Source of the DNA: Paenimyroides aestuarii
GTDB lineage: Bacteria > Bacteroidota > Bacteroidia > Flavobacteriales > Flavobacteriaceae
Assembly (NCBI RefSeq): GCF_024628805.1
Contig: NZ_CP102382.1
Span: 558,001-622,000, forward strand
Length of the DNA stretch: 64,000 nucleotides
Reading direction: 5' to 3'
Position numbers and translations under genes: made by a program. The notes under the pieces were generated by a model. That model saw only the letters and a list, made by a program, of their open reading frames with translations, was not told where the DNA came from and ran no database searches. This document shows positions 1 through 64,000 of the stretch, piece after piece (position 1 is the stretch's first letter; each line of letters begins with the position of its first letter).

Positions 1-1
1 G

Positions 2-106
2 CAGTTATACCAAAAAATGGGGTTTGTAGCAAACGGAATTATTCCAAACTTTTTTAAACAAAACAACACGTATTTTGACAACCTTACCATGACTTTAACG
101 GTGTAA
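2..106 (+). CDS. GNAT-family N-acetyltransferase, C-terminal end (partial)
   Basis: An open frame enters from the left edge and stops with TAA at 104-106. It encodes 34 residues beginning QLYQKMGF, which is the typical last helix/strand of GNAT acetyltransferases (pattern LYxKxGF), followed by a short polar tail ending in TMTLTV. The catalytic acetyl-CoA loop would lie outside the window, so the substrate is unknown. The gene converges on the sensor kinase with only 7 bp between the stop codons. The family call rests on one short motif and is therefore moderate. Confidence 0.6.
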   Translation, partial: QLYQKMGFVANGIIPNFFKQNNTYFDNLTMTLTV

Positions 107-113
107 ACGTTTT

Positions 114-1256
114 CTAAATTTTCTTATACTGAATAGAAAAAGTTGTTCCCTTGCCTATTTCTGATTTTAAAACGCGGATTGTTCCTTTGTGATATTTTTC
201 AACAATGCGTTGCGTAAGCGAAAGTCCCAATCCCCAACCGCGCTTTTTGGTTGAAAAACCTGGTTCAAATATTTTTCGGAATTGGCTTTTGGGAATTCCT
301 TTACCGGTATCGGTTACTAAAATATGAATAAAAGCATCGCTATTTTTAATTTCAACCTTGATTTTTCCTTTGCCTTTAATGGCATCAATAGCGTTTTTCA
401 CAAGGTTTTCAATTGTCCAACTGTGCAAAGTGGGGTTCAGCATTAAGTTTACCACATCGGTATTGGTTTCAAAATCAAAATCGATTTGTTTAGAACTGCG
501 TGATTGCAAATAATCAAATGATTTTTTGGTTTCGGTCACAATATTCAACAATTCCAAATTGGGTTCGGATCCAATTTTTGAAAAACGATCGGCAATGGTC
601 TGTAAACGATTTACATCTTTCTGCACCTCCTCCACAATATTCGCATCCATTTCTTCTAACTTCATGATTTCGATCCACCCCATTAACGAAGAAAGCGGCG
701 TTCCAATTTGGTGTGCGGTTTCTTTTGCCATACCTGCCCACAACTTGTTTTCAGAAGATATTCTGCTGGTACGAAAATAACTATAAACCAGCAAGCCAAA
801 CAAAACCAAAATAGCCACCAAAGCCAAAGGATAATATTTTAATTTGGTGATTAATGATGAGTTGCCGTAATAAACATATTGAATTTCATCTAAAAATCTT
901 ACTTCAAGCGGAGCGTTTTCTTTTTTTAAATCATTTAAAAACTTATATTGTAATTTCAAATCATCTTCAACTTCTTCTGGTAAGTTGTAGTGGCTAATAA
1001 TACTGTCTGTTTTTGTAGTAAGAATTGCAGGAATAGTTGTATTTCCACTTAAAACTGCCAAAGGTAAATCAACACTATTTTTATCTGTGTTAATCATACT
1101 TTTATTAGCTTCCGCCCAAATTTCCATTTTCACACGTTCTTCATGTTTAAACGTTTGAAAAAGCAAATAGGTGTTCCAAAGAATTAAAATTAAAATTCCC
1201 AACGAAAAAATTAAGAGAAACCAACGGGTGTACAAACTTCTTTTAAGTATAGACAT
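114..1256 (-). CDS. Sensor histidine kinase (orphan)
   Basis: Membrane histidine kinase of 380 residues. Transmembrane helices lie at about 11-33 and 141-161 and enclose a roughly 105-residue periplasmic sensor domain without a recognisable fold. The dimerisation/phosphoacceptor motif is ETAHQIGTPLSS with His182. The ATPase domain shows the N box (NLVKNAIDAI), DTGKGIP, the F box (FEPGFSTK) and GWGLGLSL. There is no HAMP domain; about 15 residues link TM2 to the kinase core. HQIGTPL in place of the usual HExxxPL is common in Bacteroidota kinases. No response regulator is adjacent, so the partner must be encoded elsewhere. The downstream neighbour converges. The stimulus cannot be inferred. Confidence 0.9.
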   Translation of the reverse strand: MSILKRSLYTRWFLLIFSLGILILILWNTYLLFQTFKHEERVKMEIWAEANKSMINTDKNSVDLPLAVLSGNTTIPAILTTKTDSIISHYNLPEEVEDDLKLQYKFLNDLKKENAPLEVRFLDEIQYVYYGNSSLITKLKYYPLALVAILVLFGLLVYSYFRTSRISSENKLWAGMAKETAHQIGTPLSSLMGWIEIMKLEEMDANIVEEVQKDVNRLQTIADRFSKIGSEPNLELLNIVTETKKSFDYLQSRSSKQIDFDFETNTDVVNLMLNPTLHSWTIENLVKNAIDAIKGKGKIKVEIKNSDAFIHILVTDTGKGIPKSQFRKIFEPGFSTKKRGWGLGLSLTQRIVEKYHKGTIRVLKSEIGKGTTFSIQYKKI

Positions 1257-1280
1257 GCTTACTTTTTATAATCAATAAAA

Positions 1281-1652
1281 TTAGGGAATTCTTTTTATAA
1301 ATATTTTTACATCATCGCAATCTATATGAGAACACAAATCATTATCAAGAATTTTATCAATCTGTTTTAATTTTTGCATAATAACTTCTTTATTCTTTTT
1401 ATCAATTTTCACTTGATTATTATCAAAACCAATTGCTTTGACTTTTTGCATACATTCTTCAGATATTTTAATTTTATGTAAGAGAAAATCCTTTTGAGAA
1501 AAACAATCCACACACAAAACAAGCTTATACAACGGTTTATCAATTTCACCTATCCATTCAAAAGACATTTCATTGAAATCAACAGGTTTATTAGACACTT
1601 TATTACAAGACAGTGCAAAAAGAGAAACAAAAATCAGAACAACGTTTTTCAT
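1281..1652 (-). CDS. Hypothetical lipoprotein
   Basis: A 123-residue protein with a lipoprotein signal: hydrophobic N-terminus ending in the lipobox LFALSC, with Cys16 as the predicted lipidated residue. The mature part is charged, lysine-rich and contains two CVDC/CDD-type motifs (LCVDCFSQ near the middle, SHIDCDDV near the end), so it may carry disulphides. I recognise no domain. It lies 24 bp upstream of the sensor kinase on the same strand and may be co-transcribed with it. A sensory-accessory role would be guesswork. Confidence 0.6.
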   Translation of the reverse strand: MKNVVLIFVSLFALSCNKVSNKPVDFNEMSFEWIGEIDKPLYKLVLCVDCFSQKDFLLHKIKISEECMQKVKAIGFDNNQVKIDKKNKEVIMQKLKQIDKILDNDLCSHIDCDDVKIFIKRIP

Positions 1653-1777
1653 TTAAATAAATAAGATTGTAAATGACAAGATACTATTTTAAAACGTTAT
1701 TTTGTTAATAATATTTTGGAAAATGAACCAAAAATTTTCTATGCAATACTTATATTTGTTGAAACCAATTTTAAGTT

Positions 1778-2656
1778 ATGTTCAGCATTCATCCCACCGA
1801 TTTAACGCCGGTACAAGTTCAAGCATATTTGCAAGGTGCTATTGGTCCTCGTCCTATTGCTTTTGCCAGTACGATAAGCGAAGACGGAACACCCAATTTA
1901 TCGCCTTTTAGTTTTTTTAATATTTTTAGCTCTAATCCGCCGATTGTGGTTTTTTCACCAGCGCGTAGGGTTCGAAACAACACCGTAAAACACACCCTTT
2001 TAAACTGTGAAGCTACTAAAGAAGTGGTTATAAACATTGCCAATTATGATATGGTGCAGCAACTTTCGCTGGCTTCTACCGAGTATGGCGATGGGGTGGA
2101 CGAGTTTATAAAGTCGGGGTTTTCCAAACTGCCTTCAGATGTGGTGAAACCGTTTCGCGTAGCCGAAAGTCCAGTACAATTAGAATGCAAAGTAAACGAT
2201 ATTATTGCTTTGGGCGATCAAGGTGGTGCTGGAAACATGATTATTTGCGAAGTTGTGAAAATTCATATTTCGGAAGCTGTTTTAGATGGCAAAGGCGGAA
2301 TCGATCAACATAAAATCGACTTAATTGCCCGCATGGGAGGCAATTGGTACACACGTGCCACACCGGGAATGTTCGAAGTAGAAAAACCACTAACCACTTT
2401 AGGAATTGGTGTTGATGCCATACCCGAAGATGCCAAAAAAAGTGGTATATTTGCAGGAAATGACTTGGGAATTTTAGGAAATGTAGAGGTTTTACCTACT
2501 GAAAGTGAGATTGATGCATTTTTAAAAGAGCACGTTCAAATAAAAAATTGGAGCAACGAGAAAAACAACGAATTAATTTATAAAAAAGCTAAAGAATTTT
2601 TAAGCGAAAATGATGTAACATCGGCTTGGAAAACAATTTTAGCAGCAAAAATATAA
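1778..2656 (+). CDS. Flavin reductase-like FMN-binding split-barrel protein
   Basis: A 292-residue protein of the flavin reductase-like family (FMN-binding split barrel). The N-terminal half has the typical run QGAIGPRPIAFASTISEDG, followed by NLSPFSFFN and a VVFSPARR segment, which form the FMN phosphate/isoalloxazine pocket. The C-terminal third (IDLIARMGGNWYTR onward) is the extension found in the longer Bacteroidota members. It probably reduces or binds flavin with NAD(P)H; the physiological substrate is unknown. The start ATG at 1778 lies 19 bp after a TATATTTG box (1751-1758) that fits the flavobacterial -7 consensus. The DUF3127 gene follows after 3 bp, so the two form an operon. Confidence 0.85.
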   Translation: MFSIHPTDLTPVQVQAYLQGAIGPRPIAFASTISEDGTPNLSPFSFFNIFSSNPPIVVFSPARRVRNNTVKHTLLNCEATKEVVINIANYDMVQQLSLASTEYGDGVDEFIKSGFSKLPSDVVKPFRVAESPVQLECKVNDIIALGDQGGAGNMIICEVVKIHISEAVLDGKGGIDQHKIDLIARMGGNWYTRATPGMFEVEKPLTTLGIGVDAIPEDAKKSGIFAGNDLGILGNVEVLPTESEIDAFLKEHVQIKNWSNEKNNELIYKKAKEFLSENDVTSAWKTILAAKI

Positions 2657-2659
2657 CAA

Positions 2660-3160
2660 ATGGAAGTTTTAGGAAGAATTAAAGTAATTGGACCTGTACA
2701 AGATGTAAGTCCAACATTCAGAAAAAGAGAATTGGTTGTAACAACCGAAGAGCAATATCCGCAACATATTTTAATCGAATTCACGCAAGATAAATGCGAT
2801 TTATTGAACACTTTTCAATTGGGAGAGCAAGTGCGTATAGGCATTAATTTGCGCGGAAGAGAATGGGTTAATCCACAAGGAGAAACGCGTTATTTCAACT
2901 CGATCCAAGGTTGGAGAATCGATCGTCCGCAAATGCAACAACCTGCTTACAACCAACCACAACAAGGTTACGGAGCACCTCAAGGCGGTGGTTATGCACC
3001 ACCACAACAAGGTTACAGCCAGCAACCACAGCAAGGACAAGGGCAACCAAATCCGTTTGAAAACCAAGGTGGTGGTTATGCCAACAATAACAATTCAGGC
3101 TTTCCTCCTGCTCCAAATTTCAATCAAAACGAAGAAGCAGAAGACGATTTGCCTTTTTAA
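2660..3160 (+). CDS. DUF3127 protein with SSB-like C-terminal tip
   Basis: A 166-residue protein. Residues 1-90 match DUF3127 (MEVLGRIKVIGP..., RKRELVVTTEEQYPQ, RGREWVNPQGE), a small Bacteroidota domain with an OB-fold-like layout. Residues 95-150 are low-complexity Gln/Gly/Pro/Tyr/Asn repeats (QQGYGAPQGG, QQGYSQQPQQ) and are certainly disordered. The protein ends in EDDLPF, the same acidic tip that single-stranded DNA-binding proteins use to recruit replication and repair partners. The OB-like domain, disordered linker and acidic tip together give an SSB-like architecture. DNA binding is inferred, not shown. It is transcribed with the flavin reductase and is followed by a strong terminator. 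Confidence 0.8.
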   Translation: MEVLGRIKVIGPVQDVSPTFRKRELVVTTEEQYPQHILIEFTQDKCDLLNTFQLGEQVRIGINLRGREWVNPQGETRYFNSIQGWRIDRPQMQQPAYNQPQQGYGAPQGGGYAPPQQGYSQQPQQGQGQPNPFENQGGGYANNNNSGFPPAPNFNQNEEAEDDLPF

Positions 3161-3182
3161 TAGCGCAAAAACAATAATTTTG

Positions 3183-3216
3183 AATCCTGATTACATTTGT
3201 AATCGGGATTTTTTTT
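3183..3216 (+). terminator. Rho-independent terminator
   Basis: Near-perfect 12-bp stem AATCCTGATTAC / GTAATCGGGATT with an ATTT loop, followed by a run of T. It ends the flavin reductase-DUF3127 transcript. Confidence 0.85.
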
Positions 3217-3256
3217 ATCTTGACCAGATAGAAGCTTGAAGCATTGAACATTATTG

Positions 3257-3302
3257 CCACAGATGCACCGATTTTTATTTTTTTTAATCTGTTAATCTGT
3301 GG
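3257..3302. repeat. CCACAGAT...ATCTGTGG intergenic inverted repeat
   Basis: Arms CCACAGAT (3257-3264) and ATCTGTGG (3295-3302) flank a T-rich centre that also holds AATCTGTTAATCTG. I recall very similar 'GCCACAGATT...AATCTGTGGC' elements scattered between genes in Bacteroidota genomes, so this is probably a copy of a dispersed repeat rather than an aat regulatory site. That family assignment is from memory. Confidence 0.5.
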
Positions 3303-3342
3303 TAAAAGCTATGTGACTATGTGGTTTCAAATATCTTATTAA

Positions 3343-4041
3343 ATGTACAAACTTACCAAAGAACTCTATTTCCCAAATGTGGAAACCGCCCATTCGTCGG
3401 GCATTGTGGCTTTTGGTGGCGATTTATCTCCCGAAAGACTAATTTTGGCTTACAAAAGTGGGATTTTTCCGTGGTTTGAAGACGGAGAAGAAATTACATG
3501 GTTTGCACCTGAAGAGCGAATGGTATTGTTTTTAAACCAATTAAAAATATCCAAATCAACCAGAAACCTCATCAACAGAAACATTTTTAAAACCACGTTC
3601 AACACCGCTTTTGAAAACGTAATTACGCAATGCCAACAAATAAAACGCAGCGGTCAATTAGGCACTTGGATTACAGATGATATGCTAAAAGCCTACCTTA
3701 AATTACACGAAATGGGTTATGCAAAATCAGTGGAAGTGTGGCAGAATGAGGAGCTTGTTGGCGGTTTGTATGGTATCGATTTAGGACATATTTTTTGTGG
3801 TGAAAGCATGTTTTCTAAAGTATCAAATGCTTCAAAAATGGCGTTTATTGCATTGACCCAAAAATTAAAAGCCGAGAATTATCAATTGATAGACTGTCAG
3901 GTTTATAATGATTATTTGGCACAATTGGGAGCCGAAGAAATTCCACGCGAGTTATTTATGCAAATTCTAAACAGGCAGTTAAAGGTTGTTTATGAAGATG
4001 AAACACTTGATTCTCTTTCTAAAAAGTTCTTAATGAGGTAA
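3343..4041 (+). CDS. aat: Leucyl/phenylalanyl-tRNA--protein transferase
   Basis: A 232-residue protein matching Aat over its whole length. It transfers Leu or Phe from aminoacyl-tRNA to proteins with N-terminal Arg/Lys, making them N-degron substrates for ClpAP/ClpS. Diagnostic motifs are FPNVETA, GIVAFGGDLSPERLILAYKSGIFPW near the N-terminus, WFAPEERMVL, GTWITDDM and the acyltransferase core VGGLYGIDLG..FCGESMFS. Length is normal for the family. Its last 52 bp overlap the 3' end of the convergent yhhQ-like gene. Confidence 0.96.
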   Translation: MYKLTKELYFPNVETAHSSGIVAFGGDLSPERLILAYKSGIFPWFEDGEEITWFAPEERMVLFLNQLKISKSTRNLINRNIFKTTFNTAFENVITQCQQIKRSGQLGTWITDDMLKAYLKLHEMGYAKSVEVWQNEELVGGLYGIDLGHIFCGESMFSKVSNASKMAFIALTQKLKAENYQLIDCQVYNDYLAQLGAEEIPRELFMQILNRQLKVVYEDETLDSLSKKFLMR

Positions 4042-4652
4042 TGCCCCAAGTAGATCAATGGCGTTAAGCCAACAGCTAATAGAAGCTTAAAGGAGTAGCC
4101 CGTTGCTGCCATATTCACATAATCTTGAAAGCTAAGCTTGCCAGTGAGCCAAAAGGCAATTCCGGTTACAATAAAACTATCAAACAACTGCGAAATCACA
4201 GTTGACCCGGTGCTGCGAAGCCAAATCATTTTGCCACCTGTTCGTTTTTTAAAAAAGACAAACAAAGCGGCATCTATCAGTTGCGAACACACAAAAGCAA
4301 TAATACTGGCAATAATAATCCACAAACCCTGACCAAATACTTCTTGAAAAGCACTGAAACTGACCGCAGAAACATTAGAAGTCGGAATTTGTATCGCCAA
4401 AAAAACCATACAAAACGTATAGGAAATTAAGCCAGTTGTTAAAAATGTTAGCTTTTTCACGCCTTCTTTACCAAAATATTCGTTGATTAAATCGGTAACC
4501 ACAAACACGATGGGCCAAGGCAAAATACCTACACTCAGAATAAAAGGACCAACGTTTATTAGTTTGCCACCAATTAATTCGGCAACAATGGCATTTGTTA
4601 TAAAAACACCTCCTAACAGTATAAATACGATTTGTTTTTTAGTGAGTTTCAT
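3990..4652 (-). CDS. yhhQ: Queuosine precursor transporter (YhhQ family)
   Basis: A 220-residue polytopic membrane protein of the VUT/YhhQ family, which imports queuosine precursors such as preQ0/preQ1. About six hydrophobic segments are visible. Family motifs include ITNAIVAELIGGKL at residues 19-32, WPIVFVVTDLINEYFGKE and the late segment SQLFDSFIVTGIAFW. It forms a tight pair with tag (its ATG overlaps the tag stop at 4652) and its 3' end overlaps aat on the other strand. Substrate is assigned from the family only; no queuosine synthesis genes are in view. Confidence 0.9.
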   Translation of the reverse strand: MKLTKKQIVFILLGGVFITNAIVAELIGGKLINVGPFILSVGILPWPIVFVVTDLINEYFGKEGVKKLTFLTTGLISYTFCMVFLAIQIPTSNVSAVSFSAFQEVFGQGLWIIIASIIAFVCSQLIDAALFVFFKKRTGGKMIWLRSTGSTVISQLFDSFIVTGIAFWLTGKLSFQDYVNMAATGYSFKLLLAVGLTPLIYLGHYLIKNFLERESSVSSS

Positions 4653-5215
4653 TAGTGGCTTTTATAGCAAAAACATTCTGTAATATGATCATTTACCATT
4701 CCCACCGCTTGCATAAAAGCATAAACGGTAGTAGATCCCATAAATTTAAAACCACGCTTTTTTAAATCTTTTGCAATGGCATCTGAAATATCGGTTTTTG
4801 CAACAGCGTCTTTTATGCTTTTCAGTTTATTGTCAATCGGTTTACCGTTTACATAGTTCCATACATATTCAGAAAACGAACCAAATTCTTTTTGAATTTC
4901 CTGAAAAATGCGTGCGTTGTTTATAGTAGCTTCAATTTTACCACGGTGGCGAATAATTCCTTCGTTTTGCAACAATTCTTCCACTTTTTCGGGGTTGTAT
5001 TTTGCTATTTTTTTATAATTGAATTGATCAAAAGCTGTACGGAAATTTTCACGCTTTTTTAAAATCGTAATCCAACTTAAACCCGCCTGAAAAGATTCTA
5101 GCACCAAAAATTCAAACAAAACGTTGTCATCATAAACAGGTTTTCCCCATTCTTCGTCGTGGTATTTTATATACAACTCATCGTTTGACACCCAATTGCA
5201 ACGTATTTTTTTCAT
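4652..5215 (-). CDS. tag: DNA-3-methyladenine glycosylase I
   Basis: A 187-residue Tag-type glycosylase that removes 3-methyladenine from alkylated DNA to start base excision repair. The N-terminus RCNWVSNDELYIKYHDEEWG carries Cys6 and His19, and the C-terminus NDHITECFC supplies His and Cys; together they give the zinc site known from Tag. FQAGLSWITILKKRENFR and the RGFKFMGSTTVYAFMQAVGMVNDH segment are family hallmarks. It is first in a two-gene operon with yhhQ, with an overlapping stop/start. Confidence 0.96.
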   Translation of the reverse strand: MKKIRCNWVSNDELYIKYHDEEWGKPVYDDNVLFEFLVLESFQAGLSWITILKKRENFRTAFDQFNYKKIAKYNPEKVEELLQNEGIIRHRGKIEATINNARIFQEIQKEFGSFSEYVWNYVNGKPIDNKLKSIKDAVAKTDISDAIAKDLKKRGFKFMGSTTVYAFMQAVGMVNDHITECFCYKSH

Positions 5216-5268
5216 TGTTTTTATTATATTTATCTTTTACAAAGATATTTAAAGGTTTTAAAATAAAT

Positions 5269-6141
5269 ATGAGCATTACAAATAAATACTATCTTATTGT
5301 ATTCATCTTATTTCAACAAATAAGTTTTTCTCAACAAAATATAAAAGGTTCAATTACTTCAGAAAATGAACCAGTACCTTATGCACAAATTTATTCAAAA
5401 GCATCAGAACGTCCTGTATATTCGGATAGTTTAGGTACGTTTCATTTAAAAAATATAAATCAAAATGAAACCATCACCATTAAATGTATAGGGTATGAAG
5501 ATAAAAATGTAAAAGTTGCTGATAATAATTCTATTAAAATTGAATTAAAAAAGGCTGATTTTTTATTAGATGAAATTGTAATAGATGTTATAAATTCTGG
5601 TTGGGAAAAATTTTTCAAAAAATCTAAAGCTCATTTATGGGCATCAATTGTCCCTGCAATTGAGGGCTTTTCATTAATAACAAAATTTAAAGCAACTACC
5701 GATGTAAAGTTTAATGGTATATGCTTTATTGCAAAAAACAATGGTATCTATTTAACCAAAAGATTAAGACCGCTTGTTTTTAAAAAAACAATTGAACCTT
5801 CTTCTACGCAAATTGATTCCGAAGTTCAAGTATTTACTATTCCAAAAAACAATACCGGTAAATTAAATAATAAAGATTTTAGAGTAGAATTTATATTTAA
5901 CAATATTATTGAACTAAAAAAAGGGGAAGAAATTTATATAGGTGTAGAATTTGTTCCTAATGATTTAACTAATGTAAACGTTAGCGACAATCTTATGTTT
6001 GCCTCAGTAAAAGAAATAAACAGTCCTCATTTAGAAACTAAATTATACTCCTTTTTATTTAATGATGAGGTACGAGGTAAATATTACAAAGAAATACCAT
6101 TAAATGAAGATTTATACTTTGAACTTAAAGTTGTAAAATAA
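5269..6141 (+). CDS. Carboxypeptidase-like regulatory domain protein
   Basis: A 290-residue exported protein. The ATG at 5269 is chosen because it gives a normal signal peptide ending near FSQQ; the frame extends 28 codons further upstream without a sensible signal. Residues ~28-95 form a carboxypeptidase-D regulatory-like beta-sandwich (IKGSITSENEPVPYAQIYSK, DSLGTFHLKNI, IKCIGYEDKNVKV), as found at the N-terminus of many Bacteroidota surface proteins. The remaining ~190 residues are a beta-rich domain I do not recognise. It is a single gene divergent from tag, ended by a GC-richer hairpin. Function unknown; probably cell-envelope. Confidence 0.7.
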   Translation: MSITNKYYLIVFILFQQISFSQQNIKGSITSENEPVPYAQIYSKASERPVYSDSLGTFHLKNINQNETITIKCIGYEDKNVKVADNNSIKIELKKADFLLDEIVIDVINSGWEKFFKKSKAHLWASIVPAIEGFSLITKFKATTDVKFNGICFIAKNNGIYLTKRLRPLVFKKTIEPSSTQIDSEVQVFTIPKNNTGKLNNKDFRVEFIFNNIIELKKGEEIYIGVEFVPNDLTNVNVSDNLMFASVKEINSPHLETKLYSFLFNDEVRGKYYKEIPLNEDLYFELKVVK

Positions 6142-6168
6142 CCCCAAATTCTAACAAATTTGGGGTTT
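6141..6168. terminator. Bidirectional terminator hairpin
   Basis: Stem CCCCAAATT / AATTTGGGG (6142-6150 and 6157-6165) followed by TTT. It lies between two convergent genes and can serve both. Confidence 0.65.
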
Positions 6169-6180
6169 ATCTTTTCTATA

Positions 6181-8565
6181 CTAATTCGTCTTAAAAGGCG
6201 GAGTTCCTTGTGGAAATAGTTGCTGGTTTTGATCTTTAAACGATCCAAAATTGAAGGTTAATCCCACTTTAAACATGCGGCGTTCGTTTAAGGTTTCGGT
6301 ACGCATTTGCAAACCGTTTCCAAAAACGTTCACATCAAAACCATCGGTATTCAGCACATTATCAACCCCTACATTCAAAGTTAATTTATTATCCATAAAT
6401 TTCTTGTTCACTGAAATATTCAAGTTTTGCGCTGGTTTGTTGAGTTCGTACAAATTCATCACTCCTTTAAACATGTTGTAATAGGTAACAAAAGCCCGTG
6501 TGTTGTTGCCCAAATAAAACTGCGAATAGGTGAATATATAAAAAGCACCTCTTTGAAATCGATCGGGAATCACCTCATCATACGTGGTTTTAAAATATCC
6601 GGCATTCAAATATGTGAACGACAACTCATCCACATTCAATCCGTTTCGGTCGTTGATCATGTTTTTAATTCCTTTGGTAAACATGGCATAAGGAATTGGC
6701 AATCCCATATTGAAACTCTGCGAAAAACCGTTTTCTATATTATTCGATTTCGATTCTAACGTACCATTATCGGCTATTTCGTAAAACACCACGTTTTGAT
6801 TAGGCATTTTTGACAGGTTGTAATTGAAATAAATATAATCAAACACGGTTAAGGTAGCATTCATATTATGGCTTATTTGCGGTTTCAGGTTTGGATTTCC
6901 TGCATTTGCTACCAACAAACTGTTCTGCGAGGTGATGTTAGGATTAAATGCTTGCGCACCTGGCAAATTCATGCGTTTACTGTATCCCGCGCTTAAATAA
7001 ACACCAGACATTAAATTATATTTTAAGCTCACCGTTGGAAACAAATTGGTGAAATCTTGCTTTAAATCGAGGGAATCAACTGCGGTTTCTGATTGATACG
7101 TTAAGTTTTCTAATCGCACTCCGGCCGAAATCATTAATGAATGAATTTTTCCGGAAACACTTGCATAAGCTGCCTTGTTGGTGTATTTAAAATCATACGG
7201 AATATAGGTTCGTGCCTGCTCCCAAATATAAGAACCGTTGTTGCCAGAAACCGAATGCGTGTAGTGTGCGCCTAAAGATAAAGTACCGTTTGCTGCCTTA
7301 AAAGGTGTTTCAAAATCGGCTCGGGTTTGGCTGTACACAAAATTATTATCAGCCAAAATAGTAGAAACATTTTCACCTTCCACAAACAATTGATTGCTGT
7401 TGGTATTGTTTTGAAATTCGGTGTTTGATGTCAATGTGAAATTCGTACCAATAGTATCCAGTTTTTGCGCATAAATAAACTGCAATTCGTGCATGTTGTT
7501 ATTGCTTCGGTTGGCAGTTTGTTGCTTGTAGGTAAGCTCAGTATCGCCAAAAGCATTAAACATAGTGCCGTATGATTTTGGTTTGCTGTAGGTGTGGTTA
7601 TAGTTGTATTTAAACGTTAGGTTGGCTAAATCGGTGATTTTGTACTGCCAATTGTTTCGCAGATAATAGTTTTGATACCAGCCATTGTTCCAGTAATTTT
7701 CGCGTGCTTTTACAGCAACTCCGTTACTGTTATAACTAAACTCGTTCAAAGAATTGGTGTTGCCCTCATGGTGGGTATAACCCGTGTTCATATTCCAGCT
7801 TAATTTGTTCTTTTTAAACATGATTTGTGCCGAAGTATTATTTTTAATACGACTATTCACGATGTTCTCTTGCGTGATACTGCCACTAATACCTTCAATT
7901 TTCGCCGATTTGGTAATGACATTGATAATGGTTCCGTTAAAAGTTGCGCTGTATTTTGCACCAGGGCGATCAATAATTTCGATGCTTTTCACCGTATTTG
8001 CAGGAAGGTTTTTCAGAAAATTGGTCAGCTGATCACCACTCATCCCAGTTGGTTCGCCATCTAAAAAAATCGTTGCCAGTTTTCCGTTGTGCGCAATTTG
8101 CCCATTGGCTGTAACCAACACTCCGGGTAATTTATTCACCGCATCAAACACACTACCTGCGTTTAAAACGGTCAACTTTTCCACATCAACCACCGTTTTA
8201 TCGGCAAATCTGCGAATGTTTTTATTGGTTTGATCAATAACGATTCCGCTCAGCACTTCTTCTTGCTGTTCTGTGAATTGTAAATTTAGCGGTGCATCTG
8301 CACTGTATTGGAATGATTTTGTTACTGCCTTAAACTGCGAATGTTCCCAAGTAATAGTGTATTGTGTTACATTTTCAGGAATTTCGACCATAAAATAGCC
8401 GCTATCGTTTGTAGTAGCATGGTAAACCTTTTCTGTTTTAATAGTAATAAAAGTTTCAGGAATAGGTTCGCCTTCAAAAGTAACCAATCCTTCAATCTTT
8501 ATGTTTTGAGCGTGTAGCAAACCTGCAAAAAGCAACGTGCAAGCAAGTAAAATGTTTTTCATCAT
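6181..8565 (-). CDS. Outer-membrane beta-barrel protein (TonB-receptor-like)
   Basis: A 794-residue outer-membrane protein of the Bacteroidota OMP_b-brl_3 type. It has a signal peptide (MMKNILLACTLLFAGLLHAQ), a carboxypeptidase-like domain at ~22-110 and a plug-like segment (KTVVDVEKLTVLNAGSVFDA, KLPGVLV, IFLDGEPTGMSGDQL, KSIEIIDRPGAKY) at ~125-205. A long series of amphipathic beta-strands continues to the C-terminal VGLTFNFGSFKDQ. This family resembles TonB-dependent receptors, but I see no clear TonB box. The cargo is unknown. It is monocistronic; no partner lipoprotein (SusD) adjoins it. Confidence 0.85.
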   Translation of the reverse strand: MMKNILLACTLLFAGLLHAQNIKIEGLVTFEGEPIPETFITIKTEKVYHATTNDSGYFMVEIPENVTQYTITWEHSQFKAVTKSFQYSADAPLNLQFTEQQEEVLSGIVIDQTNKNIRRFADKTVVDVEKLTVLNAGSVFDAVNKLPGVLVTANGQIAHNGKLATIFLDGEPTGMSGDQLTNFLKNLPANTVKSIEIIDRPGAKYSATFNGTIINVITKSAKIEGISGSITQENIVNSRIKNNTSAQIMFKKNKLSWNMNTGYTHHEGNTNSLNEFSYNSNGVAVKARENYWNNGWYQNYYLRNNWQYKITDLANLTFKYNYNHTYSKPKSYGTMFNAFGDTELTYKQQTANRSNNNMHELQFIYAQKLDTIGTNFTLTSNTEFQNNTNSNQLFVEGENVSTILADNNFVYSQTRADFETPFKAANGTLSLGAHYTHSVSGNNGSYIWEQARTYIPYDFKYTNKAAYASVSGKIHSLMISAGVRLENLTYQSETAVDSLDLKQDFTNLFPTVSLKYNLMSGVYLSAGYSKRMNLPGAQAFNPNITSQNSLLVANAGNPNLKPQISHNMNATLTVFDYIYFNYNLSKMPNQNVVFYEIADNGTLESKSNNIENGFSQSFNMGLPIPYAMFTKGIKNMINDRNGLNVDELSFTYLNAGYFKTTYDEVIPDRFQRGAFYIFTYSQFYLGNNTRAFVTYYNMFKGVMNLYELNKPAQNLNISVNKKFMDNKLTLNVGVDNVLNTDGFDVNVFGNGLQMRTETLNERRMFKVGLTFNFGSFKDQNQQLFPQGTPPFKTN

Positions 8566-8726
8566 TATTTTTTTAATTAGTAAATGATTGCAGTGTTTTG
8601 TTACAAAAACAATTGATTTTTCATCCTCGGCAATATATATCGGATCTTTAAATCAAAAAAAAGACTTTTAAAAATTAGGAAAATTGCTTTATTTTACTTA
8701 TATTGAGTATATAAAAAAATTTAGAA

Positions 8727-9119
8727 ATGACTTTAAAATTTACAAAAATTACGGCTTTATTAATAGTGATGACTTGTATCTCATCGTGTGCACACCGAAT
8801 GGTGGGTACTTGGAATGTTTCAAAATTTGAAACCACTACACCTGGCGAACAATCTATTACTCTGAACAATGTAGGAACTATGGAATTTAAAGGGAATGGA
8901 GATGGCGAAAAAAAACTGAATTACTCGGTTTTAGGGATCGATCGAAACGATGAATTGCCTTTTAAATGGGAATGGAATGACGACAAATACATTTCGATTG
9001 AAAGCGAAGGCTCTGAATTTTCAAAAACATGGATTATTATGGAAAACGAGCGTAAATTTCAAAAATGGAAATCGACCGATGGCACAAACACCATTCAGAT
9101 TTTAGAGTTAAAGAAATAA
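8727..9119 (+). CDS. Lipocalin-like lipoprotein
   Basis: A 130-residue lipoprotein with lipobox CISSC (Cys21). The mature start HRMVGTWNVSKFETTT is the characteristic opening of lipocalin-like Bacteroidota lipoproteins (GTW motif), and the rest alternates beta-strand and turn with a final IQILELKK strand. It may bind a small ligand or help maintain the envelope, but nothing more specific is visible. It is monocistronic, followed by a bidirectional terminator. Confidence 0.7.
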   Translation: MTLKFTKITALLIVMTCISSCAHRMVGTWNVSKFETTTPGEQSITLNNVGTMEFKGNGDGEKKLNYSVLGIDRNDELPFKWEWNDDKYISIESEGSEFSKTWIIMENERKFQKWKSTDGTNTIQILELKK

Positions 9120-9168
9120 AACATCATAAACTTGTTCACTTTAAGTATAAGCCCGCTGAGGTAAAAAC

Positions 9169-9201
9169 AAAACCCCAAACTCAGTTGAATTTGGGGTTTT
9201 T
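9169..9201. terminator. Bidirectional terminator
   Basis: Stem AACCCCAAA / TTTGGGGTT with T-runs on both sides (A-run on the left reads as U on the minus transcript). It separates the lipoprotein gene from tsf, which converge here. Confidence 0.75.
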
Positions 9202-9222
9202 GGTATCATTAAAAATGACGAA

Positions 9223-10188
9223 TTATCCTAAAGAAACACGTTTGAAACCTGCGATTTCTACGTTGTATCCTTTTACATAATCACCTACTTTTTTAGAATC
9301 GTCTTTAATAAAGTTTTGGTCTAATAACGCTTTTTCTTGATCTAAAGTAGTGTTATCAGAAATAAAACGCGCAATTTTACCTGGTAAAATTTTATCCCAG
9401 ATTTGCTCTGGTTTGCCTTCTGCTTTCAATTCTGCTTTTGCATCTTCTTCAGCTTGTGCCAAAACAGCATCTGTAATTTGTGCATACGAAATGTATTTAG
9501 GAACATTTTTCAAAGTTTTACCTAAACGAGCTAATTCTTCATTGTCTTTTTCGATTACTGCAATGCGCGCAGCTGTTTCGTTTGCAACAAATGTTGGATC
9601 AAAATCTTTGTAAGATAATGTTTCTGCACCCATAGAAGCAACTTGCATAGAAACGTCTTTTGCCAATGCTTCTGCGTTGTCAATTTTAGAAGATAAAGCA
9701 GTTAAAGCAGCGATTTTGTTACCATGAACATACGTTCCCACAAAAGCACCTTCTAAAATTTCGAAACCACCGATTTCGATTTTTTCACCAATCACACCTG
9801 TTTGCTCAATTAATTTTTCAGCAACAGTCATTGATTCATTGTATGGAGAAGCCAAAAATTCTTCTTTAGAAGAGAAGTTGATTGCTTTTTCTACCAATTC
9901 GTTTGCCAATGCAACGAATGATTCATTTTTACCAACGAAATCTGTTTCACAGTTCAAAGTGATAATTGCACCTTTGGTGTGGTCTGCATTGATAAAAGAT
10001 ACAGCAGCACCTTCAGTAGATTCACGGTCTGAACGGTTTGCAGCAACTTTTTGCCCTTTTTCGCGCAAAATTTGGATTGCTTTGTCAAAATCGCCTTCAG
10101 CTTCTACCAAAGCTTTTTTACAGTCCATCATTCCGGCACCTGTAGTTTGTCTTAATTTATTTACGTCTGCAGCAGTAATATTTGCCAT
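9223..10188 (-). CDS. tsf: Translation elongation factor Ts
   Basis: EF-Ts, 321 residues, the guanine-nucleotide exchange factor for EF-Tu. The N-terminal UBA-like domain is clear (ITAADVNKLRQTTGAGMMDC, KKALVEAEGDFDKAIQILRE). TDFVGKNESF is the conserved TDFV core motif that inserts into EF-Tu. The protein is some 40 residues longer than the E. coli form, which is usual for Bacteroidota because of insertions in the core domain. It follows rpsB, the classical order, after a 106-bp spacer that contains a hairpin. Confidence 0.98.
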   Translation of the reverse strand: MANITAADVNKLRQTTGAGMMDCKKALVEAEGDFDKAIQILREKGQKVAANRSDRESTEGAAVSFINADHTKGAIITLNCETDFVGKNESFVALANELVEKAINFSSKEEFLASPYNESMTVAEKLIEQTGVIGEKIEIGGFEILEGAFVGTYVHGNKIAALTALSSKIDNAEALAKDVSMQVASMGAETLSYKDFDPTFVANETAARIAVIEKDNEELARLGKTLKNVPKYISYAQITDAVLAQAEEDAKAELKAEGKPEQIWDKILPGKIARFISDNTTLDQEKALLDQNFIKDDSKKVGDYVKGYNVEIAGFKRVSLG

Positions 10189-10224
10189 TTTATTGAGAAT
10201 TAAATTAATTATTTGATTAAATAG

Positions 10225-10279
10225 AAAAAGTCGTTATTTGACAGACCCAAAAATAGGAAACCATCAGCATAACGACTTT
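10225..10279 (-). terminator. rpsB-tsf intergenic hairpin (attenuator-like)
   Basis: On the minus strand AAGTCGTTAT pairs with ATAACGACTT (10269-10278 with 10228-10237) across a 31-nt loop, followed by a short U-run. It could partly terminate transcription or be an RNA-processing site that sets the rpsB:tsf ratio. Confidence 0.55.
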
Positions 10280-10294
10280 AAGATACTGTTAAGA

Positions 10295-11038
10295 TTACTC
10301 TTGTGCAGTAGGTTGTGCTTCAGTTTTAGCAGCTTCTTCTTTTTCAGATTTTCTTTCAGAATTTCCTTCAATGATAGCGCCAGTTACTAAAGATAATACT
10401 TTATCGATTGATTTAGAAGCATCGTCATTTGCTGGAATTACATAATCAACCTCGCGTGGGTCAGAGTTTGTATCAACCATTGCAAAAACTGGAATGTTTA
10501 ATTTTTGAGCTTCTTTTACTGCGATGTGTTCAGCTTTGATATCAACTACAAATAATGCAGCCGGTAAACGTGTCATATCAGCAATAGAACCTAAGTTCTT
10601 TTCTAATTTTGCACGTAAACGGTCAACTTGTAAACGCTCTTTTTTAGAAAGAGTCATAAATGTACCGTCTTTTTTCATACGATCGATAGAAGCCATTTTT
10701 TTAACAGCTTTACGGATTGTAACGAAATTGGTCAACATACCACCTGGCCAACGCTCAGTGATGTATGGCATGTTTGCTGCTGCTGCTTTTTCAGCAACGA
10801 TATCTTTTGCTTGTTTTTTAGTCGCTACGAATAATACTTTACGACCTGATGCTGCTATTTTCTTTAAAGCTTCGTTTGCTTCTTCGATTTTAGCTGCTGT
10901 TTTATATAGATTGATAATGTGGATTCCATTACGCTCCATATAGATATAAGGAGCCATGTTTGGATCCCACTTTCTAGTCATGTGTCCAAAGTGAACACCT
11001 GCTTCTAGTAATTCTTTAACTTCTACTTTGTTTGCCAT
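10295..11038 (-). CDS. rpsB: 30S ribosomal protein S2
   Basis: Ribosomal protein uS2, 247 residues. Hallmarks are the GVHFGHMTRKWDPNMAPYIY start, NGIHIINLYKT, VLFVATKKQAKDIV, RWPGGMLTNF and the VVDIKAEHIAVKEA / VDTNSDP block near residue 180-200. The C-terminal ~25 residues are a charged Glu/Lys/Ala tail. It precedes tsf as in most bacteria. A structured leader region lies upstream, between it and rpsI. Confidence 0.98.
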   Translation of the reverse strand: MANKVEVKELLEAGVHFGHMTRKWDPNMAPYIYMERNGIHIINLYKTAAKIEEANEALKKIAASGRKVLFVATKKQAKDIVAEKAAAANMPYITERWPGGMLTNFVTIRKAVKKMASIDRMKKDGTFMTLSKKERLQVDRLRAKLEKNLGSIADMTRLPAALFVVDIKAEHIAVKEAQKLNIPVFAMVDTNSDPREVDYVIPANDDASKSIDKVLSLVTGAIIEGNSERKSEKEEAAKTEAQPTAQE

Positions 11039-11084
11039 TTTTGTAATAGTTTACGTTCTTGTGATTAGCAATGTTCCATCAAGC

Positions 11085-11150
11085 GGTAGCGTTATGCCTT
11101 TGCTATGAGGCTTCATTTAGATGCTAAACTACCTCTGACCTCAGCCAGCG
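11085..11150 (-). promoter_or_regulatory. Candidate structured leader upstream of rpsB
   Basis: In the 155-bp rpsI-rpsB gap, a block richer in GC than its surroundings can fold on the minus strand. A closing stem GGTAG/CTACC (11129-11133 with 11085-11089) encloses a 5-bp hairpin TTTAG-CAT-CTAAA (11116-11128) and a small ATGA/TCAT element. It resembles a multi-branch ribosomal-protein leader and could bind S2 for autoregulation, but the short helices could also be chance. Confidence 0.4.
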
Positions 11151-11193
11151 ACAACAAAAACTTAGATTTTTTATTAAATAATAATATAAAATA

Positions 11194-11580
11194 TTAACGT
11201 TTAGAGAATTGGAATCTCTTACGAGCTTTCTTCTGACCGAATTTCTTACGCTCTACCATACGTGGGTCACGCGTTAATAAACCTTCTGGTTTTAAGATTG
11301 CTCTGTTTTCTGCGTCAACTTCACACATTGCACGTGCAATAGCCATACGTACAGCTTCTGCCTGCCCTGTTGTTCCACCACCGTACACGTTTACTTTCAC
11401 ATCAAAGTTTTCTGCATTTTCTGTCATAGAAAGTGGTTGCATTACTTTGTATTGTAAAGTTGCCGTTGGGAAGTAAGTTGCGAAATCTTTTTTGTTCACT
11501 GTGATGTTACCAGAACCTTCTGTAACATAAACACGAGCTACTGCGGTTTTTCTTCTACCGATTTTGTGAATAACTGCCAT
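11194..11580 (-). CDS. rpsI: 30S ribosomal protein S9
   Basis: Ribosomal protein uS9, 128 residues, full length. It opens with the family signature [17 protein letters not shown] and shows [18 protein letters not shown] in the middle and the basic C-terminal tail [19 protein letters not shown] that reaches the P-site tRNA. Its ATG overlaps the last base of the rplM stop codon, so the two are translationally coupled. Confidence 0.98.
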
Positions 11581-12035
11581 TACTTAATTTCGTTTAAATT
11601 AACGGTTTTTGGTTTCTGAGCCTCGTGTTTGTGAGCTGAACCAACATTTACATTTAAATTACGGAATAATTGTGCACCTAATTTATTTTTAGGCAACATT
11701 CCTTTTACAGCTTTTTCTACTAATAATGCAGGATTTTTTTGTTGCATTACTTTTGCTGTTAATTCTCTTTGACCACCTGGGTAACCTGTGTGACGAATGT
11801 ACGTTTTGTCATTCAATTTGTTACCCGTTAAGTTGATCTTTTCTGCGTTGATAACAATTACGTTATCACCACAATCTACGTGAGGTGTATAACTTGGTTT
11901 GTACTTACCTCTCAAAATCATTGCAACTTTTGAAGCAAGGCGTCCTAAGTTATGACCTTCAGCGTCTACAACAACCCATTCTTTTTGAACAGTTGCTTTG
12001 TTTGCTGATACTGTCTTGTAGCTTAAACTTTCCAC
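11580..12035 (-). CDS. rplM: 50S ribosomal protein L13
   Basis: Ribosomal protein uL13, 151 residues. Clear motifs are [20 protein letters not shown] at the N-terminus, [32 protein letters not shown] and the conserved [22 protein letters not shown]. It is the first gene of the rplM-rpsI operon and has a near-ideal flavobacterial promoter upstream. Confidence 0.98.
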
Positions 12036-12081
12036 AATAAATTATTTTTAATTAAACATTCCATTCCCAATAAAGGGAGTG
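12036..12081 (-). promoter_or_regulatory. Candidate L13 leader hairpin
   Basis: The predicted rplM transcript starts near 12075-12080 and its first bases form CACTCCC-TTTATT-GGGAATG (12061-12080 on the minus strand), a hairpin with one mismatch placed about 26 nt before the ATG. L13 mRNAs in Bacteroidota have been proposed to carry an autoregulatory leader. Whether this one is that element needs covariance data. Confidence 0.45.
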
Positions 12082-12111
12082 CAAAATTAAACAATTTATT
12101 TTACTATACAA
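12082..12111 (-). promoter_or_regulatory. rplM promoter (TTG-N19-TAATTTTG)
   Basis: On the minus strand TTG (12111-12109) is separated by 19 bp from TAATTTTG (12089-12082), a full match to the flavobacterial -33/-7 consensus TTG...TAnnTTTG. It is well placed to drive rplM-rpsI and possibly rpsB-tsf by read-through. Confidence 0.75.
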
Positions 12112-12325
12112 ATTTGTTTGTTTTTATTTTATTTGTTCTACTCCATTAACCTTTTACATATACAATAGATTAACCGCAAACAAAAAACGCAATAATTGCT
12201 TTTAATTTAATAAAAAAAACATGTTTTAATGTTAAAAATTAAAAAATACTATATAAAAAATTAAATAACTAAAAATAAACTCTTAAATTTATCGTTCAAA
12301 CAACAAATTCTAAATATTGTATTTT

Positions 12326-15300
12326 ATGAAAAAAATTACACAATTATCTAGGTTTAAGATACGGTGGTTAACCACTAAAACCTTGATATTATTCATTTTA
12401 GGCTTACTTTTTCCAAGTTTTCAAATGATTGCTCAAACTTTCTCTTATACAGGAAATGTTCAGAGCGTTACCCTAGCGGCGGGAACATACGATATTGAAG
12501 TATGGGGAGCCAATGGAGGAGGTTCGCAAGGTGGTATAGGAGGATATTCAAAAGTTTCATACACACACACAGGGGGCACACTATACATTGTAGTTGGTGG
12601 AGCCGGCGCAACAGGAGGACTTCCTGCGGATATTAATGGAGGTTATAATGGAGGTGGTGCTAGACCAAACCCAGGAGGTGCAACTCGTGGATCTGGAGGT
12701 GGCGCTACACATGTTTCCCGCTCAAGTGGTTTATTAACAGATGCAACGGTACGTAGCAACATCATAGTAGTTGCTGGAGGTGCTGGAGGTGGTTCAAATT
12801 CTGGTACCGGAGTTGGCGGCGGCGGCGGTCTCACCGGAGTTAACAGCAATGGATCGAATCCAGGACAAGGCGGAACCCAAACCTCAGGAGGTGCTGCAGG
12901 AGCTGGAACTTCTGGTTCTCCAGGTACAGCCGGGCAAGGTGGACAATCGCTGGATATGGCTGGAGCCGGTGGTGGTGGCTGGTACGGCGGTGGAGCCGGT
13001 GGCGGAAGTGTCGCAGGCAACACTAGTAATGGTGGCGGTGGCGGATCAGGCTATATTAACGGATCGGGAGTAACTAGTGGCATCACTAGAGATCACACGC
13101 AATCTGGTTTTATTGCTAATCCAGATACTTCAGGAAACGGTACTGTTATTATTACATCAACCATCCCTTGTACCGGAACACCAAATGGAGGTACTGCAAC
13201 CGCTAGCTCAAGAGCTTGTGCAAGTCAACCTTTTACTTTAACACTTAACAGCTATACTTTAGGAGGTGGAATTTCTTTACAATGGGAAAGTTCTCCTGCC
13301 GGATTAGGTACTTGGTCACCAATACCAAACGCAACTGGCAATACACATACAGTAACTAACCAAACAGCTGATACAGATTACCGTTGTGTTGTTACTTGTA
13401 CAAATAGTAACGGTGTTAGTACATCTAACATTGTAACCGTTGGGCAGCCTTTAGCAGCAGTTAATTTCTACGAAAGTTTTGACGCTGTAGCAACAGGTAA
13501 TACAACAACCCCGACTGTACCAGAATGTTGGACTTATCTGAATAAAGCATCATCGGGTTATGGTTATACCACAACTACTGCTGCAAGATCTGGGAAAGGT
13601 TTTTATACATACAGACCCAATACAACGGGCGAAATGTTGTTGATCTCACCTCAAACAAACAATTTAGGAAACGGAACGAAACAAGTTCGATTCTGGGCTC
13701 GTGTATCATCGACAACTTACGAAACTACACAGAAATTAGGTGTTTACACTATGAGCGACCCTACATCTACAGGAGTTTTATCATTAGTGGAAAACAACAT
13801 TCCTTTAACAACTACTTGGCAAGAATTTATTGTTCCATTACCTGTAACTACAGACGATTATTTTGCATTTTCGTTTGATAACCAAAATGGAACCGCATAT
13901 GTATATCTTGACGATGTGTATTATGAAGATTTATCACCATGTATTTTTCCTGTTAATTTAGCAGCGAACAACATTACAATCACTGGCGCAACTTTTACTT
14001 GGAATCCATCATTGGCTCCGGGAGTTACGGGTTATGAGTGGGAAGTACGTACATCTGGCACACCAGGAACAGCAGGTGCTGTTGCTAGCGGCAGTACTAC
14101 GGCTCCTTCAACTACAGCCACTACAAATATCTTATCAGGTGCAACTACTTATTATGTATATGTAAGAGCTGTCTGTGGTACAAATAAAGGGGTATGGACC
14201 ACTTTCCCTGTCAAGTTCACTACATTGTGCCCAGTTTACACAGCTAATTTCTATGAAAATTTTGATGGTGTTGATACAGGTGGTAGTACAAATCCTACCA
14301 TTCCAAATTGTTGGACATACCTAAATAAGGCTTCTTCTGGCTACGGTTATACCACAACATCAGCCGGTAGAACAGGTAAAGGATTTTACACTTACCGCCC
14401 TAGCACAAGTAATGAAATGCTATTAATTTCTCCTGAAACTAACAATTTAGGCAATGGCACAAAACAAGTTCGCTTCTGGGCGCGTGTATCTTCAACGACT
14501 TACGAAGCTACTCAAAAACTAGGATTTTATACAATGAATGATCCTACAGCCACTGGTACATTAACTTTGTTACAGAATAACTTTCCGCTAACAACTACAT
14601 GGCAAGAGTTTATAATTCCTTTGCCAGCAGGCACCGATGATTACTTTGCTTTTTCTTTTGATAGTCAAAACGGAACTACATATGTTTATCTCGATGATGT
14701 ATATTACGAAGATTTGTCGCCATGTGTTTTCCCTATGAACTTGCAAGCAGCGAATATTACGCAAACATCGGCTACCATTTCATGGGATGCATCATTGGCA
14801 GCAGGTGTAACTGGTTATGAATATGAAATTCGTACATCAGGTACTGCTGGTTCAGGTGCAACCGGATTGGCTCAAACAAGCACCGTAAATGCGCCGACAA
14901 CTTCTGTTAATATTTCAGGGTTAGATCATTCTACAAGTTATACGGTATATATACGCAGTAAATGTGGAACTACAGATGGACTTTGGACATCATTCCCTAT
15001 TAAATTCAACACTTTATGTGGCGTGATAACTGGTTCATTCTTTGAAGGTTTTGAAAACACCGATACAGGAGGCACTTCAAATAACACAGTACCTAACTGT
15101 TGGACCTATTTAAGAACGGGGTCTAATAGTACTTATCCATATGGTTATACTGGCACAACTGGTCCGAAGACTGGCTCTAAACATTTCTATACTTATCAAG
15201 GTTCATCTTATGATGGTGAAGTTACCTTGGTTTCACCACAAACCGATAATTTAGGCAACGGTACGAAGCGTTTACGTTTTTCAGCGCGTTTGTATTTTTC

Positions 15301-18300
15301 AGGTAGTTATGGTGAAAAATTGAGTATTTACAGTATGGATGGAAATACAGCAAGTGCAACAAAAACATTGATTAAAACCATTAATGTTTCATCAACAGCT
15401 TATCAAGAATATATTGTTTATTTACCAATTAGCACTACCGATGATTATTTTGCATTTTCTTTTGATAATGAAAGTATGAATAAATACATCTTTATTGATG
15501 ATATTTATTACGAAGATGCACCAAGTTGTAGACCAATTGAAGAAAGTACAATTTCAATATCGAATCTAAGCAAAAACTCATTTGATGTTTCTTGGCAGGA
15601 TATATACAACCTGAACCAAATGGCTTACGAAGTGGAAGTGCGCACAAGTGGCAATCCAGGAACACCAGGAGCAATTTATAGCACGGTAACAGCTGTTGGT
15701 GTAACCAATATTACTGTACCTGGTTTAGCACCGTCAACAGGCTATACAGTTTATGTACGTGCAGTATGTTCGGCAACAGATCAAAGTGATTGGGCAAAAG
15801 GTCCATCGGTAACTACTTTGTGTAACTACTCTGACTTTGTAACTTACACGCCTTCGTTGGCATTGTGTGGACCACAAAAAGCGGTGTTAGACGCCACTTT
15901 AGTAGATACTACTTTTGAAGCAGCGTGGTTTGACAGCGCAACAGATGTAGAGCCATTATTTGTTGGATCTAACTTTGTTTCGGAAGACGATGTAACGCAA
16001 AACAGAAGTTTCTGGTTACGCAGTCAAAAAGTTGTGCCAAATTCAGATATCCAAGTTGGAAATGGAACTTCTACTACCACTAATAATTCGTCTTTTAACT
16101 ACTCAAATTATGAAGGTTATAAGCATCACTATATATACACCGCTGAAGAATTAGGTTCTCTTGGTCTAGTAGCAGGGCCTATAACAGCTTTAAAGTTTGA
16201 CATAGCAGTCTCAGGATCAAATAATCCTTTAGTAGATTTTAGTGTTTCTTTAGGTGCGGCATCTTCACCGGTAGCGTCTTTCCCAATGGTTGATAACTCT
16301 ACATTAACTAATGTATATTCTAGCCCAAGTGAACCAGTTCCAACGGGTATAAAAACAATTACTTTCACTACGCCTTATCTATGGGATGGTGTAAGCGATG
16401 TGGTTGTTCAAATTGTATCATATAATGGTGCTTGGGGAAGTCCTTACGGATCATTAAGAACCCATACAACACCTGTTAATAGAACTGCTATTCTTTATTC
16501 TGATAATTCAAGTGCAGCTCAATTACTTGTTACTAACGCAGGTGTTTCAAGCCCGTTTATTGGAGCTACAACAACTAGTATTCGTCCAAACACAGTATTT
16601 GTTGGAAACGCAGGCTGTATATCCCCAGCGATAGAAATTCCGGTAACGGTTTCATTAAAACCGGCATTTGAACTTTCCACAGCGAGCATTACCTCATGTG
16701 AGGGCGGAGTATCAGATCCTGTAACCATTACCACCAACTTGGGTAACTACGATACATTTGTATGGACACCAAGTGCGGGAGTAAGCGGTGACGCAGTAAA
16801 TGGTTGGACTTTCGCTACCAACGTGGAACAAGAATATGTATTATCTGCTACACAATCAAACGGTATTTGTGAGCACATTAAAACAGTTCGTGTATATGCA
16901 GGTAAAAAACCGGAAGCATTAACCACATTGGCTAGTTCTTACGACATTTGTAAAAACGAAATTCAAGAGTTAGAAGCTTTAGAAAGCATACCTGCTATGG
17001 CATCAATAGGTAGTAAATTAACTACCACAGCTGCAACAAGCGAAGTGTCTGCTTTTGTACAAAGTGCAATGTACTCTAAACAACAATATATTTATACGGC
17101 AGCAGAATTGATTGCACAAGGTGTAAATACATCAGGATACATTAACAGCTTGTCATTTGAAACCATTAATTCAGGAGCAAGTTTTAGCAACCCAATGTAC
17201 ACTGTGAAAATGATGTTAACACCAAATACTACATTTGGTACGACTAACTTTGCTACGGGTAATTTATCAACTGTATATTCAGAAGTGAATCATACACACA
17301 CCTTCCAAGGTATGCAAACTATACAATTTGACAGTCCTTTCTATTGGGATGGACAATCAAACATATTGGTAGAAATCACCCAAGAAGGTATGGGTTCAGG
17401 TAACAACGCACAAACCTATTTTACAACCACACCAGGTTCCAATGTAGGTATGTATGCAACAAGTGCTACTGATCCAAACCCTACTGCAGGAACACGTACA
17501 ACCGATCGTTTAGATGTTCAATTTGGTTTAGAACAATCAAACGTAACGTGGTCGCCAATAAACAATTTATATGTGGATGCGGCAGCAACTGTTCCATACA
17601 CAGCAGGTACAAATGCTTTAACGGTTTATACCACATCGGGTGTAGCCATGAATCAAGTGTATAATGCATTGTTAACAGCACCATCGGGTTGTGAAACCAC
17701 AAAAGCAATTACCATAAACGTAGCAGACGTGGTTACACCAGTGGTACAAAGTCAAACTTTTTGTCAGGCAACACCGGTAAGTAATGTAGTTGTAACAGGT
17801 GGTGCAAATGCAACTTTTGAATTTTATAGTTCAGCAACAGCAACAACACCTATCACCAACATTACCCAAACAGGTACGTACTATGTAGAAGCAACCCAAG
17901 GTAATTGTAAATCGGTACGTGTGCCATTTACAGCAACGGTAACACCATTGGCACTGCCAACTGCGCAATTTACACAAGTAGTTTGTGGCGGCGGAACAGT
18001 ATCAGCCTTAATAGCTTCAGGTGTAAGCGGCTCTCAAATCAGATGGTATAGTTCAGCAACATCTACTACTCCATTGGCATCTACCACTCCGTTGGTTGAT
18101 AACACCACTTATTATGCTTCGCAAATGTTAGGAGCATGTGAGTCAGGTAGAATAGCTGTATTGGTTGATATTAACGCAGCACCAGCATCATTAACACCAC
18201 AAACCATTTCAATATGTGGTACGTTAAATTACGGTAACGTTAATTTAAATCAAATACCGGGTGCAGAATTAGTATGGTATCCATCAGCTACTTCTACAAC

Positions 18301-19354
18301 ACCAATACCAAACAATGGACAAATAGTAAACGGAACCTATTATGTTTCTCAGCGTGTAAACGGATGTGAATCATTACGTGTTCAGGTTATTGCAACTGCC
18401 CAAGGAAGTGTTCCGGCACCAACTGCAACAATCCAGAATATTTGTGGAGCAGGTACAGTAGCGCAATTAAATGCACAAATTTTACCAAATGCAACAGCAG
18501 AGTGGTATAGTAATGCAACAGCGGTAACACCATTGGCAGCCAATACGCCATTAACAAATGGAACTTACTATGTTTCTCAAAGAGTAGGCAACTGCGTATC
18601 GGTAAAAGTGCCAGTAGCAGTTCGTTTAATAAGTACAGCTGCTCCGGCAGTAGCTCCAATAACATTATGTGCGGGCTCTACAGTAGGAAGTATCACCTTA
18701 CCAACACCATCAGGAGTATCTTACAGATGGTATGTAAACAGTACTTCAACAGTAGTTTTACCATCAACAGATGTTTTACAATCAGGATATTACTTTGTGA
18801 CACGCGTTGAAAACGGATGTGAGTCAGCACGTACACAAGTTCAAATCACCATCAATAGCAGACCAAACAGCCCAACAGGTGCATCGCCTCAAACATTTAA
18901 CGATACAGACAATGCACAAATAAGCAGTTTGATTATGACCCAGCCAAATGTGGTTTGGTATGCAACATACGATGATGCTATGAAAGGATTAAACCCATTG
19001 AACCAAAATATGCCATTGGTTGATCAAACAACTTATTACGCAGTAATTATTGGTTCGAACGGATGTCCAAGTTTACCAACCCCTATAGAAGTTCGTATTT
19101 TATTAGGAGTAAACGATTTTGATTTAAGTAAATTAAATTACTATCCAAACCCAGTAAACGATCAATTAACCATCACTTACAGTGAAGTAATCACCAATGT
19201 GGAAGTATTTGATTTGAATGGACGATTGGTAATGAAAAATAGTTTTGATAAAGAAACAGTTCAATTAGATTTTAGCAGATTAAGTTCAGGAACTTATATG
19301 TTGAATGTTAAAACTAAGGAAAACAGCCAATTTATTAAAATTGTAAAAAAATAG
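12326..19354 (+). CDS. Giant T9SS-secreted glycine-rich/Fn3/Ig-like repeat protein
   Basis: About 2342 residues; ATG 12326 is preferred over the in-frame TTG at 12317. Domains in order: signal peptide 1-37 ending MIAQ; a glycine-rich domain ~38-270 (IEVWGANGGG, VVGGAGATGG, GGGGWYGGGAGGG) like the ALK/LTK-type glycine-rich family; an Ig-like segment ~285-375; and three MAM-like modules (~376-535, 636-797, 895-1066), each holding CWTYL and ending in a D(D/I)xYYED strand, each followed by an Fn3 domain with VR(T/S)SG. Two jelly-roll-like modules beginning YIYTA(A/E)EL follow (~1236-1425 and ~1555-1740). Then come six or so Ig-like repeats carrying WY(S/P)(N/S)AT..TPL (~1800-2260) and a type A T9SS sorting domain (YYPNPVNDQLTITY to IKIVKK). 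It is probably a cell-surface adhesin. Monocistronic. Confidence 0.88.
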   Translation: MKKITQLSRFKIRWLTTKTLILFILGLLFPSFQMIAQTFSYTGNVQSVTLAAGTYDIEVWGANGGGSQGGIGGYSKVSYTHTGGTLYIVVGGAGATGGLPADINGGYNGGGARPNPGGATRGSGGGATHVSRSSGLLTDATVRSNIIVVAGGAGGGSNSGTGVGGGGGLTGVNSNGSNPGQGGTQTSGGAAGAGTSGSPGTAGQGGQSLDMAGAGGGGWYGGGAGGGSVAGNTSNGGGGGSGYINGSGVTSGITRDHTQSGFIANPDTSGNGTVIITSTIPCTGTPNGGTATASSRACASQPFTLTLNSYTLGGGISLQWESSPAGLGTWSPIPNATGNTHTVTNQTADTDYRCVVTCTNSNGVSTSNIVTVGQPLAAVNFYESFDAVATGNTTTPTVPECWTYLNKASSGYGYTTTTAARSGKGFYTYRPNTTGEMLLISPQTNNLGNGTKQVRFWARVSSTTYETTQKLGVYTMSDPTSTGVLSLVENNIPLTTTWQEFIVPLPVTTDDYFAFSFDNQNGTAYVYLDDVYYEDLSPCIFPVNLAANNITITGATFTWNPSLAPGVTGYEWEVRTSGTPGTAGAVASGSTTAPSTTATTNILSGATTYYVYVRAVCGTNKGVWTTFPVKFTTLCPVYTANFYENFDGVDTGGSTNPTIPNCWTYLNKASSGYGYTTTSAGRTGKGFYTYRPSTSNEMLLISPETNNLGNGTKQVRFWARVSSTTYEATQKLGFYTMNDPTATGTLTLLQNNFPLTTTWQEFIIPLPAGTDDYFAFSFDSQNGTTYVYLDDVYYEDLSPCVFPMNLQAANITQTSATISWDASLAAGVTGYEYEIRTSGTAGSGATGLAQTSTVNAPTTSVNISGLDHSTSYTVYIRSKCGTTDGLWTSFPIKFNTLCGVITGSFFEGFENTDTGGTSNNTVPNCWTYLRTGSNSTYPYGYTGTTGPKTGSKHFYTYQGSSYDGEVTLVSPQTDNLGNGTKRLRFSARLYFSGSYGEKLSIYSMDGNTASATKTLIKTINVSSTAYQEYIVYLPISTTDDYFAFSFDNESMNKYIFIDDIYYEDAPSCRPIEESTISISNLSKNSFDVSWQDIYNLNQMAYEVEVRTSGNPGTPGAIYSTVTAVGVTNITVPGLAPSTGYTVYVRAVCSATDQSDWAKGPSVTTLCNYSDFVTYTPSLALCGPQKAVLDATLVDTTFEAAWFDSATDVEPLFVGSNFVSEDDVTQNRSFWLRSQKVVPNSDIQVGNGTSTTTNNSSFNYSNYEGYKHHYIYTAEELGSLGLVAGPITALKFDIAVSGSNNPLVDFSVSLGAASSPVASFPMVDNSTLTNVYSSPSEPVPTGIKTITFTTPYLWDGVSDVVVQIVSYNGAWGSPYGSLRTHTTPVNRTAILYSDNSSAAQLLVTNAGVSSPFIGATTTSIRPNTVFVGNAGCISPAIEIPVTVSLKPAFELSTASITSCEGGVSDPVTITTNLGNYDTFVWTPSAGVSGDAVNGWTFATNVEQEYVLSATQSNGICEHIKTVRVYAGKKPEALTTLASSYDICKNEIQELEALESIPAMASIGSKLTTTAATSEVSAFVQSAMYSKQQYIYTAAELIAQGVNTSGYINSLSFETINSGASFSNPMYTVKMMLTPNTTFGTTNFATGNLSTVYSEVNHTHTFQGMQTIQFDSPFYWDGQSNILVEITQEGMGSGNNAQTYFTTTPGSNVGMYATSATDPNPTAGTRTTDRLDVQFGLEQSNVTWSPINNLYVDAAATVPYTAGTNALTVYTTSGVAMNQVYNALLTAPSGCETTKAITINVADVVTPVVQSQTFCQATPVSNVVVTGGANATFEFYSSATATTPITNITQTGTYYVEATQGNCKSVRVPFTATVTPLALPTAQFTQVVCGGGTVSALIASGVSGSQIRWYSSATSTTPLASTTPLVDNTTYYASQMLGACESGRIAVLVDINAAPASLTPQTISICGTLNYGNVNLNQIPGAELVWYPSATSTTPIPNNGQIVNGTYYVSQRVNGCESLRVQVIATAQGSVPAPTATIQNICGAGTVAQLNAQILPNATAEWYSNATAVTPLAANTPLTNGTYYVSQRVGNCVSVKVPVAVRLISTAAPAVAPITLCAGSTVGSITLPTPSGVSYRWYVNSTSTVVLPSTDVLQSGYYFVTRVENGCESARTQVQITINSRPNSPTGASPQTFNDTDNAQISSLIMTQPNVVWYATYDDAMKGLNPLNQNMPLVDQTTYYAVIIGSNGCPSLPTPIEVRILLGVNDFDLSKLNYYPNPVNDQLTITYSEVITNVEVFDLNGRLVMKNSFDKETVQLDFSRLSSGTYMLNVKTKENSQFIKIVKK

Positions 19355-19372
19355 TTTTAATTAATAATAAAT

Positions 19373-19410
19373 AATAGAAGCCGTTCGTAATGAATGGCTT
19401 CTATTTTTTT
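19373..19410 (+). terminator. Rho-independent terminator
   Basis: Perfect 10-bp stem AATAGAAGCC / GGCTTCTATT with a 13-nt loop and a T-run; it ends the giant surface-protein transcript. Confidence 0.88.
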
Positions 19411-19661
19411 AATCACTTTTAATTAACAGCTTGTGCCATAAGACTACTTTAACTATTAAACTTATAATTCACAGAGCAGAAGTAACTTCTTATTTTTCAT
19501 AAGCAACCTTTAATTGCCTATTTTAAGTTTGCATCACATGGGTAACTGGATATGCAAATAAAACTTACAGTTTAAGTTAAGCGACATTTTTGTAAATGTT
19601 GTTTTGATTATTAGGCAATATTTTTAAACCTACAAAGTCATAATTTTCTTGAAGGTTTTTA
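19411..19661. other. Intergenic region without recognisable gene
   Basis: About 250 bp of AT-rich DNA between the terminator and the radical SAM stop codon. I see no ORF with coding character, no RNA gene and no clear repeat. Confidence 0.6.
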
Positions 19662-20714
19662 TCAAAACAACCGCAACTGTTCGCCTTTTGTTCCATCAAA
19701 CAAATCGGTTGATAACGCCGGAAATTTAGATCGACTAAAAAATTTCTTTCTGCCAATTTCAAATGTTTTGTGAATCATGTCGGCAAAATTTCCGTTTCCA
19801 GTATTGCGTTTTGCGATATTCTTTTCGGCTAAATTACCTTTGTGCAAGGATGCAATCTGATTTAAAACTTTTTCTTTTCGATCGGGATAATGCACTTCCA
19901 ACCAATCTTTAAAAACAGGTTCCACCTCATCGTTTAATCCCACTAAAGTGTATCCAAAAGAATGTGCCCCATTTTCTGCAATTGCTTTCAAAATAGGTAG
20001 AATTTCCATGCTGTTTAAACCGGGAATGATCGGCGCAACCATTACATGCGTGGGAATATTACTTTCGGATAACGTTTGCAGTGCTTTTAATTTTATTTTT
20101 ACCGATGACGTTCTGGGCTCTAAAACTCTACGCAAATCTTCGTTTATGGTCGGAATACTTAAAGATACATTCACCAAATTTTTAGCTGCCAGTGGTTTTA
20201 AAAGGTCTAAATCGCGCACCACTAAGGCATTTTTGGTAATGATACTTACCGGATGACGGTAATCTAAGCACAGCTGCAATATTTTGCGAGTAATTTCTAA
20301 TTTTCGTTCTAAAGGTTGATAGCAATCGGTATTTCCCGATAATTGAATAGTTGATGCTTTGTAACCGCGTTTTAAAAAGAACTGCTCTAAAAGTTCGGGT
20401 GCGTTTTTCTTTACTAAAATAACACGCTCAAAATCTACGCCAGCGCTAAAACCCCAAAATTGATGCGTTGGGCGGGCGTAACAATAGGCGCAACCGTGTT
20501 CGCAACCCTGATATGGGTTTACAGAATATAAAAAGGGTAAGCTATTGCCTTTAATTTTATTGACAATTGTTTTTGGGAATACTTCTAAAATTTGTGTTTT
20601 AGCCAATTCTTCTTCATAATTATCTTGATAAATCGAGGTTTCATAACGTTGTTTAAAGAATTTATTAGCAATATTTTCTACGGCACCTTGTCCTTTTGGA
20701 ATTTCTTTTTTCAT
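19662..20714 (-). CDS. PA0069-family radical SAM protein
   Basis: A 350-residue radical SAM protein of the PA0069/Rv2578c type, distantly related to spore photoproduct lyase. The [4Fe-4S] cysteines are in NPYQGCEHGCAYCYARP (CxxxCxxC) near residue 70-78. Before this lies the conserved LAKTQILEVFPKTIVNKI segment, and afterwards SGNTDCYQPLERKLEITRK, SIPTINEDLRRVLEPRTSS and VMVAPIIPGLN. The family is widespread but its reaction is unknown. It stands alone on the minus strand. Confidence 0.92.
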   Translation of the reverse strand: MKKEIPKGQGAVENIANKFFKQRYETSIYQDNYEEELAKTQILEVFPKTIVNKIKGNSLPFLYSVNPYQGCEHGCAYCYARPTHQFWGFSAGVDFERVILVKKNAPELLEQFFLKRGYKASTIQLSGNTDCYQPLERKLEITRKILQLCLDYRHPVSIITKNALVVRDLDLLKPLAAKNLVNVSLSIPTINEDLRRVLEPRTSSVKIKLKALQTLSESNIPTHVMVAPIIPGLNSMEILPILKAIAENGAHSFGYTLVGLNDEVEPVFKDWLEVHYPDRKEKVLNQIASLHKGNLAEKNIAKRNTGNGNFADMIHKTFEIGRKKFFSRSKFPALSTDLFDGTKGEQLRLF

Positions 20715-20894
20715 ACTGTTTTACCCTTACGCTTCTATCTTTCAAAAATACATTCAGCTAAAGACATTTTGTGTCATTGAAACCAAATATATCTTTGCAT
20801 CTACAGAATAAAAAAAAAATTACACCTAAATCATGTGGGATTATTCCATTAAAAAACAGTAGGTATTGCAAAATGTATAAAACTAGGTGAGAGT

Positions 20895-21539
20895 TTAAAC
20901 TTTACCTTCCCACTCATTAAAAAATTGCTCTAGAAAACCTTCCATATAACGGTGACGTTTCGCCGCCATTTCTTTTCCTGTTTGGGTATTCATTAAGTCT
21001 TTTAAAAGCAATAGTTTTTCATAAAAATGATTAATTGTTGTGCCTTTATGGTGTTTGTATTCCTCTTTGGTCATTTTTAATTTGGGCGTTATTTCGGGGT
21101 TGTGCATAGCATTGTTTTTATAACCTCCATAATTAAAAGTTCGGGCAATACCAATGGCTCCAATGGCATCTAAACGATCGGCATCTTGAACAATTTCTAA
21201 CTCTTTTGAATGAAATGTTCTGTTGAAATTTCCGCCTTTAAACGAAATATTCTCGATAATTTTCACCACATGCGCTTGCACATCTTCCTTAATATGGATA
21301 GACTTCATAAAGTTGCGTGCTTTTTTAGGACCGATGGTTTCATCGCCATTGTGAAACTTACTATCGGCAATATCGTGCAACAATGCTGCTAACACAACAA
21401 CTTGCTCATTGGCTTGTTCTTTTTTCAGCAAGGTTATTGCATTTTTATAAACCCGTTGAATGTGGAACCAGTCATGCCCAGCTTCTGCACCTTCTAACTC
21501 TTTTTTTACAAAATTTACTGTTTGATTGATGTAATCCAT
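20895..21539 (-). CDS. HD-domain phosphohydrolase
   Basis: A 214-residue HD-superfamily metal-dependent phosphohydrolase (YedJ-like). Metal ligands are visible as HDWFHIQRVYKNA (first His-Asp pair, ~21-22), LAALLHDIADSKF (the HD motif, ~50) and a later QDADRLDAIGAIGIAR (Asp). Such proteins hydrolyse nucleotides or related phosphate esters; the substrate is unknown. It lies 48 bp downstream of the acyl-ACP desaturase, but a terminator hairpin separates them. Confidence 0.9.
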   Translation of the reverse strand: MDYINQTVNFVKKELEGAEAGHDWFHIQRVYKNAITLLKKEQANEQVVVLAALLHDIADSKFHNGDETIGPKKARNFMKSIHIKEDVQAHVVKIIENISFKGGNFNRTFHSKELEIVQDADRLDAIGAIGIARTFNYGGYKNNAMHNPEITPKLKMTKEEYKHHKGTTINHFYEKLLLLKDLMNTQTGKEMAAKRHRYMEGFLEQFFNEWEGKV

Positions 21540-21554
21540 TTGAAGAAAACGATT

Positions 21555-21585
21555 AAAAAAGCCGATATTTCTATCGGCTGTTTTT
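21555..21585 (-). terminator. Terminator of the desaturase gene
   Basis: GCCGATA / TATCGGC stem (21561-21567, 21572-21578) followed on the minus strand by TTTTTT. It lies between the desaturase stop and the HD-hydrolase start. Confidence 0.8.
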
Positions 21586-21587
21586 TG

Positions 21588-22592
21588 TTATTTTACAATT
21601 GCGGGGGTTACCCATTTAAAAATATGTGATTCATCTGAAATCTTCATACGATCGGCTAATTTTGCCATTCTGTCTGGAAGTTTCATTAAATAATCTCTTG
21701 CTTTTTCGGCTTCATCTGTTAGGTTGGTAATCTTGTCTATTTCCCAACGTTTAATCAACTTATTTAGGATATCCACATAATCCATAGAGGTATAAACACC
21801 TATTCTTTGTGCCGATTCTGAGAAGTTGTGAAAAGCATCTCCAATTGCCCCACCCGATTCGCGGATTAAATTAGCTGGCATAGTGATTTTTCTTTTCATC
21901 ATATAATGAAAAGCTTTCATCATTTCTGAAGGATCTACCTGAAAAATGCGTTCTACAAATTCGGAATATGCATGATGATGGCGCATTTCATCGCCTGCAA
22001 TCAATTTGCATATTTTTGATAGTTTGTGGTCGCCGTATTTCTTTGCCATTTGTGCCACGCGGTTGTGCGAAACATACGTAGCTAACTCTTGGAAACTAGT
22101 AAAAACAAAGTTTTTGTAAGGATCGCGATCTGTTCCAGGGTCAAAACCATCGTTGATTAAATGGTGAGTGGTCATTTCCACCTCGCGCATGTTTACCCTA
22201 CCAGACAAATACAAATATCTATTTAGCAAATCGCCATGACGGTTTTCTTCACCTGTCCAATGACGGATCCATTTTGCCCATCCGTTTCCATCGCCATCTT
22301 CACCGCCTCTTTGATCTACACCTTCCACATCCATTAACCATGATTCATAGGTGGGCAATGCTTCTTCGGTAATGGTATCGCCCACTAAAACCACCCAAAA
22401 ATCATAAGGTAATTCTTTGGCATACGCTTGTAATTCGCGAACTTCTTCTAGAAAGTTTTCATTGCGCGCATCAGGTAGCATATCAGAAGGCTGCCAAATT
22501 TTTTCCACAGGGATTAAATAATTCTGCACAAAGGTATCTATGTTCTTTTCCAAGAACTGCATTACTTCTAATCGAACATTTTGAATAGACAT
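21588..22592 (-). CDS. Acyl-ACP desaturase
   Basis: A soluble di-iron stearoyl-ACP-type desaturase of 334 residues that introduces a cis double bond into acyl-ACP. Both iron-binding motifs are present: EENRH at 115-119 and DEMRHH at 201-206 (family ExxH pairs), plus WLMDVEGVDQ and WAKWIRHWTGEENRHGD. It lies just downstream of plsC on the same strand (31-bp gap), which suggests coordinated control of unsaturated fatty-acid synthesis and phospholipid assembly. The actual chain length and position are not predictable here. Confidence 0.93.
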   Translation of the reverse strand: MSIQNVRLEVMQFLEKNIDTFVQNYLIPVEKIWQPSDMLPDARNENFLEEVRELQAYAKELPYDFWVVLVGDTITEEALPTYESWLMDVEGVDQRGGEDGDGNGWAKWIRHWTGEENRHGDLLNRYLYLSGRVNMREVEMTTHHLINDGFDPGTDRDPYKNFVFTSFQELATYVSHNRVAQMAKKYGDHKLSKICKLIAGDEMRHHHAYSEFVERIFQVDPSEMMKAFHYMMKRKITMPANLIRESGGAIGDAFHNFSESAQRIGVYTSMDYVDILNKLIKRWEIDKITNLTDEAEKARDYLMKLPDRMAKLADRMKISDESHIFKWVTPAIVK

Positions 22593-22623
22593 TTTAATAA
22601 TTTTTTATACAACTTTTGTTGCG

Positions 22624-23355
22624 TTACTTTATTGATGAAACAATTGCTTCTTCGGTTTTTTGAAACAATGTTGCAAAATCAAAATCGCTTACTTTCATGG
22701 CCTCATGAACTTGCAATTTTAGGGCGCTTCCCAAACCCATTGGAAACATTCCAAACCGAAACATTTTCCATGAGTTGTTAATTGTTAAAGGCACTACATA
22801 CGCATCGGGAGCAAATTTACAAAGCATTTTCACTCCGTTTTCTGAAAAACGCTTTGGTTTTCCGGTTTTAGAGCGCGTTCCTTCTGGAAAAATCACTGCC
22901 GAACGGTTGTGCTTCTGTATGTATTCACCCAAACCTTTTATGGCGGGTAATGCTTGTTTGGGGTCGTTTCGATCAATTAAAACCGACCCACCGTATTTCA
23001 GATTGAACGACACACTTGGTATGCCTTTTCCCAATTCTTTTTTACTTACAAATTTTGGATGTGTTGCTCTTAAAAACCATATAATCGATACAATATCAAA
23101 CATCGATTGATGGTTTGATACATAGATAATTGGTTTGTTCTGAGGCAATTTCTCACGTCCTTCCACATTAAATGTTGTTCCCAAAATGTTGGCGCTGCGC
23201 ATTAGAAACCATTGCAAAATATCTACACTGGTTTTATGGGCTTGATACCCAAACAATTTCAAGCAAATCCATTGTATAGGATGAAACAACAACAAACTTA
23301 AACTTAAGAATAAATAATATACAATACTTAACGGATAAGATAAAATCTTGTGCAC
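22624..23355 (-). CDS. plsC: 1-acyl-sn-glycerol-3-phosphate acyltransferase
   Basis: A 243-residue PlsC-type membrane acyltransferase making phosphatidic acid from lysophosphatidic acid. It has an N-terminal hydrophobic helix (~6-30), the catalytic H(X)4D box NHQSMFD at 81-87, a middle substrate block SVLIDRND around 124-131 and FPEGTRS at 156-162. It is upstream of the acyl-ACP desaturase, likely the same transcript. It could act on other lysolipids, but the motif set is the AGPAT one. Confidence 0.92.
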   Translation of the reverse strand: MHKILSYPLSIVYYLFLSLSLLLFHPIQWICLKLFGYQAHKTSVDILQWFLMRSANILGTTFNVEGREKLPQNKPIIYVSNHQSMFDIVSIIWFLRATHPKFVSKKELGKGIPSVSFNLKYGGSVLIDRNDPKQALPAIKGLGEYIQKHNRSAVIFPEGTRSKTGKPKRFSENGVKMLCKFAPDAYVVPLTINNSWKMFRFGMFPMGLGSALKLQVHEAMKVSDFDFATLFQKTEEAIVSSIK

Positions 23356-23382
23356 TTGTTACAATTTATGTTCAAATATACA

Positions 23383-23418
23383 ACAAAAAAAAAATCTACC
23401 GAAATTCAGTAGATTTTT
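23383..23418 (-). terminator. Terminator of the bacilliredoxin gene
   Basis: Stem AAATCTAC / GTAGATTT (23392-23399, 23409-23416); on the minus strand it is followed by a run of about ten T. Confidence 0.8.
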
Positions 23419-23437
23419 ATGTTATTTGGCATACAAA

Positions 23438-23848
23438 TTAACAATATTCATTGTATGCTTCCTTCAAATTCTCAGCAATAACATCTGCTGGATGCCCTTC
23501 AATATGGTGACGCTCTAACATGTGAACCAATTCGCCATTTTTAAACAAAGCCATTGAAGGCGATGAAGGTGGAAAAGGAAACATTTTTTCGCGTGCGGTG
23601 TCAACAGCTTCTTTGTGAACACCTGCAAAAACCGTTACAATTTGTGCCGGTTTTTTGTCGTTGCCTAAACTCATGATTGCTCCCGGGCGCGCATTACGAG
23701 CCGCACAACCGCAAACCGAGTTCACTACAACTAGAGTGGTTCCGTCTTTTGCTAATGCATTTGTAACTTCATCTGCTGTATATAATGCTTCAAAACCTGC
23801 CGAAGTTAATTCTTCTTGCATGGGTTTTACTATTTCTTCTGGATACAT
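23438..23848 (-). CDS. BrxA/BrxB-family bacilliredoxin
   Basis: A 136-residue thioredoxin-fold protein of the YphP/YqiW (bacilliredoxin) family, which removes bacillithiol from S-bacillithiolated proteins. The redox motif CGC is at residues 46-48 (VNSVCGCAARNARPG), followed by VFAGVHKEAVDTAREKM and FPPSSPSMALFKNG, all diagnostic. The start at ATG 23848 gives the family N-terminus MYPEEIV; nine extra in-frame codons upstream are not family-like. Its presence implies bacillithiol or a related low-molecular-weight thiol in this organism. Confidence 0.93.
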   Translation of the reverse strand: MYPEEIVKPMQEELTSAGFEALYTADEVTNALAKDGTTLVVVNSVCGCAARNARPGAIMSLGNDKKPAQIVTVFAGVHKEAVDTAREKMFPFPPSSPSMALFKNGELVHMLERHHIEGHPADVIAENLKEAYNEYC

Positions 23849-23934
23849 ATTTTTATGTTTAATAATTATCCACAAAATTAATCATTTTTAACGACAGATG
23901 AAAATCAATAAAACTTAAAGAAATGTTATTTGTT

Positions 23935-23967
23935 TTGATAAAGATTCTTTGCAGTTTTATAAATTTG
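23935..23967 (+). promoter_or_regulatory. Promoter of the LD-carboxypeptidase gene
   Basis: TTG (23935-23937), 22-bp spacer, then TAAATTTG (23960-23967), matching the flavobacterial TAnnTTTG box, 14 bp before the chosen ATG at 23982. This supports the ATG over the in-frame TTG at 23949, which would lie upstream of the transcription start. Confidence 0.6.
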
Positions 23968-23981
23968 TTGAAAACAAAAAC

Positions 23982-24878
23982 ATGATACAACCACCATATT
24001 TACAAAAAGGCGATACGGTAGGAATAATTTGTACCGCAAGAAGTTTTTCGAGTGAAGCTGCTCAACCAGCTATAGAACTACTACAATCGTGGGGTTTGTT
24101 GGTTGAATTAGGGGCAACAATCGATGTGAATGTGAACCAATTAGGCGGAACCGACCAGCAGCGCACAGACGATTTGCAACAAATGTTAGACAACCCCAAT
24201 ATAAAAGCTATTTGGATTGCGAGAGGCGGATACGGAACGGTGCGAATTATCGATTCCATTGACTTTTCAAAATTTTTAAAGCACCCTAAGTGGATTATTG
24301 GTTTTAGCGACATTACGGTTTTGCACAGCCATATTCACAACTTAGGCGTGGCAACTTTGCATGCCATTATGCCGTATTCTGTGCCCAAAGCACTTGAAAC
24401 CGCAAAAGAAACCCTAAAAAAAGCGCTTTTTAATGAAGCCTATCACATAGAATGCGCATCGAACCCAAGCAACAAATTAGGTACGGCAGAAGGTTTCCTT
24501 GTTGGTGGAAATTTATCGATTATTTATAGTCTTTTAGGCTCTAAATCGTCCATCAATACCCACGGAAAAATTTTGTACTTGGAAGATTTAGATGAATATT
24601 TATATCACATAGACCGTATGTTTTACAATTTAAAACGCAATGGCTATTTCGATGATTTGAATGGATTAATCATGGGTGGAATGACCGATATGCATGACAA
24701 CCAAATTCCGTTTGGTTATGATGTAAGGCAAATTGTTTTGGATTTGTGTAAAGAATTCGATTTTCCTATTTGTTTTGATTTTCCCGCAGGACATATACCT
24801 GATAATCGTGCATTGAAATTAGGAACAACCGTTTCGCTTGATGTTACTGCAAACGCCACCATTTTAAAATACACATAA
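23982..24878 (+). CDS. ldcA: Muramoyltetrapeptide LD-carboxypeptidase (S66 family)
   Basis: A 298-residue serine peptidase of family S66, which trims the terminal D-Ala from peptidoglycan tetrapeptides during cell-wall recycling. The nucleophile region reads IIGFSDITVLH with Ser109; upstream are the family motifs LQKGDTVGIICTAR and IWIARGGYGTVRI; the later GGNLSIIYSLLGS, LYLEDLDEYLYHIDRM (Glu of the triad) and FDFPAGHIPDN (His) complete it. No signal peptide, so cytoplasmic. Its stop overlaps the yraN start by one base. Confidence 0.93.
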   Translation: MIQPPYLQKGDTVGIICTARSFSSEAAQPAIELLQSWGLLVELGATIDVNVNQLGGTDQQRTDDLQQMLDNPNIKAIWIARGGYGTVRIIDSIDFSKFLKHPKWIIGFSDITVLHSHIHNLGVATLHAIMPYSVPKALETAKETLKKALFNEAYHIECASNPSNKLGTAEGFLVGGNLSIIYSLLGSKSSINTHGKILYLEDLDEYLYHIDRMFYNLKRNGYFDDLNGLIMGGMTDMHDNQIPFGYDVRQIVLDLCKEFDFPICFDFPAGHIPDNRALKLGTTVSLDVTANATILKYT

Positions 24879-25234
24879 TGGCAACACACAATGATATTGG
24901 CACAAAAGGGGAACGATTAGCCCAAGAATATTTACAAACGAATGGATACACCATTTTAGAAACAAACTATCGCTATAAAAAAGCCGAAATCGACATTATT
25001 GCCACCAAAGATCATCTTTTAGCAATAATTGAAGTAAAAACACGCACCTCTACCGATTATGGCGAACCAGAAAGCTTTGTAAACAACAAAAAAATCAAAT
25101 TGATTTTAGAGGCAACCAATGCCTACATTCAAGAAAAAGATTTAGACTTAGAAGTGAGCTTGGATATTATTTCGGTAATTATTGGAAAAACAACCGAAAT
25201 AAACCATATTCCGAACGCTTATTATTTCTTTTAA
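24878..25234 (+). CDS. yraN: YraN-family (UPF0102) endonuclease-like protein
   Basis: A 118-residue protein of the YraN family, which has a restriction-endonuclease-like core. The motif IDIIATKDHLLAIIEVKTRTS supplies the D...ExK active-site pattern, and the N-terminus GTKGERLAQEYLQTNGYTIL is typical. Cellular role is not established; a DNA recombination or repair role is often suggested. It is translationally coupled to ldcA. Its TAA stop codon lies inside the presumed target duplication of the IS982-type insertion, so the reading frame survived intact. Confidence 0.9.
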   Translation: MATHNDIGTKGERLAQEYLQTNGYTILETNYRYKKAEIDIIATKDHLLAIIEVKTRTSTDYGEPESFVNNKKIKLILEATNAYIQEKDLDLEVSLDIISVIIGKTTEINHIPNAYYFF

Positions 25235-25248
25235 CCTGAGTTCGATTA
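25234..25248 (+). repeat. IS982 left terminal inverted repeat
   Basis: ACCTGAGTTCGATTA, the exact reverse complement of the right end at 26233-26247. Confidence 0.92.
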
Positions 25249-25249
25249 A

Positions 25250-26143
25250 TCAGAACATTGTTAACTGATTTGTTTTTAGTTCATTATATTGTATTGAAGG
25301 TTTTTTAGGAAAAAATGAATAAGCAATTAGACCCGAAATAAGGTTTGTAAGAAAGTTTCCTATAGATCTATGTCTTGAATGTTCAATTTGACACATATTT
25401 TTCAATTCATCGTTAACTGTTTCAATAACAGAACGTTTTCTCAATAGTATTTTGTCAGACAAGGTCATTAAACAGTTTTTCATATTGTTTTTAAGTTGTG
25501 TGATTAGATGAACACCATCAACAAATAATATGTCTGCAATTTTTTTAGAGATATACCCTTTATCTGCAAAGAGTTTTCCGAAAATCCCTTTGAGAAATCC
25601 TTCATTTTTAAGAGGTTCACGGTCATCTACATTGGCTTGTGTAATAGTAAAGCTTAGAATTTCACCCTTTTCATTGATAATTAAGTGAAGCTTGAACCCA
25701 TAGAACCACCCCATAGTGGACTTGCCTACGGTAGCTATATCTTTGAACACTTTATTGTTTTTGATTCGCTTGTTTTTACAAACCCTTACTGGAGTGGAAT
25801 CAACAAATGAAATACCTGTACAATTGCCCATACAGCAGGTTTTTAAAAACATTGTGAGCGGAAGTATGTTGGATTGCATAAGCTCTGTAAATCTATTGTA
25901 AGACACTGTTTTAGGAAACTCAGCTTGCATATGTTTTTGAATATAGAAAATGTAAAAGTGCTTAAAGCATCTGAAACCGCTCAAATGAAAAAGAATCATA
26001 ATACTTATTATTTCACTGGGTGACATCATTGGGGGTCTTTTAGATTTGTTTCCAATACTGTTTTTTTCAAGAAAAGGAAAAAATTGCTGGCAAAATTCAT
26101 CAACAAGACAAAAAATTTCTGTAATTTTATCGAAATTAATCAT
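25250..26143 (-). CDS. IS982-family transposase
   Basis: A 297-residue DDE transposase. The N-terminal region (MMSPSEIISIMILFHLSGFRCFKHFY) is the hallmark of IS982 transposases. The catalytic acidic residues are seen in GISFVDSTPVRVCKN (first D), KLFADKGYISKK (second D, DKGY signature) and KRSVIETVNDELKN (E). Complete length with no frameshift, so probably functional. Confidence 0.95.
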   Translation of the reverse strand: MINFDKITEIFCLVDEFCQQFFPFLEKNSIGNKSKRPPMMSPSEIISIMILFHLSGFRCFKHFYIFYIQKHMQAEFPKTVSYNRFTELMQSNILPLTMFLKTCCMGNCTGISFVDSTPVRVCKNKRIKNNKVFKDIATVGKSTMGWFYGFKLHLIINEKGEILSFTITQANVDDREPLKNEGFLKGIFGKLFADKGYISKKIADILFVDGVHLITQLKNNMKNCLMTLSDKILLRKRSVIETVNDELKNMCQIEHSRHRSIGNFLTNLISGLIAYSFFPKKPSIQYNELKTNQLTMF

Positions 26144-26232
26144 AAGAAATAGTTGTTTAAATGTTTAACAATCAGATAATTAAATATACAACTATTTCTT
26201 TTTTTATACAATATATTTATCCTAAATAATAA

Positions 26233-26247
26233 TAATCGAACTCAGGT
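26233..26247 (-). repeat. IS982 right terminal inverted repeat
   Basis: TAATCGAACTCAGGT, perfect complement of the left terminus at 25234-25248. Confidence 0.92.
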
Positions 26248-26327
26248 TTTTAAGTAAAATTTTGTTAATATTCTGTTGAAAAACACTGCTAACCAAATCA
26301 TTTTTTGTACTTTTAAATAAAAAAAGT

Positions 26328-27722
26328 ATGACTTCTTTTCGTATAGAAACAGACTTATTGGGCGATTTACAAGTTCCCGTAAATGCTTATTATGGTGTGC
26401 AAACTCAACGCGCCATTCAAAATTTCAAAATATCAAACTATAAATTAAATCACTACCCGATTTTTATAAAATCATTGGCTGTTGTGAAATTAGCAGCTGT
26501 TGAAACCAATTTTGAACTAGGTTTAATAAAAGATGATTTAAAAGAGGCGATCTCCCAAGCATGTTTGGATATTTTGAAGGATCAGTACCTCAACGAGTTT
26601 CCAATTGACATGATTCAAGGTGGTGCAGGTACATCGGTAAACATGAACGCCAACGAGGTTATTGCAAATATTGCTTTGGAGAAAATGGGGCATAAAAAAG
26701 GTGAATACCAATATTGCTCACCAAACGATCATGTGAACCTTTCACAATCTACCAACGACACCTACCCTACTGCTTTAAAATTGGCTTTGTTTCAATCTTC
26801 AAAAGAAATAACGAATGCGTTAGAAAAATTATTCTTTGCATTGGATCGCAAGGCAAAAGAATTTGAAAACGTTATAAAAATGGGGCGTACCCAACTGCAA
26901 GATGCTGTGCCAATGACTTTAGGTCAGGAATTTGAAGCTTTTGCTTTTACATTAAAGAAAGAAATTCCTTATTTGCAAGAACAAGCCTATCAGTTTTTGG
27001 AAGTGAATATGGGTGCAACAGCTATTGGTACAGGACTGAACGCTCCGAAAGGGTACGCACAGTTATGCGCTGAAAAATTAGCAACCTTACTAAATGAACC
27101 TGTGAAAATGGCAGAGAATTTAGTAGAAGCAACATCAGACACCAGCAGCTTTGTTGCATATGCTGGTGCTTTAAAAAAATTAGCCATTAAACTATCCAAA
27201 ATATGCAACGATTTGCGTTTACTGGCTTCCGGACCACGAACTGGTTTATATGAAATAAATTTACCTCCCAAACAACCCGGTTCATCGATCATGCCTGGAA
27301 AAGTGAATCCCGTGATTCCCGAAGTGGTCAACCAAGTGTGCTTTAAAGTAATTGGCAATGAAACAACGGTTTGCTTGGCTGCAGAGGCTGGTCAATTGCA
27401 ATTGAACGTTATGGAACCCATTATTGCTTTAACGCTTTTTGAATCGATTGAAATTTTAACGAATGCCATTGATACCTTACGTATTGAATGCGTGGAAGGC
27501 ATAACTGCTAATACAGAACACTTACGAGCGGAAGTGCAAAACAGTATTGGCATTGTTACTGCTTTAAACCCTATCATTGGTTATAAAAACAGCACAAAAA
27601 TTGCTAAACAAGCCTTGGAAGAAAACCGAAGTGTATATGACTTGATTTTAGAGCAAAACATTCTTACAAAAGAAGAGTTAGACCGATATTTAGACCCCAA
27701 AAACATGTTGAGTTCGCATTAG
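26328..27722 (+). CDS. aspA: Aspartate ammonia-lyase
   Basis: A 464-residue member of the fumarase/aspartase superfamily that deaminates L-aspartate to fumarate. The signature GSSIMPGKVNPV is near residue 320; QGGAGTSVNMNANEVIAN, SPNDHVNLSQSTNDTYPTA and KMGRTQLQDAVPMTLGQEF are the other three conserved blocks. Aspartase rather than fumarase is favoured by the ETDLLGDLQVPVNAYYGVQT start and length. It is monocistronic; the IS982 copy ends 80 bp upstream and may have replaced or altered promoter sequence. Confidence 0.94.
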   Translation: MTSFRIETDLLGDLQVPVNAYYGVQTQRAIQNFKISNYKLNHYPIFIKSLAVVKLAAVETNFELGLIKDDLKEAISQACLDILKDQYLNEFPIDMIQGGAGTSVNMNANEVIANIALEKMGHKKGEYQYCSPNDHVNLSQSTNDTYPTALKLALFQSSKEITNALEKLFFALDRKAKEFENVIKMGRTQLQDAVPMTLGQEFEAFAFTLKKEIPYLQEQAYQFLEVNMGATAIGTGLNAPKGYAQLCAEKLATLLNEPVKMAENLVEATSDTSSFVAYAGALKKLAIKLSKICNDLRLLASGPRTGLYEINLPPKQPGSSIMPGKVNPVIPEVVNQVCFKVIGNETTVCLAAEAGQLQLNVMEPIIALTLFESIEILTNAIDTLRIECVEGITANTEHLRAEVQNSIGIVTALNPIIGYKNSTKIAKQALEENRSVYDLILEQNILTKEELDRYLDPKNMLSSH

Positions 27723-27728
27723 AATAAT

Positions 27729-27765
27729 AAAAGCCATTTTCTTTTCTCCAAGGAATGGCTTTTTT
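27729..27765 (+). terminator. aspA terminator
   Basis: AAAAGCCATT / AATGGCTTTT 10-bp stem with 15-nt loop and T-run. Confidence 0.88.
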
Positions 27766-28068
27766 ACTTTTAACGGATTTAAACACTTTGAGATTTATTC
27801 TTCTTAACCAAACATGCTGGGTAAAGGCTAATGCAGGTTTCCCATAGATTTCTGTAAAATACCCGCCTCTGCATATATGCCGAAAATGTGGTTTTGCAAT
27901 AGGGATTGCAGCCTTGTTGGAGCTCTTTGTTTTTTGCTAAAAAAAACAAAAGCGACGGCGGAAAGCCCGACCTGAAACGCTAGTGGAAGGAATTGCCCAA
28001 AGAAAAACTTTTGTTGGTGGTTGTTTTATTTATTTTTATATTCATCGTTTAATTTTATGGATAAATAC
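27766..28068. other. Intergenic region with a GC-richer, hairpin-containing block
   Basis: The stretch 27880-28010 stands out from the AT-rich surroundings. It contains an AT hairpin (TTTGTTTTTT-GCT-AAAAAAAACAAA), then CGACGGCGGAAAGCCCGACC and a CTAGTGGAAGGAATTGCCC segment. I recall very similar blocks ('GCGGAAAGCCCGACC...GTGGAAGGAA...GCCC') between genes in many flavobacterial genomes. No convincing ORF runs through it. It may be a conserved noncoding element or repeat. Confidence 0.45.
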
Positions 28069-29181
28069 ATGAAAAAAATTGGGGCTTTTTTACTTTTTCT
28101 ATTTTTTGCAGGGGTTGTTTTTGCGAACGATGGTGCTTATTTTATGAGCGGCAATCAGTTGATACCTATTAAGGAAACAAGTATTGAGGTGCGCAAGGAA
28201 ATACTTTCGTTAAAACGGATGGGCGACTTTTTAGAAGTCACGGTTGATTATACTTTTTTTAATCCGGAAAAGAGGTCAAAAACGATTTTGGTGGGTTTTG
28301 AAGCTTTTTCTCCAGAAGGCGATGCAGATTTCTACCCTAAAAATGGGCAACATCCTTATATGAACGATTTTACTGTGAATTTGAATCAAAAGATACTTCC
28401 GTATGAGATTTCGTATGTATCGACTGAAAATAAGGAAAAGGAATTTTCTTTAGCAGAAATTGAAAACAGCGATTACATGCTTGATTATGCAGAATTTTAC
28501 TATGTGTATCATTTTAATGCTACTTTTCAGCCGGGAAACAATCGTTTGGTGCATACTTACAAATTTCGCTTGTCGGGCTCGGTAGATTATGCGTATGATT
28601 TTGATTATATTTTAACAGCAGCAAACAGGTGGGCAAATAATAAAATTGACGATTTTACATTGAACATCGATATGGGTGCTTATCAGGATTTTTACATAAA
28701 TCCTACTTTTTTTAAATCGGTTGATGAATGGACCATTCATGGCGTTGGCGAAAAAGTGGATGATTTCATGAAAGAATACCGGTTTTCTAACGGACAAAAT
28801 GCGGCGGGGTTTTTTATTCATAACGGAACTATTCAGTTTAAAAAGAAAGATTTTCATCCTAAAGGAGAATTATTTCTGTTCAATCCGCGTTTTTTCTTCA
28901 TTAATAATGTTTTTAGTTTGCAAAATAATCTTCCCTTTCATAAAGATTTAACGATATTTTTTGATGAAATTGAAGACGAAAATGCTTTAAAAGTGCTTCA
29001 AAATTTACCTTATGCCCGCAGAGGATATATTTTTAAAAATAAAATTTTGAAGAATTATTATGAGAAAATGCCTTGGTATATTCCCAATGAAGCGTATGTG
29101 CCAGAGCCAAATGAATTAGATGAAATGGAACAAAAATGGCTGGAAGGGCTTAAAAATATAAAAATTTTAAAAACAAAATAA
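28069..29181 (+). CDS. Exported DUF4424-like protein
   Basis: A 370-residue secreted protein. ATG 28069 gives a clean signal peptide MKKIGAFLLFLFFAGVVFA; an ATG 12 bp upstream is an equal alternative. The mature N-terminus NDGAYFMSGNQLIPIKET followed by KEILSLKRMGDFLEVTVDY and a FNP motif matches DUF4424-type proteins as I remember them. The rest is beta-rich with no catalytic motif. Its stop overlaps the start of the next secreted protein by one base, so they are coupled. Function unknown. Confidence 0.65.
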   Translation: MKKIGAFLLFLFFAGVVFANDGAYFMSGNQLIPIKETSIEVRKEILSLKRMGDFLEVTVDYTFFNPEKRSKTILVGFEAFSPEGDADFYPKNGQHPYMNDFTVNLNQKILPYEISYVSTENKEKEFSLAEIENSDYMLDYAEFYYVYHFNATFQPGNNRLVHTYKFRLSGSVDYAYDFDYILTAANRWANNKIDDFTLNIDMGAYQDFYINPTFFKSVDEWTIHGVGEKVDDFMKEYRFSNGQNAAGFFIHNGTIQFKKKDFHPKGELFLFNPRFFFINNVFSLQNNLPFHKDLTIFFDEIEDENALKVLQNLPYARRGYIFKNKILKNYYEKMPWYIPNEAYVPEPNELDEMEQKWLEGLKNIKILKTK

Positions 29182-29891
29182 TGCATCAATTGAAAAATAT
29201 AATAGGGTTGCTTTTTATTCTTTGCAACTGTTTTGCAAATGCACAAAACAACACCTATAATCAAAAAAAAGAATATGGTTTTAAAGGCGCAGTGAAAAAA
29301 GTGACTACTTATATGGTGCGCACCACTAAATATCGAATTCCAACAGATACGGTAGATTATTTTGGTAAAACCAGTATCCATTTCACAAAAGCGGGCGACG
29401 TAACCACCTATACAAAAATGTATCAAATGCCCGATTACGTATTTAAAAGCAACATGCATTATAAAGGTTCCGGAAAAAATATATCGTTTACCGAAACTAG
29501 CAGTCTAAACGGTGAACAAGAAAAGAAGCTCGATTACACCTATCATTGGACAACGGATTTAAGTTATGAAATACTGCCCAAATCGGTTGCCGATAGCACA
29601 AAAACCACTGTGCATTTAAACACTGATTTCTCTATAAAAAAGGTTGTTTTTGAAGGAGTTAATTTTAAATCTGAGGAAGAAGCCACCTACTTGTACGATG
29701 AAAACAACCAGTTGCAACAACTTGTTTACCATGTTAAAACCACCGATGGCGATGAAATTTCTACTATTCAAGATGTGCGCAAAATAAAATCGGTAGATGT
29801 GTTTAACAATCCCACTGTGATTTATTTTTACGAAACCACCGAAAGTAGCGTGCCAAAATCGGTGCTTTTTAGGTATTACGAATATTACTAA
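29181..29891 (+). CDS. Hypothetical secreted protein
   Basis: A 236-residue protein with a signal peptide (NIIGLLFILCNCFANAQ). The mature region is beta-rich with repeated Tyr-containing strands such as KKLDYTYHWTTDLSYE and EEATYLYDENNQLQQLVYHV, a pattern reminiscent of YD-type beta repeats, but I cannot name a family. It is translationally coupled with the preceding exported protein and 4 bp ahead of a methyltransferase. The pair probably acts together in the envelope. Confidence 0.6.
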   Translation: MHQLKNIIGLLFILCNCFANAQNNTYNQKKEYGFKGAVKKVTTYMVRTTKYRIPTDTVDYFGKTSIHFTKAGDVTTYTKMYQMPDYVFKSNMHYKGSGKNISFTETSSLNGEQEKKLDYTYHWTTDLSYEILPKSVADSTKTTVHLNTDFSIKKVVFEGVNFKSEEEATYLYDENNQLQQLVYHVKTTDGDEISTIQDVRKIKSVDVFNNPTVIYFYETTESSVPKSVLFRYYEYY

Positions 29892-29895
29892 GTGT

Positions 29896-30699
29896 ATGAA
29901 AACAGAAAAAAATTATCTAGAAATCAACAGAAATTCGTGGAACAACCGAACCGAAGTGCATCTTAGCTCTGCTTTTTATGATTTAGAGGGATTCATGCAG
30001 GGAAAATCGTCTTTAAATTCAATTGAATTGGAATTATTGGGAAATGTTTCTGGAAAATCGATTTTGCATTTGCAATGCCATTTTGGACAAGATACTATCT
30101 CACTAAGCAGAATGGGTGCAAAAGTGACGGGTGTTGATTTATCAGACAAAGCAATAGAAGCCGCAAAAGATTTGGCTCAAAAATTAAACGCCGATGCCGA
30201 ATTTATTTGTTCCGATTTATATGATTTGCCCAATCATTTACACAAAACGTTTGATATGGTTTTTACAAGCTATGGCACCATTGGCTGGTTGCCCGATTTA
30301 GATAAATGGGCGAAAATTGTATCGCAATTTTTAAAACCCGATGGAAAATTCGTATTTGTAGAATTTCATCCAGTGGTTTGGATGTTCGATGATGCTTTTG
30401 AAAAAATCGAATACAACTATTTTAAAAGTGAGGCCATTGAAACTTTGGAAGGATCTTATACCGAATCAACAACCGATGCAAAGCAACATTTCATTACTTG
30501 GAATCACAGTTTAAGCGAAGTTTTAAGCAGTTTGTTGCAACAAGGATTACAGATCAATTCGTTTAACGAATATGATTACTCCCCTTACAATTGCTTTGAT
30601 AATACCATAGAATTTGAACCAAATAAGTTTAGAATTGCGCATTTGGGTAATAATATACCAATGGTTTATTCGTTGATGGCTGTTAAAGCAAAACAATAA
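29896..30699 (+). CDS. Class I SAM-dependent methyltransferase
   Basis: A 267-residue methyltransferase. The SAM-binding motif I is degenerate in form but clear in place: KSILHLQCHFGQDTISLSRMGAKVTGVDLSD (residues ~53-84) with the acidic end of strand 2 in GVDLSD. ICSDLYDLP and VFTSYGTIGWLPDLDKWAK follow. LQCHFGQDT is characteristic of a Bacteroidota/Firmicutes family annotated as generic methyltransferases. Substrate unknown. It is the last gene of a three-gene cluster. Confidence 0.88.
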   Translation: MKTEKNYLEINRNSWNNRTEVHLSSAFYDLEGFMQGKSSLNSIELELLGNVSGKSILHLQCHFGQDTISLSRMGAKVTGVDLSDKAIEAAKDLAQKLNADAEFICSDLYDLPNHLHKTFDMVFTSYGTIGWLPDLDKWAKIVSQFLKPDGKFVFVEFHPVVWMFDDAFEKIEYNYFKSEAIETLEGSYTESTTDAKQHFITWNHSLSEVLSSLLQQGLQINSFNEYDYSPYNCFDNTIEFEPNKFRIAHLGNNIPMVYSLMAVKAKQ

Positions 30700-30857
30700 A
30701 GGTTATCACAGGCTTCTTAATAAAGCTATTGGATATCTGATGGATTTTTCTGCTTATTTTTTTTTAAATACCCGATTATAAAATCCAAGCCTTAAGTTTT
30801 TAACTTACACATTCCGGGACAGGGAAGATATTAAAAAAACTTAAGGGATATAAAAAA

Positions 30858-31313
30858 TCATCTACGTTTTTTAATATTTCTAACTAAAGCATCTACCACA
30901 CCTAAAATCACGACTTCATCACTCTCGGTAATAACAACAGAATGCGCATAGTTTGGATTTAATGCCACTAATTTAGAATTCATTTTATCATAGCGTTTTA
31001 AGGTGTATGCTGATGAGTTAATTGATACCACCACATCATCTCCGTGTTGCGGTTCATAATCGGAGCGCAAGATTAGAATATCGTTTTCTTGGTAATCAGG
31101 ATACATGGACAAGCCCTTTACACGATTTACGAATGTTGCTTCCACTTTGGAAAGATACAATTCGTCTAAACTGATACGATCATTTAAAAAATCTTCTGCT
31201 GGTGATGGAAAACCAGCATTAACACCTTCTTTTACCTGCACATAATATTTTTCACCATCGGTATGAATGGGTAAAAATTCTAATTCGCTATCAAATTTTA
31301 TAAACTGTATCAT
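30858..31313 (-). CDS. umuD: UmuD-like S24 autoprotease
   Basis: A 151-residue UmuD homologue, the regulatory subunit of error-prone polymerase V. The self-cleavage site is Ala33-Gly34 in VNAGFPSPAEDF; the Ser-Lys dyad is Ser69 (KGLSMYPDY) and Lys106 (AYTLKRYDK). There is no DNA-binding domain, so it is not a LexA repressor. It overlaps the end of umuC by 4 bp and is the second gene in the operon, the reverse of the E. coli order. Confidence 0.94.
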   Translation of the reverse strand: MIQFIKFDSELEFLPIHTDGEKYYVQVKEGVNAGFPSPAEDFLNDRISLDELYLSKVEATFVNRVKGLSMYPDYQENDILILRSDYEPQHGDDVVVSINSSAYTLKRYDKMNSKLVALNPNYAHSVVITESDEVVILGVVDALVRNIKKRR

Positions 31314-32563
31314 CTTATTTCTAAAATTTCATTCCATTTTGTGGTATAATTAGGGCTTAAATGCTCTTGATTCATTTTCCATGTTTTATCTAATGCTTGC
31401 GAAGCCAATTTCAATTTTTGGGTACCGTATTTAGAATTTAACCGATCTATTGTTTGCATAAGTGTTCGATGCTTTACCGGTTCTTCTTCAAACAAAACAA
31501 ATTGTTTTCCATGTTCTGGTGCAATACCACCTACGATAACTCCGGCTTTTTTGTAATGGTATCCTTGTTTAAAAATTAAATCTAGACCTTTTTGTGCACA
31601 TTTAGCAAGTTCTATATCTGAGTTTGTTGGATATGGCATACTCACATTTATAGAGCGACTATATTGGTCTTGTTTTTCATTGAAGCGGTTGGTATATATA
31701 AAAACTGTAACTACTTGGCAAGTTGATTTTTGTTTACGCAATTTTTGGGCACAAGTAACTGCAAAGGTTGTTATACGTTCTTTAATGTATTCCTTATCCG
31801 TATAAGTGGTATCAAAAGAGCGCGTGGTTGCGATATGCTTTTTGGTTTGAATTTCTTCCAACCCTAAAACCGAAATTCCCTCTAACTCTTTTTTTAGACG
31901 TAATCCTACTACTGAAAATTGTTTTCTTATATACTCATCGGGAAGTTCTATAAACTGAGAAGCTTTATGGACACCATTGGCTTTCAGCTTTTTAGACATT
32001 TGTCTTCCAATACCCCAAACATCTTCTATATTAAGCCATTTTAAAGCTTTAAGACGTTTTTCATCTGTATCTATAAGATAAACACCCTTTAACTCAGGAA
32101 ATTTTTTTGCGATATGATTTGCTACTTTTGCCAAAGCTTTCGTAGGCGCAATACCCACACAAGTTGGTAGAAGCGTTTTCTGTAAAATCTCTTGCCTTAT
32201 TTTTTTGCCATATGCACCTAGTGAGTGCCTAGAAAAATCATGGAGATTCAAAAAACATTCATCGATAGAATACACTTCTAAATTAAGTGTGTAATTTTGT
32301 AGAATGCGATACACTCTATTGCTCATATCGCCATATAGTGCATAGTTTGAAGAAAATACTTGTATTCCTAATTCTTGAAACTTTTCTTTATATTTAAACG
32401 TGGGAGCCCCCATAGGAATTCCTGCTTTTTTAGCTTCGTTTGAACGCGAAATAACACAACCATCGTTATTACTTAAAACAACAACAGGTCTATTGCGTAA
32501 AGTTGGATTAAAAATACGTTCACAACTTACATAAAAATTATTAATATCTACCAAAGCATACAT
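31310..32563 (-). CDS. umuC: UmuC-like Y-family DNA polymerase
   Basis: A 417-residue Y-family translesion polymerase. Catalytic motifs are MYALVDINNFYVSCERIF (first Asp), VVLSNNDGCVISRS and VYSIDECFLNL (Asp-Glu pair), followed by helix-hairpin-helix IEDVWGIGRQMSKKL and the little-finger domain. Family length is normal. Acts with UmuD' to copy damaged DNA. A TTACA-AA-TGTAA inverted repeat sits just upstream of the start codon and may be an operator. Confidence 0.95.
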   Translation of the reverse strand: MYALVDINNFYVSCERIFNPTLRNRPVVVLSNNDGCVISRSNEAKKAGIPMGAPTFKYKEKFQELGIQVFSSNYALYGDMSNRVYRILQNYTLNLEVYSIDECFLNLHDFSRHSLGAYGKKIRQEILQKTLLPTCVGIAPTKALAKVANHIAKKFPELKGVYLIDTDEKRLKALKWLNIEDVWGIGRQMSKKLKANGVHKASQFIELPDEYIRKQFSVVGLRLKKELEGISVLGLEEIQTKKHIATTRSFDTTYTDKEYIKERITTFAVTCAQKLRKQKSTCQVVTVFIYTNRFNEKQDQYSRSINVSMPYPTNSDIELAKCAQKGLDLIFKQGYHYKKAGVIVGGIAPEHGKQFVLFEEEPVKHRTLMQTIDRLNSKYGTQKLKLASQALDKTWKMNQEHLSPNYTTKWNEILEIR

Positions 32564-32564
32564 T

Positions 32565-32576
32565 TTACAAATGTAA
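32565..32576 (-). promoter_or_regulatory. Inverted repeat at the umuC start
   Basis: TTACA-AA-TGTAA dyad two bases upstream of the umuC ATG. On the minus strand the same bases include TACATTTG, matching the -7 box TAnnTTTG, which would give a nearly leaderless mRNA. A further ATGTAA half-site is at 32588. No TTG lies at the expected -33 distance, so both readings are tentative. Confidence 0.4.
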
Positions 32577-32667
32577 TTTTTTATAAAATGTAAAAGAAGT
32601 TAAAATGGTGTCGTTTTGCTGAAAAAAACCGATTATTTTTTCCGAACTCACAGCTATAAATAACCCC

Positions 32668-33306
32668 CTACGAGTTGTTTTGATTAAAATCTTTGTAAAA
32701 CAAATCAATGACTTTGACGAGGATGTTTTTAATTTGGTCTGCTCCCTCTTGGGTTGTTAAATCAATTCCAGAAAATGTGTTCCCGTTTACACCTTTATAC
32801 ATATTTAAGTAGTACACTCCCGAAACTAATAGTGCAGAAAAAGCCCGGAATTCTAATGCCTTTTCACCAAAATAGGGGTCAGTTAAATTTTGAAGCAGCA
32901 GTTCACCATTACGTTCACGTTCGTCGTTAATATTTTTCAGCGCTTGTTTTTTTTCAGATATACCCCAAAGCAAAATATTTTGTAGTGCATCATTTTTATC
33001 CATATAGTCATACTGTTGCACCAACATTTCTTTAACAAAAGCCTCGCCACCATCATTTAAAACTTCGTTTTGCATTTGCACATTGCTCCAAAAGTCAAAT
33101 GTGCGTAGATATTCGTCAATTAATTCCTCGCGTCCTCCAAAATATTTATAGATTAGTTTTTTGTCTAAACCTGCAGTCTCGGCAATAGTATTCACTTTCA
33201 AAGCAGTATAACCTTTCGTTTTCAAGATATGCCCTACGGCATTTAAAAACTGCTTCTTACTCTTATTTTTATCCCTCTTTCTAGGTTCATTTTCAGGCAA
33301 TTTCAT
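32668..33306 (-). CDS. TetR/AcrR-family regulator
   Basis: A 212-residue TetR-type repressor. The N-terminal HTH is clear: FLNAVGHILKTKGYTALKV, NTIAETAGLDKKLIYKYFGG, REELIDEYLRTF. The C-terminal ligand-binding domain is not informative. It is divergent from the TonB-receptor/phosphatase/phytase operon with a 325-bp gap, so it could control that operon, itself, or a distant target. Confidence 0.88.
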   Translation of the reverse strand: MKLPENEPRKRDKNKSKKQFLNAVGHILKTKGYTALKVNTIAETAGLDKKLIYKYFGGREELIDEYLRTFDFWSNVQMQNEVLNDGGEAFVKEMLVQQYDYMDKNDALQNILLWGISEKKQALKNINDERERNGELLLQNLTDPYFGEKALEFRAFSALLVSGVYYLNMYKGVNGNTFSGIDLTTQEGADQIKNILVKVIDLFYKDFNQNNS

Positions 33307-33571
33307 TTTTTTTTACAGTTTTTAGCAAAAATAATCATTTTTTTAATTCACTTATTGGTGACTTGTGTTATATTTGCATTAACTTCGCTATAAAGCTAAG
33401 TTTCAATTATTAGGAATTGTAATTATACATCACCATAATTTTATCAAAACACTTATCATCGCAATTCCGGGCAAAAATAGTTCGGAATTGTTTTATTTTA
33501 ACCACTTTTCTTAACAATTTCATTACCTTATCACCCCCTACTTTAACCTTACAATAATACAAGGCTAACAT
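33307..33571. other. Divergent intergenic region (tetR / phytase operon)
   Basis: The 325-bp gap between tetR and the receptor gene is AT-rich. It has a dyad CAATTCCGGGC...TTCGGAATTG (about 33461-33496: GCAATTCC / GGAATTGT arms) that could be a regulator site, a TATATTTG box at 33369-33376 and the receptor promoter at its right end. No ORF is seen. Confidence 0.4.
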
Positions 33572-33598
33572 TTGGTTTTCTTTGCTGCGCTAGTTTTG
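33572..33598 (+). promoter_or_regulatory. Promoter of the phytase operon
   Basis: TTG (33572-33574), 16-bp spacer and TAGTTTTG (33591-33598), a match to the flavobacterial -7 consensus with a slightly short spacer; 33 bp before the receptor ATG. Confidence 0.55.
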
Positions 33599-33631
33599 TG
33601 GCAAATAAATTTTTAAGCCAAAACTATAAAA

Positions 33632-36430
33632 ATGAAGCATTTTTACATTTTAGCCGCATCGTTAGTTGGTGCAATGACTTTTGCACAAAACGGAGTGATT
33701 TCCGGAAAAGTAGTAGATGGAAACAATCAATTTTCTTTACCCGGAGCTACAATTAAAATCGAAAATTCGAATCGTTACACTATTTCCAATCAAAACGGTG
33801 GCTACGAATTTTTAAGCCTTCCAGAAGGCACCTATACGGTGTATGTAGAATACATTGGGTATGTAACTGCTGCGCAAGAAGTTGTTGTTGTTTCAAATAC
33901 TACAACAACTGCAAATTTTCAATTATTTACGGGTTCTGAAGAGTTGGAAGAGCTTGTAATTATCGGTGATTTTCTTCGCGGGCAGGCAAAAGCCTTAAAC
34001 CAACAACGCAACAATGCCAATATCACCAACATTATATCGTCTGACCAAGTGGGGCGCTTTCCAGATGCCAATATCGGTGACGCTTTAAAAAGGGTGCCGG
34101 GAATCACTATGCAGAACGATCAAGGCGAAGCTCGTAACATTATTGTTCGCGGATTATCTCCTGAGCTGAATTCAGTTACTTTAAATGGCGACCGTATCCC
34201 TTCTGCTGAAGGAGACAACAGAAATGTTCAAATGGATTTAATTCCATCGGATATGATTTCTTCGATCGAAGTAAATAAAACATTAACGCCGGATATGGAT
34301 GCCGATGCTATTGGTGGGTCTGTAAACCTTATTACCCGTGCTGTTCCAAATCGCGAGCGAATTTCGGCAACTTTGTCTGGCGGATACGCACCAATTCGTG
34401 ACAAAGGTTTATACAATGGTGCCTTTATCTACGGAAATCGGTTTGTTGATAATAAATTAGGCGTTATTGCTTCAGGAACATGGCAGTCACAAAATTTTGG
34501 ATCAGACAACGTAGAAGCTGTTTGGGACAAGGACGACAATGGCAATGCTTATTTAACCGAAATGGACATCCGCAAATACGATGTGCAACGTGTACGCAGA
34601 AGTGCTTCATTGAGTGCCGATTATGTTTTCAACGAAAACCACCGAATTGATTTCACAGCAATGTATAACTGGCGCGACGATCGCGAAAACCGCTACAGAG
34701 CACGATACCGCGATTTGGAATTACAAGACGACGGCACCTATATTGGTGAAATTCGCAGAGAAACAAAAGGCGGAATTGATAACAACCGCAACCAAAATGC
34801 ACGTTTAGAAGATCAACGTGTTGTTAACGTATCGTTGCGTGGTGAGCACTTATTGTCGCCAAAATTAGACATGGATTGGGCTTTTTCTTATTCAAAAGCG
34901 AGCGAAGACCGTCCTAATGAGCGATACATCGATTTCAGACAGAAAGACGTGGCTATGGGGCAAGATCTTTCTAATGGCAAAAAACCGTTAGTATTTGCAT
35001 TGAATGGTGAAAATCCAAATGATTTTGAATTGCGAACAATATCTGAAAACCACGATTATACGCAAGAAGAAGAAATCGGAGCTAAAATTAATTTCCGTAT
35101 GCCGTTTTCGGTAATTGAAAACCAAAAAGGACGCTTGCGCTTTGGAGCACGATTGCGCTTGAAAGATAAAGTACGTGATAATATTTTCTACGAATACCAA
35201 CCTATAGCAGAATGGGGCAGTTTAGCAAACACTCCAAATGTGAATTGGTCAGGAAACGGATACAATCCAGGCTCACAATATGCACCCGGATACTTTGTAA
35301 ACAATGCTTTTTTGGGTTCTTTGAATTTAGGAAATCCTGATTTGTTCGAAGCTTCGTTACAACCTTCAGAATTTTTATCATCAAACTATAAAGCAAAAGA
35401 ACACATCACAGCAGGATATTTGCGTTGGGATCAAGACTTTAACGAGAAAACATCAATAATTGCAGGTGTTCGTTTAGAGCATACAGCTATCGAATATACA
35501 GGAAATTATATCATAGATGAAGAAGATTTAGTAGGTGAAATTAAAAACGAAAACGATTATTTGAACATTTTACCAAGTATTACTTTAAAACATTATATCA
35601 CCAATAATTTTATTTTGCGTGCTGCAGTAACCACAGGTATTGCACGTCCTAATTATTACAATTTGGCTCCTTATGTAAATGCAATTCCTGCCGATGCTGA
35701 AATTGCTGCGGGTAATCCCAATTTAAAAGCAACCTATGCAACTAATTTCGATGTAATGGCAGAAAATTATTTTGAAAATATTGGTATTGTGTCGGCTGGG
35801 GCATTCTATAAAAATTTAGATAACTTTATTTATACTTATAACAATACCATTTTTACAACTGAAGATTTTGCAGCACAATTCCCGAACGTAGCCAACCCAA
35901 TACCAGCTGGCGAAAATTGGGATTTCACACAAGCTCGTAACGGTGATAAAGTAAGCGTTTATGGTTTCGAAGTAGCTTTTCAGCGACAGTTAGATTTCTT
36001 GCCTGGAAAATTCTTTAAAAACTTTGGTTTATATGCCAACTATACCTTTACAAAATCTGAAGCAAAAGGAATTACCAACGAAGACGGAACTCCACGCACA
36101 GGTTTAGGTTTGCCACGCACCGCACCGCACATGGTGAATGGATCTTTGGCATGGGAAAACGACAAATTCTCTGCGCGTTTATCAGCTAACTTCACCTCGG
36201 CTTATTTAGATGAAATTGGTGGCAACGAATTTGAAGATAGTTATTACGACAAACAATTTTTCCTTGATTTTAACATGGCTTACAAATTCTTGCCAAATTG
36301 GCGCGTGTTCTTAGAAGCAAACAACTTAACCAATCAGCCGTTGCGCTATTACCAAGGTGAAAGCAACCGCATGAAACAAATGGAATTTTACCAATCTCGC
36401 TTCACCTTGGGCATTAAATATGATTTTTAA
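33632..36430 (+). CDS. TonB-dependent receptor (phytase-linked)
   Basis: A 932-residue outer-membrane receptor. Signal peptide ends TFAQ (residue 19). A carboxypeptidase-like domain follows at 22-105 (GVISGKVVDGNNQFSLPGAT, LPEGTYTVYVEYIGYV). The plug (~115-240) contains RFPDANIGDALKRVPGITMQ, NIIVRGLSPELNSVTLNGDR and NKTLTPDMDADAIGGSVNLI, typical of the Xanthomonas/Caulobacter-type receptor subfamily. A 22-strand barrel ends in FTLGIKYDF. The two genes downstream encode a phosphatase and a phytase and overlap it, so the cargo is probably phytate, lower inositol phosphates or another organophosphate; this is inferred from context. Confidence 0.93.
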   Translation: MKHFYILAASLVGAMTFAQNGVISGKVVDGNNQFSLPGATIKIENSNRYTISNQNGGYEFLSLPEGTYTVYVEYIGYVTAAQEVVVVSNTTTTANFQLFTGSEELEELVIIGDFLRGQAKALNQQRNNANITNIISSDQVGRFPDANIGDALKRVPGITMQNDQGEARNIIVRGLSPELNSVTLNGDRIPSAEGDNRNVQMDLIPSDMISSIEVNKTLTPDMDADAIGGSVNLITRAVPNRERISATLSGGYAPIRDKGLYNGAFIYGNRFVDNKLGVIASGTWQSQNFGSDNVEAVWDKDDNGNAYLTEMDIRKYDVQRVRRSASLSADYVFNENHRIDFTAMYNWRDDRENRYRARYRDLELQDDGTYIGEIRRETKGGIDNNRNQNARLEDQRVVNVSLRGEHLLSPKLDMDWAFSYSKASEDRPNERYIDFRQKDVAMGQDLSNGKKPLVFALNGENPNDFELRTISENHDYTQEEEIGAKINFRMPFSVIENQKGRLRFGARLRLKDKVRDNIFYEYQPIAEWGSLANTPNVNWSGNGYNPGSQYAPGYFVNNAFLGSLNLGNPDLFEASLQPSEFLSSNYKAKEHITAGYLRWDQDFNEKTSIIAGVRLEHTAIEYTGNYIIDEEDLVGEIKNENDYLNILPSITLKHYITNNFILRAAVTTGIARPNYYNLAPYVNAIPADAEIAAGNPNLKATYATNFDVMAENYFENIGIVSAGAFYKNLDNFIYTYNNTIFTTEDFAAQFPNVANPIPAGENWDFTQARNGDKVSVYGFEVAFQRQLDFLPGKFFKNFGLYANYTFTKSEAKGITNEDGTPRTGLGLPRTAPHMVNGSLAWENDKFSARLSANFTSAYLDEIGGNEFEDSYYDKQFFLDFNMAYKFLPNWRVFLEANNLTNQPLRYYQGESNRMKQMEFYQSRFTLGIKYDF

Positions 36431-37425
36431 TGAAAAATAAACATTCAATCTACTTATTATTTTTATTAGTCATTAGTTTTTATTCGTATGGTCAGGCGCG
36501 TCCTGATCATGCGCTTAGTAAAACAGCGAATCAACATGCAGAAATACAAGCTGTAAAAAAGGGGATTTCATTTTTGGCAATTGGCGATTTTGGCCGTCAT
36601 GGCGCATTCACCCAAAAAGAAGTTGCCCGTGACATGGGAACGGTTGCAGAAATTTTAGATTTGAATTTCACCATTTCTGTGGGCGATAATTTTTATCCAA
36701 ATGGCGTTCAAAGTACGCAAGATTACCAGTGGATTTCATCGTTTGAAAGCATTTATACGCACCATTTATTGCACGAGCCATGGTTTGTGGCTTTGGGAAA
36801 TCACGATTATGAAGGAAATGCCCAAGCACAGATTGATTACAGCAACATTTCGAGACGTTGGCAAATGCCTCATCGCTATTTTGAACGATTAATAGAAATT
36901 GACAAAGGCAAATACTTACAACTTTTGGTGATTGATACCAATCCGTTTATTGCTAAATACAAGGCAAATCCTGAAAAATATTTGGGAATAGCTGATCAAA
37001 ACACACAAGAGCAATTACAATGGATGGAAACAAAATTAGCCAACAACGACCCCAAAATTGTGTGGAAAATTGTAGTGGGACACCATCCGCTGTACACAGG
37101 TGGCAAACGAAAAAATGATCAAGAAACCAAAGATATTCAATTGCTTTTTGAACCCATTTTAGAAAAACATAAGGTAGATGCATACATTTGCGGGCACGAA
37201 CATGATTTGCAGATTATTAAAAAAAGCGATAAAAATGTGATGCAATTTTTATCAGGTGCTGGTAGCGAACTGCGCGAAACCGGAAAAACAGAAGGCTCGC
37301 TTTTTGCTGAAGCTGTTCCGGGATTTATGGCTTTTACGTTAACCAACAATGCGTTGAAAGCTTATGTAATTCAATCAACAGCAAATGATTTCAAAATAAT
37401 TTATCAAACCGAAATTAAAAAATGA
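36430..37425 (+). CDS. Purple acid phosphatase-like metallophosphoesterase
   Basis: A 331-residue secreted metallophosphatase resembling tartrate-resistant (type 5) acid phosphatase. Signal peptide (ISFYSYGQ) then the five metal motifs in order: AIGDFGRHG, VGDNFYPNG, LGNHDYEG, VVGHHPLYTGG and ICGHEHDLQ. It starts within the receptor stop (TAATG) and overlaps the phytase start by 4 bp. It could strip phosphate from the inositol phosphates released by the phytase, or from other monoesters. Periplasmic or cell-surface location is expected. Confidence 0.92.
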   Translation: MKNKHSIYLLFLLVISFYSYGQARPDHALSKTANQHAEIQAVKKGISFLAIGDFGRHGAFTQKEVARDMGTVAEILDLNFTISVGDNFYPNGVQSTQDYQWISSFESIYTHHLLHEPWFVALGNHDYEGNAQAQIDYSNISRRWQMPHRYFERLIEIDKGKYLQLLVIDTNPFIAKYKANPEKYLGIADQNTQEQLQWMETKLANNDPKIVWKIVVGHHPLYTGGKRKNDQETKDIQLLFEPILEKHKVDAYICGHEHDLQIIKKSDKNVMQFLSGAGSELRETGKTEGSLFAEAVPGFMAFTLTNNALKAYVIQSTANDFKIIYQTEIKK

Positions 37426-38474
37426 GAAAAGTACTCTATCTTATAGCAGTTACCACTTTTATAGCATCTTGCAATTCGTCTAAATTGGCTCCTGTTGCAA
37501 AAAATGCTTTAAAACCAACAATTGTTACCCAACCAACACCCCATGATACCGATGATCCTGCTATTTGGATCAACAAAACAAACCCTTCGCAATCATTAAT
37601 CATCGGAACCGATAAAGAAGCGGCTACCGGCGGTTTGTATGCCTATGATTTGCAAGGAAAAATGGTGCATAAAGTATATCCAATGGATCGCCCAAATAAT
37701 GTGGATATTGCATACAACTTGCCATTGAACGGTAAAAAAGTGGATATTGCGGTGGTTACCGAACGAAAAAAAAATCAAATCCGCATATTTTCTTTGCCTG
37801 ATTTAAAACCGATTGATAACGGCGGAATTGCTGTTTTTGCCGATTCAGAACAGAAGGATCCTATGGGTATTGCATTGTACACCAATCCTTCCAACGGAAA
37901 AATCTATGCCATTGTGGGCAGAAAAGAAGGTGCCTCAGGAGCTTATTTGTATCAATATGAACTAACGGATAACAAAGGAACGGTTGCCGCTAATTTGGTG
38001 CGAAAATTTGGAAACTATTCAGGCAAAAAAGAGATTGAAGCCATTATGGTTGATAATGAATTGGGGTATATTTATTATGCCGATGAAACCCAAGGAATAA
38101 GAAAATATTACGCAGATCCCGCAAAAGGAGATAAAGAACTGGCCTTTTTTGGTCAAAAAGATTTTAAACGCGACCACGAAGGTATTGCTTTGTTCAAAAC
38201 CAGTGATAAAGAAGGATACATTCTTATATCAGACCAACAGGCAAATAATTTTGTGGTTTATAAACGCGAAGGCGCCAATGACAATGTGCACGACCATAAG
38301 ATGATTGCTAAAATTCCTTTTTCAACCATTGAGTGTGATGGTGCGGATGCGGTTAATTTTAACTTTGGAAGTATGTTTCCAAACGGTATTTTTGTGGCAA
38401 TGAGCAACGGTATGGTTTTTCATTATTACGATTGGCGCATTATTCAAAAAGAAATAGACCAACAGCAGAAATAA
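37422..38474 (+). CDS. Beta-propeller phytase (3-phytase), lipoprotein
   Basis: A 350-residue beta-propeller phytase that cleaves phosphate from myo-inositol hexakisphosphate in a Ca-dependent way. Lipobox FIASC puts Cys17 at the mature N-terminus. Family motifs are TPHDTDDPAIWIN, GTDKEAATGGLYAYDL, DRPNNVDIAYN, DPMGIALY, KKEIEAIMVDNELGYIYYADE, RDHEGIALF and ECDGADAVN, which supply the acidic calcium ligands and basic phosphate-binding residues. It is the last gene of the operon, followed by a strong terminator. Confidence 0.95.
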   Translation: MRKVLYLIAVTTFIASCNSSKLAPVAKNALKPTIVTQPTPHDTDDPAIWINKTNPSQSLIIGTDKEAATGGLYAYDLQGKMVHKVYPMDRPNNVDIAYNLPLNGKKVDIAVVTERKKNQIRIFSLPDLKPIDNGGIAVFADSEQKDPMGIALYTNPSNGKIYAIVGRKEGASGAYLYQYELTDNKGTVAANLVRKFGNYSGKKEIEAIMVDNELGYIYYADETQGIRKYYADPAKGDKELAFFGQKDFKRDHEGIALFKTSDKEGYILISDQQANNFVVYKREGANDNVHDHKMIAKIPFSTIECDGADAVNFNFGSMFPNGIFVAMSNGMVFHYYDWRIIQKEIDQQQK

Positions 38475-38490
38475 ACCCCGAAAACACAAC

Positions 38491-38524
38491 AAATCCTACA
38501 GCCAACACACTGTAGGATTTTTTT
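38491..38524 (+). terminator. Phytase operon terminator
   Basis: Perfect 10-bp stem AAATCCTACA / TGTAGGATTT with 10-nt loop and T-run. Confidence 0.88.
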
Positions 38525-38538
38525 ATTGATTGTTTTGA

Positions 38539-38730
38539 TTACTTTTCGATAGGCATTTCATTCACAATTCGGTGCGTATTATTTTTTAACGAATCGATTT
38601 TAAGAGGCACACTGATTTCTTTTTGGGCAGATTTTTCACTGCCGGTAATATAATAATTTCCAACGATGAGAATTGCCGGGCAAAGCAACGACACACCGAA
38701 TAGCAGTAAATGGGAAGTAATTTTTTTCAT
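38539..38730 (-). CDS. Small membrane-anchored protein
   Basis: A 63-residue protein with one hydrophobic segment (residues ~7-28, LLLFGVSLLCPAILIVGNYYI) and a polar tail. No known domain. It starts 24 bp after the photolyase stop on the same strand and may be the last gene of the carotenoid-photolyase operon. The Cys is in an LLCP context that does not form a good lipobox. Moderate confidence that it is expressed. Confidence 0.5.
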   Translation of the reverse strand: MKKITSHLLLFGVSLLCPAILIVGNYYITGSEKSAQKEISVPLKIDSLKNNTHRIVNEMPIEK

Positions 38731-38754
38731 GAGTAGTTCTGTTTTGTTGAATGT

Positions 38755-40053
38755 TTAGGTTTCTTGTTGTAATGCTTTCTTATAGGTGCTTAAGGCGCGT
38801 TCGCGTGCTTGTTCATGAACCACAATGGGTGGTTCTAAATTGGTTTCAAAATCAGGGTTCCATTTTTTAATGTATGCTAATTTTTTATCAAACTTTTGCG
38901 TTTGTGCAGTAGGGTTAAATATCCGGAAATAAGGTGCAGCATCGCAACCGCAGCCTGCTGCCCACTGCCAATTGCCGTTATTGGCTGCCAAATCATAATC
39001 GTTTAATTTTTCGGCGAAATAGGCTTCGCCCCAACGCCAATCAATCAGTAAATGTTTACACAAAAAACTGGCAACAATCATGCGCACGCGATTGTGCATA
39101 AAACCGGTTTGGTTCAATTGCCTCATGCCTGCATCTACAATGGGATAGCCGGTTTGTCCGTTGCACCACTTTTTAAATTCGGCTTCATTATTGCGCCATG
39201 CTATATGGTCGTATTTTTCTTTAAAAGATTGATGCACCACGTGCGGAAAGTGATACAAAATTTGCATAAAAAATTCGCGCCAAATTAGTTCAGAAAGCCA
39301 CACATCATTGTGTTTCATGGCAAAAGCCACACACTTGCGAATACTTATGGTGCCAAATCGCAATGCTGTTCCCAATTGTGTGGTGTGCTGCAATGCCGGA
39401 AAATCGCGGTATTTATCGTAATCATTAATAATAGCTGGTTCTAAAACAGGTTTTTCAAAAATGAAATCGGTGGTTTTAAAGCCGATATCCTCTAAACTAA
39501 GAACGTGCTGCGCGGTTTTGTGAAAATTTGCGGTATTTAAGGCGTAGGTTTTAAGGGATTCTTTCGTTAATTTACTGCGCCATTTTTTGGAATATGGTGT
39601 GTAAACCGTATAGGGTTTGCCATCGTCTTTGGTTACTTCGTTCTGTTCAAAAATCACTTGATCTTTGTAGGTGTAAAACGATATATCTTTCTTGGCCAAA
39701 AAATCGGCCACCAATGCATCTCTTTTAATTGCTTGTGGCTCGTAATCTCTGTTGCAAAAAACAGCCTGAATATCATATTGTTCGGTTAACTCCTCAAACG
39801 CTTCCAACACGCTTGAATAAAACGTATGCATACCTGATTTAATCTTTTCTAAATCAGCATTTATATTTGTAATTGCTTGATGAATATAGTGTACCCTGCG
39901 GTCTTGTTTTTCTGGTAAAGCGTTTAAAATGCTTGTATCAAAAATAAAAACAGGAAGCACAGGCAACTCACAACCCAATGCGGCAGATAAACCTGCATTG
40001 TCGTATAAACGTAAATCGCGACGAAACCAAAATATGTTTACTTTAGTTTTCAT
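38755..40053 (-). CDS. phrB: Deoxyribodipyrimidine photolyase / cryptochrome
   Basis: A 432-residue photolyase-family protein. ATG 40053 is chosen because it gives the family start VNIFWFRRDLRLYDNAGL; the frame runs 24 codons further upstream into the lycopene cyclase. FAD-binding C-terminal motifs are clear: LIWREFFMQILYHFP, WCNGQTGYPIVDAGMRQL, TGFMHNRVRMIVASFLCK, DWRWGEAYFAEKLNDYDLAANNGNWQWAAG and YFRIFNP. It repairs UV-induced pyrimidine dimers with blue light, a sensible partner for photoprotective carotenoids. The start overlaps the crtYcd stop by 11 bp. Confidence 0.93.
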   Translation of the reverse strand: MKTKVNIFWFRRDLRLYDNAGLSAALGCELPVLPVFIFDTSILNALPEKQDRRVHYIHQAITNINADLEKIKSGMHTFYSSVLEAFEELTEQYDIQAVFCNRDYEPQAIKRDALVADFLAKKDISFYTYKDQVIFEQNEVTKDDGKPYTVYTPYSKKWRSKLTKESLKTYALNTANFHKTAQHVLSLEDIGFKTTDFIFEKPVLEPAIINDYDKYRDFPALQHTTQLGTALRFGTISIRKCVAFAMKHNDVWLSELIWREFFMQILYHFPHVVHQSFKEKYDHIAWRNNEAEFKKWCNGQTGYPIVDAGMRQLNQTGFMHNRVRMIVASFLCKHLLIDWRWGEAYFAEKLNDYDLAANNGNWQWAAGCGCDAAPYFRIFNPTAQTQKFDKKLAYIKKWNPDFETNLEPPIVVHEQARERALSTYKKALQQET

Positions 40054-40747
40054 GAATTGGCTTTTTTTGGAATATCTTGAAAAAATAAAGTACCAATAAA
40101 AATTGTGCGTAACCATAAACTGCATCTTCCACAGGAATGGTAAGCATTCTGATACCTAGAAACTCATCGGGATTGTAATTTACGATGGGCGATGCTAATC
40201 CGGTTCCTGTGAGTATTCCGTTTACGCCAAAAAAACCAGGCATTAGTATTAAAAAGGTTAAACTGGCACGGCTGATCCATTCTTTTTTAGCGATAAAATG
40301 CAGGTAAACAAGCGTGAGAATTGTAGCGATTGCCGTAACCAAAGTGTACATCTTATCGGTATGCAACAGCCCCACCACCGCGCAAACAATGATGCTTACA
40401 AACACAATAACATTGTTGAAGGCACTTGCCCATGGCCAATCGAAAAATTTCTCTAAACAGAAATAGGTAAACACACACGAAAAGGGAATACAGAAAAAAA
40501 ACAACCATTCTTCTATTGGTAAACCGGCAATTATTAAACCTGTGGTATAATCGGTATTAAACCACCACACGCCGTGAGCAGTGAACCATACATCCCATGC
40601 AATAAAAGGAATGGCAACTATGGTGGCTGCCAACAAGAACGGTCCGAACTGTTTATGAAACTGCAAGCGCTTATCAAATGATGCGATGAAGCAAATAAGT
40701 ATCGTAAAAAAGTTTATCAGAAGATAGGTATAAGGTTGCAGCATCAT
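40043..40747 (-). CDS. crtY: Lycopene beta-cyclase, fused CrtYcd type
   Basis: A 234-residue integral membrane protein made of two lycopene-cyclase (YcD) halves fused in one chain. Each half has the conserved motif: AWDVWFTAHGVWWFNTDY with GLPIEEWLFFFCIP in the first, and GTGLASPIVNYNPDEFLGIR with TIPVEDAVYGYAQF in the second. The acidic PxE(E/D) motif is catalytic. It closes both ends of lycopene to beta-carotene. About seven transmembrane segments. The start codon overlaps the crtZ stop. Confidence 0.93.
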   Translation of the reverse strand: MMLQPYTYLLINFFTILICFIASFDKRLQFHKQFGPFLLAATIVAIPFIAWDVWFTAHGVWWFNTDYTTGLIIAGLPIEEWLFFFCIPFSCVFTYFCLEKFFDWPWASAFNNVIVFVSIIVCAVVGLLHTDKMYTLVTAIATILTLVYLHFIAKKEWISRASLTFLILMPGFFGVNGILTGTGLASPIVNYNPDEFLGIRMLTIPVEDAVYGYAQFLLVLYFFKIFQKKPIHEN

Positions 40748-41196
40748 TATTTATTGAAATACATTCTAAAATATTTTACAGGAACCCACAAAAAACCGAA
40801 ACATTCACCGTGTTCTTTTCCCAAGTGTTTATGGTGTTGCTTATGCGCTCTGCGGATTGATAAAAGATATGGATTTTGGGTGTTTTTAAGCACTTTCAAT
40901 CGTTGGTGAATAAAAATATCGTGTACAAAAAAATACGCCATACCGTATAATGTGATGCCAATTCCGATATAAAAAAGATAATTAAAAGCGGCTTGAGCTC
41001 CAAAATACATCAATGCAATGGCAGGTGTGGCAAAAATCACAAAAAACCAGTCGTTTCGTTCCAATTCACCTTCGTTGCTATGATCGTGATGATCGCGATG
41101 CAAAATCCACAAAAAACCGTGCATTACATATTTATGAATCACCCAAGTGGCGCCTTCCATCAGCAAAAATACAGCTATAACTATTAATACATTCAT
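40747..41196 (-). CDS. crtZ: Beta-carotene hydroxylase
   Basis: A 149-residue membrane fatty-acid-hydroxylase-superfamily protein with the histidine clusters of CrtZ: HKYVMHG, HRDHHDHS, HDIFIHQR and RRAHKQHHKH. These bind a di-iron centre that adds the 3 and 3' hydroxyls of zeaxanthin. Three or four transmembrane helices. It lies between an SRPBCC gene (6-bp gap) and the cyclase (1-bp overlap). Confidence 0.94.
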   Translation of the reverse strand: MNVLIVIAVFLLMEGATWVIHKYVMHGFLWILHRDHHDHSNEGELERNDWFFVIFATPAIALMYFGAQAAFNYLFYIGIGITLYGMAYFFVHDIFIHQRLKVLKNTQNPYLLSIRRAHKQHHKHLGKEHGECFGFLWVPVKYFRMYFNK

Positions 41197-41202
41197 GGTT
41201 TG

Positions 41203-41664
41203 TTATTTGTTTGCAAAAAGTTTTTCCAACACTTTGTATCGGTAATTAAAAATATGTTCTAGTTTTTTTTGAACCATTAATTTATGTGCAATATTTCCTA
41301 TTGGCCCAAGTGGTAGTTCGTAATCTACCGTATCATTCATCAACACACCTTCTTCATTTGGGATAAATTCATGGAAATGATTCCAATATTTATAAGGTCC
41401 TTTTTTCTGAAAATCGGTAAAGCTTTTTCCTTCATCCACTTGTGTGATGAGCGTGGTCCAGCGCATGGGAATGTTGAGCAATGGCGTTATTTTATACGCA
41501 ATTTCTTGCCCAACATAAATCGATTCGCCATTTAAAGCAGTTAGTACATCAAAACCCATTTCTTTCGGCGTTATAACCGCCAAATTATGCGGTGATGAAA
41601 AAAACTGCCAAGCTGTTTCTATATCACAATAAAGCTGTTGTGTTCGTTTTAACTGATAGCGCAT
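41203..41664 (-). CDS. SRPBCC-family protein of the carotenoid operon
   Basis: A 153-residue START/Bet v1-like (SRPBCC) protein: N-terminal CDIETAWQFFSSPHNLAVITP, then the beta-sheet and MRWTTLITQVDEGKSFTDFQ, and a C-terminal helix LEHIFNYRYKVLEKLF. Such folds hold hydrophobic ligands. Its fixed place between the unknown secreted protein and crtZ suggests a carotenoid carrier, cyclase or chaperone role, but this is inference from context. Confidence 0.82.
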   Translation of the reverse strand: MRYQLKRTQQLYCDIETAWQFFSSPHNLAVITPKEMGFDVLTALNGESIYVGQEIAYKITPLLNIPMRWTTLITQVDEGKSFTDFQKKGPYKYWNHFHEFIPNEEGVLMNDTVDYELPLGPIGNIAHKLMVQKKLEHIFNYRYKVLEKLFANK

Positions 41665-41678
41665 CTTTTTATTTTTTT

Positions 41679-42134
41679 TTAAACAACCTCATTGATCATT
41701 TTCAGTAAGGTTGATGACCGCACATTTCCTTTGTGCTTGATAATAAAATCTTTGTCTTCTTTTTTATTGTCGCGGTAATTGAGAAACCATGGGGCATTCT
41801 CTTGCACAGAAAATCGAAGAAATCGGATTTCTACGTTGTTAGAGTCTGCTTTAACTGCTTTCTCTAAATTTTTTTTTCCTTCATTAAAGGTTTTTAACTT
41901 TGCTGTGGGACCGCCCACATGTTTTGCCCAAATGGTTTGCAAAGCGCCTAAATAAGCCAAATGCACGTTGCTACCGGTTTCATTGGTAAGCTGGGTTATT
42001 AATGTTTGGCATATTTCTTTATTGTTTGCAGCTTGGGCATAGTTTTTTCGAACATATTCTAAATCTAAAACCACTGCACTTTTTGCAACAATAGGCAACA
42101 TACATATCACAGCTATTAGCAAAGTTTTCATCAT
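41679..42134 (-). CDS. Secreted helical protein of the carotenoid operon
   Basis: A 151-residue protein with a signal peptide (LLIAVICMLPIVAKSA). The mature part is alpha-helical and TPR-like in pattern (VHLAYLGALQTIWAKHVGGP, GKKNLEKAVKADSNNVEIRF). No enzymatic motif. It starts inside the crtB stop codon (4-bp overlap) and I recall similar proteins at this position in other flavobacterial crt operons. It could assist carotenoid export or membrane insertion; this is untested. Confidence 0.7.
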   Translation of the reverse strand: MMKTLLIAVICMLPIVAKSAVVLDLEYVRKNYAQAANNKEICQTLITQLTNETGSNVHLAYLGALQTIWAKHVGGPTAKLKTFNEGKKNLEKAVKADSNNVEIRFLRFSVQENAPWFLNYRDNKKEDKDFIIKHKGNVRSSTLLKMINEVV

Positions 42135-42967
42135 AAGGCAGTAATTTTATATTGCAGGTAACTGGTCATTGCAAGCCCTAATTTTTGTCCGTTATGCACA
42201 CGTACTCTTTCTTTTAAAATGCGTTCTGCGGAGCTTTTTTTAATTTTGTTGAACAAACACAAATAATATCTGTATGCCAAATACACTCCAAATTTTGATG
42301 CTGCAGGCAACATTTTGATTCCTACTAAAGCTTCTTTAAATTCGGCAGCAATTTCGGATTCAATTTGTGCCTTAATACGGTTGTCAAACACATTCATTTC
42401 AATATTAGGGAAATAGGTTCTGCCCAAAACATGATAATCATCCTTTAAATCTCTTAAGAAATTCACTTTTTGAAACGCTGATCCCAATTTCATTGCATAA
42501 GGCTTCAATTCTTCGTATTGATCTTGCTTGCCTTCGGTGAACACTTTCAGGCACATAAGTCCTACTACTTCGGCCGAGCCTAAGATATATTCTTTATACA
42601 AGTCGGAATTGTAATCTATTTTGTTTAAATCCATTTCCATACTGTGTAAAAATTGATCAATTAAACTGCGATCAATTGCATATTTGTGCACCGCTTCTTG
42701 AAATGATTGCAAAATAGGGTTTAATGCTATACGCTCATCTAAAGCTTGATAGGTTTGCTCGGTAAGTCTTTTCAACAAAACCGCTTTGTCATAATCGTGA
42801 AAACTGTCCACAATTTCATCGGCCAAACGAACAAATCCGTAAATACCATAAATAGCAGGGCGAATGGAAGGGTGCAATGCCAAAATGCCCAATGAAAAGC
42901 TGGTGCTGTACTTTTGCGTAGTAGCTTTGCTTACATGTTGCGATAATTCGTCAAAGAGTTTTTTCAT
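42131..42967 (-). CDS. crtB: Phytoene synthase
   Basis: A 278-residue squalene/phytoene synthase joining two GGPP molecules to phytoene. The first Asp-rich motif is RLADEIVDSFHDYD (residues ~47-60), the second LRDLKDDYHVLGRTYFP (~170-186), with SAEVVGLMCLKVF and GSAFQKVNFLRD between them. It follows crtI by 43 bp and overlaps the next gene by 4 bp. Confidence 0.96.
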   Translation of the reverse strand: MKKLFDELSQHVSKATTQKYSTSFSLGILALHPSIRPAIYGIYGFVRLADEIVDSFHDYDKAVLLKRLTEQTYQALDERIALNPILQSFQEAVHKYAIDRSLIDQFLHSMEMDLNKIDYNSDLYKEYILGSAEVVGLMCLKVFTEGKQDQYEELKPYAMKLGSAFQKVNFLRDLKDDYHVLGRTYFPNIEMNVFDNRIKAQIESEIAAEFKEALVGIKMLPAASKFGVYLAYRYYLCLFNKIKKSSAERILKERVRVHNGQKLGLAMTSYLQYKITAL

Positions 42968-43010
42968 CTTTATATTTTTTTAGGGGGAACTTCTATTGTT
43001 TGTTTGCTGT

Positions 43011-44498
43011 TTAGACTTTTATTTCGTCAATCTTCACTTTATGCGCTTCCTTTGCCACAATTTTTCCTGATATAATAGATGGTGGCACACCTGGACCCGG
43101 AACGGTTAATTGCCCGGTGTATAGTAAATTCTTTATTTTTTTGTTTTGTATAGCCGGTTTTAAAACAGCGGTTTGGTTCAGCGTATTTGCCAATCCGTAA
43201 GCATTGCCTTGGTAGGCGTTGTAATCTTGCACAAAATCACTTACACAGTAACTGCGTTTGTAATCGATATCGTTTATTAAATCTTTTGTACCTGTATGTT
43301 TTTCCAAGCGAGTTATCATTTCTTTAAAATAGCGTTCTCTTGTTTGTTCATCATCGGCAATACCTGTTGCTAAAGGCATTAGCAAAAAAATATTTTCGTG
43401 CCCTTCAGGCGCAACATTTGGATCGGTTTTAGACGGACAACATGCATAAAACAGCGGTTTTTCAGGCCAACTTTTATTTTTGTAAATGGTATCGATATGT
43501 GCATCCAAATCATGTTCAAAAAACAAGGTATGGTGTTTTAAATTTGGAACTCTTCTCTTTAATCCCAAGTAATAAATTAAACAAGATGGAGCAAAAATGC
43601 GTTGTTTCCAATAATCTTCATTGTAATTTTTCTCTTCGTTTTTCAATAAAGACTCTGTATGGTGGTAGTCAGACGAAGCTATGATGGTATCAAAATCAAT
43701 AAATTCATCGTTTACCTTTAAACCAATTGCCTGATTTTCTTCAGTGATTATTCGCTCTACATTTTGATTAAAATGAAACTTTGCACCCTGCGCTTCTGCT
43801 ACTTTTTGCATTGCCAATACCAATTGATAAAACCCACCCAGCGGATACCATGTTCCTAATGCATAACCACCGTAATTCATAAGACTGTACAAAGCAGGTA
43901 TGTTTTTGGGCGATGCACCAAGGAAAATTACCGGAAATTCCATTAAAGCACGCAACTTCGGGTGCTTAAAATATTTCGCTACATAGGAACGAAAATTACT
44001 CAGCAAGTTAAGTTTCAGTGCGCTGCCTGCAATTTTAGGCGAAACAAATTCCCACCAGCTGTGGCAAGGTTTATTTACGAATTCTTGCATACCCACTTCA
44101 TATTTGTAGCGGGCAGCTTTCATAAAATGATCCAATTTATTGGCAGCCCCCGATTCTAACTGTTCAAACAGAACCTTCATTTCTTCATAATTTTCAGGAA
44201 TAGCTACGTTACCATCGTCAAAAATCATTTCGAATTGCGGGTTTAGGGCAATTAGTTGATAAAAATCGGAGGTGCGATAACCAAAATCACTAAAGAAATT
44301 TTCAATGATATCCGGCATCCAATACCAACTTGGCCCCATATCAAAGGTATAACCATTATCGGTAGTGAATTGTCGCGCTCGGCCTCCTGGTTGGTCATGC
44401 TTTTCGAAAACATGCACCTCATTACCTGCTTTTGCAGCATAAGCGGCAGCTGATAAACCCGAAAAACCGGCTCCTATAATAGCTATTCTCTTTGACAT
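43011..44498 (-). CDS. crtI: Phytoene desaturase
   Basis: A 495-residue FAD-dependent CrtI-type desaturase turning phytoene into lycopene. The dinucleotide-binding motif is IAIIGAGFSGLSAAAYAAKAG followed by VHVFEKHDQPGGRA; the C-terminal signature is LLYTGQLTVPGPGVPPSIISGKIVA. It lies 11 bp downstream of marR and is the first biosynthetic gene of the operon. Confidence 0.96.
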   Translation of the reverse strand: MSKRIAIIGAGFSGLSAAAYAAKAGNEVHVFEKHDQPGGRARQFTTDNGYTFDMGPSWYWMPDIIENFFSDFGYRTSDFYQLIALNPQFEMIFDDGNVAIPENYEEMKVLFEQLESGAANKLDHFMKAARYKYEVGMQEFVNKPCHSWWEFVSPKIAGSALKLNLLSNFRSYVAKYFKHPKLRALMEFPVIFLGASPKNIPALYSLMNYGGYALGTWYPLGGFYQLVLAMQKVAEAQGAKFHFNQNVERIITEENQAIGLKVNDEFIDFDTIIASSDYHHTESLLKNEEKNYNEDYWKQRIFAPSCLIYYLGLKRRVPNLKHHTLFFEHDLDAHIDTIYKNKSWPEKPLFYACCPSKTDPNVAPEGHENIFLLMPLATGIADDEQTRERYFKEMITRLEKHTGTKDLINDIDYKRSYCVSDFVQDYNAYQGNAYGLANTLNQTAVLKPAIQNKKIKNLLYTGQLTVPGPGVPPSIISGKIVAKEAHKVKIDEIKV

Positions 44499-44509
44499 AT
44501 TTTTTTTAT

Positions 44510-45166
44510 TTATGCGGATAAATACTTTTCGGTTACACGTTCTAACAGTTCCGAACTGTCGTAATTTTGTTGGAAAATAGGTTGATGAAAATGATCCAAC
44601 TTATTCAACAATCGAATAAGATCTGCTTTTTCGTTGTCATCCAAGTTTCCTGTAACAATTTGAGTGGCCACACGAATTTTATCCATTTGCGCATCCAAAG
44701 CCTCTTTTCCTTTGTTGGAAATCTGAATAATTTTACTGCGTTTGTCTATTTCAGAGTCTTCTTGTGTTACCCATCCTTTATCAATTAATCGATTGATAAT
44801 TTGCATGCCTGTTGGCTTGTCTTGAATATTTTTTTTAATCAACTGCATTTTGCTCATTGCTCCAAAAGCATTCAAGTTAATCAAATATATAAAATCTTCT
44901 TGCGTAGAAAATTCCGAATTGTGAATTGCTGCCTTTGAATAGGTTTTTGCATACCTGCTTAAATGCACAATTAGCGTGTTTATTACGCTTTCTGCACTGC
45001 GCCCTTTCTCTTTTCCTTCCCACTGAACATCTTCTAACGAAGTTTCACCAACAATATTTCCTGCAAGCCAATCTCTAAAACCTGACAGGTCGTTTTTTGT
45101 ATGTTTGCCGTTTTTTTCAAACTCTTCCAGCAGGTTGATTACGTCTCTTAATAATGTGTAATTCAT
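44510..45166 (-). CDS. MarR-family regulator of the carotenoid operon
   Basis: A 218-residue MarR-type winged-helix regulator, about 70 residues longer than most because of an N-terminal helical extension (DVINLLEEFEKNGKHTKNDL...). The HTH is in FGAMSKMQLIKKNIQDKPTG and MQIINRLIDKGWVTQ, and the wing is EIDKRSKIIQISNKGK. It is the first gene of the crt transcript. A perfect 7+7 bp palindrome 30 bp upstream of its ATG is the probable binding site, which suggests autoregulation of the whole operon. Confidence 0.9.
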   Translation of the reverse strand: MNYTLLRDVINLLEEFEKNGKHTKNDLSGFRDWLAGNIVGETSLEDVQWEGKEKGRSAESVINTLIVHLSRYAKTYSKAAIHNSEFSTQEDFIYLINLNAFGAMSKMQLIKKNIQDKPTGMQIINRLIDKGWVTQEDSEIDKRSKIIQISNKGKEALDAQMDKIRVATQIVTGNLDDNEKADLIRLLNKLDHFHQPIFQQNYDSSELLERVTEKYLSA

Positions 45167-45195
45167 ACAAAATAGTATTAATTTGTACTTAAAAT

Positions 45196-45210
45196 ATTCT
45201 AATTTAGAAT
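45196..45210. promoter_or_regulatory. Candidate MarR operator
   Basis: ATTCTAA-T-TTAGAAT, a perfect inverted repeat with 7-bp arms and a one-base centre, 30-44 bp upstream of the marR start codon. A TATATTTA sequence on the minus strand just upstream (about 45213-45220) could be the -7 box, so binding at the palindrome would block the crt operon. Size and symmetry suit MarR dimers. Confidence 0.6.
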
Positions 45211-45221
45211 GTAAATATACT

Positions 45222-45248
45222 AAAAAAAGACATAAGATTACTTATGCC
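45222..45248 (-). terminator. Terminator of the DUF3050 gene
   Basis: CATAAG-ATTA-CTTATG stem (45231-45246); on the minus strand it is followed by TTTTTTT. It insulates the crt promoter from the upstream gene. Confidence 0.78.
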
Positions 45249-45289
45249 TTTTCTTTTTATTGCTTTTTAACATTACGGAAGGTATTTTT

Positions 45290-46063
45290 CTAAGACGACT
45301 TTTCTATCATTTCTTCGATTGCATTCCATAATAATATTCGTTTCTGCAATGCAATTTTGGCAATCTGCTCTACTTCTTGCCATTTTCTTTCGTCGGTTCC
45401 ACACAAAAAATCAATCATTTCAAAAGCCATTGGTCCGTGTTCATCAGCATCGAGCTCTATATGTCTTTCAAAATAATAAATCAATTCTGATAAATCCACC
45501 TCCGGAAATTGTTCTTTTAATTCTTTTAATAAATGATGAAACATTGAAGGAATTAAATCTTCTCTACCAAAGGTGAAAGCAGCTGCAATTTCGTGCGATT
45601 TACCATTTTCAATCACTTGAAAGGTAAACTCTAAAAAAGCTTTAACATGATCGTGTAAATTGCTTTTTTCAATAGCAGAAAAAACATCGGTTGATTGCAC
45701 GTTGTTTAAAAACAAATTCAAAGTTCGTGTATCTGTATCGCTTTTCTCCATTGCTTGAACATACATTTCAAAATGACTTAATCGTTTTCCATCTAAAGAA
45801 AGATCCGATTCTTCGGCCAATACTATCTCATTGATTAGGTAGCGGGCTTGCGGATTAGGCGACGCAAACCAAGGACTGGACGTGCAGGTGAGCTGCGATT
45901 GCAGTGCTTTTAAAAGCGACATAAAATCCCACACAGCATACACATGTGTTTGCATAAAAAGTTGCAAATGCGGAATAGTTGTGATTTTTTTGTATAACGA
46001 ATGATGAATTAACTCCTTCTTTAAAGGCTCAATAGCTTTATTTACTGATGCAATTGCGTTCAT
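45290..46063 (-). CDS. DUF3050 protein (heme-oxygenase-like fold)
   Basis: A 257-residue all-helical protein of DUF3050. Motifs: HLQLFMQTHVYAVWDFMSLL, NEIVLAEESDL, AAAFTFGREDLIPSMFHH and YYFERHIELDADEHGPMA. The Glu and His residues in these helices fit the heme-oxygenase-like superfamily, some members of which are di-iron oxidases. It is next to, but terminator-separated from, the crt operon. I recall the family near pigment genes, but a carotenoid role is only a possibility. Confidence 0.8.
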   Translation of the reverse strand: MNAIASVNKAIEPLKKELIHHSLYKKITTIPHLQLFMQTHVYAVWDFMSLLKALQSQLTCTSSPWFASPNPQARYLINEIVLAEESDLSLDGKRLSHFEMYVQAMEKSDTDTRTLNLFLNNVQSTDVFSAIEKSNLHDHVKAFLEFTFQVIENGKSHEIAAAFTFGREDLIPSMFHHLLKELKEQFPEVDLSELIYYFERHIELDADEHGPMAFEMIDFLCGTDERKWQEVEQIAKIALQKRILLWNAIEEMIEKSS

Positions 46064-46403
46064 ATTGGGATAATTTATTCAAAAATACGTTGCAAAAAGT
46101 TATAAAATAGCAGTTCTTTTTATTTTAACATCTTTAGCAATATGAAATTATAGTTGTTGGGAAAAACTTTTTGAAAACTAAAAGAAAACAGCTGGGTTGC
46201 CTTTTGGGGATTGAATCCACAACAAAAAAAGCGATGCTTCATGAACTATATAACCAACATTATTTTAGTGAATTGCGTTTCAGTCAGCTTTTCTTGTTGA
46301 AAAAGTTAGGTCTTAAAAGGAACGTTTCTAAATAGAATACCACAAGTGATAATTACCCACATTATCCATAGTTTTGTAATGAAACGAATAAACAGTTCAA
46401 ATT
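46064..46403. other. Intergenic region upstream of the CDGSH gene
   Basis: About 340 bp between divergent genes. It contains a TAGTTTTG box at 46369-46376 on the plus strand (-7 of the CDGSH gene) and TATTTTTG on the minus strand about 20 bp before the DUF3050 start. A short open frame at about 46137-46334 lacks a start codon and is not called. Confidence 0.5.
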
Positions 46404-46628
46404 ATGGCACAAACAAAACTTACCATTAACGACAATGGATCGGTTAAAATTGAAGGAGATTTTGAAATAGTAGATAAAAACGGGAATGCTTACGGATTGC
46501 AAGGCAGAACGATAGTTTCAATTTGCCGCTGTGGATTATCTAAAAACAAACCTTTTTGCGACGGAGCACACAAAGGGCATTTTGAGCACAATGCCATTGC
46601 TTTTGATTTGCCGCCTAAAAAGGTGTAA
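46404..46628 (+). CDS. CDGSH iron-sulfur protein
   Basis: A 74-residue single-CDGSH protein. CRCGLSKNKPFCDGAH provides the three Cys and one His that hold a labile [2Fe-2S] cluster as in mitoNEET. No membrane anchor or signal peptide. Role in electron or cluster transfer is inferred from the family. Monocistronic, with its own TAGTTTTG box and a following hairpin. Confidence 0.92.
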   Translation: MAQTKLTINDNGSVKIEGDFEIVDKNGNAYGLQGRTIVSICRCGLSKNKPFCDGAHKGHFEHNAIAFDLPPKKV

Positions 46629-46652
46629 CAACAATGAGTATTTTATTATAAA

Positions 46653-46682
46653 ACAGCCTCAATACGTATGTAAAGAGGCTGT
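46653..46682 (+). terminator. Hairpin, copy 1 of the RHS-array element
   Basis: ACAGCCTC / GAGGCTGT stem with a 14-nt loop (AATACGTATGTAAA), then TGTGTTTTT. It can end the CDGSH transcript. Nearly identical hairpins are at 48647-48676 and 51175-51204 in the RHS region. Confidence 0.8.
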
Positions 46683-46928
46683 TGTGTTTTTAAAGGCACG
46701 GATTGCAAATCCGCGCCATCGGGGTTTTTTAGAGTTTTTTCCTGATACTAATACCATTTTTTTATCAGTTTTACCGTCATTTACAGTGTGAAGAAACTTT
46801 CCATATATATTAAAATAGTCTGTATTTGGTCCCGCCTGCATTCCATCAGGGTCAACAAAGAATATCGGATTGTTCTAAGCATAATTATACGGTGTCCATC
46901 TTCGTGAGTCCTCCGCCAGTGGAGAAAT
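46659..46928 (-). pseudogene. RHS toxin C-terminal remnant (module A)
   Basis: Reads PLAEDSRRWTPYNYA, stop (TAG at 46875-46877), NNPIFFVDPDGMQAG, which is the RHS core junction of its neighbours except for the nonsense codon in place of the Cys/Tyr codon. After it comes a ~55-residue variable tip (NTDYFNIYGKFLHTVNDG...) that ends within the hairpin element. Everything upstream of PLAE is missing. A decayed toxin tip; no matching immunity gene remains downstream. Confidence 0.85.
46695..46717. repeat. GGCACG...CGCGCC boundary palindrome
   Basis: GGCACGGATT-GCA-AATCCGCGCC, a short dyad directly after hairpin copy 1. A related GCACGGGCA..TGCCCGCGCC dyad follows hairpin copy 3 at 51228-51247, so the same composite element occurs at both ends of the RHS array. 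Confidence 0.6.
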
Positions 46929-46933
46929 TTATT

Positions 46934-47419
46934 TTATAATTCTATCTTTTTTTCTTTTAAATTGTACAAACACTGGAGTTCTATATAATCAACTATCATA
47001 GGAGTTTCATCTCTTATTTCTGGTTCAACTTTTTCCCATTCTAAATAATTTGGTATCCTAATTGCATCTCCCTTATCTACTTCATAATAGATGTTATAAG
47101 ACCCTGTCCTTGCTCTTAAAAGTTCTCTATTATCATTAATTTTAACATAAGGTATGTCATTTTGATAATCCTGTATATGTATATATACATACTTTAAGGA
47201 ATCTATAATTTCAATATTATCATAATATGACAATTTATATTCACTAATTAAAAAATTTCTATTATTAGATATTTTATATTCATTAATAAAAAAATTAACA
47301 ATATTAACTAGCTCATCATTTTTTTTTAGACGATCATTCTTCGTGCAACCAATATTGAAAAATAATATTGTACAGATAAGTAATTTATTTAACGTGTGTG
47401 TACGGATATACCCCATCAT
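46934..47419 (-). CDS. Lipoprotein, candidate immunity protein for RHS module B
   Basis: A 161-residue lipoprotein: lipobox FNIGC puts Cys25 at the mature N-terminus. The rest is Asn/Ile/Tyr-rich and beta-like, with no known domain. Its start lies 35 bp inside the 3' end of the RHS module B gene, the usual arrangement of toxin followed by immunity. An envelope-anchored immunity protein would fit a toxin that acts in or passes through the periplasm. Low GC, lower than neighbouring housekeeping genes. Confidence 0.6.
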   Translation of the reverse strand: MMGYIRTHTLNKLLICTILFFNIGCTKNDRLKKNDELVNIVNFFINEYKISNNRNFLISEYKLSYYDNIEIIDSLKYVYIHIQDYQNDIPYVKINDNRELLRARTGSYNIYYEVDKGDAIRIPNYLEWEKVEPEIRDETPMIVDYIELQCLYNLKEKKIEL

Positions 47420-48620
47420 ATTTTACTTTGTAATTAGCTCCTTTCGGTCTTATAAAAAAATTAATTTTTGGATCAACAATTTTTGTATTTTCTTTTAAAT
47501 CTCTGGCAAAAACTCCATCTCCTTTTTTAGCATCTTGATTCACTAATCTTGATTTTTTATGATATGATGAAGGCCAATCTGCTATCAATCCATTTTTGAA
47601 TTTTGGGTGATTGTGTTCATGGGAACTAATTTTCATTCCTATATTTGAATAGATATTAGACATATCATTAAAAAAGTAATGAGCGGCATATCCAACCGAC
47701 AGTCCATCATTAAAATATCTACCTGTGTTACCCATAGCAGTAGATATATATTGCCCATTTTGGCTAATTGTCATATATTCCCATTCTATATTTGAATTTT
47801 GTGCAATTTTATCAAATAGTTTATCCCCTTTTTTAAAATTATTAGTTTTTAGTTCATTTATTGGTATATCTCCTTTCTTTGTTTCAGTATGTTGAAAATC
47901 TTTTTTAAAACTACCATTATCACCATATTTATATTCATCTTTTATTGTCCCTTTATTATCAACAAATTGAACAATATCATCCCCGGCTTTTGTTTCTATA
48001 TCTACATTTCCAGTATCTACATTTATTTTAATTATATCATCTAAATCATTCAATTGAGAATTTGAAACCGCTTGCATTCCATCAGGATCAACAAAATAAA
48101 TAGGGTTGTTACAAGCATAGTTATAAGGTGTCCATCTTCTTGAATTCTCCGCCAGCGGATCTACATTCAACCATCTACCAATAGCAGCATCGTAATTACG
48201 TGCACCAAAATCGTATAAATCTAATCCTAATTCATCGTTTAACTCTTTACCGCCGTAAGCATATTTATATTTGTTTACAATGCTGTAATCAGGTAAATCG
48301 TCTCCTTTTTGTTTTAAACCAAAAGGATAATAATCGCTTTTTTCAATAATCTCGCTTACTTGTATAATCCCGTCTTTTGCATATTCCAACGTAGGGTGGT
48401 TTCTAAAACCATCACGGTATGTTAAACGTACGTTTCCTAAATGATCTTTGTATTGATAGGTATAAAGGTATTGATTATTTTCAAATTCTACATAACCTTC
48501 CGTATGCGGAAAAAATTTTAACGCATTATCTACATACTGGAATCCGTTAACATAATCGGTAGTTACTAACGCATCACCGCTGGGTTGTACTTGCTTTTTT
48601 TGATCGTGTGCCTGTGGCAT
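47385..48620 (-). CDS. RHS core fragment with JAB-like toxin tip (module B)
   Basis: A 411-residue product from ATG 48620 (the open frame extends 12 codons further through a hairpin, with TTG). Residues ~1-160 are the end of an RHS repeat core: DHLGNVRLTYRDG, SDYYPFGLKQ, YAYGGKELNDELGLDLYDFG and ARNYDAAIGRWLNVDPLAE, ending at VDPDGMQ, the usual core/toxin junction. The variable ~240-residue tip has HEHNHP (about residue 335) and a following WPSS...D, resembling the HxHP...S..D metal site of JAB/JAMM metallopeptidase toxins. It lacks the thousand or more residues of a normal RHS protein and any signal peptide, so it is a displaced C-terminal module. Confidence 0.8.
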   Translation of the reverse strand: MPQAHDQKKQVQPSGDALVTTDYVNGFQYVDNALKFFPHTEGYVEFENNQYLYTYQYKDHLGNVRLTYRDGFRNHPTLEYAKDGIIQVSEIIEKSDYYPFGLKQKGDDLPDYSIVNKYKYAYGGKELNDELGLDLYDFGARNYDAAIGRWLNVDPLAENSRRWTPYNYACNNPIYFVDPDGMQAVSNSQLNDLDDIIKINVDTGNVDIETKAGDDIVQFVDNKGTIKDEYKYGDNGSFKKDFQHTETKKGDIPINELKTNNFKKGDKLFDKIAQNSNIEWEYMTISQNGQYISTAMGNTGRYFNDGLSVGYAAHYFFNDMSNIYSNIGMKISSHEHNHPKFKNGLIADWPSSYHKKSRLVNQDAKKGDGVFARDLKENTKIVDPKINFFIRPKGANYKVKYDGVYPYTHVK

Positions 48621-48646
48621 AGCAACAGTAAGTGTTTTATAACAAA

Positions 48647-48676
48647 GCAGCCTCAATACGTTTGTAAAGAGGCTGT
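48647..48676 (+). repeat. Hairpin, copy 2 of the RHS-array element
   Basis: GCAGCCTC / GAGGCTGT with loop AATACGTTTGTAAA, between module B and the immunity gene of module C. Copies at 46653 and 51175 differ by only a few bases. Confidence 0.8.
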
Positions 48677-48683
48677 TGTTTGT

Positions 48684-49157
48684 TTATTGTTGCTCAAAGT
48701 CGTGAGACTTTGCGTAGCTGGGTTTATTTTCTGTTTCTAATTCGTTCTTCCGTGCGAAATACATCCTCTCATCATTTTCGTTTTTTTCTATTATAAGTTT
48801 TACATAAGCTTCTTTATCATAACACAATTCATAATACCCAAAAATAGCTTGGATAAAAGGGTAAACACTCTCTTCTTTTTCAACTAATCTATAGTGCCAA
48901 TTTGAATTTATTTTGCTATCTATAATATCAAATAGTTGACAAGGATAAGTAGCAATAAACCCTCCATCATCTATTAAGTAGGCTTGATAAGTCTTAAAGA
49001 TGATTATTCCCATTACAAAATATTCTTTATTAACCTCAATTTCATATTCTGCTATTTCAGACACCCCAAATCTTCCAAAAAACTCTTTATTAGTAATCAA
49101 CTCATATTCATATGGACGTAAGTCTATTCCTCTATTTTTTACACAACGTACTTTCAT
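48684..49157 (-). CDS. Candidate immunity protein for RHS module C
   Basis: A 157-residue cytoplasmic protein without known domain. N-terminus MKVRCVKNRGIDLRPYEYEL, with EIEVNKEYFVMGIIIFKTYQ and YLIDDGGFIATYPCQLFDI in the middle, a beta-rich layout I recall from immunity proteins of polymorphic toxins. It starts 3 bp after the stop of toxin tip C. The last 13 codons overlap a small inverted repeat (AAAGTC-GTGA-GACTTT), so the C-terminus may have been altered by recombination. Confidence 0.6.
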   Translation of the reverse strand: MKVRCVKNRGIDLRPYEYELITNKEFFGRFGVSEIAEYEIEVNKEYFVMGIIIFKTYQAYLIDDGGFIATYPCQLFDIIDSKINSNWHYRLVEKEESVYPFIQAIFGYYELCYDKEAYVKLIIEKNENDERMYFARKNELETENKPSYAKSHDFEQQ

Positions 49158-49160
49158 AAT

Positions 49161-49705
49161 TTATTTAAATTTAAAATCATCGACATATTTAATAATTCCT
49201 TTTTCGAATTTTGCTACATAATGTATTACTGTCTTTTTTCCTGTTGAACTTGTATGAACATAATGCATTTTACTCCAACCTGACCAACGCGAATCTTTCA
49301 ATCCATGAATAATAACTTTCCCAGCAGATGGATTTGACATAGCTTCTTTCATAGCTAATTGTTCTGAAAGATTTACAGCTGTAGTTCTTCCTGTTGTACC
49401 TCTTCCTAACGGCACAAGAAAACTACTACCTCTCACAACTAAAAGCTCCGAAGCTATTGCTGGTGCCAAAATGAACCTACACCACCAATATAAGCATACA
49501 TTGTTTCTTTGGCTCTGGCAGTTTCACCAGTTGCATTTACCCAACCATTGTATGCAAATTTAAAGTTACCTACAAACCCTAAATCACTTTTACGATGATA
49601 ATCTACATTTTTTATACCTGCTGCATTTAACTCTTTTATACTATTGTAAGTATCTATAGAACCATCGTTATTGTGTACCGAAAAAACATTTGTTGGGTTA
49701 TAGTA
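49161..49705 (-). pseudogene. Frameshifted RHS toxin tip without core (module C)
   Basis: Begins directly after the stop of the module D immunity gene with a segment (PTNVFSVHNNDGSID, VNATGETARAKETMYAYIGGV) that matches residues of the module D tip (PTDVYEVHNNDGSID). A one-base indel near 49475 then shifts the frame; in the next frame it continues LAPAIASELLVVRG to the tip LSEQLAMKEAMSNP...KMHYVH...IHYVAKF...DDFKFK. No RHS core at all. The last 70 residues are a compact toxin-like domain I have seen at the end of other RHS proteins. Expressed, if at all, only as the 102-residue 3' part. Confidence 0.8.
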
Positions 49706-49996
49706 TCAAAATGCGGTTTTATTTTCTATACTAATAGCTTTAAAAATTACTGCAAGCCTTTTTAAGTCATACATAATTGCATCATCAGAATTGATAAGTC
49801 TTTTAATCTCTTCCAAATCATCAGATAATTGACCTAATGTCAAATCTGTAGGTTTCTCATATGGATTATATAATTCATCATCTAATATATTCCAATAATA
49901 ATCATTGCTAATTTCTATTTCTTCTCCACTATTTTCTTTTAATTTTGATAAAAGAAAAATTGTAACTTTTTGTAGTTCATCAATATTTATTTTCAT
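49706..49996 (-). CDS. Candidate immunity protein for RHS module D
   Basis: A 96-residue acidic protein (MKINIDELQKVTIFLLSKLK, then GEEIEISNDYYWNI, DLTLGQLSDDLEEIKRL). ATG 49996 is preferred because GGGGGAT lies just upstream; an ATG 12 bp earlier also exists. It begins at the stop of the module D RHS fragment. Size, acidity and place are as expected for the immunity partner. Similar small proteins next to RHS toxins are familiar in flavobacteria. Its stop abuts the start of decayed module C. Confidence 0.65.
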   Translation of the reverse strand: MKINIDELQKVTIFLLSKLKENSGEEIEISNDYYWNILDDELYNPYEKPTDLTLGQLSDDLEEIKRLINSDDAIMYDLKRLAVIFKAISIENKTAF

Positions 49997-49997
49997 A

Positions 49998-51167
49998 TTA
50001 TCCCCCATTAATTATTTTTTGAATATTATTTCTAAATGTTTGTATTTCATGGTTTAAATGATTTATTCTTGATTGAATAATCTGTTGTCTTACAGCATCA
50101 TTTGGTGCGTTTTTTAAAAATCCTTTATTATCAAATTTCATAGGATTTTTCATATATTCAAGAAGCTTTGTTTGATGTTTTGCTATTTGGTTTTCATAGG
50201 ATGCAATAGATTTTAATTTAGAAGCACTTAAAGCAGTTGTACCTACTCTAGCAGCTAAAAATTCAGCTGCAATCTCAGGTATAACAACCGAAGCTACACC
50301 ACCAATATAAGCATACATAGTTTCTTTGGCAGCAGCTGTTCTTCCTGTTGCATTTACCCAACCGTCATAAGCTTCTTTTAAATTACCTACAAAACCTTTG
50401 TCATTTTTATATTGTCGGTTAACATTTTTGATCCCAGCTTTGTTTAATTCAATGGTGCTGTTGTATATATCAATACTTCCATCATTATTATGAACTTCAT
50501 ATACATCTGTTGGGTCGCCATCCCATTTAGTACTTACTTTTTCATACGCATTGTAACTGCCTTTTTTATTATTGTCCGGAAAAACTTTCCAGGTTGTAAG
50601 TATACCGCCGTCTTCTTCTACTTGTCCAGAAAAATCTGAACTTTGGAACATTGTACTAAAAGCCACACCCGCATTTAGTAAATCTCTGCCATAACTATCC
50701 ATTGGTCTGCTTTGCATTCCATCAGGGTCAACGAAATAAATAGGGTTGTTATACGCATAGTTATACGGTGTCCATCTTCTCGAATTCTCTGCTAACGGGT
50801 CAATGTTCAACCATCTACCAATAGCCGCATCGTAATTACGTGCGCCAAAATCGTATAAATCTAGCCCTAATTCATCGTTTAACTCTTTACCGCCGTAAGC
50901 GTATTTATATTTGTTTACAATGCTGTAATCAGGTAAATCGTCTCCTTTTTGTTTTAAACCAAAAGGATAATAATCGCTTTTTTCAATAATCTCGCTTACT
51001 TGTATAACACCGTCTTTTGCATATTCTAATGTAGGGTGGTTTCTAAAACCATCACGGTATGTTAAACGTACGTTTCCTAAATGGTCTTTGTAAATATAGT
51101 GATAAACATAATTACCACCATTGTTTTTAACATAGCCCTCAGCATGGGGAAAGGTTTGTAACGTTTT
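49998..51167 (-). pseudogene. 5'-truncated RHS core with toxin tip (module D)
   Basis: An open frame of 389 codons after an in-frame TAA at 51168-51170, with no plausible start until a TTG at 50810. It encodes the last ~150 residues of an RHS core (FPHAEGYVKNNGGN, YKDHLGNVRLTYRDGF, ARNYDAAIGRWLNIDPLAEN, FVDPDGMQ) almost identical to module B, followed by a ~240-residue variable tip. The tip has DPTDVYEVHNNDGSIDIYN and ends in a helical basic region (ENQIAKHQTKLLEYMKNP, QSRINHLNHEIQTFRNN). Without its 5' part it is likely not made unless it recombines onto a full RHS gene. Confidence 0.8.
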
Positions 51168-51174
51168 TTATAAT

Positions 51175-51204
51175 ACAGCCTCCATGCGTTTGTAAAGAGG
51201 CTGT
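51175..51204 (+). repeat. Hairpin, copy 3 of the RHS-array element
   Basis: ACAGCCTC / GAGGCTGT with loop CATGCGTTTGTAAA followed by TTGGTTTTT. It marks the right end of the RHS array. Confidence 0.8.
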
Positions 51205-51227
51205 TGGTTTTTATTTATTGCTTATTG

Positions 51228-51247
51228 CACGGGCAAGATGCCCGCGC
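51228..51247. repeat. GCACGGGCA..TGCCCGCGCC palindrome
   Basis: Dyad right after hairpin copy 3, similar in outline (GCACG...CGCGCC) to 46695-46717 after copy 1. Confidence 0.55.
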
Positions 51248-51255
51248 CAGCGTGG

Positions 51256-51320
51256 TGTCATTCTGAACGCAACGAAGTGAAGTGAAGAATCTCAAAGATT
51301 CCTCCTTCGTCGGAATGACA
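51256..51320. repeat. TGTCATTC...GAATGACA intergenic repeat
   Basis: Perfect 8-bp arms TGTCATTC (51256-51263) and GAATGACA (51313-51320) around AACGAAGTGA and AAGAATCTC / GATTCCTCC. I recall this type ('GTCATTCTGAACG..GTGAAGAATCTC') as a common dispersed element in Bacteroidota. It lies between the RHS array and the alcohol dehydrogenase stop. Confidence 0.65.
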
Positions 51321-51344
51321 TTTTAATGTAGTCTGATTATATTA

Positions 51345-52382
51345 CTACAACGATTTCATGTCAATTACAAAACGATATTTCACATCGGACTGCTGCATGC
51401 GCACATAAGCTTCATTGATATCGTGCATATTGATTACTTCTACTTCTGAAACAATGCCGTGTTCGCCACAAAAATCAAGCATTTCTTGTGTTTCTTTTAT
51501 TCCGCCGATTAATGATCCGGCTATATTTCTGCGTTTGGTTATCAACACACCACCGTGAATCGGGAACGGTTCAATGGCTCCGACCATACACATGGTTTTA
51601 TCGAGCTTTAACAACAATAAATACGGATTTACATCATGCGTTACTGGAATGGTGTTCAAAAGAAAATCAAAACTGTATGCGTGCTGCTTCATCTGCTCGG
51701 CATCTTTAGAAATCAACACCTCATCTGCTCCCAATTTCATGGCATCTTCGCCTTTTGCTTCAGATGTGGTAATCATCACCACATGTGCGCCCATTGCTTT
51801 GGCAAACTTCACGCCCATGTGCCCCAAACCTCCTAAACCAATCACGCCTACTTTATCGCCTTTTTTTACGTTCCAATGACGCAGTGGCGACCAAGTTGTG
51901 ATACCGGCACACAATAAAGGTGCAACATTTTCTAACGGAAGATTGGTTGGCACGTTTAACACAAAATCTTCTTCCACTACAATGTTTTCTGAATATCCAC
52001 CGTAAGTGATGCCACCGTATTTAGAATTTTTAGAATTGTAAGTTCCGGTAAAACCGTTTTCGCAATATTGTTCTAAACCTTCACCGCACGAATGGCAATG
52101 TTGGCACGATTCTACCATGCAACCAACACCTACAATATCGCCCACTTTAAATTTTGATACTTCACTGCCCACAGCTTCTACTCTACCAACAATTTCATGC
52201 CCCGGAACAGCCGGATAATTCGCGGCCCCCCAATCTGATTTTGCCGTATGCAAATCGCTGTGGCAAACGCCGCAATATGCTATTTTTATAAAAACGTCTT
52301 TTGCGTTTAATGTTCTTCGTTCTATGGTATGTGGGCCCAGCGGATCTACCGCATTAAAGGCTGCATAAGCTTTTGTTGCCAT
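51345..52382 (-). CDS. Zinc-dependent NAD(P)-alcohol dehydrogenase (YahK/CAD-like)
   Basis: A 345-residue medium-chain dehydrogenase of the cinnamyl-alcohol/YahK aldehyde-reductase group. Catalytic zinc: CGVCHSDLH and GHEIVGRVEAVG; structural zinc: four Cys in CMVESCQHCHSCGEGLEQYC; nucleotide-binding GLGGLGHMGVKFAKAMGAHV. It reduces aldehydes to alcohols, probably with NADPH. Monocistronic; it borders the RHS array, from which it is separated by dispersed repeats. Confidence 0.94.
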   Translation of the reverse strand: MATKAYAAFNAVDPLGPHTIERRTLNAKDVFIKIAYCGVCHSDLHTAKSDWGAANYPAVPGHEIVGRVEAVGSEVSKFKVGDIVGVGCMVESCQHCHSCGEGLEQYCENGFTGTYNSKNSKYGGITYGGYSENIVVEEDFVLNVPTNLPLENVAPLLCAGITTWSPLRHWNVKKGDKVGVIGLGGLGHMGVKFAKAMGAHVVMITTSEAKGEDAMKLGADEVLISKDAEQMKQHAYSFDFLLNTIPVTHDVNPYLLLLKLDKTMCMVGAIEPFPIHGGVLITKRRNIAGSLIGGIKETQEMLDFCGEHGIVSEVEVINMHDINEAYVRMQQSDVKYRFVIDMKSL

Positions 52383-52468
52383 TTTTTGTTTTTTATGTTT
52401 GATTTTATAAAGTTAGGGAAAGATTTATTTAGATGTAAAAATGTTTACTTAAAATTTTTATGCTGAAT

Positions 52469-53380
52469 TTACTCCCATCCTAACTCTTGTCTTAATTTCT
52501 TTGTTTGTTCGGGATCTACTAACGGAATTTCTTTATCGTTTGGATTGTTTCTCCAACTTTCAGGAACGTCTTCAATTTTAAGAAGGTTAAATAGTTGTTT
52601 GCCGTTGTATTTATACATCCAAGAATCTATATCTCTAAAATATTTGGAAGAAATATCCTTATTAAGGTATGCTTTTTTATACCAAGGATACAATATTTGC
52701 CAAGCTTTTTCAAAAGTATCTTCGTGTTGCATAATGTGTAACTCTACAATACCATAACCATTTTGAATTAACGCAAAAGAATTTCCCTTTGGAAGATTAT
52801 TTATTTCTTTAGTAACATCAATTAATGTTTCAAAATTATTAGTAAACGTAACACCTTCTAATGTTCTAATTTCTTTAAGTTGATTATCAGTTAAGTCTTT
52901 TACGCTGCGTATCATGCTAAAAAAGTTTCTTTGAATTTGATCTTTTTCATGTAACGAATTCAATCTATAAATATCAATCTGTTTATCTAAATTTTCACTT
53001 AACCATTCGCTGTGGTTTTTAATATACATTTCTTTAAACCAAACCGCTAAATCGCCTTGAATAATTGCTTTATAATAATTTTCGGATCCTGATGCATAGC
53101 TTAAATTATAACCATATTTACGAGTTAGTAAGGTTAAAACTTCTTTAAAATAATCAATGTCGTTGAATTTATAAATTGATGATAATTTTGAATGTAAAAT
53201 TTCAGGATTGGACTTTTCTTCTAGTTTTTCTAACTCTTTAATATCTGCTTTTAATTTTTGATAAGCATTATCATCTTTAGGGAAATTGTAAATAATCTGC
53301 GATGCTAAAGAATCGCGGTAGGTTTGTGCTTGGGTATTTGATATACATAAAAAGCTAAATAACAAGAATAGTGTTTTCAT
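52469..53380 (-). CDS. Hypothetical secreted protein
   Basis: A 303-residue exported protein. ATG 53380 gives a signal peptide MKTLFLLFSFLCISNTQAQ; 17 in-frame codons upstream are not credible. The mature part is helical and charged (YQKLKADIKELEKLEEK; ENLDKQIDIYRLNSLHEKDQ), without known domain, and ends LRQELGWE. A promoter fits well upstream. Function unknown. Confidence 0.65.
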   Translation of the reverse strand: MKTLFLLFSFLCISNTQAQTYRDSLASQIIYNFPKDDNAYQKLKADIKELEKLEEKSNPEILHSKLSSIYKFNDIDYFKEVLTLLTRKYGYNLSYASGSENYYKAIIQGDLAVWFKEMYIKNHSEWLSENLDKQIDIYRLNSLHEKDQIQRNFFSMIRSVKDLTDNQLKEIRTLEGVTFTNNFETLIDVTKEINNLPKGNSFALIQNGYGIVELHIMQHEDTFEKAWQILYPWYKKAYLNKDISSKYFRDIDSWMYKYNGKQLFNLLKIEDVPESWRNNPNDKEIPLVDPEQTKKLRQELGWE

Positions 53381-53394
53381 AATTTTGATTTTAT

Positions 53395-53667
53395 ATGGAT
53401 TATAAAGATAATATATTTTATTTGAGCACAAAGCTCAATTTTCCTAGCGTACAAAACCTGAAAAATATTTGGCTTAAAACGTTAAGAAAGTTTATACTCC
53501 AAAAAAACGGTACCGTTCAGCAAGCTACTATTAGCAAAAGCGTTTGTAAAGAATGCGATTTGGAAGCGCTTCGCGTGGTTAAAAAATTACGACTGAATCC
53601 CATCTTAATTAATGGAAAACCAGAACGTGTTCGGTTCAGAATTCCTATTCGATTGGCTTTAGAATAG
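53395..53667 (+). CDS. Orphan TonB C-terminal domain fragment
   Basis: A 90-residue ORF whose last ~55 residues are a TonB C-terminal domain: FILQKNGTVQQATISKS (compare 'FvvekdGsvs'), CDLEALRVVKKL and NGKPERVRFRIPIRLAL, the typical end strand. There is no transmembrane anchor or proline-rich spacer, so it cannot work as an ordinary energy transducer. The opposite-strand promoter lies over its first codons. I think it is a 5'-truncated remnant; a small cytoplasmic or accessory form is possible. Confidence 0.55.
   Translation: MDYKDNIFYLSTKLNFPSVQNLKNIWLKTLRKFILQKNGTVQQATISKSVCKECDLEALRVVKKLRLNPILINGKPERVRFRIPIRLALE
53403..53431 (-). promoter_or_regulatory. Promoter of the secreted-protein gene
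   Basis: On the minus strand TTG (53431-53429), 18 bp, TATCTTTA (53410-53403), 22 bp before ATG 53380. It lies inside the 5' part of the opposite TonB-like ORF, which suggests that part is not coding. Confidence 0.5.
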
Positions 53668-53704
53668 TTTTTTAAGAAAATAAAATGTACCTTCGCAACC
53701 ATAA

Positions 53705-53791
53705 AGAGAGGTGTCCGAGTGGTTGAAGGAGCAAGCCTGGAAAGTTTGTATGTGGGTAACTGCATCGAGGGTTCGAATCCCTTCCTCTCTG
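53705..53791 (+). tRNA. tRNA-Ser (GGA)
   Basis: An 87-nt class II tRNA. Acceptor AGAGAGG / CCTCTCT with discriminator G at 53791; anticodon arm CAAGC-CTGGAAA-GTTTG gives anticodon GGA (serine, UCC/UCU); a long variable arm; T arm with GGTTCGAATCC. CCA is not fully encoded (CA follows). A terminator lies 15 bp downstream. Confidence 0.95.
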
Positions 53792-53805
53792 CAAGCAATA
53801 TATAA

Positions 53806-53829
53806 AAGCCGACAGTAGTCGGTTTTTTT
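53806..53829 (+). terminator. tRNA-Ser terminator
   Basis: CCGAC-AGTA-GTCGG stem followed by seven T. Confidence 0.88.
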
Positions 53830-53966
53830 AATTTCCAATAACAAAACCCGCACGCTGCTGAAAGCATTTATTTTGAAAATTCAGCCGCAAAATCTGTTCA
53901 AAAAAACGTTACAAAAACAGCGCATACCAACAAACCCAAAGTCTTTATTTTATTAAAACTTTTGGT

Positions 53967-54503
53967 TTACATGCTTATTATGGGCTCAAAACAGTCACCC
54001 TTTTGGAACATATTATTCGTTTCATTTGTTAAAAAAGAAACTTCTTTCGTTCCAGCTTCAAAATTCATCTTAAACACCTGCTTTTCAAAATTTCCAGATT
54101 TATCAGGCGTAAAAACAAACATATCTTCTTCCACGCTAAAAGTTCCGTTTATAAACTGAATATTTTTTACTTGCCCCCACGAATAACCTGCTTTTTCAGT
54201 TTGTTCTTTTTTTATAGGATCAAAATGATATGTGGTAATAACCATTTGTGCTAAATTGTTGCTCCAACCATATTCTAAAAGTGTTTCAGTAACATACACC
54301 ATTGCCTCTTTTTGCGTTTCGTTTTTATAGATAAAACACTTTTTTTCGGTAGCTTCAATTATTGGTTCTTCTATTTCAACGGGTAATTTCTCAACTTGTC
54401 GAACGGGTGGTGGTGGAATAACTTTTCTTATCTTCTTTTTTTGTGCCGATGCGCTTAAACACAACAATAAAGCACCAATTAACCATAGACTTTTCATAAT
54501 CAA
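53967..54503 (-). CDS. Hypothetical secreted protein with basic/proline-rich N-terminus
   Basis: A 178-residue protein; signal peptide ends SASAQ. Then comes a short basic/proline-rich stretch (KKKIRKVIPPPPVRQVEKLP) like a TonB spacer. The remaining domain (YVTETLLEYGWSNNLAQMVI, NIQFINGTFSVEEDMFVFTP) is beta-rich and not recognised. It is 47 bp downstream of pepE on the same strand. Function unknown. Confidence 0.6.
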   Translation of the reverse strand: MIMKSLWLIGALLLCLSASAQKKKIRKVIPPPPVRQVEKLPVEIEEPIIEATEKKCFIYKNETQKEAMVYVTETLLEYGWSNNLAQMVITTYHFDPIKKEQTEKAGYSWGQVKNIQFINGTFSVEEDMFVFTPDKSGNFEKQVFKMNFEAGTKEVSFLTNETNNMFQKGDCFEPIISM

Positions 54504-54550
54504 ACAAGCAATATTTCTTCGTTAAAGATAGAAAAGATTTTGAAACGCGC

Positions 54551-55258
54551 TTAGGACAAATCAGATAAATCTGTTTCGGGTTGCAGCTCTACCGCTGGTT
54601 GATTTTGACAGAACAATCGCGCCGGTAAACTGCCTTTCAACGTAATCTTTTGTCCGTACACTTCCAGCCAACTTCCTTCGCGAAGTCCAAGAACAGGTTG
54701 TGAATTAAAACAATGAAATTCGTTAATACGAGTTTCGCGGGTTTCGCCCATGTGTGTAGAACCTTCTACCGGATCCAAATAATGCGGGTTTATATTAAAC
54801 GGAACCATTCCCAATGTTTGGAAACTCGGTGGGTACACAATCGGCATATCGTTTGTAGTTTCCATAGTTAAACCGGTAATATTGCTTCCAGCCGAACAGC
54901 CTAAATAGGGCGTACCGTTTTGCAGTACTTTTTTTAGAGGCGATAAAACGTGTTGCCCATACAGTTGTTTTACCAATAAAAAGGTGTTGCCACCGCCGGT
55001 GAAAATAGCTTCGGCTTTTTCAATTGCTGCTACAGGATTTTCAAAAGTATGTAAACCCACCACGTCTTTATCAATTTTTGCAAAAGCATCTGCCACCTTA
55101 GCAGTATATGCATCATGCGAAATACCACCTGGCCTTGCATAGGGAATAAACAATATGGTGCTTGCAGTTTTAAAATGATTTTTCAAAACAGGTAGTAAAT
55201 ATTCTAAATACCCCATTCCATGTAGGGTTGATGTGCTTGCAATGAGTAAATGCTTCAT
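54551..55258 (-). CDS. pepE: Dipeptidase E (peptidase S51)
   Basis: A 235-residue alpha-aspartyl dipeptidase hydrolysing Asp-X dipeptides. ATG 55258 gives the family start MKHLLIASTSTLHGMGYLEY; the earlier in-frame start adds an unrelated nine residues. The nucleophile is the Ser in YLGCSAGSNITG; AIFTGGGNTFLLVKQL and PFNINPHYLDP are further signatures with the catalytic His. Cytoplasmic. Confidence 0.94.
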   Translation of the reverse strand: MKHLLIASTSTLHGMGYLEYLLPVLKNHFKTASTILFIPYARPGGISHDAYTAKVADAFAKIDKDVVGLHTFENPVAAIEKAEAIFTGGGNTFLLVKQLYGQHVLSPLKKVLQNGTPYLGCSAGSNITGLTMETTNDMPIVYPPSFQTLGMVPFNINPHYLDPVEGSTHMGETRETRINEFHCFNSQPVLGLREGSWLEVYGQKITLKGSLPARLFCQNQPAVELQPETDLSDLS

Positions 55259-55379
55259 AATATTGATGGATGATGTGTGGAACAAACAGCAAACTTATTT
55301 ATTTAACAATTGTTTACCAAAACGCTGTTTATCTTTTAACACTTTTGCAAATATTTTTGTTGAAATTAAATAAACATTT

Positions 55380-56069
55380 ATGAAGTATCTTTATTTTTTA
55401 TTGTTTTTTGTTTCAATCAATTCCTTTGCACAAAACCGAAATCTGCACAAAATGCGTTTGATGGCAGAAGCAAATGCTTTTCCACTAAAGGTAATTAATC
55501 AAAACACCAATGAAATTGTTACAACAGATAGCGGTGGCTTTTTTGTAATGAACGTTCAAGAAGCAGACGAATTGGCATTGGTTGAAAACGAATTTTATCA
55601 ATTAAAATACCAACTAAAAAGCAGCGATTTGCAAAGCAGTATTGTTCGAATTTATGCTGAACCTTTAGATATGGTGTTGCAAGAAGTGGAAGTGGAACGA
55701 ATCACGTCGAAATCATTAGGTATCGATGCTGCTTCAATAAATAAATACATCTACAAACGCAACCCTAACCCGAATATGGATTTTAAGGCACTCTTTTTGT
55801 GGGTGGCTAGTAAATTGCGCAAGAAAAAAGAAGCATCGTTGCTGCGCGCTCCTCATGAAATGAATCCGTATGTGGCTTCGCTTCCCAGAAGTGTTATTAC
55901 CGAATATCTAAAAATACCTGAAGATTTAGTGGAAAAGTTTTACTATTTTATGAACGATGATTATTTGATTGATCAATATATAAAAAATGGCGAAGAAGCC
56001 AAGTGGCGCATGCATTTGCTTGATAAATCGTTCCAATTTTTAGAACAACAGCAACCACAAGAGCGTTAA
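55380..56069 (+). CDS. Secreted carboxypeptidase-like domain protein
   Basis: A 229-residue exported protein (signal peptide ending SFAQ). Residues ~30-110 show a short regulatory-type beta-sandwich: PLKVINQNTNEIVTTDSGGFFVMNV and a VLQEVEVERI strand before a helical domain (NKYIYKRNPNPNMDFKALFL; IPEDLVEKFYYFMNDDYLID). It is followed by a homologous gene of the same layout. Family unnamed to me; function unknown. Confidence 0.65.
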   Translation: MKYLYFLLFFVSINSFAQNRNLHKMRLMAEANAFPLKVINQNTNEIVTTDSGGFFVMNVQEADELALVENEFYQLKYQLKSSDLQSSIVRIYAEPLDMVLQEVEVERITSKSLGIDAASINKYIYKRNPNPNMDFKALFLWVASKLRKKKEASLLRAPHEMNPYVASLPRSVITEYLKIPEDLVEKFYYFMNDDYLIDQYIKNGEEAKWRMHLLDKSFQFLEQQQPQER

Positions 56070-56119
56070 AATCGTTATAATAGATAGGGTGCTTTTAAAA
56101 GAATCAATAGTTTTGTATC

Positions 56120-56848
56120 ATGAAAAAAATCAGTAGTTATCGAATCGTTTTCCTTTTAATGCTATTTGTAAGTAGCAGTATGCTTGCTCAAACAAAAAGT
56201 GTTTTGGGTAAAGTGGTTGCAAAAACGCGCGATTTAGAAGGGATTTACGTAAAAAATATTACTACCAATGAATCGGCTCTTACCCAAAAAGGCGGTTATT
56301 TTTCTATTGAAGCCAGCCCAAACGACACACTGATTTTTTCGGCAGTGCATTTAGTGGGGCGCGAAAAAGTGCTTTCGTATGCAGACATGAACAAATCGTT
56401 GGTTTTTATACCTATGGAATTTATCGATAACGTGTTAGATGAACTTGTGATTGACCGCACCGTAAATTCAGAAACCTTGGGCTTTGGCAAAGTAAAGCGA
56501 TACACACCTGCTCAGCGAAACTTGCACCGAGCAACATCTTCAAGCGGCGGTATAATTGCTATTGATGCCATTGTAAACGCCATTTCGGGCAGAACAAAAA
56601 TGCTTAAAAAAGCACTAGCACTAGAGGAAGAATATCTTTTTGTAGAAAAAATTTTAAGTAAATTTCCCGAAGAATATTACAGTGAAAAATTACAAATACC
56701 TCCACAATATTACATGGCTTTTGGCTATTTTATGGCGCAAGACCCCGTTGTTGTAACATCTTATCAAACCACAAATAGCGAACAATTGAGTTTGCTTTAT
56801 GCCGAAAAAGCAACTGAATTTTTAGAAATACTTAAGGTGTTAAGATAA
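56120..56848 (+). CDS. Secreted carboxypeptidase-like domain protein (paralogue)
   Basis: A 242-residue exported protein (signal ends MLAQ) with the same plan as the gene before it: GKVVAKTRDLEGIYVKNITT, GGYFSIEASPNDTLIFSAVH, a VLDELVIDR strand and a helical half (KFPEEYYSEKLQIPPQYYMAF). The two probably arose by duplication but have diverged strongly. Separated by 50 bp, likely one transcript. Confidence 0.65.
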   Translation: MKKISSYRIVFLLMLFVSSSMLAQTKSVLGKVVAKTRDLEGIYVKNITTNESALTQKGGYFSIEASPNDTLIFSAVHLVGREKVLSYADMNKSLVFIPMEFIDNVLDELVIDRTVNSETLGFGKVKRYTPAQRNLHRATSSSGGIIAIDAIVNAISGRTKMLKKALALEEEYLFVEKILSKFPEEYYSEKLQIPPQYYMAFGYFMAQDPVVVTSYQTTNSEQLSLLYAEKATEFLEILKVLR

Positions 56849-56882
56849 TTGTTTTGTGTAACTTTGTAGTAAATTTCAGAAA

Positions 56883-57269
56883 ATGTTTACAAGTCTAAAT
56901 ATAACCCCGCTTTTTTTGGGAATTGGTGGCGGTGAATTGGTTTTTATCATGTTGATTATTTTGATGCTTTTCGGTTCTGATAAGGTACCCGAAATGGCTC
57001 GTGGATTGGCGCGCATTATTAATCAAGTGAAGAATGCTTCGAACGATATTAAATCGGAAATCACAAAAAGCGTGGAAGAAACCGGTGTTGTGAAAGACAT
57101 TAAAGATGCGGTAAACGTGGATGAAATAAAAAAACGAATGGGTTATGATGAAATCAAAGAGTCGATGGATATAGATCATTTCAACCCTGTAAACGATATT
57201 CAAAAAGAAATCGACCAAACAAAAGAAGACATTGAAAACATGACAGGACCCATTAAGCGCATGAAATAA
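56883..57269 (+). CDS. tatA: Twin-arginine translocase subunit TatA/TatE
   Basis: A 128-residue TatA-family protein. One N-terminal transmembrane helix (GGELVFIMLIILMLFGSDK) is followed by the amphipathic helix KVPEMARGLARIINQVKNA with the conserved FG at the hinge, then a charged helical tail. It forms the pore-like part of the Tat system for folded proteins; no tatC is nearby. A TAACTTTG box (56859-56866) lies 16 bp upstream. Its stop overlaps the PAP2 start. Confidence 0.92.
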   Translation: MFTSLNITPLFLGIGGGELVFIMLIILMLFGSDKVPEMARGLARIINQVKNASNDIKSEITKSVEETGVVKDIKDAVNVDEIKKRMGYDEIKESMDIDHFNPVNDIQKEIDQTKEDIENMTGPIKRMK

Positions 57270-57865
57270 TGTTGGAACAGTTAATACAAAAAGATCAGCA
57301 ATTGCTGGTGTATCTCAACAATTTGGGAACAGAATTTTGGGATCCGGTTTTTATGTATATCACGCATCAAATCAATTGGTGGCCGTTTTTTTTATTTCTT
57401 ATTTTTTTACTTCTAAAGAAAATTTCACTGCAACAATTTGGCCTTTTGGTATTGGTACTCACTGTTTTTTTTGTGTTTACCGACCAATTTACCAATTTAG
57501 TAAAATACAGCACCGATAGGCTGCGCCCGGTAAACGATCCATTGATTTCGCCTTATTTGCGTATTTTGCGTAAAGCAGGTAGCCCCAGTTTTTTCTCAGG
57601 GCATGCATCCAATTCCAGCGGCTCTATTCTCATAATCTTTTTAATCCTTAAGAAATATTACAAATACGCTTGGGTGCTGTTCTTTTTCCCACTATTGTTT
57701 GCTTACACCCGAATTTATCTGGGGTTGCATTATCCGTTAGATATCATTTGTGGATATATTTTCGGTATTTCATCGGGCTTTATGTTCTTTTTCGTTTTTA
57801 AATTTTTGAATAATAAATACCGTTTAAAGGATAAACAAAAAACGCAGGAAGTAATCAATCAGTAG
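57269..57865 (+). CDS. PAP2-family membrane phosphatase
   Basis: A 198-residue integral membrane phosphatase. The three PAP2 motifs are KYSTDRLRP (K...RP), PSFFSGHAS (SGH) and RIYLGLHYPLDI (R...H...D), between five or six hydrophobic helices. Probable substrates are undecaprenyl pyrophosphate or phosphatidic acid-type lipids. It is coupled to tatA and converges on the next gene with a 7-bp overlap. Confidence 0.92.
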   Translation: MLEQLIQKDQQLLVYLNNLGTEFWDPVFMYITHQINWWPFFLFLIFLLLKKISLQQFGLLVLVLTVFFVFTDQFTNLVKYSTDRLRPVNDPLISPYLRILRKAGSPSFFSGHASNSSGSILIIFLILKKYYKYAWVLFFFPLLFAYTRIYLGLHYPLDIICGYIFGISSGFMFFFVFKFLNNKYRLKDKQKTQEVINQ

Positions 57866-58443
57866 AATTTTATTTCATAAATAAAGTATCTGTCAATTCC
57901 AAAGATTTCATACCATTGATCATACTTATCCATTTCTTTGGCAAAATCGCAATTTCGAAAGGTGTTTTCATCAATTTTTATTGGTTTTACAATTGCCGAA
58001 AATAGATATTTTTGATTAAAAGTAAATTTTTGTGCTTCATTTATAAAAATTTTAAAAGCATATCGATCTTCTCTTTTTAAATCATGATTTCGATATAAAT
58101 TGATAAAATCATAAAACTGATATTGTATGCGATAGTTTATATCGGAATTGCTTTTGGCAAGTATCGTAAAAGGGATTCTTTCGTTTGAAGTATCAACGGG
58201 CATCTTGTTAGAATTGAAACAACTGATTTCTTTTACAAGTTTTCCATTAACATACTCTTTTTCAATAATTTCAATATGTAACGAAGAAGTTTCAGCAGTT
58301 ACAAAATCAAAACTATAATAGGTGTAGCCCTCAAAATTTTTAAGCGCATTTTCAAACTTGGTTTCGTTCATTTTTGATTCAATATGAATCTCTTGTGAAA
58401 ATACACTAAAAGAAATCAACAAAAATAATACAACATTTTTCAT
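57859..58443 (-). CDS. Hypothetical secreted protein
   Basis: A 194-residue protein with signal peptide (FLLISFSVFSQ) and a beta-rich body (GYTYYSFDFVTAETSSLHIE; NYRIQYQFYDFINLYRNH) that ends FIYEIKFY. No recognised domain. Single gene, 3' end overlapping the PAP2 gene. Confidence 0.6.
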   Translation of the reverse strand: MKNVVLFLLISFSVFSQEIHIESKMNETKFENALKNFEGYTYYSFDFVTAETSSLHIEIIEKEYVNGKLVKEISCFNSNKMPVDTSNERIPFTILAKSNSDINYRIQYQFYDFINLYRNHDLKREDRYAFKIFINEAQKFTFNQKYLFSAIVKPIKIDENTFRNCDFAKEMDKYDQWYEIFGIDRYFIYEIKFY

Positions 58444-58487
58444 CTACTAAAAATTTATTTTAACAAACGTTTTTGCAGCGGGTAATA

Positions 58488-58516
58488 TTGCATTTTAGTA
58501 AAATATTGTAACTTTA
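58488..58516 (+). promoter_or_regulatory. Promoter of the ABM-GSCFA-DUF4230 operon
   Basis: TTG (58488-58490), 18 bp, TAACTTTA (58509-58516), one mismatch to TAnnTTTG; 17 bp before the ATG. Confidence 0.5.
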
Positions 58517-58533
58517 TAGTAAAAATTTGTGTT

Positions 58534-58893
58534 ATGAGATACGTTGTAATTGTGGCTTATCGGGTTTTTCCGGATAAGCGCGAAGCTTTTTTTAATTTGG
58601 TTCGAAAAGAGGCTACGGCATTGGTTCAAAACGAATTGGGAACTTTGCATGTAACCAATATGATTGATCAAATAGATCCTAATAAATTTCTAAACCTAAA
58701 GATTTTTGAATCGAAAGAAGCCTATTCTGAACATTTGCAAGGTGCTATTTTAAAAGCCTTTTTGCAAGAGGCTGATGCATTCATTATGGAAGGTCCAACC
58801 GTGATTTTTGAGGGGATACACATGTATTCGTGCGATGATTATACGCTGGAACAGAAAAGTGGCGAAGATATGACGGCTTACTTTAAAAGATAG
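58534..58893 (+). CDS. Antibiotic biosynthesis monooxygenase (ABM)-type protein
   Basis: A 119-residue ferredoxin-like ABM-domain protein, resembling YgiN-type quinol monooxygenases: YVVIVAYRVFPDKREAFFNLV, ELGTLHVTNMIDQIDPNKFL and YSEHLQGAILKAFLQEADAFI. Enzymatic function is not assured. First gene of a three-gene operon. Confidence 0.82.
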   Translation: MRYVVIVAYRVFPDKREAFFNLVRKEATALVQNELGTLHVTNMIDQIDPNKFLNLKIFESKEAYSEHLQGAILKAFLQEADAFIMEGPTVIFEGIHMYSCDDYTLEQKSGEDMTAYFKR

Positions 58894-58914
58894 TTTGTAA
58901 TTTTACAGAAAAAC

Positions 58915-59868
58915 ATGCAGCTACAAACCCTTGTGCCCGTTGAGCCTTTATCCAGAAAAATAGATTACTCATCAAAAATTGTGAGTCTAGGCAGTTGTTT
59001 TGCAGTACATATTGCACAAAAACTGGCACACTATCAATTTCAAAATACGGTGAATCCGTGGGGGATATTGTTTCATCCATTGGCAATCGAAAAATTAGTA
59101 AACACCGCAGTAAAAGCGCGTTTATTTACGCAAAGTGATGTTTTTTGCCATAACGAAATATGGAGTTGTTTGCACACCCATTCCGATTTAAACGAGTTAG
59201 ACGCTGAAAGCATTGTGGCATCCATCAATCAAAAAACAACTGTTTTCAAAGAAGATTTGCAGACCGCTTCGCATTGTATCATCACATTGGGAACTGCTTG
59301 GGTGTATCGGTTTATGGAAACCAACGAAATTGTGGCAAATTGTCATAAAGTTTCGCAACAAAAATTTCAAAAAGAATTATTGTCGGTAGCCGATTGTTTG
59401 CAAGCATTACAAGCAATAGAACAACAAATTCGGCAAGTAAATGCAACTGTTCAAATTATTTATACCATTTCACCGGTTCGCCATATTAAAGACGGTTTTG
59501 CAGAAAACCAACGCAGTAAAGCCCATTTAATCGCCGCATTGCATCAACATATAGAAAATAATGACCCGCACAATTATTATTTTCCTTCGTATGAAATCAT
59601 GATGGATGAATTGCGCGATTATCGTTTTTATGGCAAAGATATGTTGCATCCAAACGATTTAGCTGTTGCCTATATTTGGGAGCGATTTGTTGCCCATTGC
59701 ATGTACCCGGAAGCATTGCCTACGATGAAAAAAGTGGAAGAGGTGCAGAAAGGATTGGCGCACCGCCCATTTAACCCATACACCGAAGCACATCAGCAGT
59801 TTTTAGATGTACTAGCAATGAAACTAGATGATTTATTAGAAAACTATCCATTTATGAAATTTAGATAA
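58915..59868 (+). CDS. GSCFA-domain protein
   Basis: A 317-residue member of the GSCFA family, named for the motif seen here in IVSLGSCFAVHIAQ at residue ~26. The motif, GTAWVYRF and the late YGKDMLHPNDLAVAYIW give the layout of an SGNH-like hydrolase, with Ser and the DxxH pair (DMLHP). Substrate unknown; possibly an esterase acting on cell-wall or polysaccharide acyl groups. Next gene begins 1 bp after. Confidence 0.9.
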   Translation: MQLQTLVPVEPLSRKIDYSSKIVSLGSCFAVHIAQKLAHYQFQNTVNPWGILFHPLAIEKLVNTAVKARLFTQSDVFCHNEIWSCLHTHSDLNELDAESIVASINQKTTVFKEDLQTASHCIITLGTAWVYRFMETNEIVANCHKVSQQKFQKELLSVADCLQALQAIEQQIRQVNATVQIIYTISPVRHIKDGFAENQRSKAHLIAALHQHIENNDPHNYYFPSYEIMMDELRDYRFYGKDMLHPNDLAVAYIWERFVAHCMYPEALPTMKKVEEVQKGLAHRPFNPYTEAHQQFLDVLAMKLDDLLENYPFMKFR

Positions 59869-59869
59869 A

Positions 59870-60490
59870 ATGATAAAGAAAGCCTTAATATTTGCTGTGA
59901 TTTGTATTGCATTGGGCAGTTTATTCACTTTTTTTATAATGCGAAAAAGCGCACAAAAAAACGAAGTGGTGCCCGACACTGAACTCATTCAGCAACAAAT
60001 GAAAAACGTGAGCAAATTGGTAGTAAACGAAGCCAAAATAGCACAGATTTACAATTATAAAGATGAAAAATCGTTTATGAATCTACTCTCGTTCGATAAA
60101 AAAGCGATGGTAGTTGTTAATGCCGATGTGCAAATCATGTACGATTTATCTAAGCTGGAATATACCATAGACGAAGCCAACAAAATCGTAAAAATTACAT
60201 CTATTCCTAAAGAAGAATTGAAAATCAGTCCGGAAATTAAAATTTACGATGTAGAAGAATCGCGGTTTAATGCATTTGAAGGTGCCGATTACAACATCAT
60301 TCAAGAAAGTGTCACCAAACAGTTTCACGAAAAAATCTCCCAATCGAACATTCGTGCAAACGCCCAAAACCGTTTACTGAGCGAATTGAGTAAGTTTTTG
60401 GTGGTCACCCAATCCTTGGGTTGGCAGTTGCAATACCAAAATCAAACCATTGCAAATACCGAAGATTTGAATACCTTCCTACCACTTTAG
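59870..60490 (+). CDS. DUF4230 membrane-anchored protein
   Basis: A 206-residue protein with a single N-terminal membrane anchor (ALIFAVICIALGSLFTFFIM) and a DUF4230 domain: KNVSKLVVNEAKIAQIYNY, AMVVVNADVQIMYDLSKLEY and the late LSELSKFLVVTQSLGWQLQ. Role unknown; it faces the periplasm. Co-transcribed with the GSCFA gene. Confidence 0.87.
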   Translation: MIKKALIFAVICIALGSLFTFFIMRKSAQKNEVVPDTELIQQQMKNVSKLVVNEAKIAQIYNYKDEKSFMNLLSFDKKAMVVVNADVQIMYDLSKLEYTIDEANKIVKITSIPKEELKISPEIKIYDVEESRFNAFEGADYNIIQESVTKQFHEKISQSNIRANAQNRLLSELSKFLVVTQSLGWQLQYQNQTIANTEDLNTFLPL

Positions 60491-60643
60491 AACCAGTTGA
60501 TTCACCGTCGTTATCCTCGGTTTTGTTCATCATAAAAAGCAAAGCAAGCAAACTTTTAAAAATAAATGTGTTAATTTTTTAACAGCTACAAATTTTTTTT
60601 ATACTTTAGGGGTTTAATTACAAAACTTAAAAATATATTTTTT

Positions 60644-61579
60644 ATGAAAATTAATAAACTACTCTTTTTTCTATTGGCACTCGTGAGTTTAAATTCATGT
60701 GTGGAATATGTAGATAACGGAACAAAACCAGACGGACCAGAGACACCGGAGCAACAAGTTTTTAAAGCAATGCATAGCAATCCGGAAGAAGCAAAATATG
60801 TAAATGACAAGTTTACTTTTGAAGCTACCTTAAACGGTGTTGATGTTACATCTACCACAAAGTTTAGAGTGAACGGTGTAGATATTCCTGGAAACACCTA
60901 TGTACCATTTAAAGAAGGTTCTCATTCGGTGTTGGCTTCAATGGATGACTTTACAGCTAGCTTTAAATTTACTGTTTTAGAAGAAGACACAACGCCAGAG
61001 CCAACTGGTAATAGAATTGAGTATGGAGGAAATTCGTACCCAGTTTCTGAAGTATTATGGCTTGTGCATGCTGAAAATAACCAAATTAAACCATACAACC
61101 GTAATGGAGTTACTTGCACGGTTTGGGCAATGCTAGCAATTGAACTTGACAGTAATGATGAGGTTATTAATCAATTCCTTACGTTTACCTATGTTCCAAT
61201 TAAAGCAAATGGTAAATTAGCTTTCCCAAATAATACACCAGGTCCGTTCGAACATTTAAATGGAGGGGTAGTAACTATTAATGGTAATGATGTTTTTGAT
61301 ACAGCAAATGTCGTTTATAATTTTGCTGGAACAGGTAATACTTCCCCTGCTGATGATTCACCATCACCTTGGACTGGCACAGCTAACTTTACCGGCTTGG
61401 CTACAGGAACGGGTAGTGGTAATTCTGCGGAGTTATTCTGGAATGGAACTTGGAATGGTGGTGGAAGAAATTTACTAGCTAAAGCTAAGATGGGTAATAT
61501 CCTAAATGGCTTTGATGTAAAGCAAATCAAAAATTTTAAAACAATTGAAAGCGCTACCACTTTAGAGCTTAAAAAATAA
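60644..61579 (+). CDS. Hypothetical lipoprotein
   Basis: A 311-residue lipoprotein: lipobox SLNSC (Cys19). Residues ~40-110 form an Ig-like/beta-sandwich (DKFTFEATLNGVDVTSTTKF, FKEGSHSVLASMDDFTASFK), then a Thr/Pro/Glu linker (EEDTTPEPTG) and a ~190-residue domain rich in Asn/Gly (NRIEYGGNSYPVSEVLWLVH, EHLNGGVVTINGNDVFDTAN). Such two-domain lipoproteins occur widely in flavobacteria, without function. Monocistronic with terminator. Confidence 0.7.
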   Translation: MKINKLLFFLLALVSLNSCVEYVDNGTKPDGPETPEQQVFKAMHSNPEEAKYVNDKFTFEATLNGVDVTSTTKFRVNGVDIPGNTYVPFKEGSHSVLASMDDFTASFKFTVLEEDTTPEPTGNRIEYGGNSYPVSEVLWLVHAENNQIKPYNRNGVTCTVWAMLAIELDSNDEVINQFLTFTYVPIKANGKLAFPNNTPGPFEHLNGGVVTINGNDVFDTANVVYNFAGTGNTSPADDSPSPWTGTANFTGLATGTGSGNSAELFWNGTWNGGGRNLLAKAKMGNILNGFDVKQIKNFKTIESATTLELKK

Positions 61580-61604
61580 TAAAGTTTAAAACGCAATACT
61601 TAAA

Positions 61605-61633
61605 AACGCTGCTGTAACAGGCAGCGTTTTTTT
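61605..61633 (+). terminator. Rho-independent terminator
   Basis: AACGCTGC / GCAGCGTT 8-bp GC-rich stem and T-run; ends the lipoprotein gene before the convergent LuxE-like gene. Confidence 0.88.
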
Positions 61634-61640
61634 ATGTACA

Positions 61641-62621
61641 CTAATAAACCATTAAATTACAACCGCGAATATCAGACTGATCAAATCTGCCTAAGACTTC
61701 AAAAGAAAAATCGGGGTGTTTTTTACCTAAATCTTGTGTGGCAATAAATGCACACGAATTCATATTTGCCAAATCAATTACATTGATACCGCCTGTTTTT
61801 CCATTTTCAATAATCGATAGCGGGTCTTCGGCATCTCTAATCAACACATCCATCCACGGCGGACATTCAAAAACACCGTCTCCAAATGAATATGCTTGCG
61901 AAAGTAATTCGGTCATTCCGTATTCTGAATGAATTTTTTCTACCCCAAAACCAGTTGTCAAAAGCCCGTGCAATTCTTCGCGAATTAGTTCTTTGCGCTT
62001 GCCTTTCATGCCACCGGTTTCCATCACAATAGTGTTTTTTAAATGGAATTTTTGCATCTCAATAAGGTCTAACAACGCATAGGTAACACCTATCAACAAC
62101 ACATTTTGTCCGCTCTGGTCTAATTCTACTAATTTCTTTGCAAGTTCCCTGTAATTATGAAGATAGAAGCCAGAATCGGGATGATTGGATCCTTCTATAA
62201 AATCTTTTGCCATATAAATAAGCGAAGAACCTTCGCGCTCTAAGTAGGAAGGCAACAATGCCAAAACCGCATAATCTTCTATATTGCCGTAAAACTTTGA
62301 AAAGGAAGTACGAAAACTGGCTTCATAGAACCTCAAGTCGGTCACATGATGTTTAGAAGTGATAATTCCTGTAGTTCCACTGCTTGTGAACGTGGTTTGC
62401 ACGGCATTTGTTGTGCTTAACACATCTTTCGATTTAAAAAACTCGATAGGCAAAAAAGGAATCTCTGTAAGATGCTTCACATTATCCGGACTTTTCTTCA
62501 ACAACAAACAGTATTTTTGATACACTTCGTTGTGCTGAAACTGATAGCGAAACACTTTCATCGCTGTTTTATGAAACTCTTTGGTGGTATGTATCGAAAT
62601 AATATCTTCGGGTGTAAACAC
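61641..62621 (-). CDS. LuxE-like acyl-protein synthetase / acyltransferase
   Basis: A 326-residue member of the LuxE/adenylate-forming group. TTFTSSGTTGIITSKHHVTD is the AMP-binding P-loop-like motif, VMETGGMKGKRKELIREEL and KIHSEYGMTELLSQAY follow, the second being the classic acyl-adenylate YGMTE block. In lux operons LuxE activates fatty acids; here no luxC/D is present and the partner is unknown. It may activate an acyl or aryl acid for transfer. Monocistronic. Confidence 0.85.
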   Translation of the reverse strand: MFTPEDIISIHTTKEFHKTAMKVFRYQFQHNEVYQKYCLLLKKSPDNVKHLTEIPFLPIEFFKSKDVLSTTNAVQTTFTSSGTTGIITSKHHVTDLRFYEASFRTSFSKFYGNIEDYAVLALLPSYLEREGSSLIYMAKDFIEGSNHPDSGFYLHNYRELAKKLVELDQSGQNVLLIGVTYALLDLIEMQKFHLKNTIVMETGGMKGKRKELIREELHGLLTTGFGVEKIHSEYGMTELLSQAYSFGDGVFECPPWMDVLIRDAEDPLSIIENGKTGGINVIDLANMNSCAFIATQDLGKKHPDFSFEVLGRFDQSDIRGCNLMVY

Positions 62622-62656
62622 AATTATTGCTTTTTAAAATACAAAATTACAAATAA

Positions 62657-62686
62657 AAAAAGCATCTCGGTGAGGAGATGCTTTTT
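62657..62686. terminator. Terminator hairpin
   Basis: AAAAAGCATCTC / GAGATGCTTTTT, symmetric with T-runs both ways; ends the lamin-tail protein gene on the minus strand. Confidence 0.85.
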
Positions 62687-62704
62687 GTTGTATGTTGCTG
62701 TTGA

Positions 62705-63565
62705 TTATTTAATAATCACTTTGCGTGTAGCTGTTTTACCAGCTTCGTTGATTTTTGCTACATAAATTCCCGCTTTTAACGAAGAAACGTTTATTTGCGA
62801 AACCGTAGTAACATCTAATACTTTTTTACCGGTTAAATCGAACAACTGTACGTTTTTCTCAGCAGTACTGTTTGATGTAATGTTTAAGATTTCATCTGCC
62901 GGATTAGGAAAAATACTTAAACCTTCGATGTTGTTTTCTTTTGTTGAAGCAGCACAAATACTAATTGGACTTTTAGTATTTCTCGGAGCAGGTGCAGCTA
63001 CAATAAAATCTGATGCGTTATCGTCAGTGTCAACACATCCATCACCACTTCTAAAAGCTGCAGTAGTACTTGAAATAACAGCTGAAGCTCCAGTACCTTC
63101 AAAAGCATTTGCTGATCCCACACCAACAAAATCAATTACATTTGCATCTGTTGGAGATGTGATTGTAGTATCATCAGAAGTAAGGGCGATTTTAAGGTTA
63201 CTTCCACTCATTGATAATAATTCATTACCTGTTGGGGTAAAATCAGGGTCTAAATCAATTGTTCCTCCCGCACCTGTAGCTTGTTGGATAAGATAATACT
63301 GTCCTGGTTGAATAGTAACACTTGGAAGATGTGTTTTGTTTGGATTTGTTGCTGTACCTCCAAATACTCCTGAAGCAGATGCATATTGCAATGTATAACC
63401 TGTGATATCCACAGCTACAGCACCTCTGTTAAATAACTCAACAAAATCACTTTTGTAATCTGCCCCATTATTCCCACCGCCTCCATAGACTTGGCTAATA
63501 ACAATTTGCGCATTTGCTGCAAAAGAAGCTGCAACAATTGTAATTAAAGTGTAGATTTTTTTCAT
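62705..63565 (-). CDS. Lamin-tail-domain protein with T9SS sorting domain
   Basis: A 286-residue secreted protein. Signal peptide ends AANAQ. Residues ~20-150 are a lamin-tail (LTD) domain: IVISQVYGGGGNNGADYKSD, FVELFNRGAVAVDITGYTLQ and VTIQPGQYYLIQQ. It ends with a type A T9SS sorting domain (~215-286; LSIFPNPADEILNI, VQLFDLTGKKVLDV, LKAGIYVAKINE, TRKVIIK). LTDs often accompany secreted nucleases or phosphatases, but here no enzyme domain follows. Surface or secreted location is secure. Confidence 0.92.
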   Translation of the reverse strand: MKKIYTLITIVAASFAANAQIVISQVYGGGGNNGADYKSDFVELFNRGAVAVDITGYTLQYASASGVFGGTATNPNKTHLPSVTIQPGQYYLIQQATGAGGTIDLDPDFTPTGNELLSMSGSNLKIALTSDDTTITSPTDANVIDFVGVGSANAFEGTGASAVISSTTAAFRSGDGCVDTDDNASDFIVAAPAPRNTKSPISICAASTKENNIEGLSIFPNPADEILNITSNSTAEKNVQLFDLTGKKVLDVTTVSQINVSSLKAGIYVAKINEAGKTATRKVIIK

Positions 63566-63653
63566 ATCTAATTGATTTTAAATTTTATGGTACAAATTTA
63601 CGGTAAATTTTTGAAGTGTAAAAAAAGGAATATTAATAAATTGTTTTTTTTAT

Positions 63654-63682
63654 AAAAAAGCCCGTAAACATGTTACGGGCTC
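63654..63682 (-). terminator. Rho-independent terminator
   Basis: GCCCGTAA / TTACGGGC stem (63660-63667, 63673-63680) followed on the minus strand by TTTTTT. Confidence 0.85.
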
Positions 63683-63686
63683 TTCT

Positions 63687-63998
63687 TTATTTTATGATGA
63701 TTTTTCGGGTAATGCTGTTGTTTTTGTCAGTGAGTTTTAAAATATAAACACCTGCTTTTAAATTGCTCACGTTTAGTTCTTTCTGGTATCCGTTCATTTC
63801 TGCTATTAAAATGCGTTTACCCAGCATATCGTATAATTCTATAACCTTTGCCGAGTTGTTCTCGGCATTGATATAAATTTTGCCGCCGGTAACCGGATTG
63901 GGATATATCTGCACCTTTTCTAAGGTGTTTTCGGTCTTGGTTTGCTCTGCTATTCCACTGTTTTTGGCTGTTTGCGCGGTTGCTGAAAAGCCGGTTAT
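63687..63998 (-). CDS. Short T9SS-sorted protein (partial, start outside window)
   Basis: Open to the right edge; 103 residues are visible. They begin ITGFSATAQ, which looks like the end of a signal peptide, then a ~25-residue linker (TAKNSGIAEQTKTENTLEKV) and directly a type A T9SS sorting domain: IYPNPVTGGKIYIN, VIELYDMLGKRIL, LKAGVYILKLTD, RKIIIK. No other domain fits between signal and sorting tag, unless the signal reading is wrong and the protein extends further. Confidence 0.8.
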   Translation of the reverse strand: MTGFSATAQTAKNSGIAEQTKTENTLEKVQIYPNPVTGGKIYINAENNSAKVIELYDMLGKRILIAEMNGYQKELNVSNLKAGVYILKLTDKNNSITRKIIIK

Positions 63999-64000
63999 TA

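Follow-up and report, generated by a model that had tools for sequence, protein, structure and literature searches.

Displaced C-terminal tips of RHS proteins are usually seen behind a working RHS gene, and a genome in which four arrays of such tips but no matching head gene were found raises the question of why these cassettes persist. One of the arrays lies in the window analysed here, which comprises 64,000 nucleotides of the single-contig genome of Paenimyroides aestuarii (G000:C1:558001-622000; 2,961,016 bases in total).

Four RHS C-terminal modules are located head to tail on the minus strand, in the order D, C, B, A (Table 1). This is the arrangement proposed in the sequence-only reading: D is composed of core and tip, C is a frameshifted tip, B is composed of core and JAB-like tip, and A is a remnant with a stop. 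The open frame of D comprises 389 residues, and its core part lacks an obvious start codon. The first part of C (49463-49699) is 71% identical to the pre-toxin region of D and runs into a stop; the remainder (49161-49469) lies in another frame, as an ORF of 102 amino acids. The tip of B passes the cut-off of PF15659 (Toxin-JAB1) narrowly, with 22.1 bits versus 21. The small ORFs claimed to follow D, C, and B are present as well; none of the three reaches a Pfam or NCBIfam cut-off, and they are named immunity candidates because of their position alone. Comparison of pieces of the D, B, and C tips and of the ORF of C with solved structures gave nothing meaningful, and a promoter scan yielded 32 promoter-like sites, which is not above shuffled sequences (mean 30.7). 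A hairpin is found at three of the five module boundaries and is missing between the ORF of D and C and between the ORF of B and A; at these two places the modules seem to have been fused by deletions. The copy upstream of D probably marks where a module or head gene, since lost, once ended on its 3' side.

Table 1 Features of the RHS tip array and its downstream flank (positions in the window)
Feature	Position	Strand	Remarks
CDGSH iron-sulphur protein gene	46404..46628	+	PF09360
Boundary hairpin, downstream array end	46654..46681	-	Fold together with REP, z -7.52
REP palindrome GCGCGGATTTGCAATCCGTGC	46696..46716	-	Repeat also flanking a REP-associated tyrosine transposase gene in the same genome
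Module A	46836..46928	-	Core-junction remnant; 84% identity over 31 residues; one in-frame TAG
Candidate immunity ORF of B	46934..47419	-	161 aa; lipoprotein-like start judged by eye
Module B	47385..48656	-	Core end 48072-48656, JAB-like tip 47385-48071; TIGR03696, 60.4 bits
Boundary hairpin, ORF of C / B	48648..48675	-	RNA fold z -5.05
Candidate immunity ORF of C	48684..49157	-	157 aa; intact despite broken C tip
Module C	49161..49699	-	Tip only, coreless, split into two frames
Candidate immunity ORF of D	49706..50008	-	100 aa; overlaps end of D; role inferred from position
Module D	49998..51167	-	Core end 50712-51167, variable tip 49998-50711; TIGR03696, 59.4 bits (cut-off 32.5)
Boundary hairpin upstream of D	51176..51203	-	Truncated core 15 nt later (recurrent joint); fold of stretch z -4.25

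The modules were said to share a junction and to diverge behind it, and this holds for D and B. Their cores are 93.3% identical over 300 nt (89% at the protein level), the repeat stops at the DPxG junction with a sharp switch from core to tip, and over the next 300 nt 73.6% of gap-free columns agree, a little more than the 66-72% obtained with five shuffles; the two tips have no protein match at an E value of 1e-4. Three module pairs have cores that are 88-93% identical and tips at or near the shuffled level. Array 1 contains the core of one RHS clade, with D and B 93% identical, 31 residues retained in A and C coreless, and the cores of a second array (array 2) are more divergent (46-91% identity to the core of B). 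When 397 other genomes were searched, the tip of D had a single homologue, a fragment with a stop, and the ORF of C a single weak match. B-type tips were found in three of these genomes (28-33% identity), in two of them on frames of 1,138 and 1,228 residues. No convincing homologue of the ORF of B was detected beside these tips (none at E 1 in two genomes and weak 31-residue matches in one), the comparison covering just 355 bases behind the tip in one of the three.

Where, then, is the head gene? As stated in the sequence-only reading, the window contains no full-length RHS gene, and searches of the whole genome with RHS_repeat, core DNA, and core protein did not find one with the same core either. 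A 2,132-residue RHS gene at 407.1-413.5 kb was considered and rejected, its core being distant (39% over about 50 residues). The proposed swapping of tips onto a distant RHS gene is therefore sustained in part: displaced tips with neighbouring ORFs exist and the cassettes differ between sister species, but a swap by core homology within this genome has no visible partner, and a reservoir serving the genome itself has no recipient. Two relatives possess long RHS genes with cores 81-85% identical to the array core, and the long RHS frame of one of them, Paenimyroides baculatum, carries homologues of array 2 module 5 (tip 69%, neighbouring ORF 64%). In relatives, six loci (L148, L149, L150, L151, L152, and L153) have a long RHS frame ahead of the modules; some of the relatives' loci were picked for informative-looking frames or clusters and are not a random sample. 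No PAAR match was present in three long RHS frames (two from relatives and one from this genome, one of the three being cut at a contig edge).

The genome harbors at least four displaced-tip arrays, which occupy about 0.8% of it and of which the one in the window is array 1. Junction swaps were looked for in the sister species G196. The upstream flank of array 2 is 97% identical to its counterpart over 2.66 kb, and inside the array, matches of 60 nt or more are confined to core, hairpin, and joint, extending at most about 15 nt beyond the junction. Array 4 is flanked on both sides by sequence of 95-96% identity and has different tips. The expected difference in tips is thus seen at arrays 2 and 4; one G196 tip and one array 2 tip are 39% identical over the first 64 residues, so that the content of the two loci is not wholly different. 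At the site of array 1, next to a DUF3050 gene, G196 has no array and other genes instead, which are recJ-like and asd-like as judged by likeness, so a module-by-module comparison is not possible there. The CDGSH gene and the last hairpin of array 1 match the downstream edge of a G196 array (93.7% over 399 nt, G196:C1:1672931-1673327), and this edge belongs to the array 2 locus; array 1 hence sits at a genome rearrangement.

These comparisons bear on plain decay, according to which the array is what remains of an RHS locus that eroded after losing its head and has no present function. The frameshift in C, the stop in A, the apparent deletions between modules, and the failure to find a head in the genome agree with it, but one module of array 3 is duplicated in tandem (tips identical, ORFs 99.5%), cassettes differ at matched loci, a block shared between species is 93% identical (see below), and dN/dS is below 1 (three pairs, tips and ORFs, 0.17-0.53), all of which make decay rather unlikely. 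Recent activity is indicated for the system as a whole, not for array 1 itself, and the dN/dS values may include time spent on a head.

It is quite possible, though not the reading we favor, that only the putative immunity genes matter, the tips being dead weight in an array kept as a defense against the RHS toxins of relatives. Reading of 16 modules by hand gave 11 with an open tip and a neighbouring ORF, three with the ORF only, two with neither, and none with the tip only; every open tip thus has its ORF, and the ORF of C and two others are intact where the tip is broken or absent. The homologous tip on a relative's long RHS frame is in line with such an immunity bank, as is the interpretation given to Gilliamella apicola with orphan domains only (PMC8125069). 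Nevertheless, the numbers are small, 11 of the 16 tips are still open, and dN/dS of the tips alone (0.23-0.43) lies below 1.

The hairpin, 28 nt in length, closes many modules, and 17 of its 20 genome copies are found within arrays whose edges were partly drawn at hairpins. In a recurring joint, the hairpin is followed after 15-21 nt by a core piece whose first residue corresponds to 582-585 in the P. baculatum frame; this joint was found after six of 36 hairpins tested, in three species, with 21 of the 36 having any match to this core. G196 and P. ummariense share a block of 93% identity over 1,447 nt, which extends from a Gly-rich tip linker to the far edge of the hairpin: at its end, 22 of 28 hairpin bases and four of five bases of the T tail are alike, followed by 10 of the next 27, and the right arm of the hairpin is degraded in P. 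ummariense. It is the one cross-species exchange block found. Across 44 copies from five genomes (45 rows, with the unrelated row L114 dropped) the loop is nearly invariant, although five of its bases (TTTAC) were required by the scan and are constant by construction. Among the seven inner pairs of the stem, 16 cells are changed and 10 of these still pair, one of them through two changes at once, which is what a terminator might show; the loop of 14 nt is beyond the limit of the terminator scan.

A site-specific cassette system, in which the hairpin would be an active recombination site of integron-like type or driven by a REP transposase, could account for the scarcely varying loop, for the exchange block stopping just where the hairpin ends, and for the adjoining REP palindromes of a RAYT. 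We regard it as very improbable. With RYYYAAC and GTTRRRY as the integron attC consensus, the box pair occurred at none of the 17 array hairpins in the flanks searched, where one lone RYYYAAC was present; the preserved stem pairing would suit a terminator; and the arrays of G031 and G040 use other boundary repeats. The array is similar to REP-RAYT elements in that the palindrome at the module end also flanks a gene that matches the REP-associated tyrosine transposase model NF047646 with 105 bits against a cut-off of 80, but array 1 has no visible RAYT gene, and there is no sign of RAYT moving cassettes.

Known systems provide close parallels. Rhs C-terminal displacement arrays of Enterobacteriaceae consist of dissociated tips in head-to-tail order, with core fragments of variable length from one clade, a sharp core/tip junction, and turnover between related genomes, and circles were proposed to excise and insert by core homology (Jackson et al. 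2009, PMC2935791). These features of the arrays recur here, turnover being seen at arrays 2 and 4, whereas the absence of a detectable intact head, the conserved hairpin with REP, the occurrence in Flavobacteriales, and the core mix of array 2 (46-91%) set our arrays apart. The orphan rhs-CT/rhsI of Salmonella Typhimurium LT2 has a tip without start or export signal and an adjoining immunity gene, shares 522 bp of core homology (95%) with the main gene next door, and is accompanied by evidence for fusion (Koskiniemi et al. 2014, PMC3967940); a tip fragment beside a candidate immunity gene is common to both cases, but a main gene with this core was not found in our genome. Rhs orphan arrays also occur in the bee-gut bacteria Snodgrassella and Gilliamella (PMC5727410, PMC8125069), which belong to another phylum and for which a boundary hairpin is not mentioned in the passages compared. 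There are G. apicola genomes with orphan domains only (PMC8125069), headless at the genome level, and a head gene at the 5' end of a displacement array is thus usual, not universal. The view that an array with a repeated hairpin was undescribed consequently needs division: the array form is already contained in these reports (PMC2935791, PMC5727410, PMC8125069), but no description of the hairpin was found, PMC2935791 having no mention of hairpin, palindrome, or terminator, and further papers showing none in their titles or the beginnings of their abstracts.

Taken together, the stretch is probably an array of RHS C-terminal cassettes that are displaced, lack a head, and have been reshuffled by homologous recombination. 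A whole cassette would be composed of a 3' RHS core piece, a toxin tip, a gene of immunity type, in many cases a REP palindrome, and the hairpin, which is probably the terminator of the old operon. Cassettes would be gained, copied, and lost via homologous recombination, for which the core pieces would supply the matching sequence at the 5' end and the hairpin, joined to the core piece that follows, would do so at the 3' end. We infer recombination as the cause of what can be read in the DNA itself, namely the array anatomy, the shared cores with unrelated tips, the recurring joints, the differing cassettes at matched loci, the one cross-species block, and the rearrangement. A full-length head gene carrying such a core would have been lost in this lineage, and a rearrangement would have linked array 1 to what is the downstream edge of the array 2 locus in the sister species. 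Against this explanation stand the two broken modules among the four of array 1 and the near lack of relatives of the D tip and of the ORF of C. An extension of it, in which hairpin and joint serve as a working 3' exchange arm and headless arrays trade cassettes among each other and between species without a full-length RHS gene, visiting heads occasionally, we consider unlikely.

In a headless array, the tips are probably silent, and what is retained would be a pool of cassettes able to return onto heads by horizontal exchange with relatives, against which the retained putative immunity genes may at the same time offer protection. An immunity bank, a pool shared within a community, and decay are the candidate reasons for the persistence of such cassettes. 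The hairpin and the recurring joint constitute countable marks, by which exchange events in collections of strains could be located with a precision of a few bases.

Re-reading of the sequence, repeat comparison and family profiles confirmed the earlier description of array 1 (window bases 46653..51320, minus strand) as four displaced RHS modules, termed D, C, B, and A. The genome consists of one contig of 2,961,016 bases, of which bases 558001-622000 form the window. D and B each carry an RHS core end (TIGR03696) followed by different tips, module C is a coreless tip split over two frames, and module A is a junction remnant carrying a stop. The B tip matches Toxin-JAB1, narrowly over the Pfam cut-off. 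In their core ends, D and B agree at 93.3% (300 nt compared), whereas the following 300 nt agree in 73.6% of the gap-free columns, near the level of five shuffles (66-72%), and the two tips show no protein match at 1e-4. The named records nearest to the core sequence are from Paenimyroides baculatum (85%) and an uncultured Flavobacterium (81%).

Core searches of the genome and the fetched stretches revealed four arrays instead of one. The array-2 modules are 46-91% identical to the core of B, and the core of arrays 3 and 4 is more distant (50-56% over short stretches). One array-2 tip matches Peptidase_M91 (69.5 bits, cut-off 25), and array 2 also holds a D-type fragment (50% over 40 residues, E 2.1e-4). 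In array 3, one module is present as a tandem copy with identical tips and 99.5% identical ORFs; one module of array 2 is related to one of array 4 in both tip (30%) and neighbour ORF (46%), the cores being different. The full-length RHS gene with the same core, onto which the sequence-only reading had proposed that tips be swapped, was not found in this genome, the only long RHS gene found being of another type and sharing 39% identity with the core across some 50 residues.

Features of the P. aestuarii genome (positions on the genome contig unless given as window positions)
Feature	Position	Content	Head or relation
Array 2	1341.3-1348.8 kb	displaced RHS modules	no head in fetched stretch
Array 3	358.5-368.6 kb	displaced RHS modules	no head in fetched stretch
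Array 4	275.2-277.0 kb	displaced RHS modules	no head in fetched stretch
Sole long RHS gene found	407.1-413.5 kb	SpvB, FG-GAP, RHS repeat domains	another type
L043	245685-245712	hairpin copy	outside the four arrays
L154	1420348	hairpin copy	outside the four arrays
L162	1803815-1811125	16 REP palindromes, two 184-residue genes with nearly the same ends, several small genes	
Promoter-like match	window 46645-46674, minus	hairpin loop and tail, TTTACA-N18-TATAAT	
Synteny breaks against G196	window 46182-46291 and 53429-53500		near array 1

Many modules end at a 28-nt hairpin, which as a rule lies after a neighbour ORF or remnant and ahead of the next core piece. A scan of the genome with CAGCCTC-N14-GAGGCTG, in which two loop positions were held constant and one mismatch was tolerated, detected it at 20 places and its reversed control at none; 17 of these places fall within the arrays, which together make up about 24 kb or 0.8% of the genome, a count to be read with the fact that array edges were drawn partly at hairpins. 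Among 44 copies, the seven inner stem pairs deviate from the common pair in 16 cells, of which ten still pair, one through a double change. Of the nine loop positions that the scan left free, all but two show little variation. The hairpin occurs in five genomes (P. aestuarii, its sister species G196, the relative G299, P. baculatum, and P. ummariense). Nine further stretches, eight from other genomes and one containing the long RHS gene of P. aestuarii, were scanned without a hit. In the relatives G031 and G040, different repeats mark the array boundaries, which points to such repeats being, in each lineage, the terminator of the operon from which the array was founded. Of the ORFs next to the hairpins of L043 and L154, one starts like a joint of the second core type and the other has an end resembling that of a neighbour ORF in the G196 array; both may be relics of RHS modules. 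The promoter-like match at the array-1 hairpin agrees with the E. coli-type promoter at 11 of 12 positions and is probably due to chance, since this bacterial group uses another promoter type.

Six of 36 hairpins are followed 15-21 nt on by core whose first residue is number 582-585 in the frame of P. baculatum, and this joint occurs in P. aestuarii, G196, and G299 ahead of different tips. Two further hairpins are followed by the same residues 53-57 nt on, a second joint (residues 552-556) is common to B and module 4 of array 2, and 15 of the 36 have no following match to this core. By our own inference, the recurring joint is the trace expected from the circle model (Jackson et al.), since every inserted circle would carry a copy of it. 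Arrays of displaced RHS tips are already described (PMC8125069, PMC5727410, PMC2935791), as is an orphan tip with its immunity gene (PMC3967940), and for G. apicola a headless state of the whole genome is known (PMC8125069). For the hairpin boundary and the recurring joint, no published description was found among the open-licence papers listed.

A REP palindrome often directly precedes the hairpin. With at most two mismatches it is present at 40 places, 13 in arrays, two beside array 4, 16 in the cluster L162, and nine elsewhere. It flanks genes, of which the one tested, one of the two 184-residue genes of L162, is a REP-associated tyrosine transposase; this cluster looks like another variable locus.

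This core is matched in 22 of 59 related genomes (23 of 60 including P. aestuarii). Among loci hand-picked by us, six have displaced modules behind a long RHS-core frame: G040 (1,248 residues), G053 (1,145), G129 (1,190), G228 (1,187), G193 (3,566), and G038 (1,177); the junction pattern gave no hit for G228 and G038, whose core matches stem from separate core searches. The fetched array stretches of G031, G196, and G299 contain no head; the longest core-matching frame of G196 comprises 559 residues and that of G299 433, and G031 has one of 1,152 residues elsewhere. A P. baculatum contig starts with a 948-residue RHS frame near its edge, followed by two displaced modules; the tip of this frame and its neighbour ORF are 69% and 64% identical to module 5 of array 2. 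Among 397 other genomes, three have B-type tips, which in two cases sit on frames of 1,138 and 1,228 residues, and at these three loci the ORF behind B had no convincing homologue, 355 bases behind the tip being covered at one. One of the 397 genomes has a stop-containing fragment of the D tip, and one a weak match to the C ORF. At three head loci (L045, L148, L152), the head is preceded by a frame with a YD-like tail (e.g. KEYKYNNKN in L148), before which a T9SS-like protein was recognized by eye in some; a conserved head operon is possible.

A stretch of 8.2 kb adjoining array 1 agrees at 97% with G196. Array 2 and its G196 counterpart have a common upstream flank (97% over 2,662 nt), and interior matches, compared at 60 nt or more, fall in hairpins, joints, and core and extend at most about 15 nt past the junction. 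Array 4 and its counterpart agree in both flanks (95-96%) and in an orphan ORF region (91%); two modules of G196 are absent from P. aestuarii there, and one P. aestuarii module is absent from G196. The expected tip differences at matched loci were thus found at arrays 2 and 4, although one array-2 tip pair has its first 64 residues in common (39%). A block of 1,447 nt is 93% identical between a module of G196 and one of P. ummariense; it runs from a Gly-rich linker within the tip through the neighbour ORF and the hairpin and ends just past the latter (agreement at 22 of 28 bases in the hairpin, 4 of 5 in its tail, and 10 of the 27 that follow). The dS values of this pair, 0.116 for the neighbour ORF vs 1.49 for the 68 core codons compared, fit a recent exchange.

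The CDGSH gene at the downstream end of array 1 and the last hairpin match G196 1672931-1673327 (93.7% over 399 nt); this G196 stretch forms the downstream edge of the array that shares its upstream flank with array 2. The adjoining G196 stretch 1671375-1672759 is found in P. aestuarii at 1364614-1366000 (97%), and the ADH-like gene by array 1 lies in G196 beside a stretch with 226 nt (84.5%) located behind array 2. Since these edges map to the array-2 context, either array 1 and its edge moved away from the array-2 locus or recombination took place between arrays; most simply this happened in the P. aestuarii lineage, as G299 and G196 agree in the order of genes beside the DUF3050 gene. A single event does not suffice, given the break at window base 46182; this break (46182-46291) and the one at 53429-53500 indicate repeated rearrangement near array 1.

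Taken together, the arrays are likely to be a headless RHS cassette pool that homologous recombination has shaped. The tips appear silent, judged by their absent starts, and the neighbour ORFs are, by position, candidate immunity genes. Of 16 modules read by hand, 11 have tip and ORF, three the ORF only, none the tip only, and two neither; these counts, small as they are, lean towards an immunity bank rather than a reservoir, the two readings being compatible. Lipoprotein-type starts were recognized by eye in 11 of the 15 neighbour ORFs of arrays 1-4, which would put immunity in the cell envelope.
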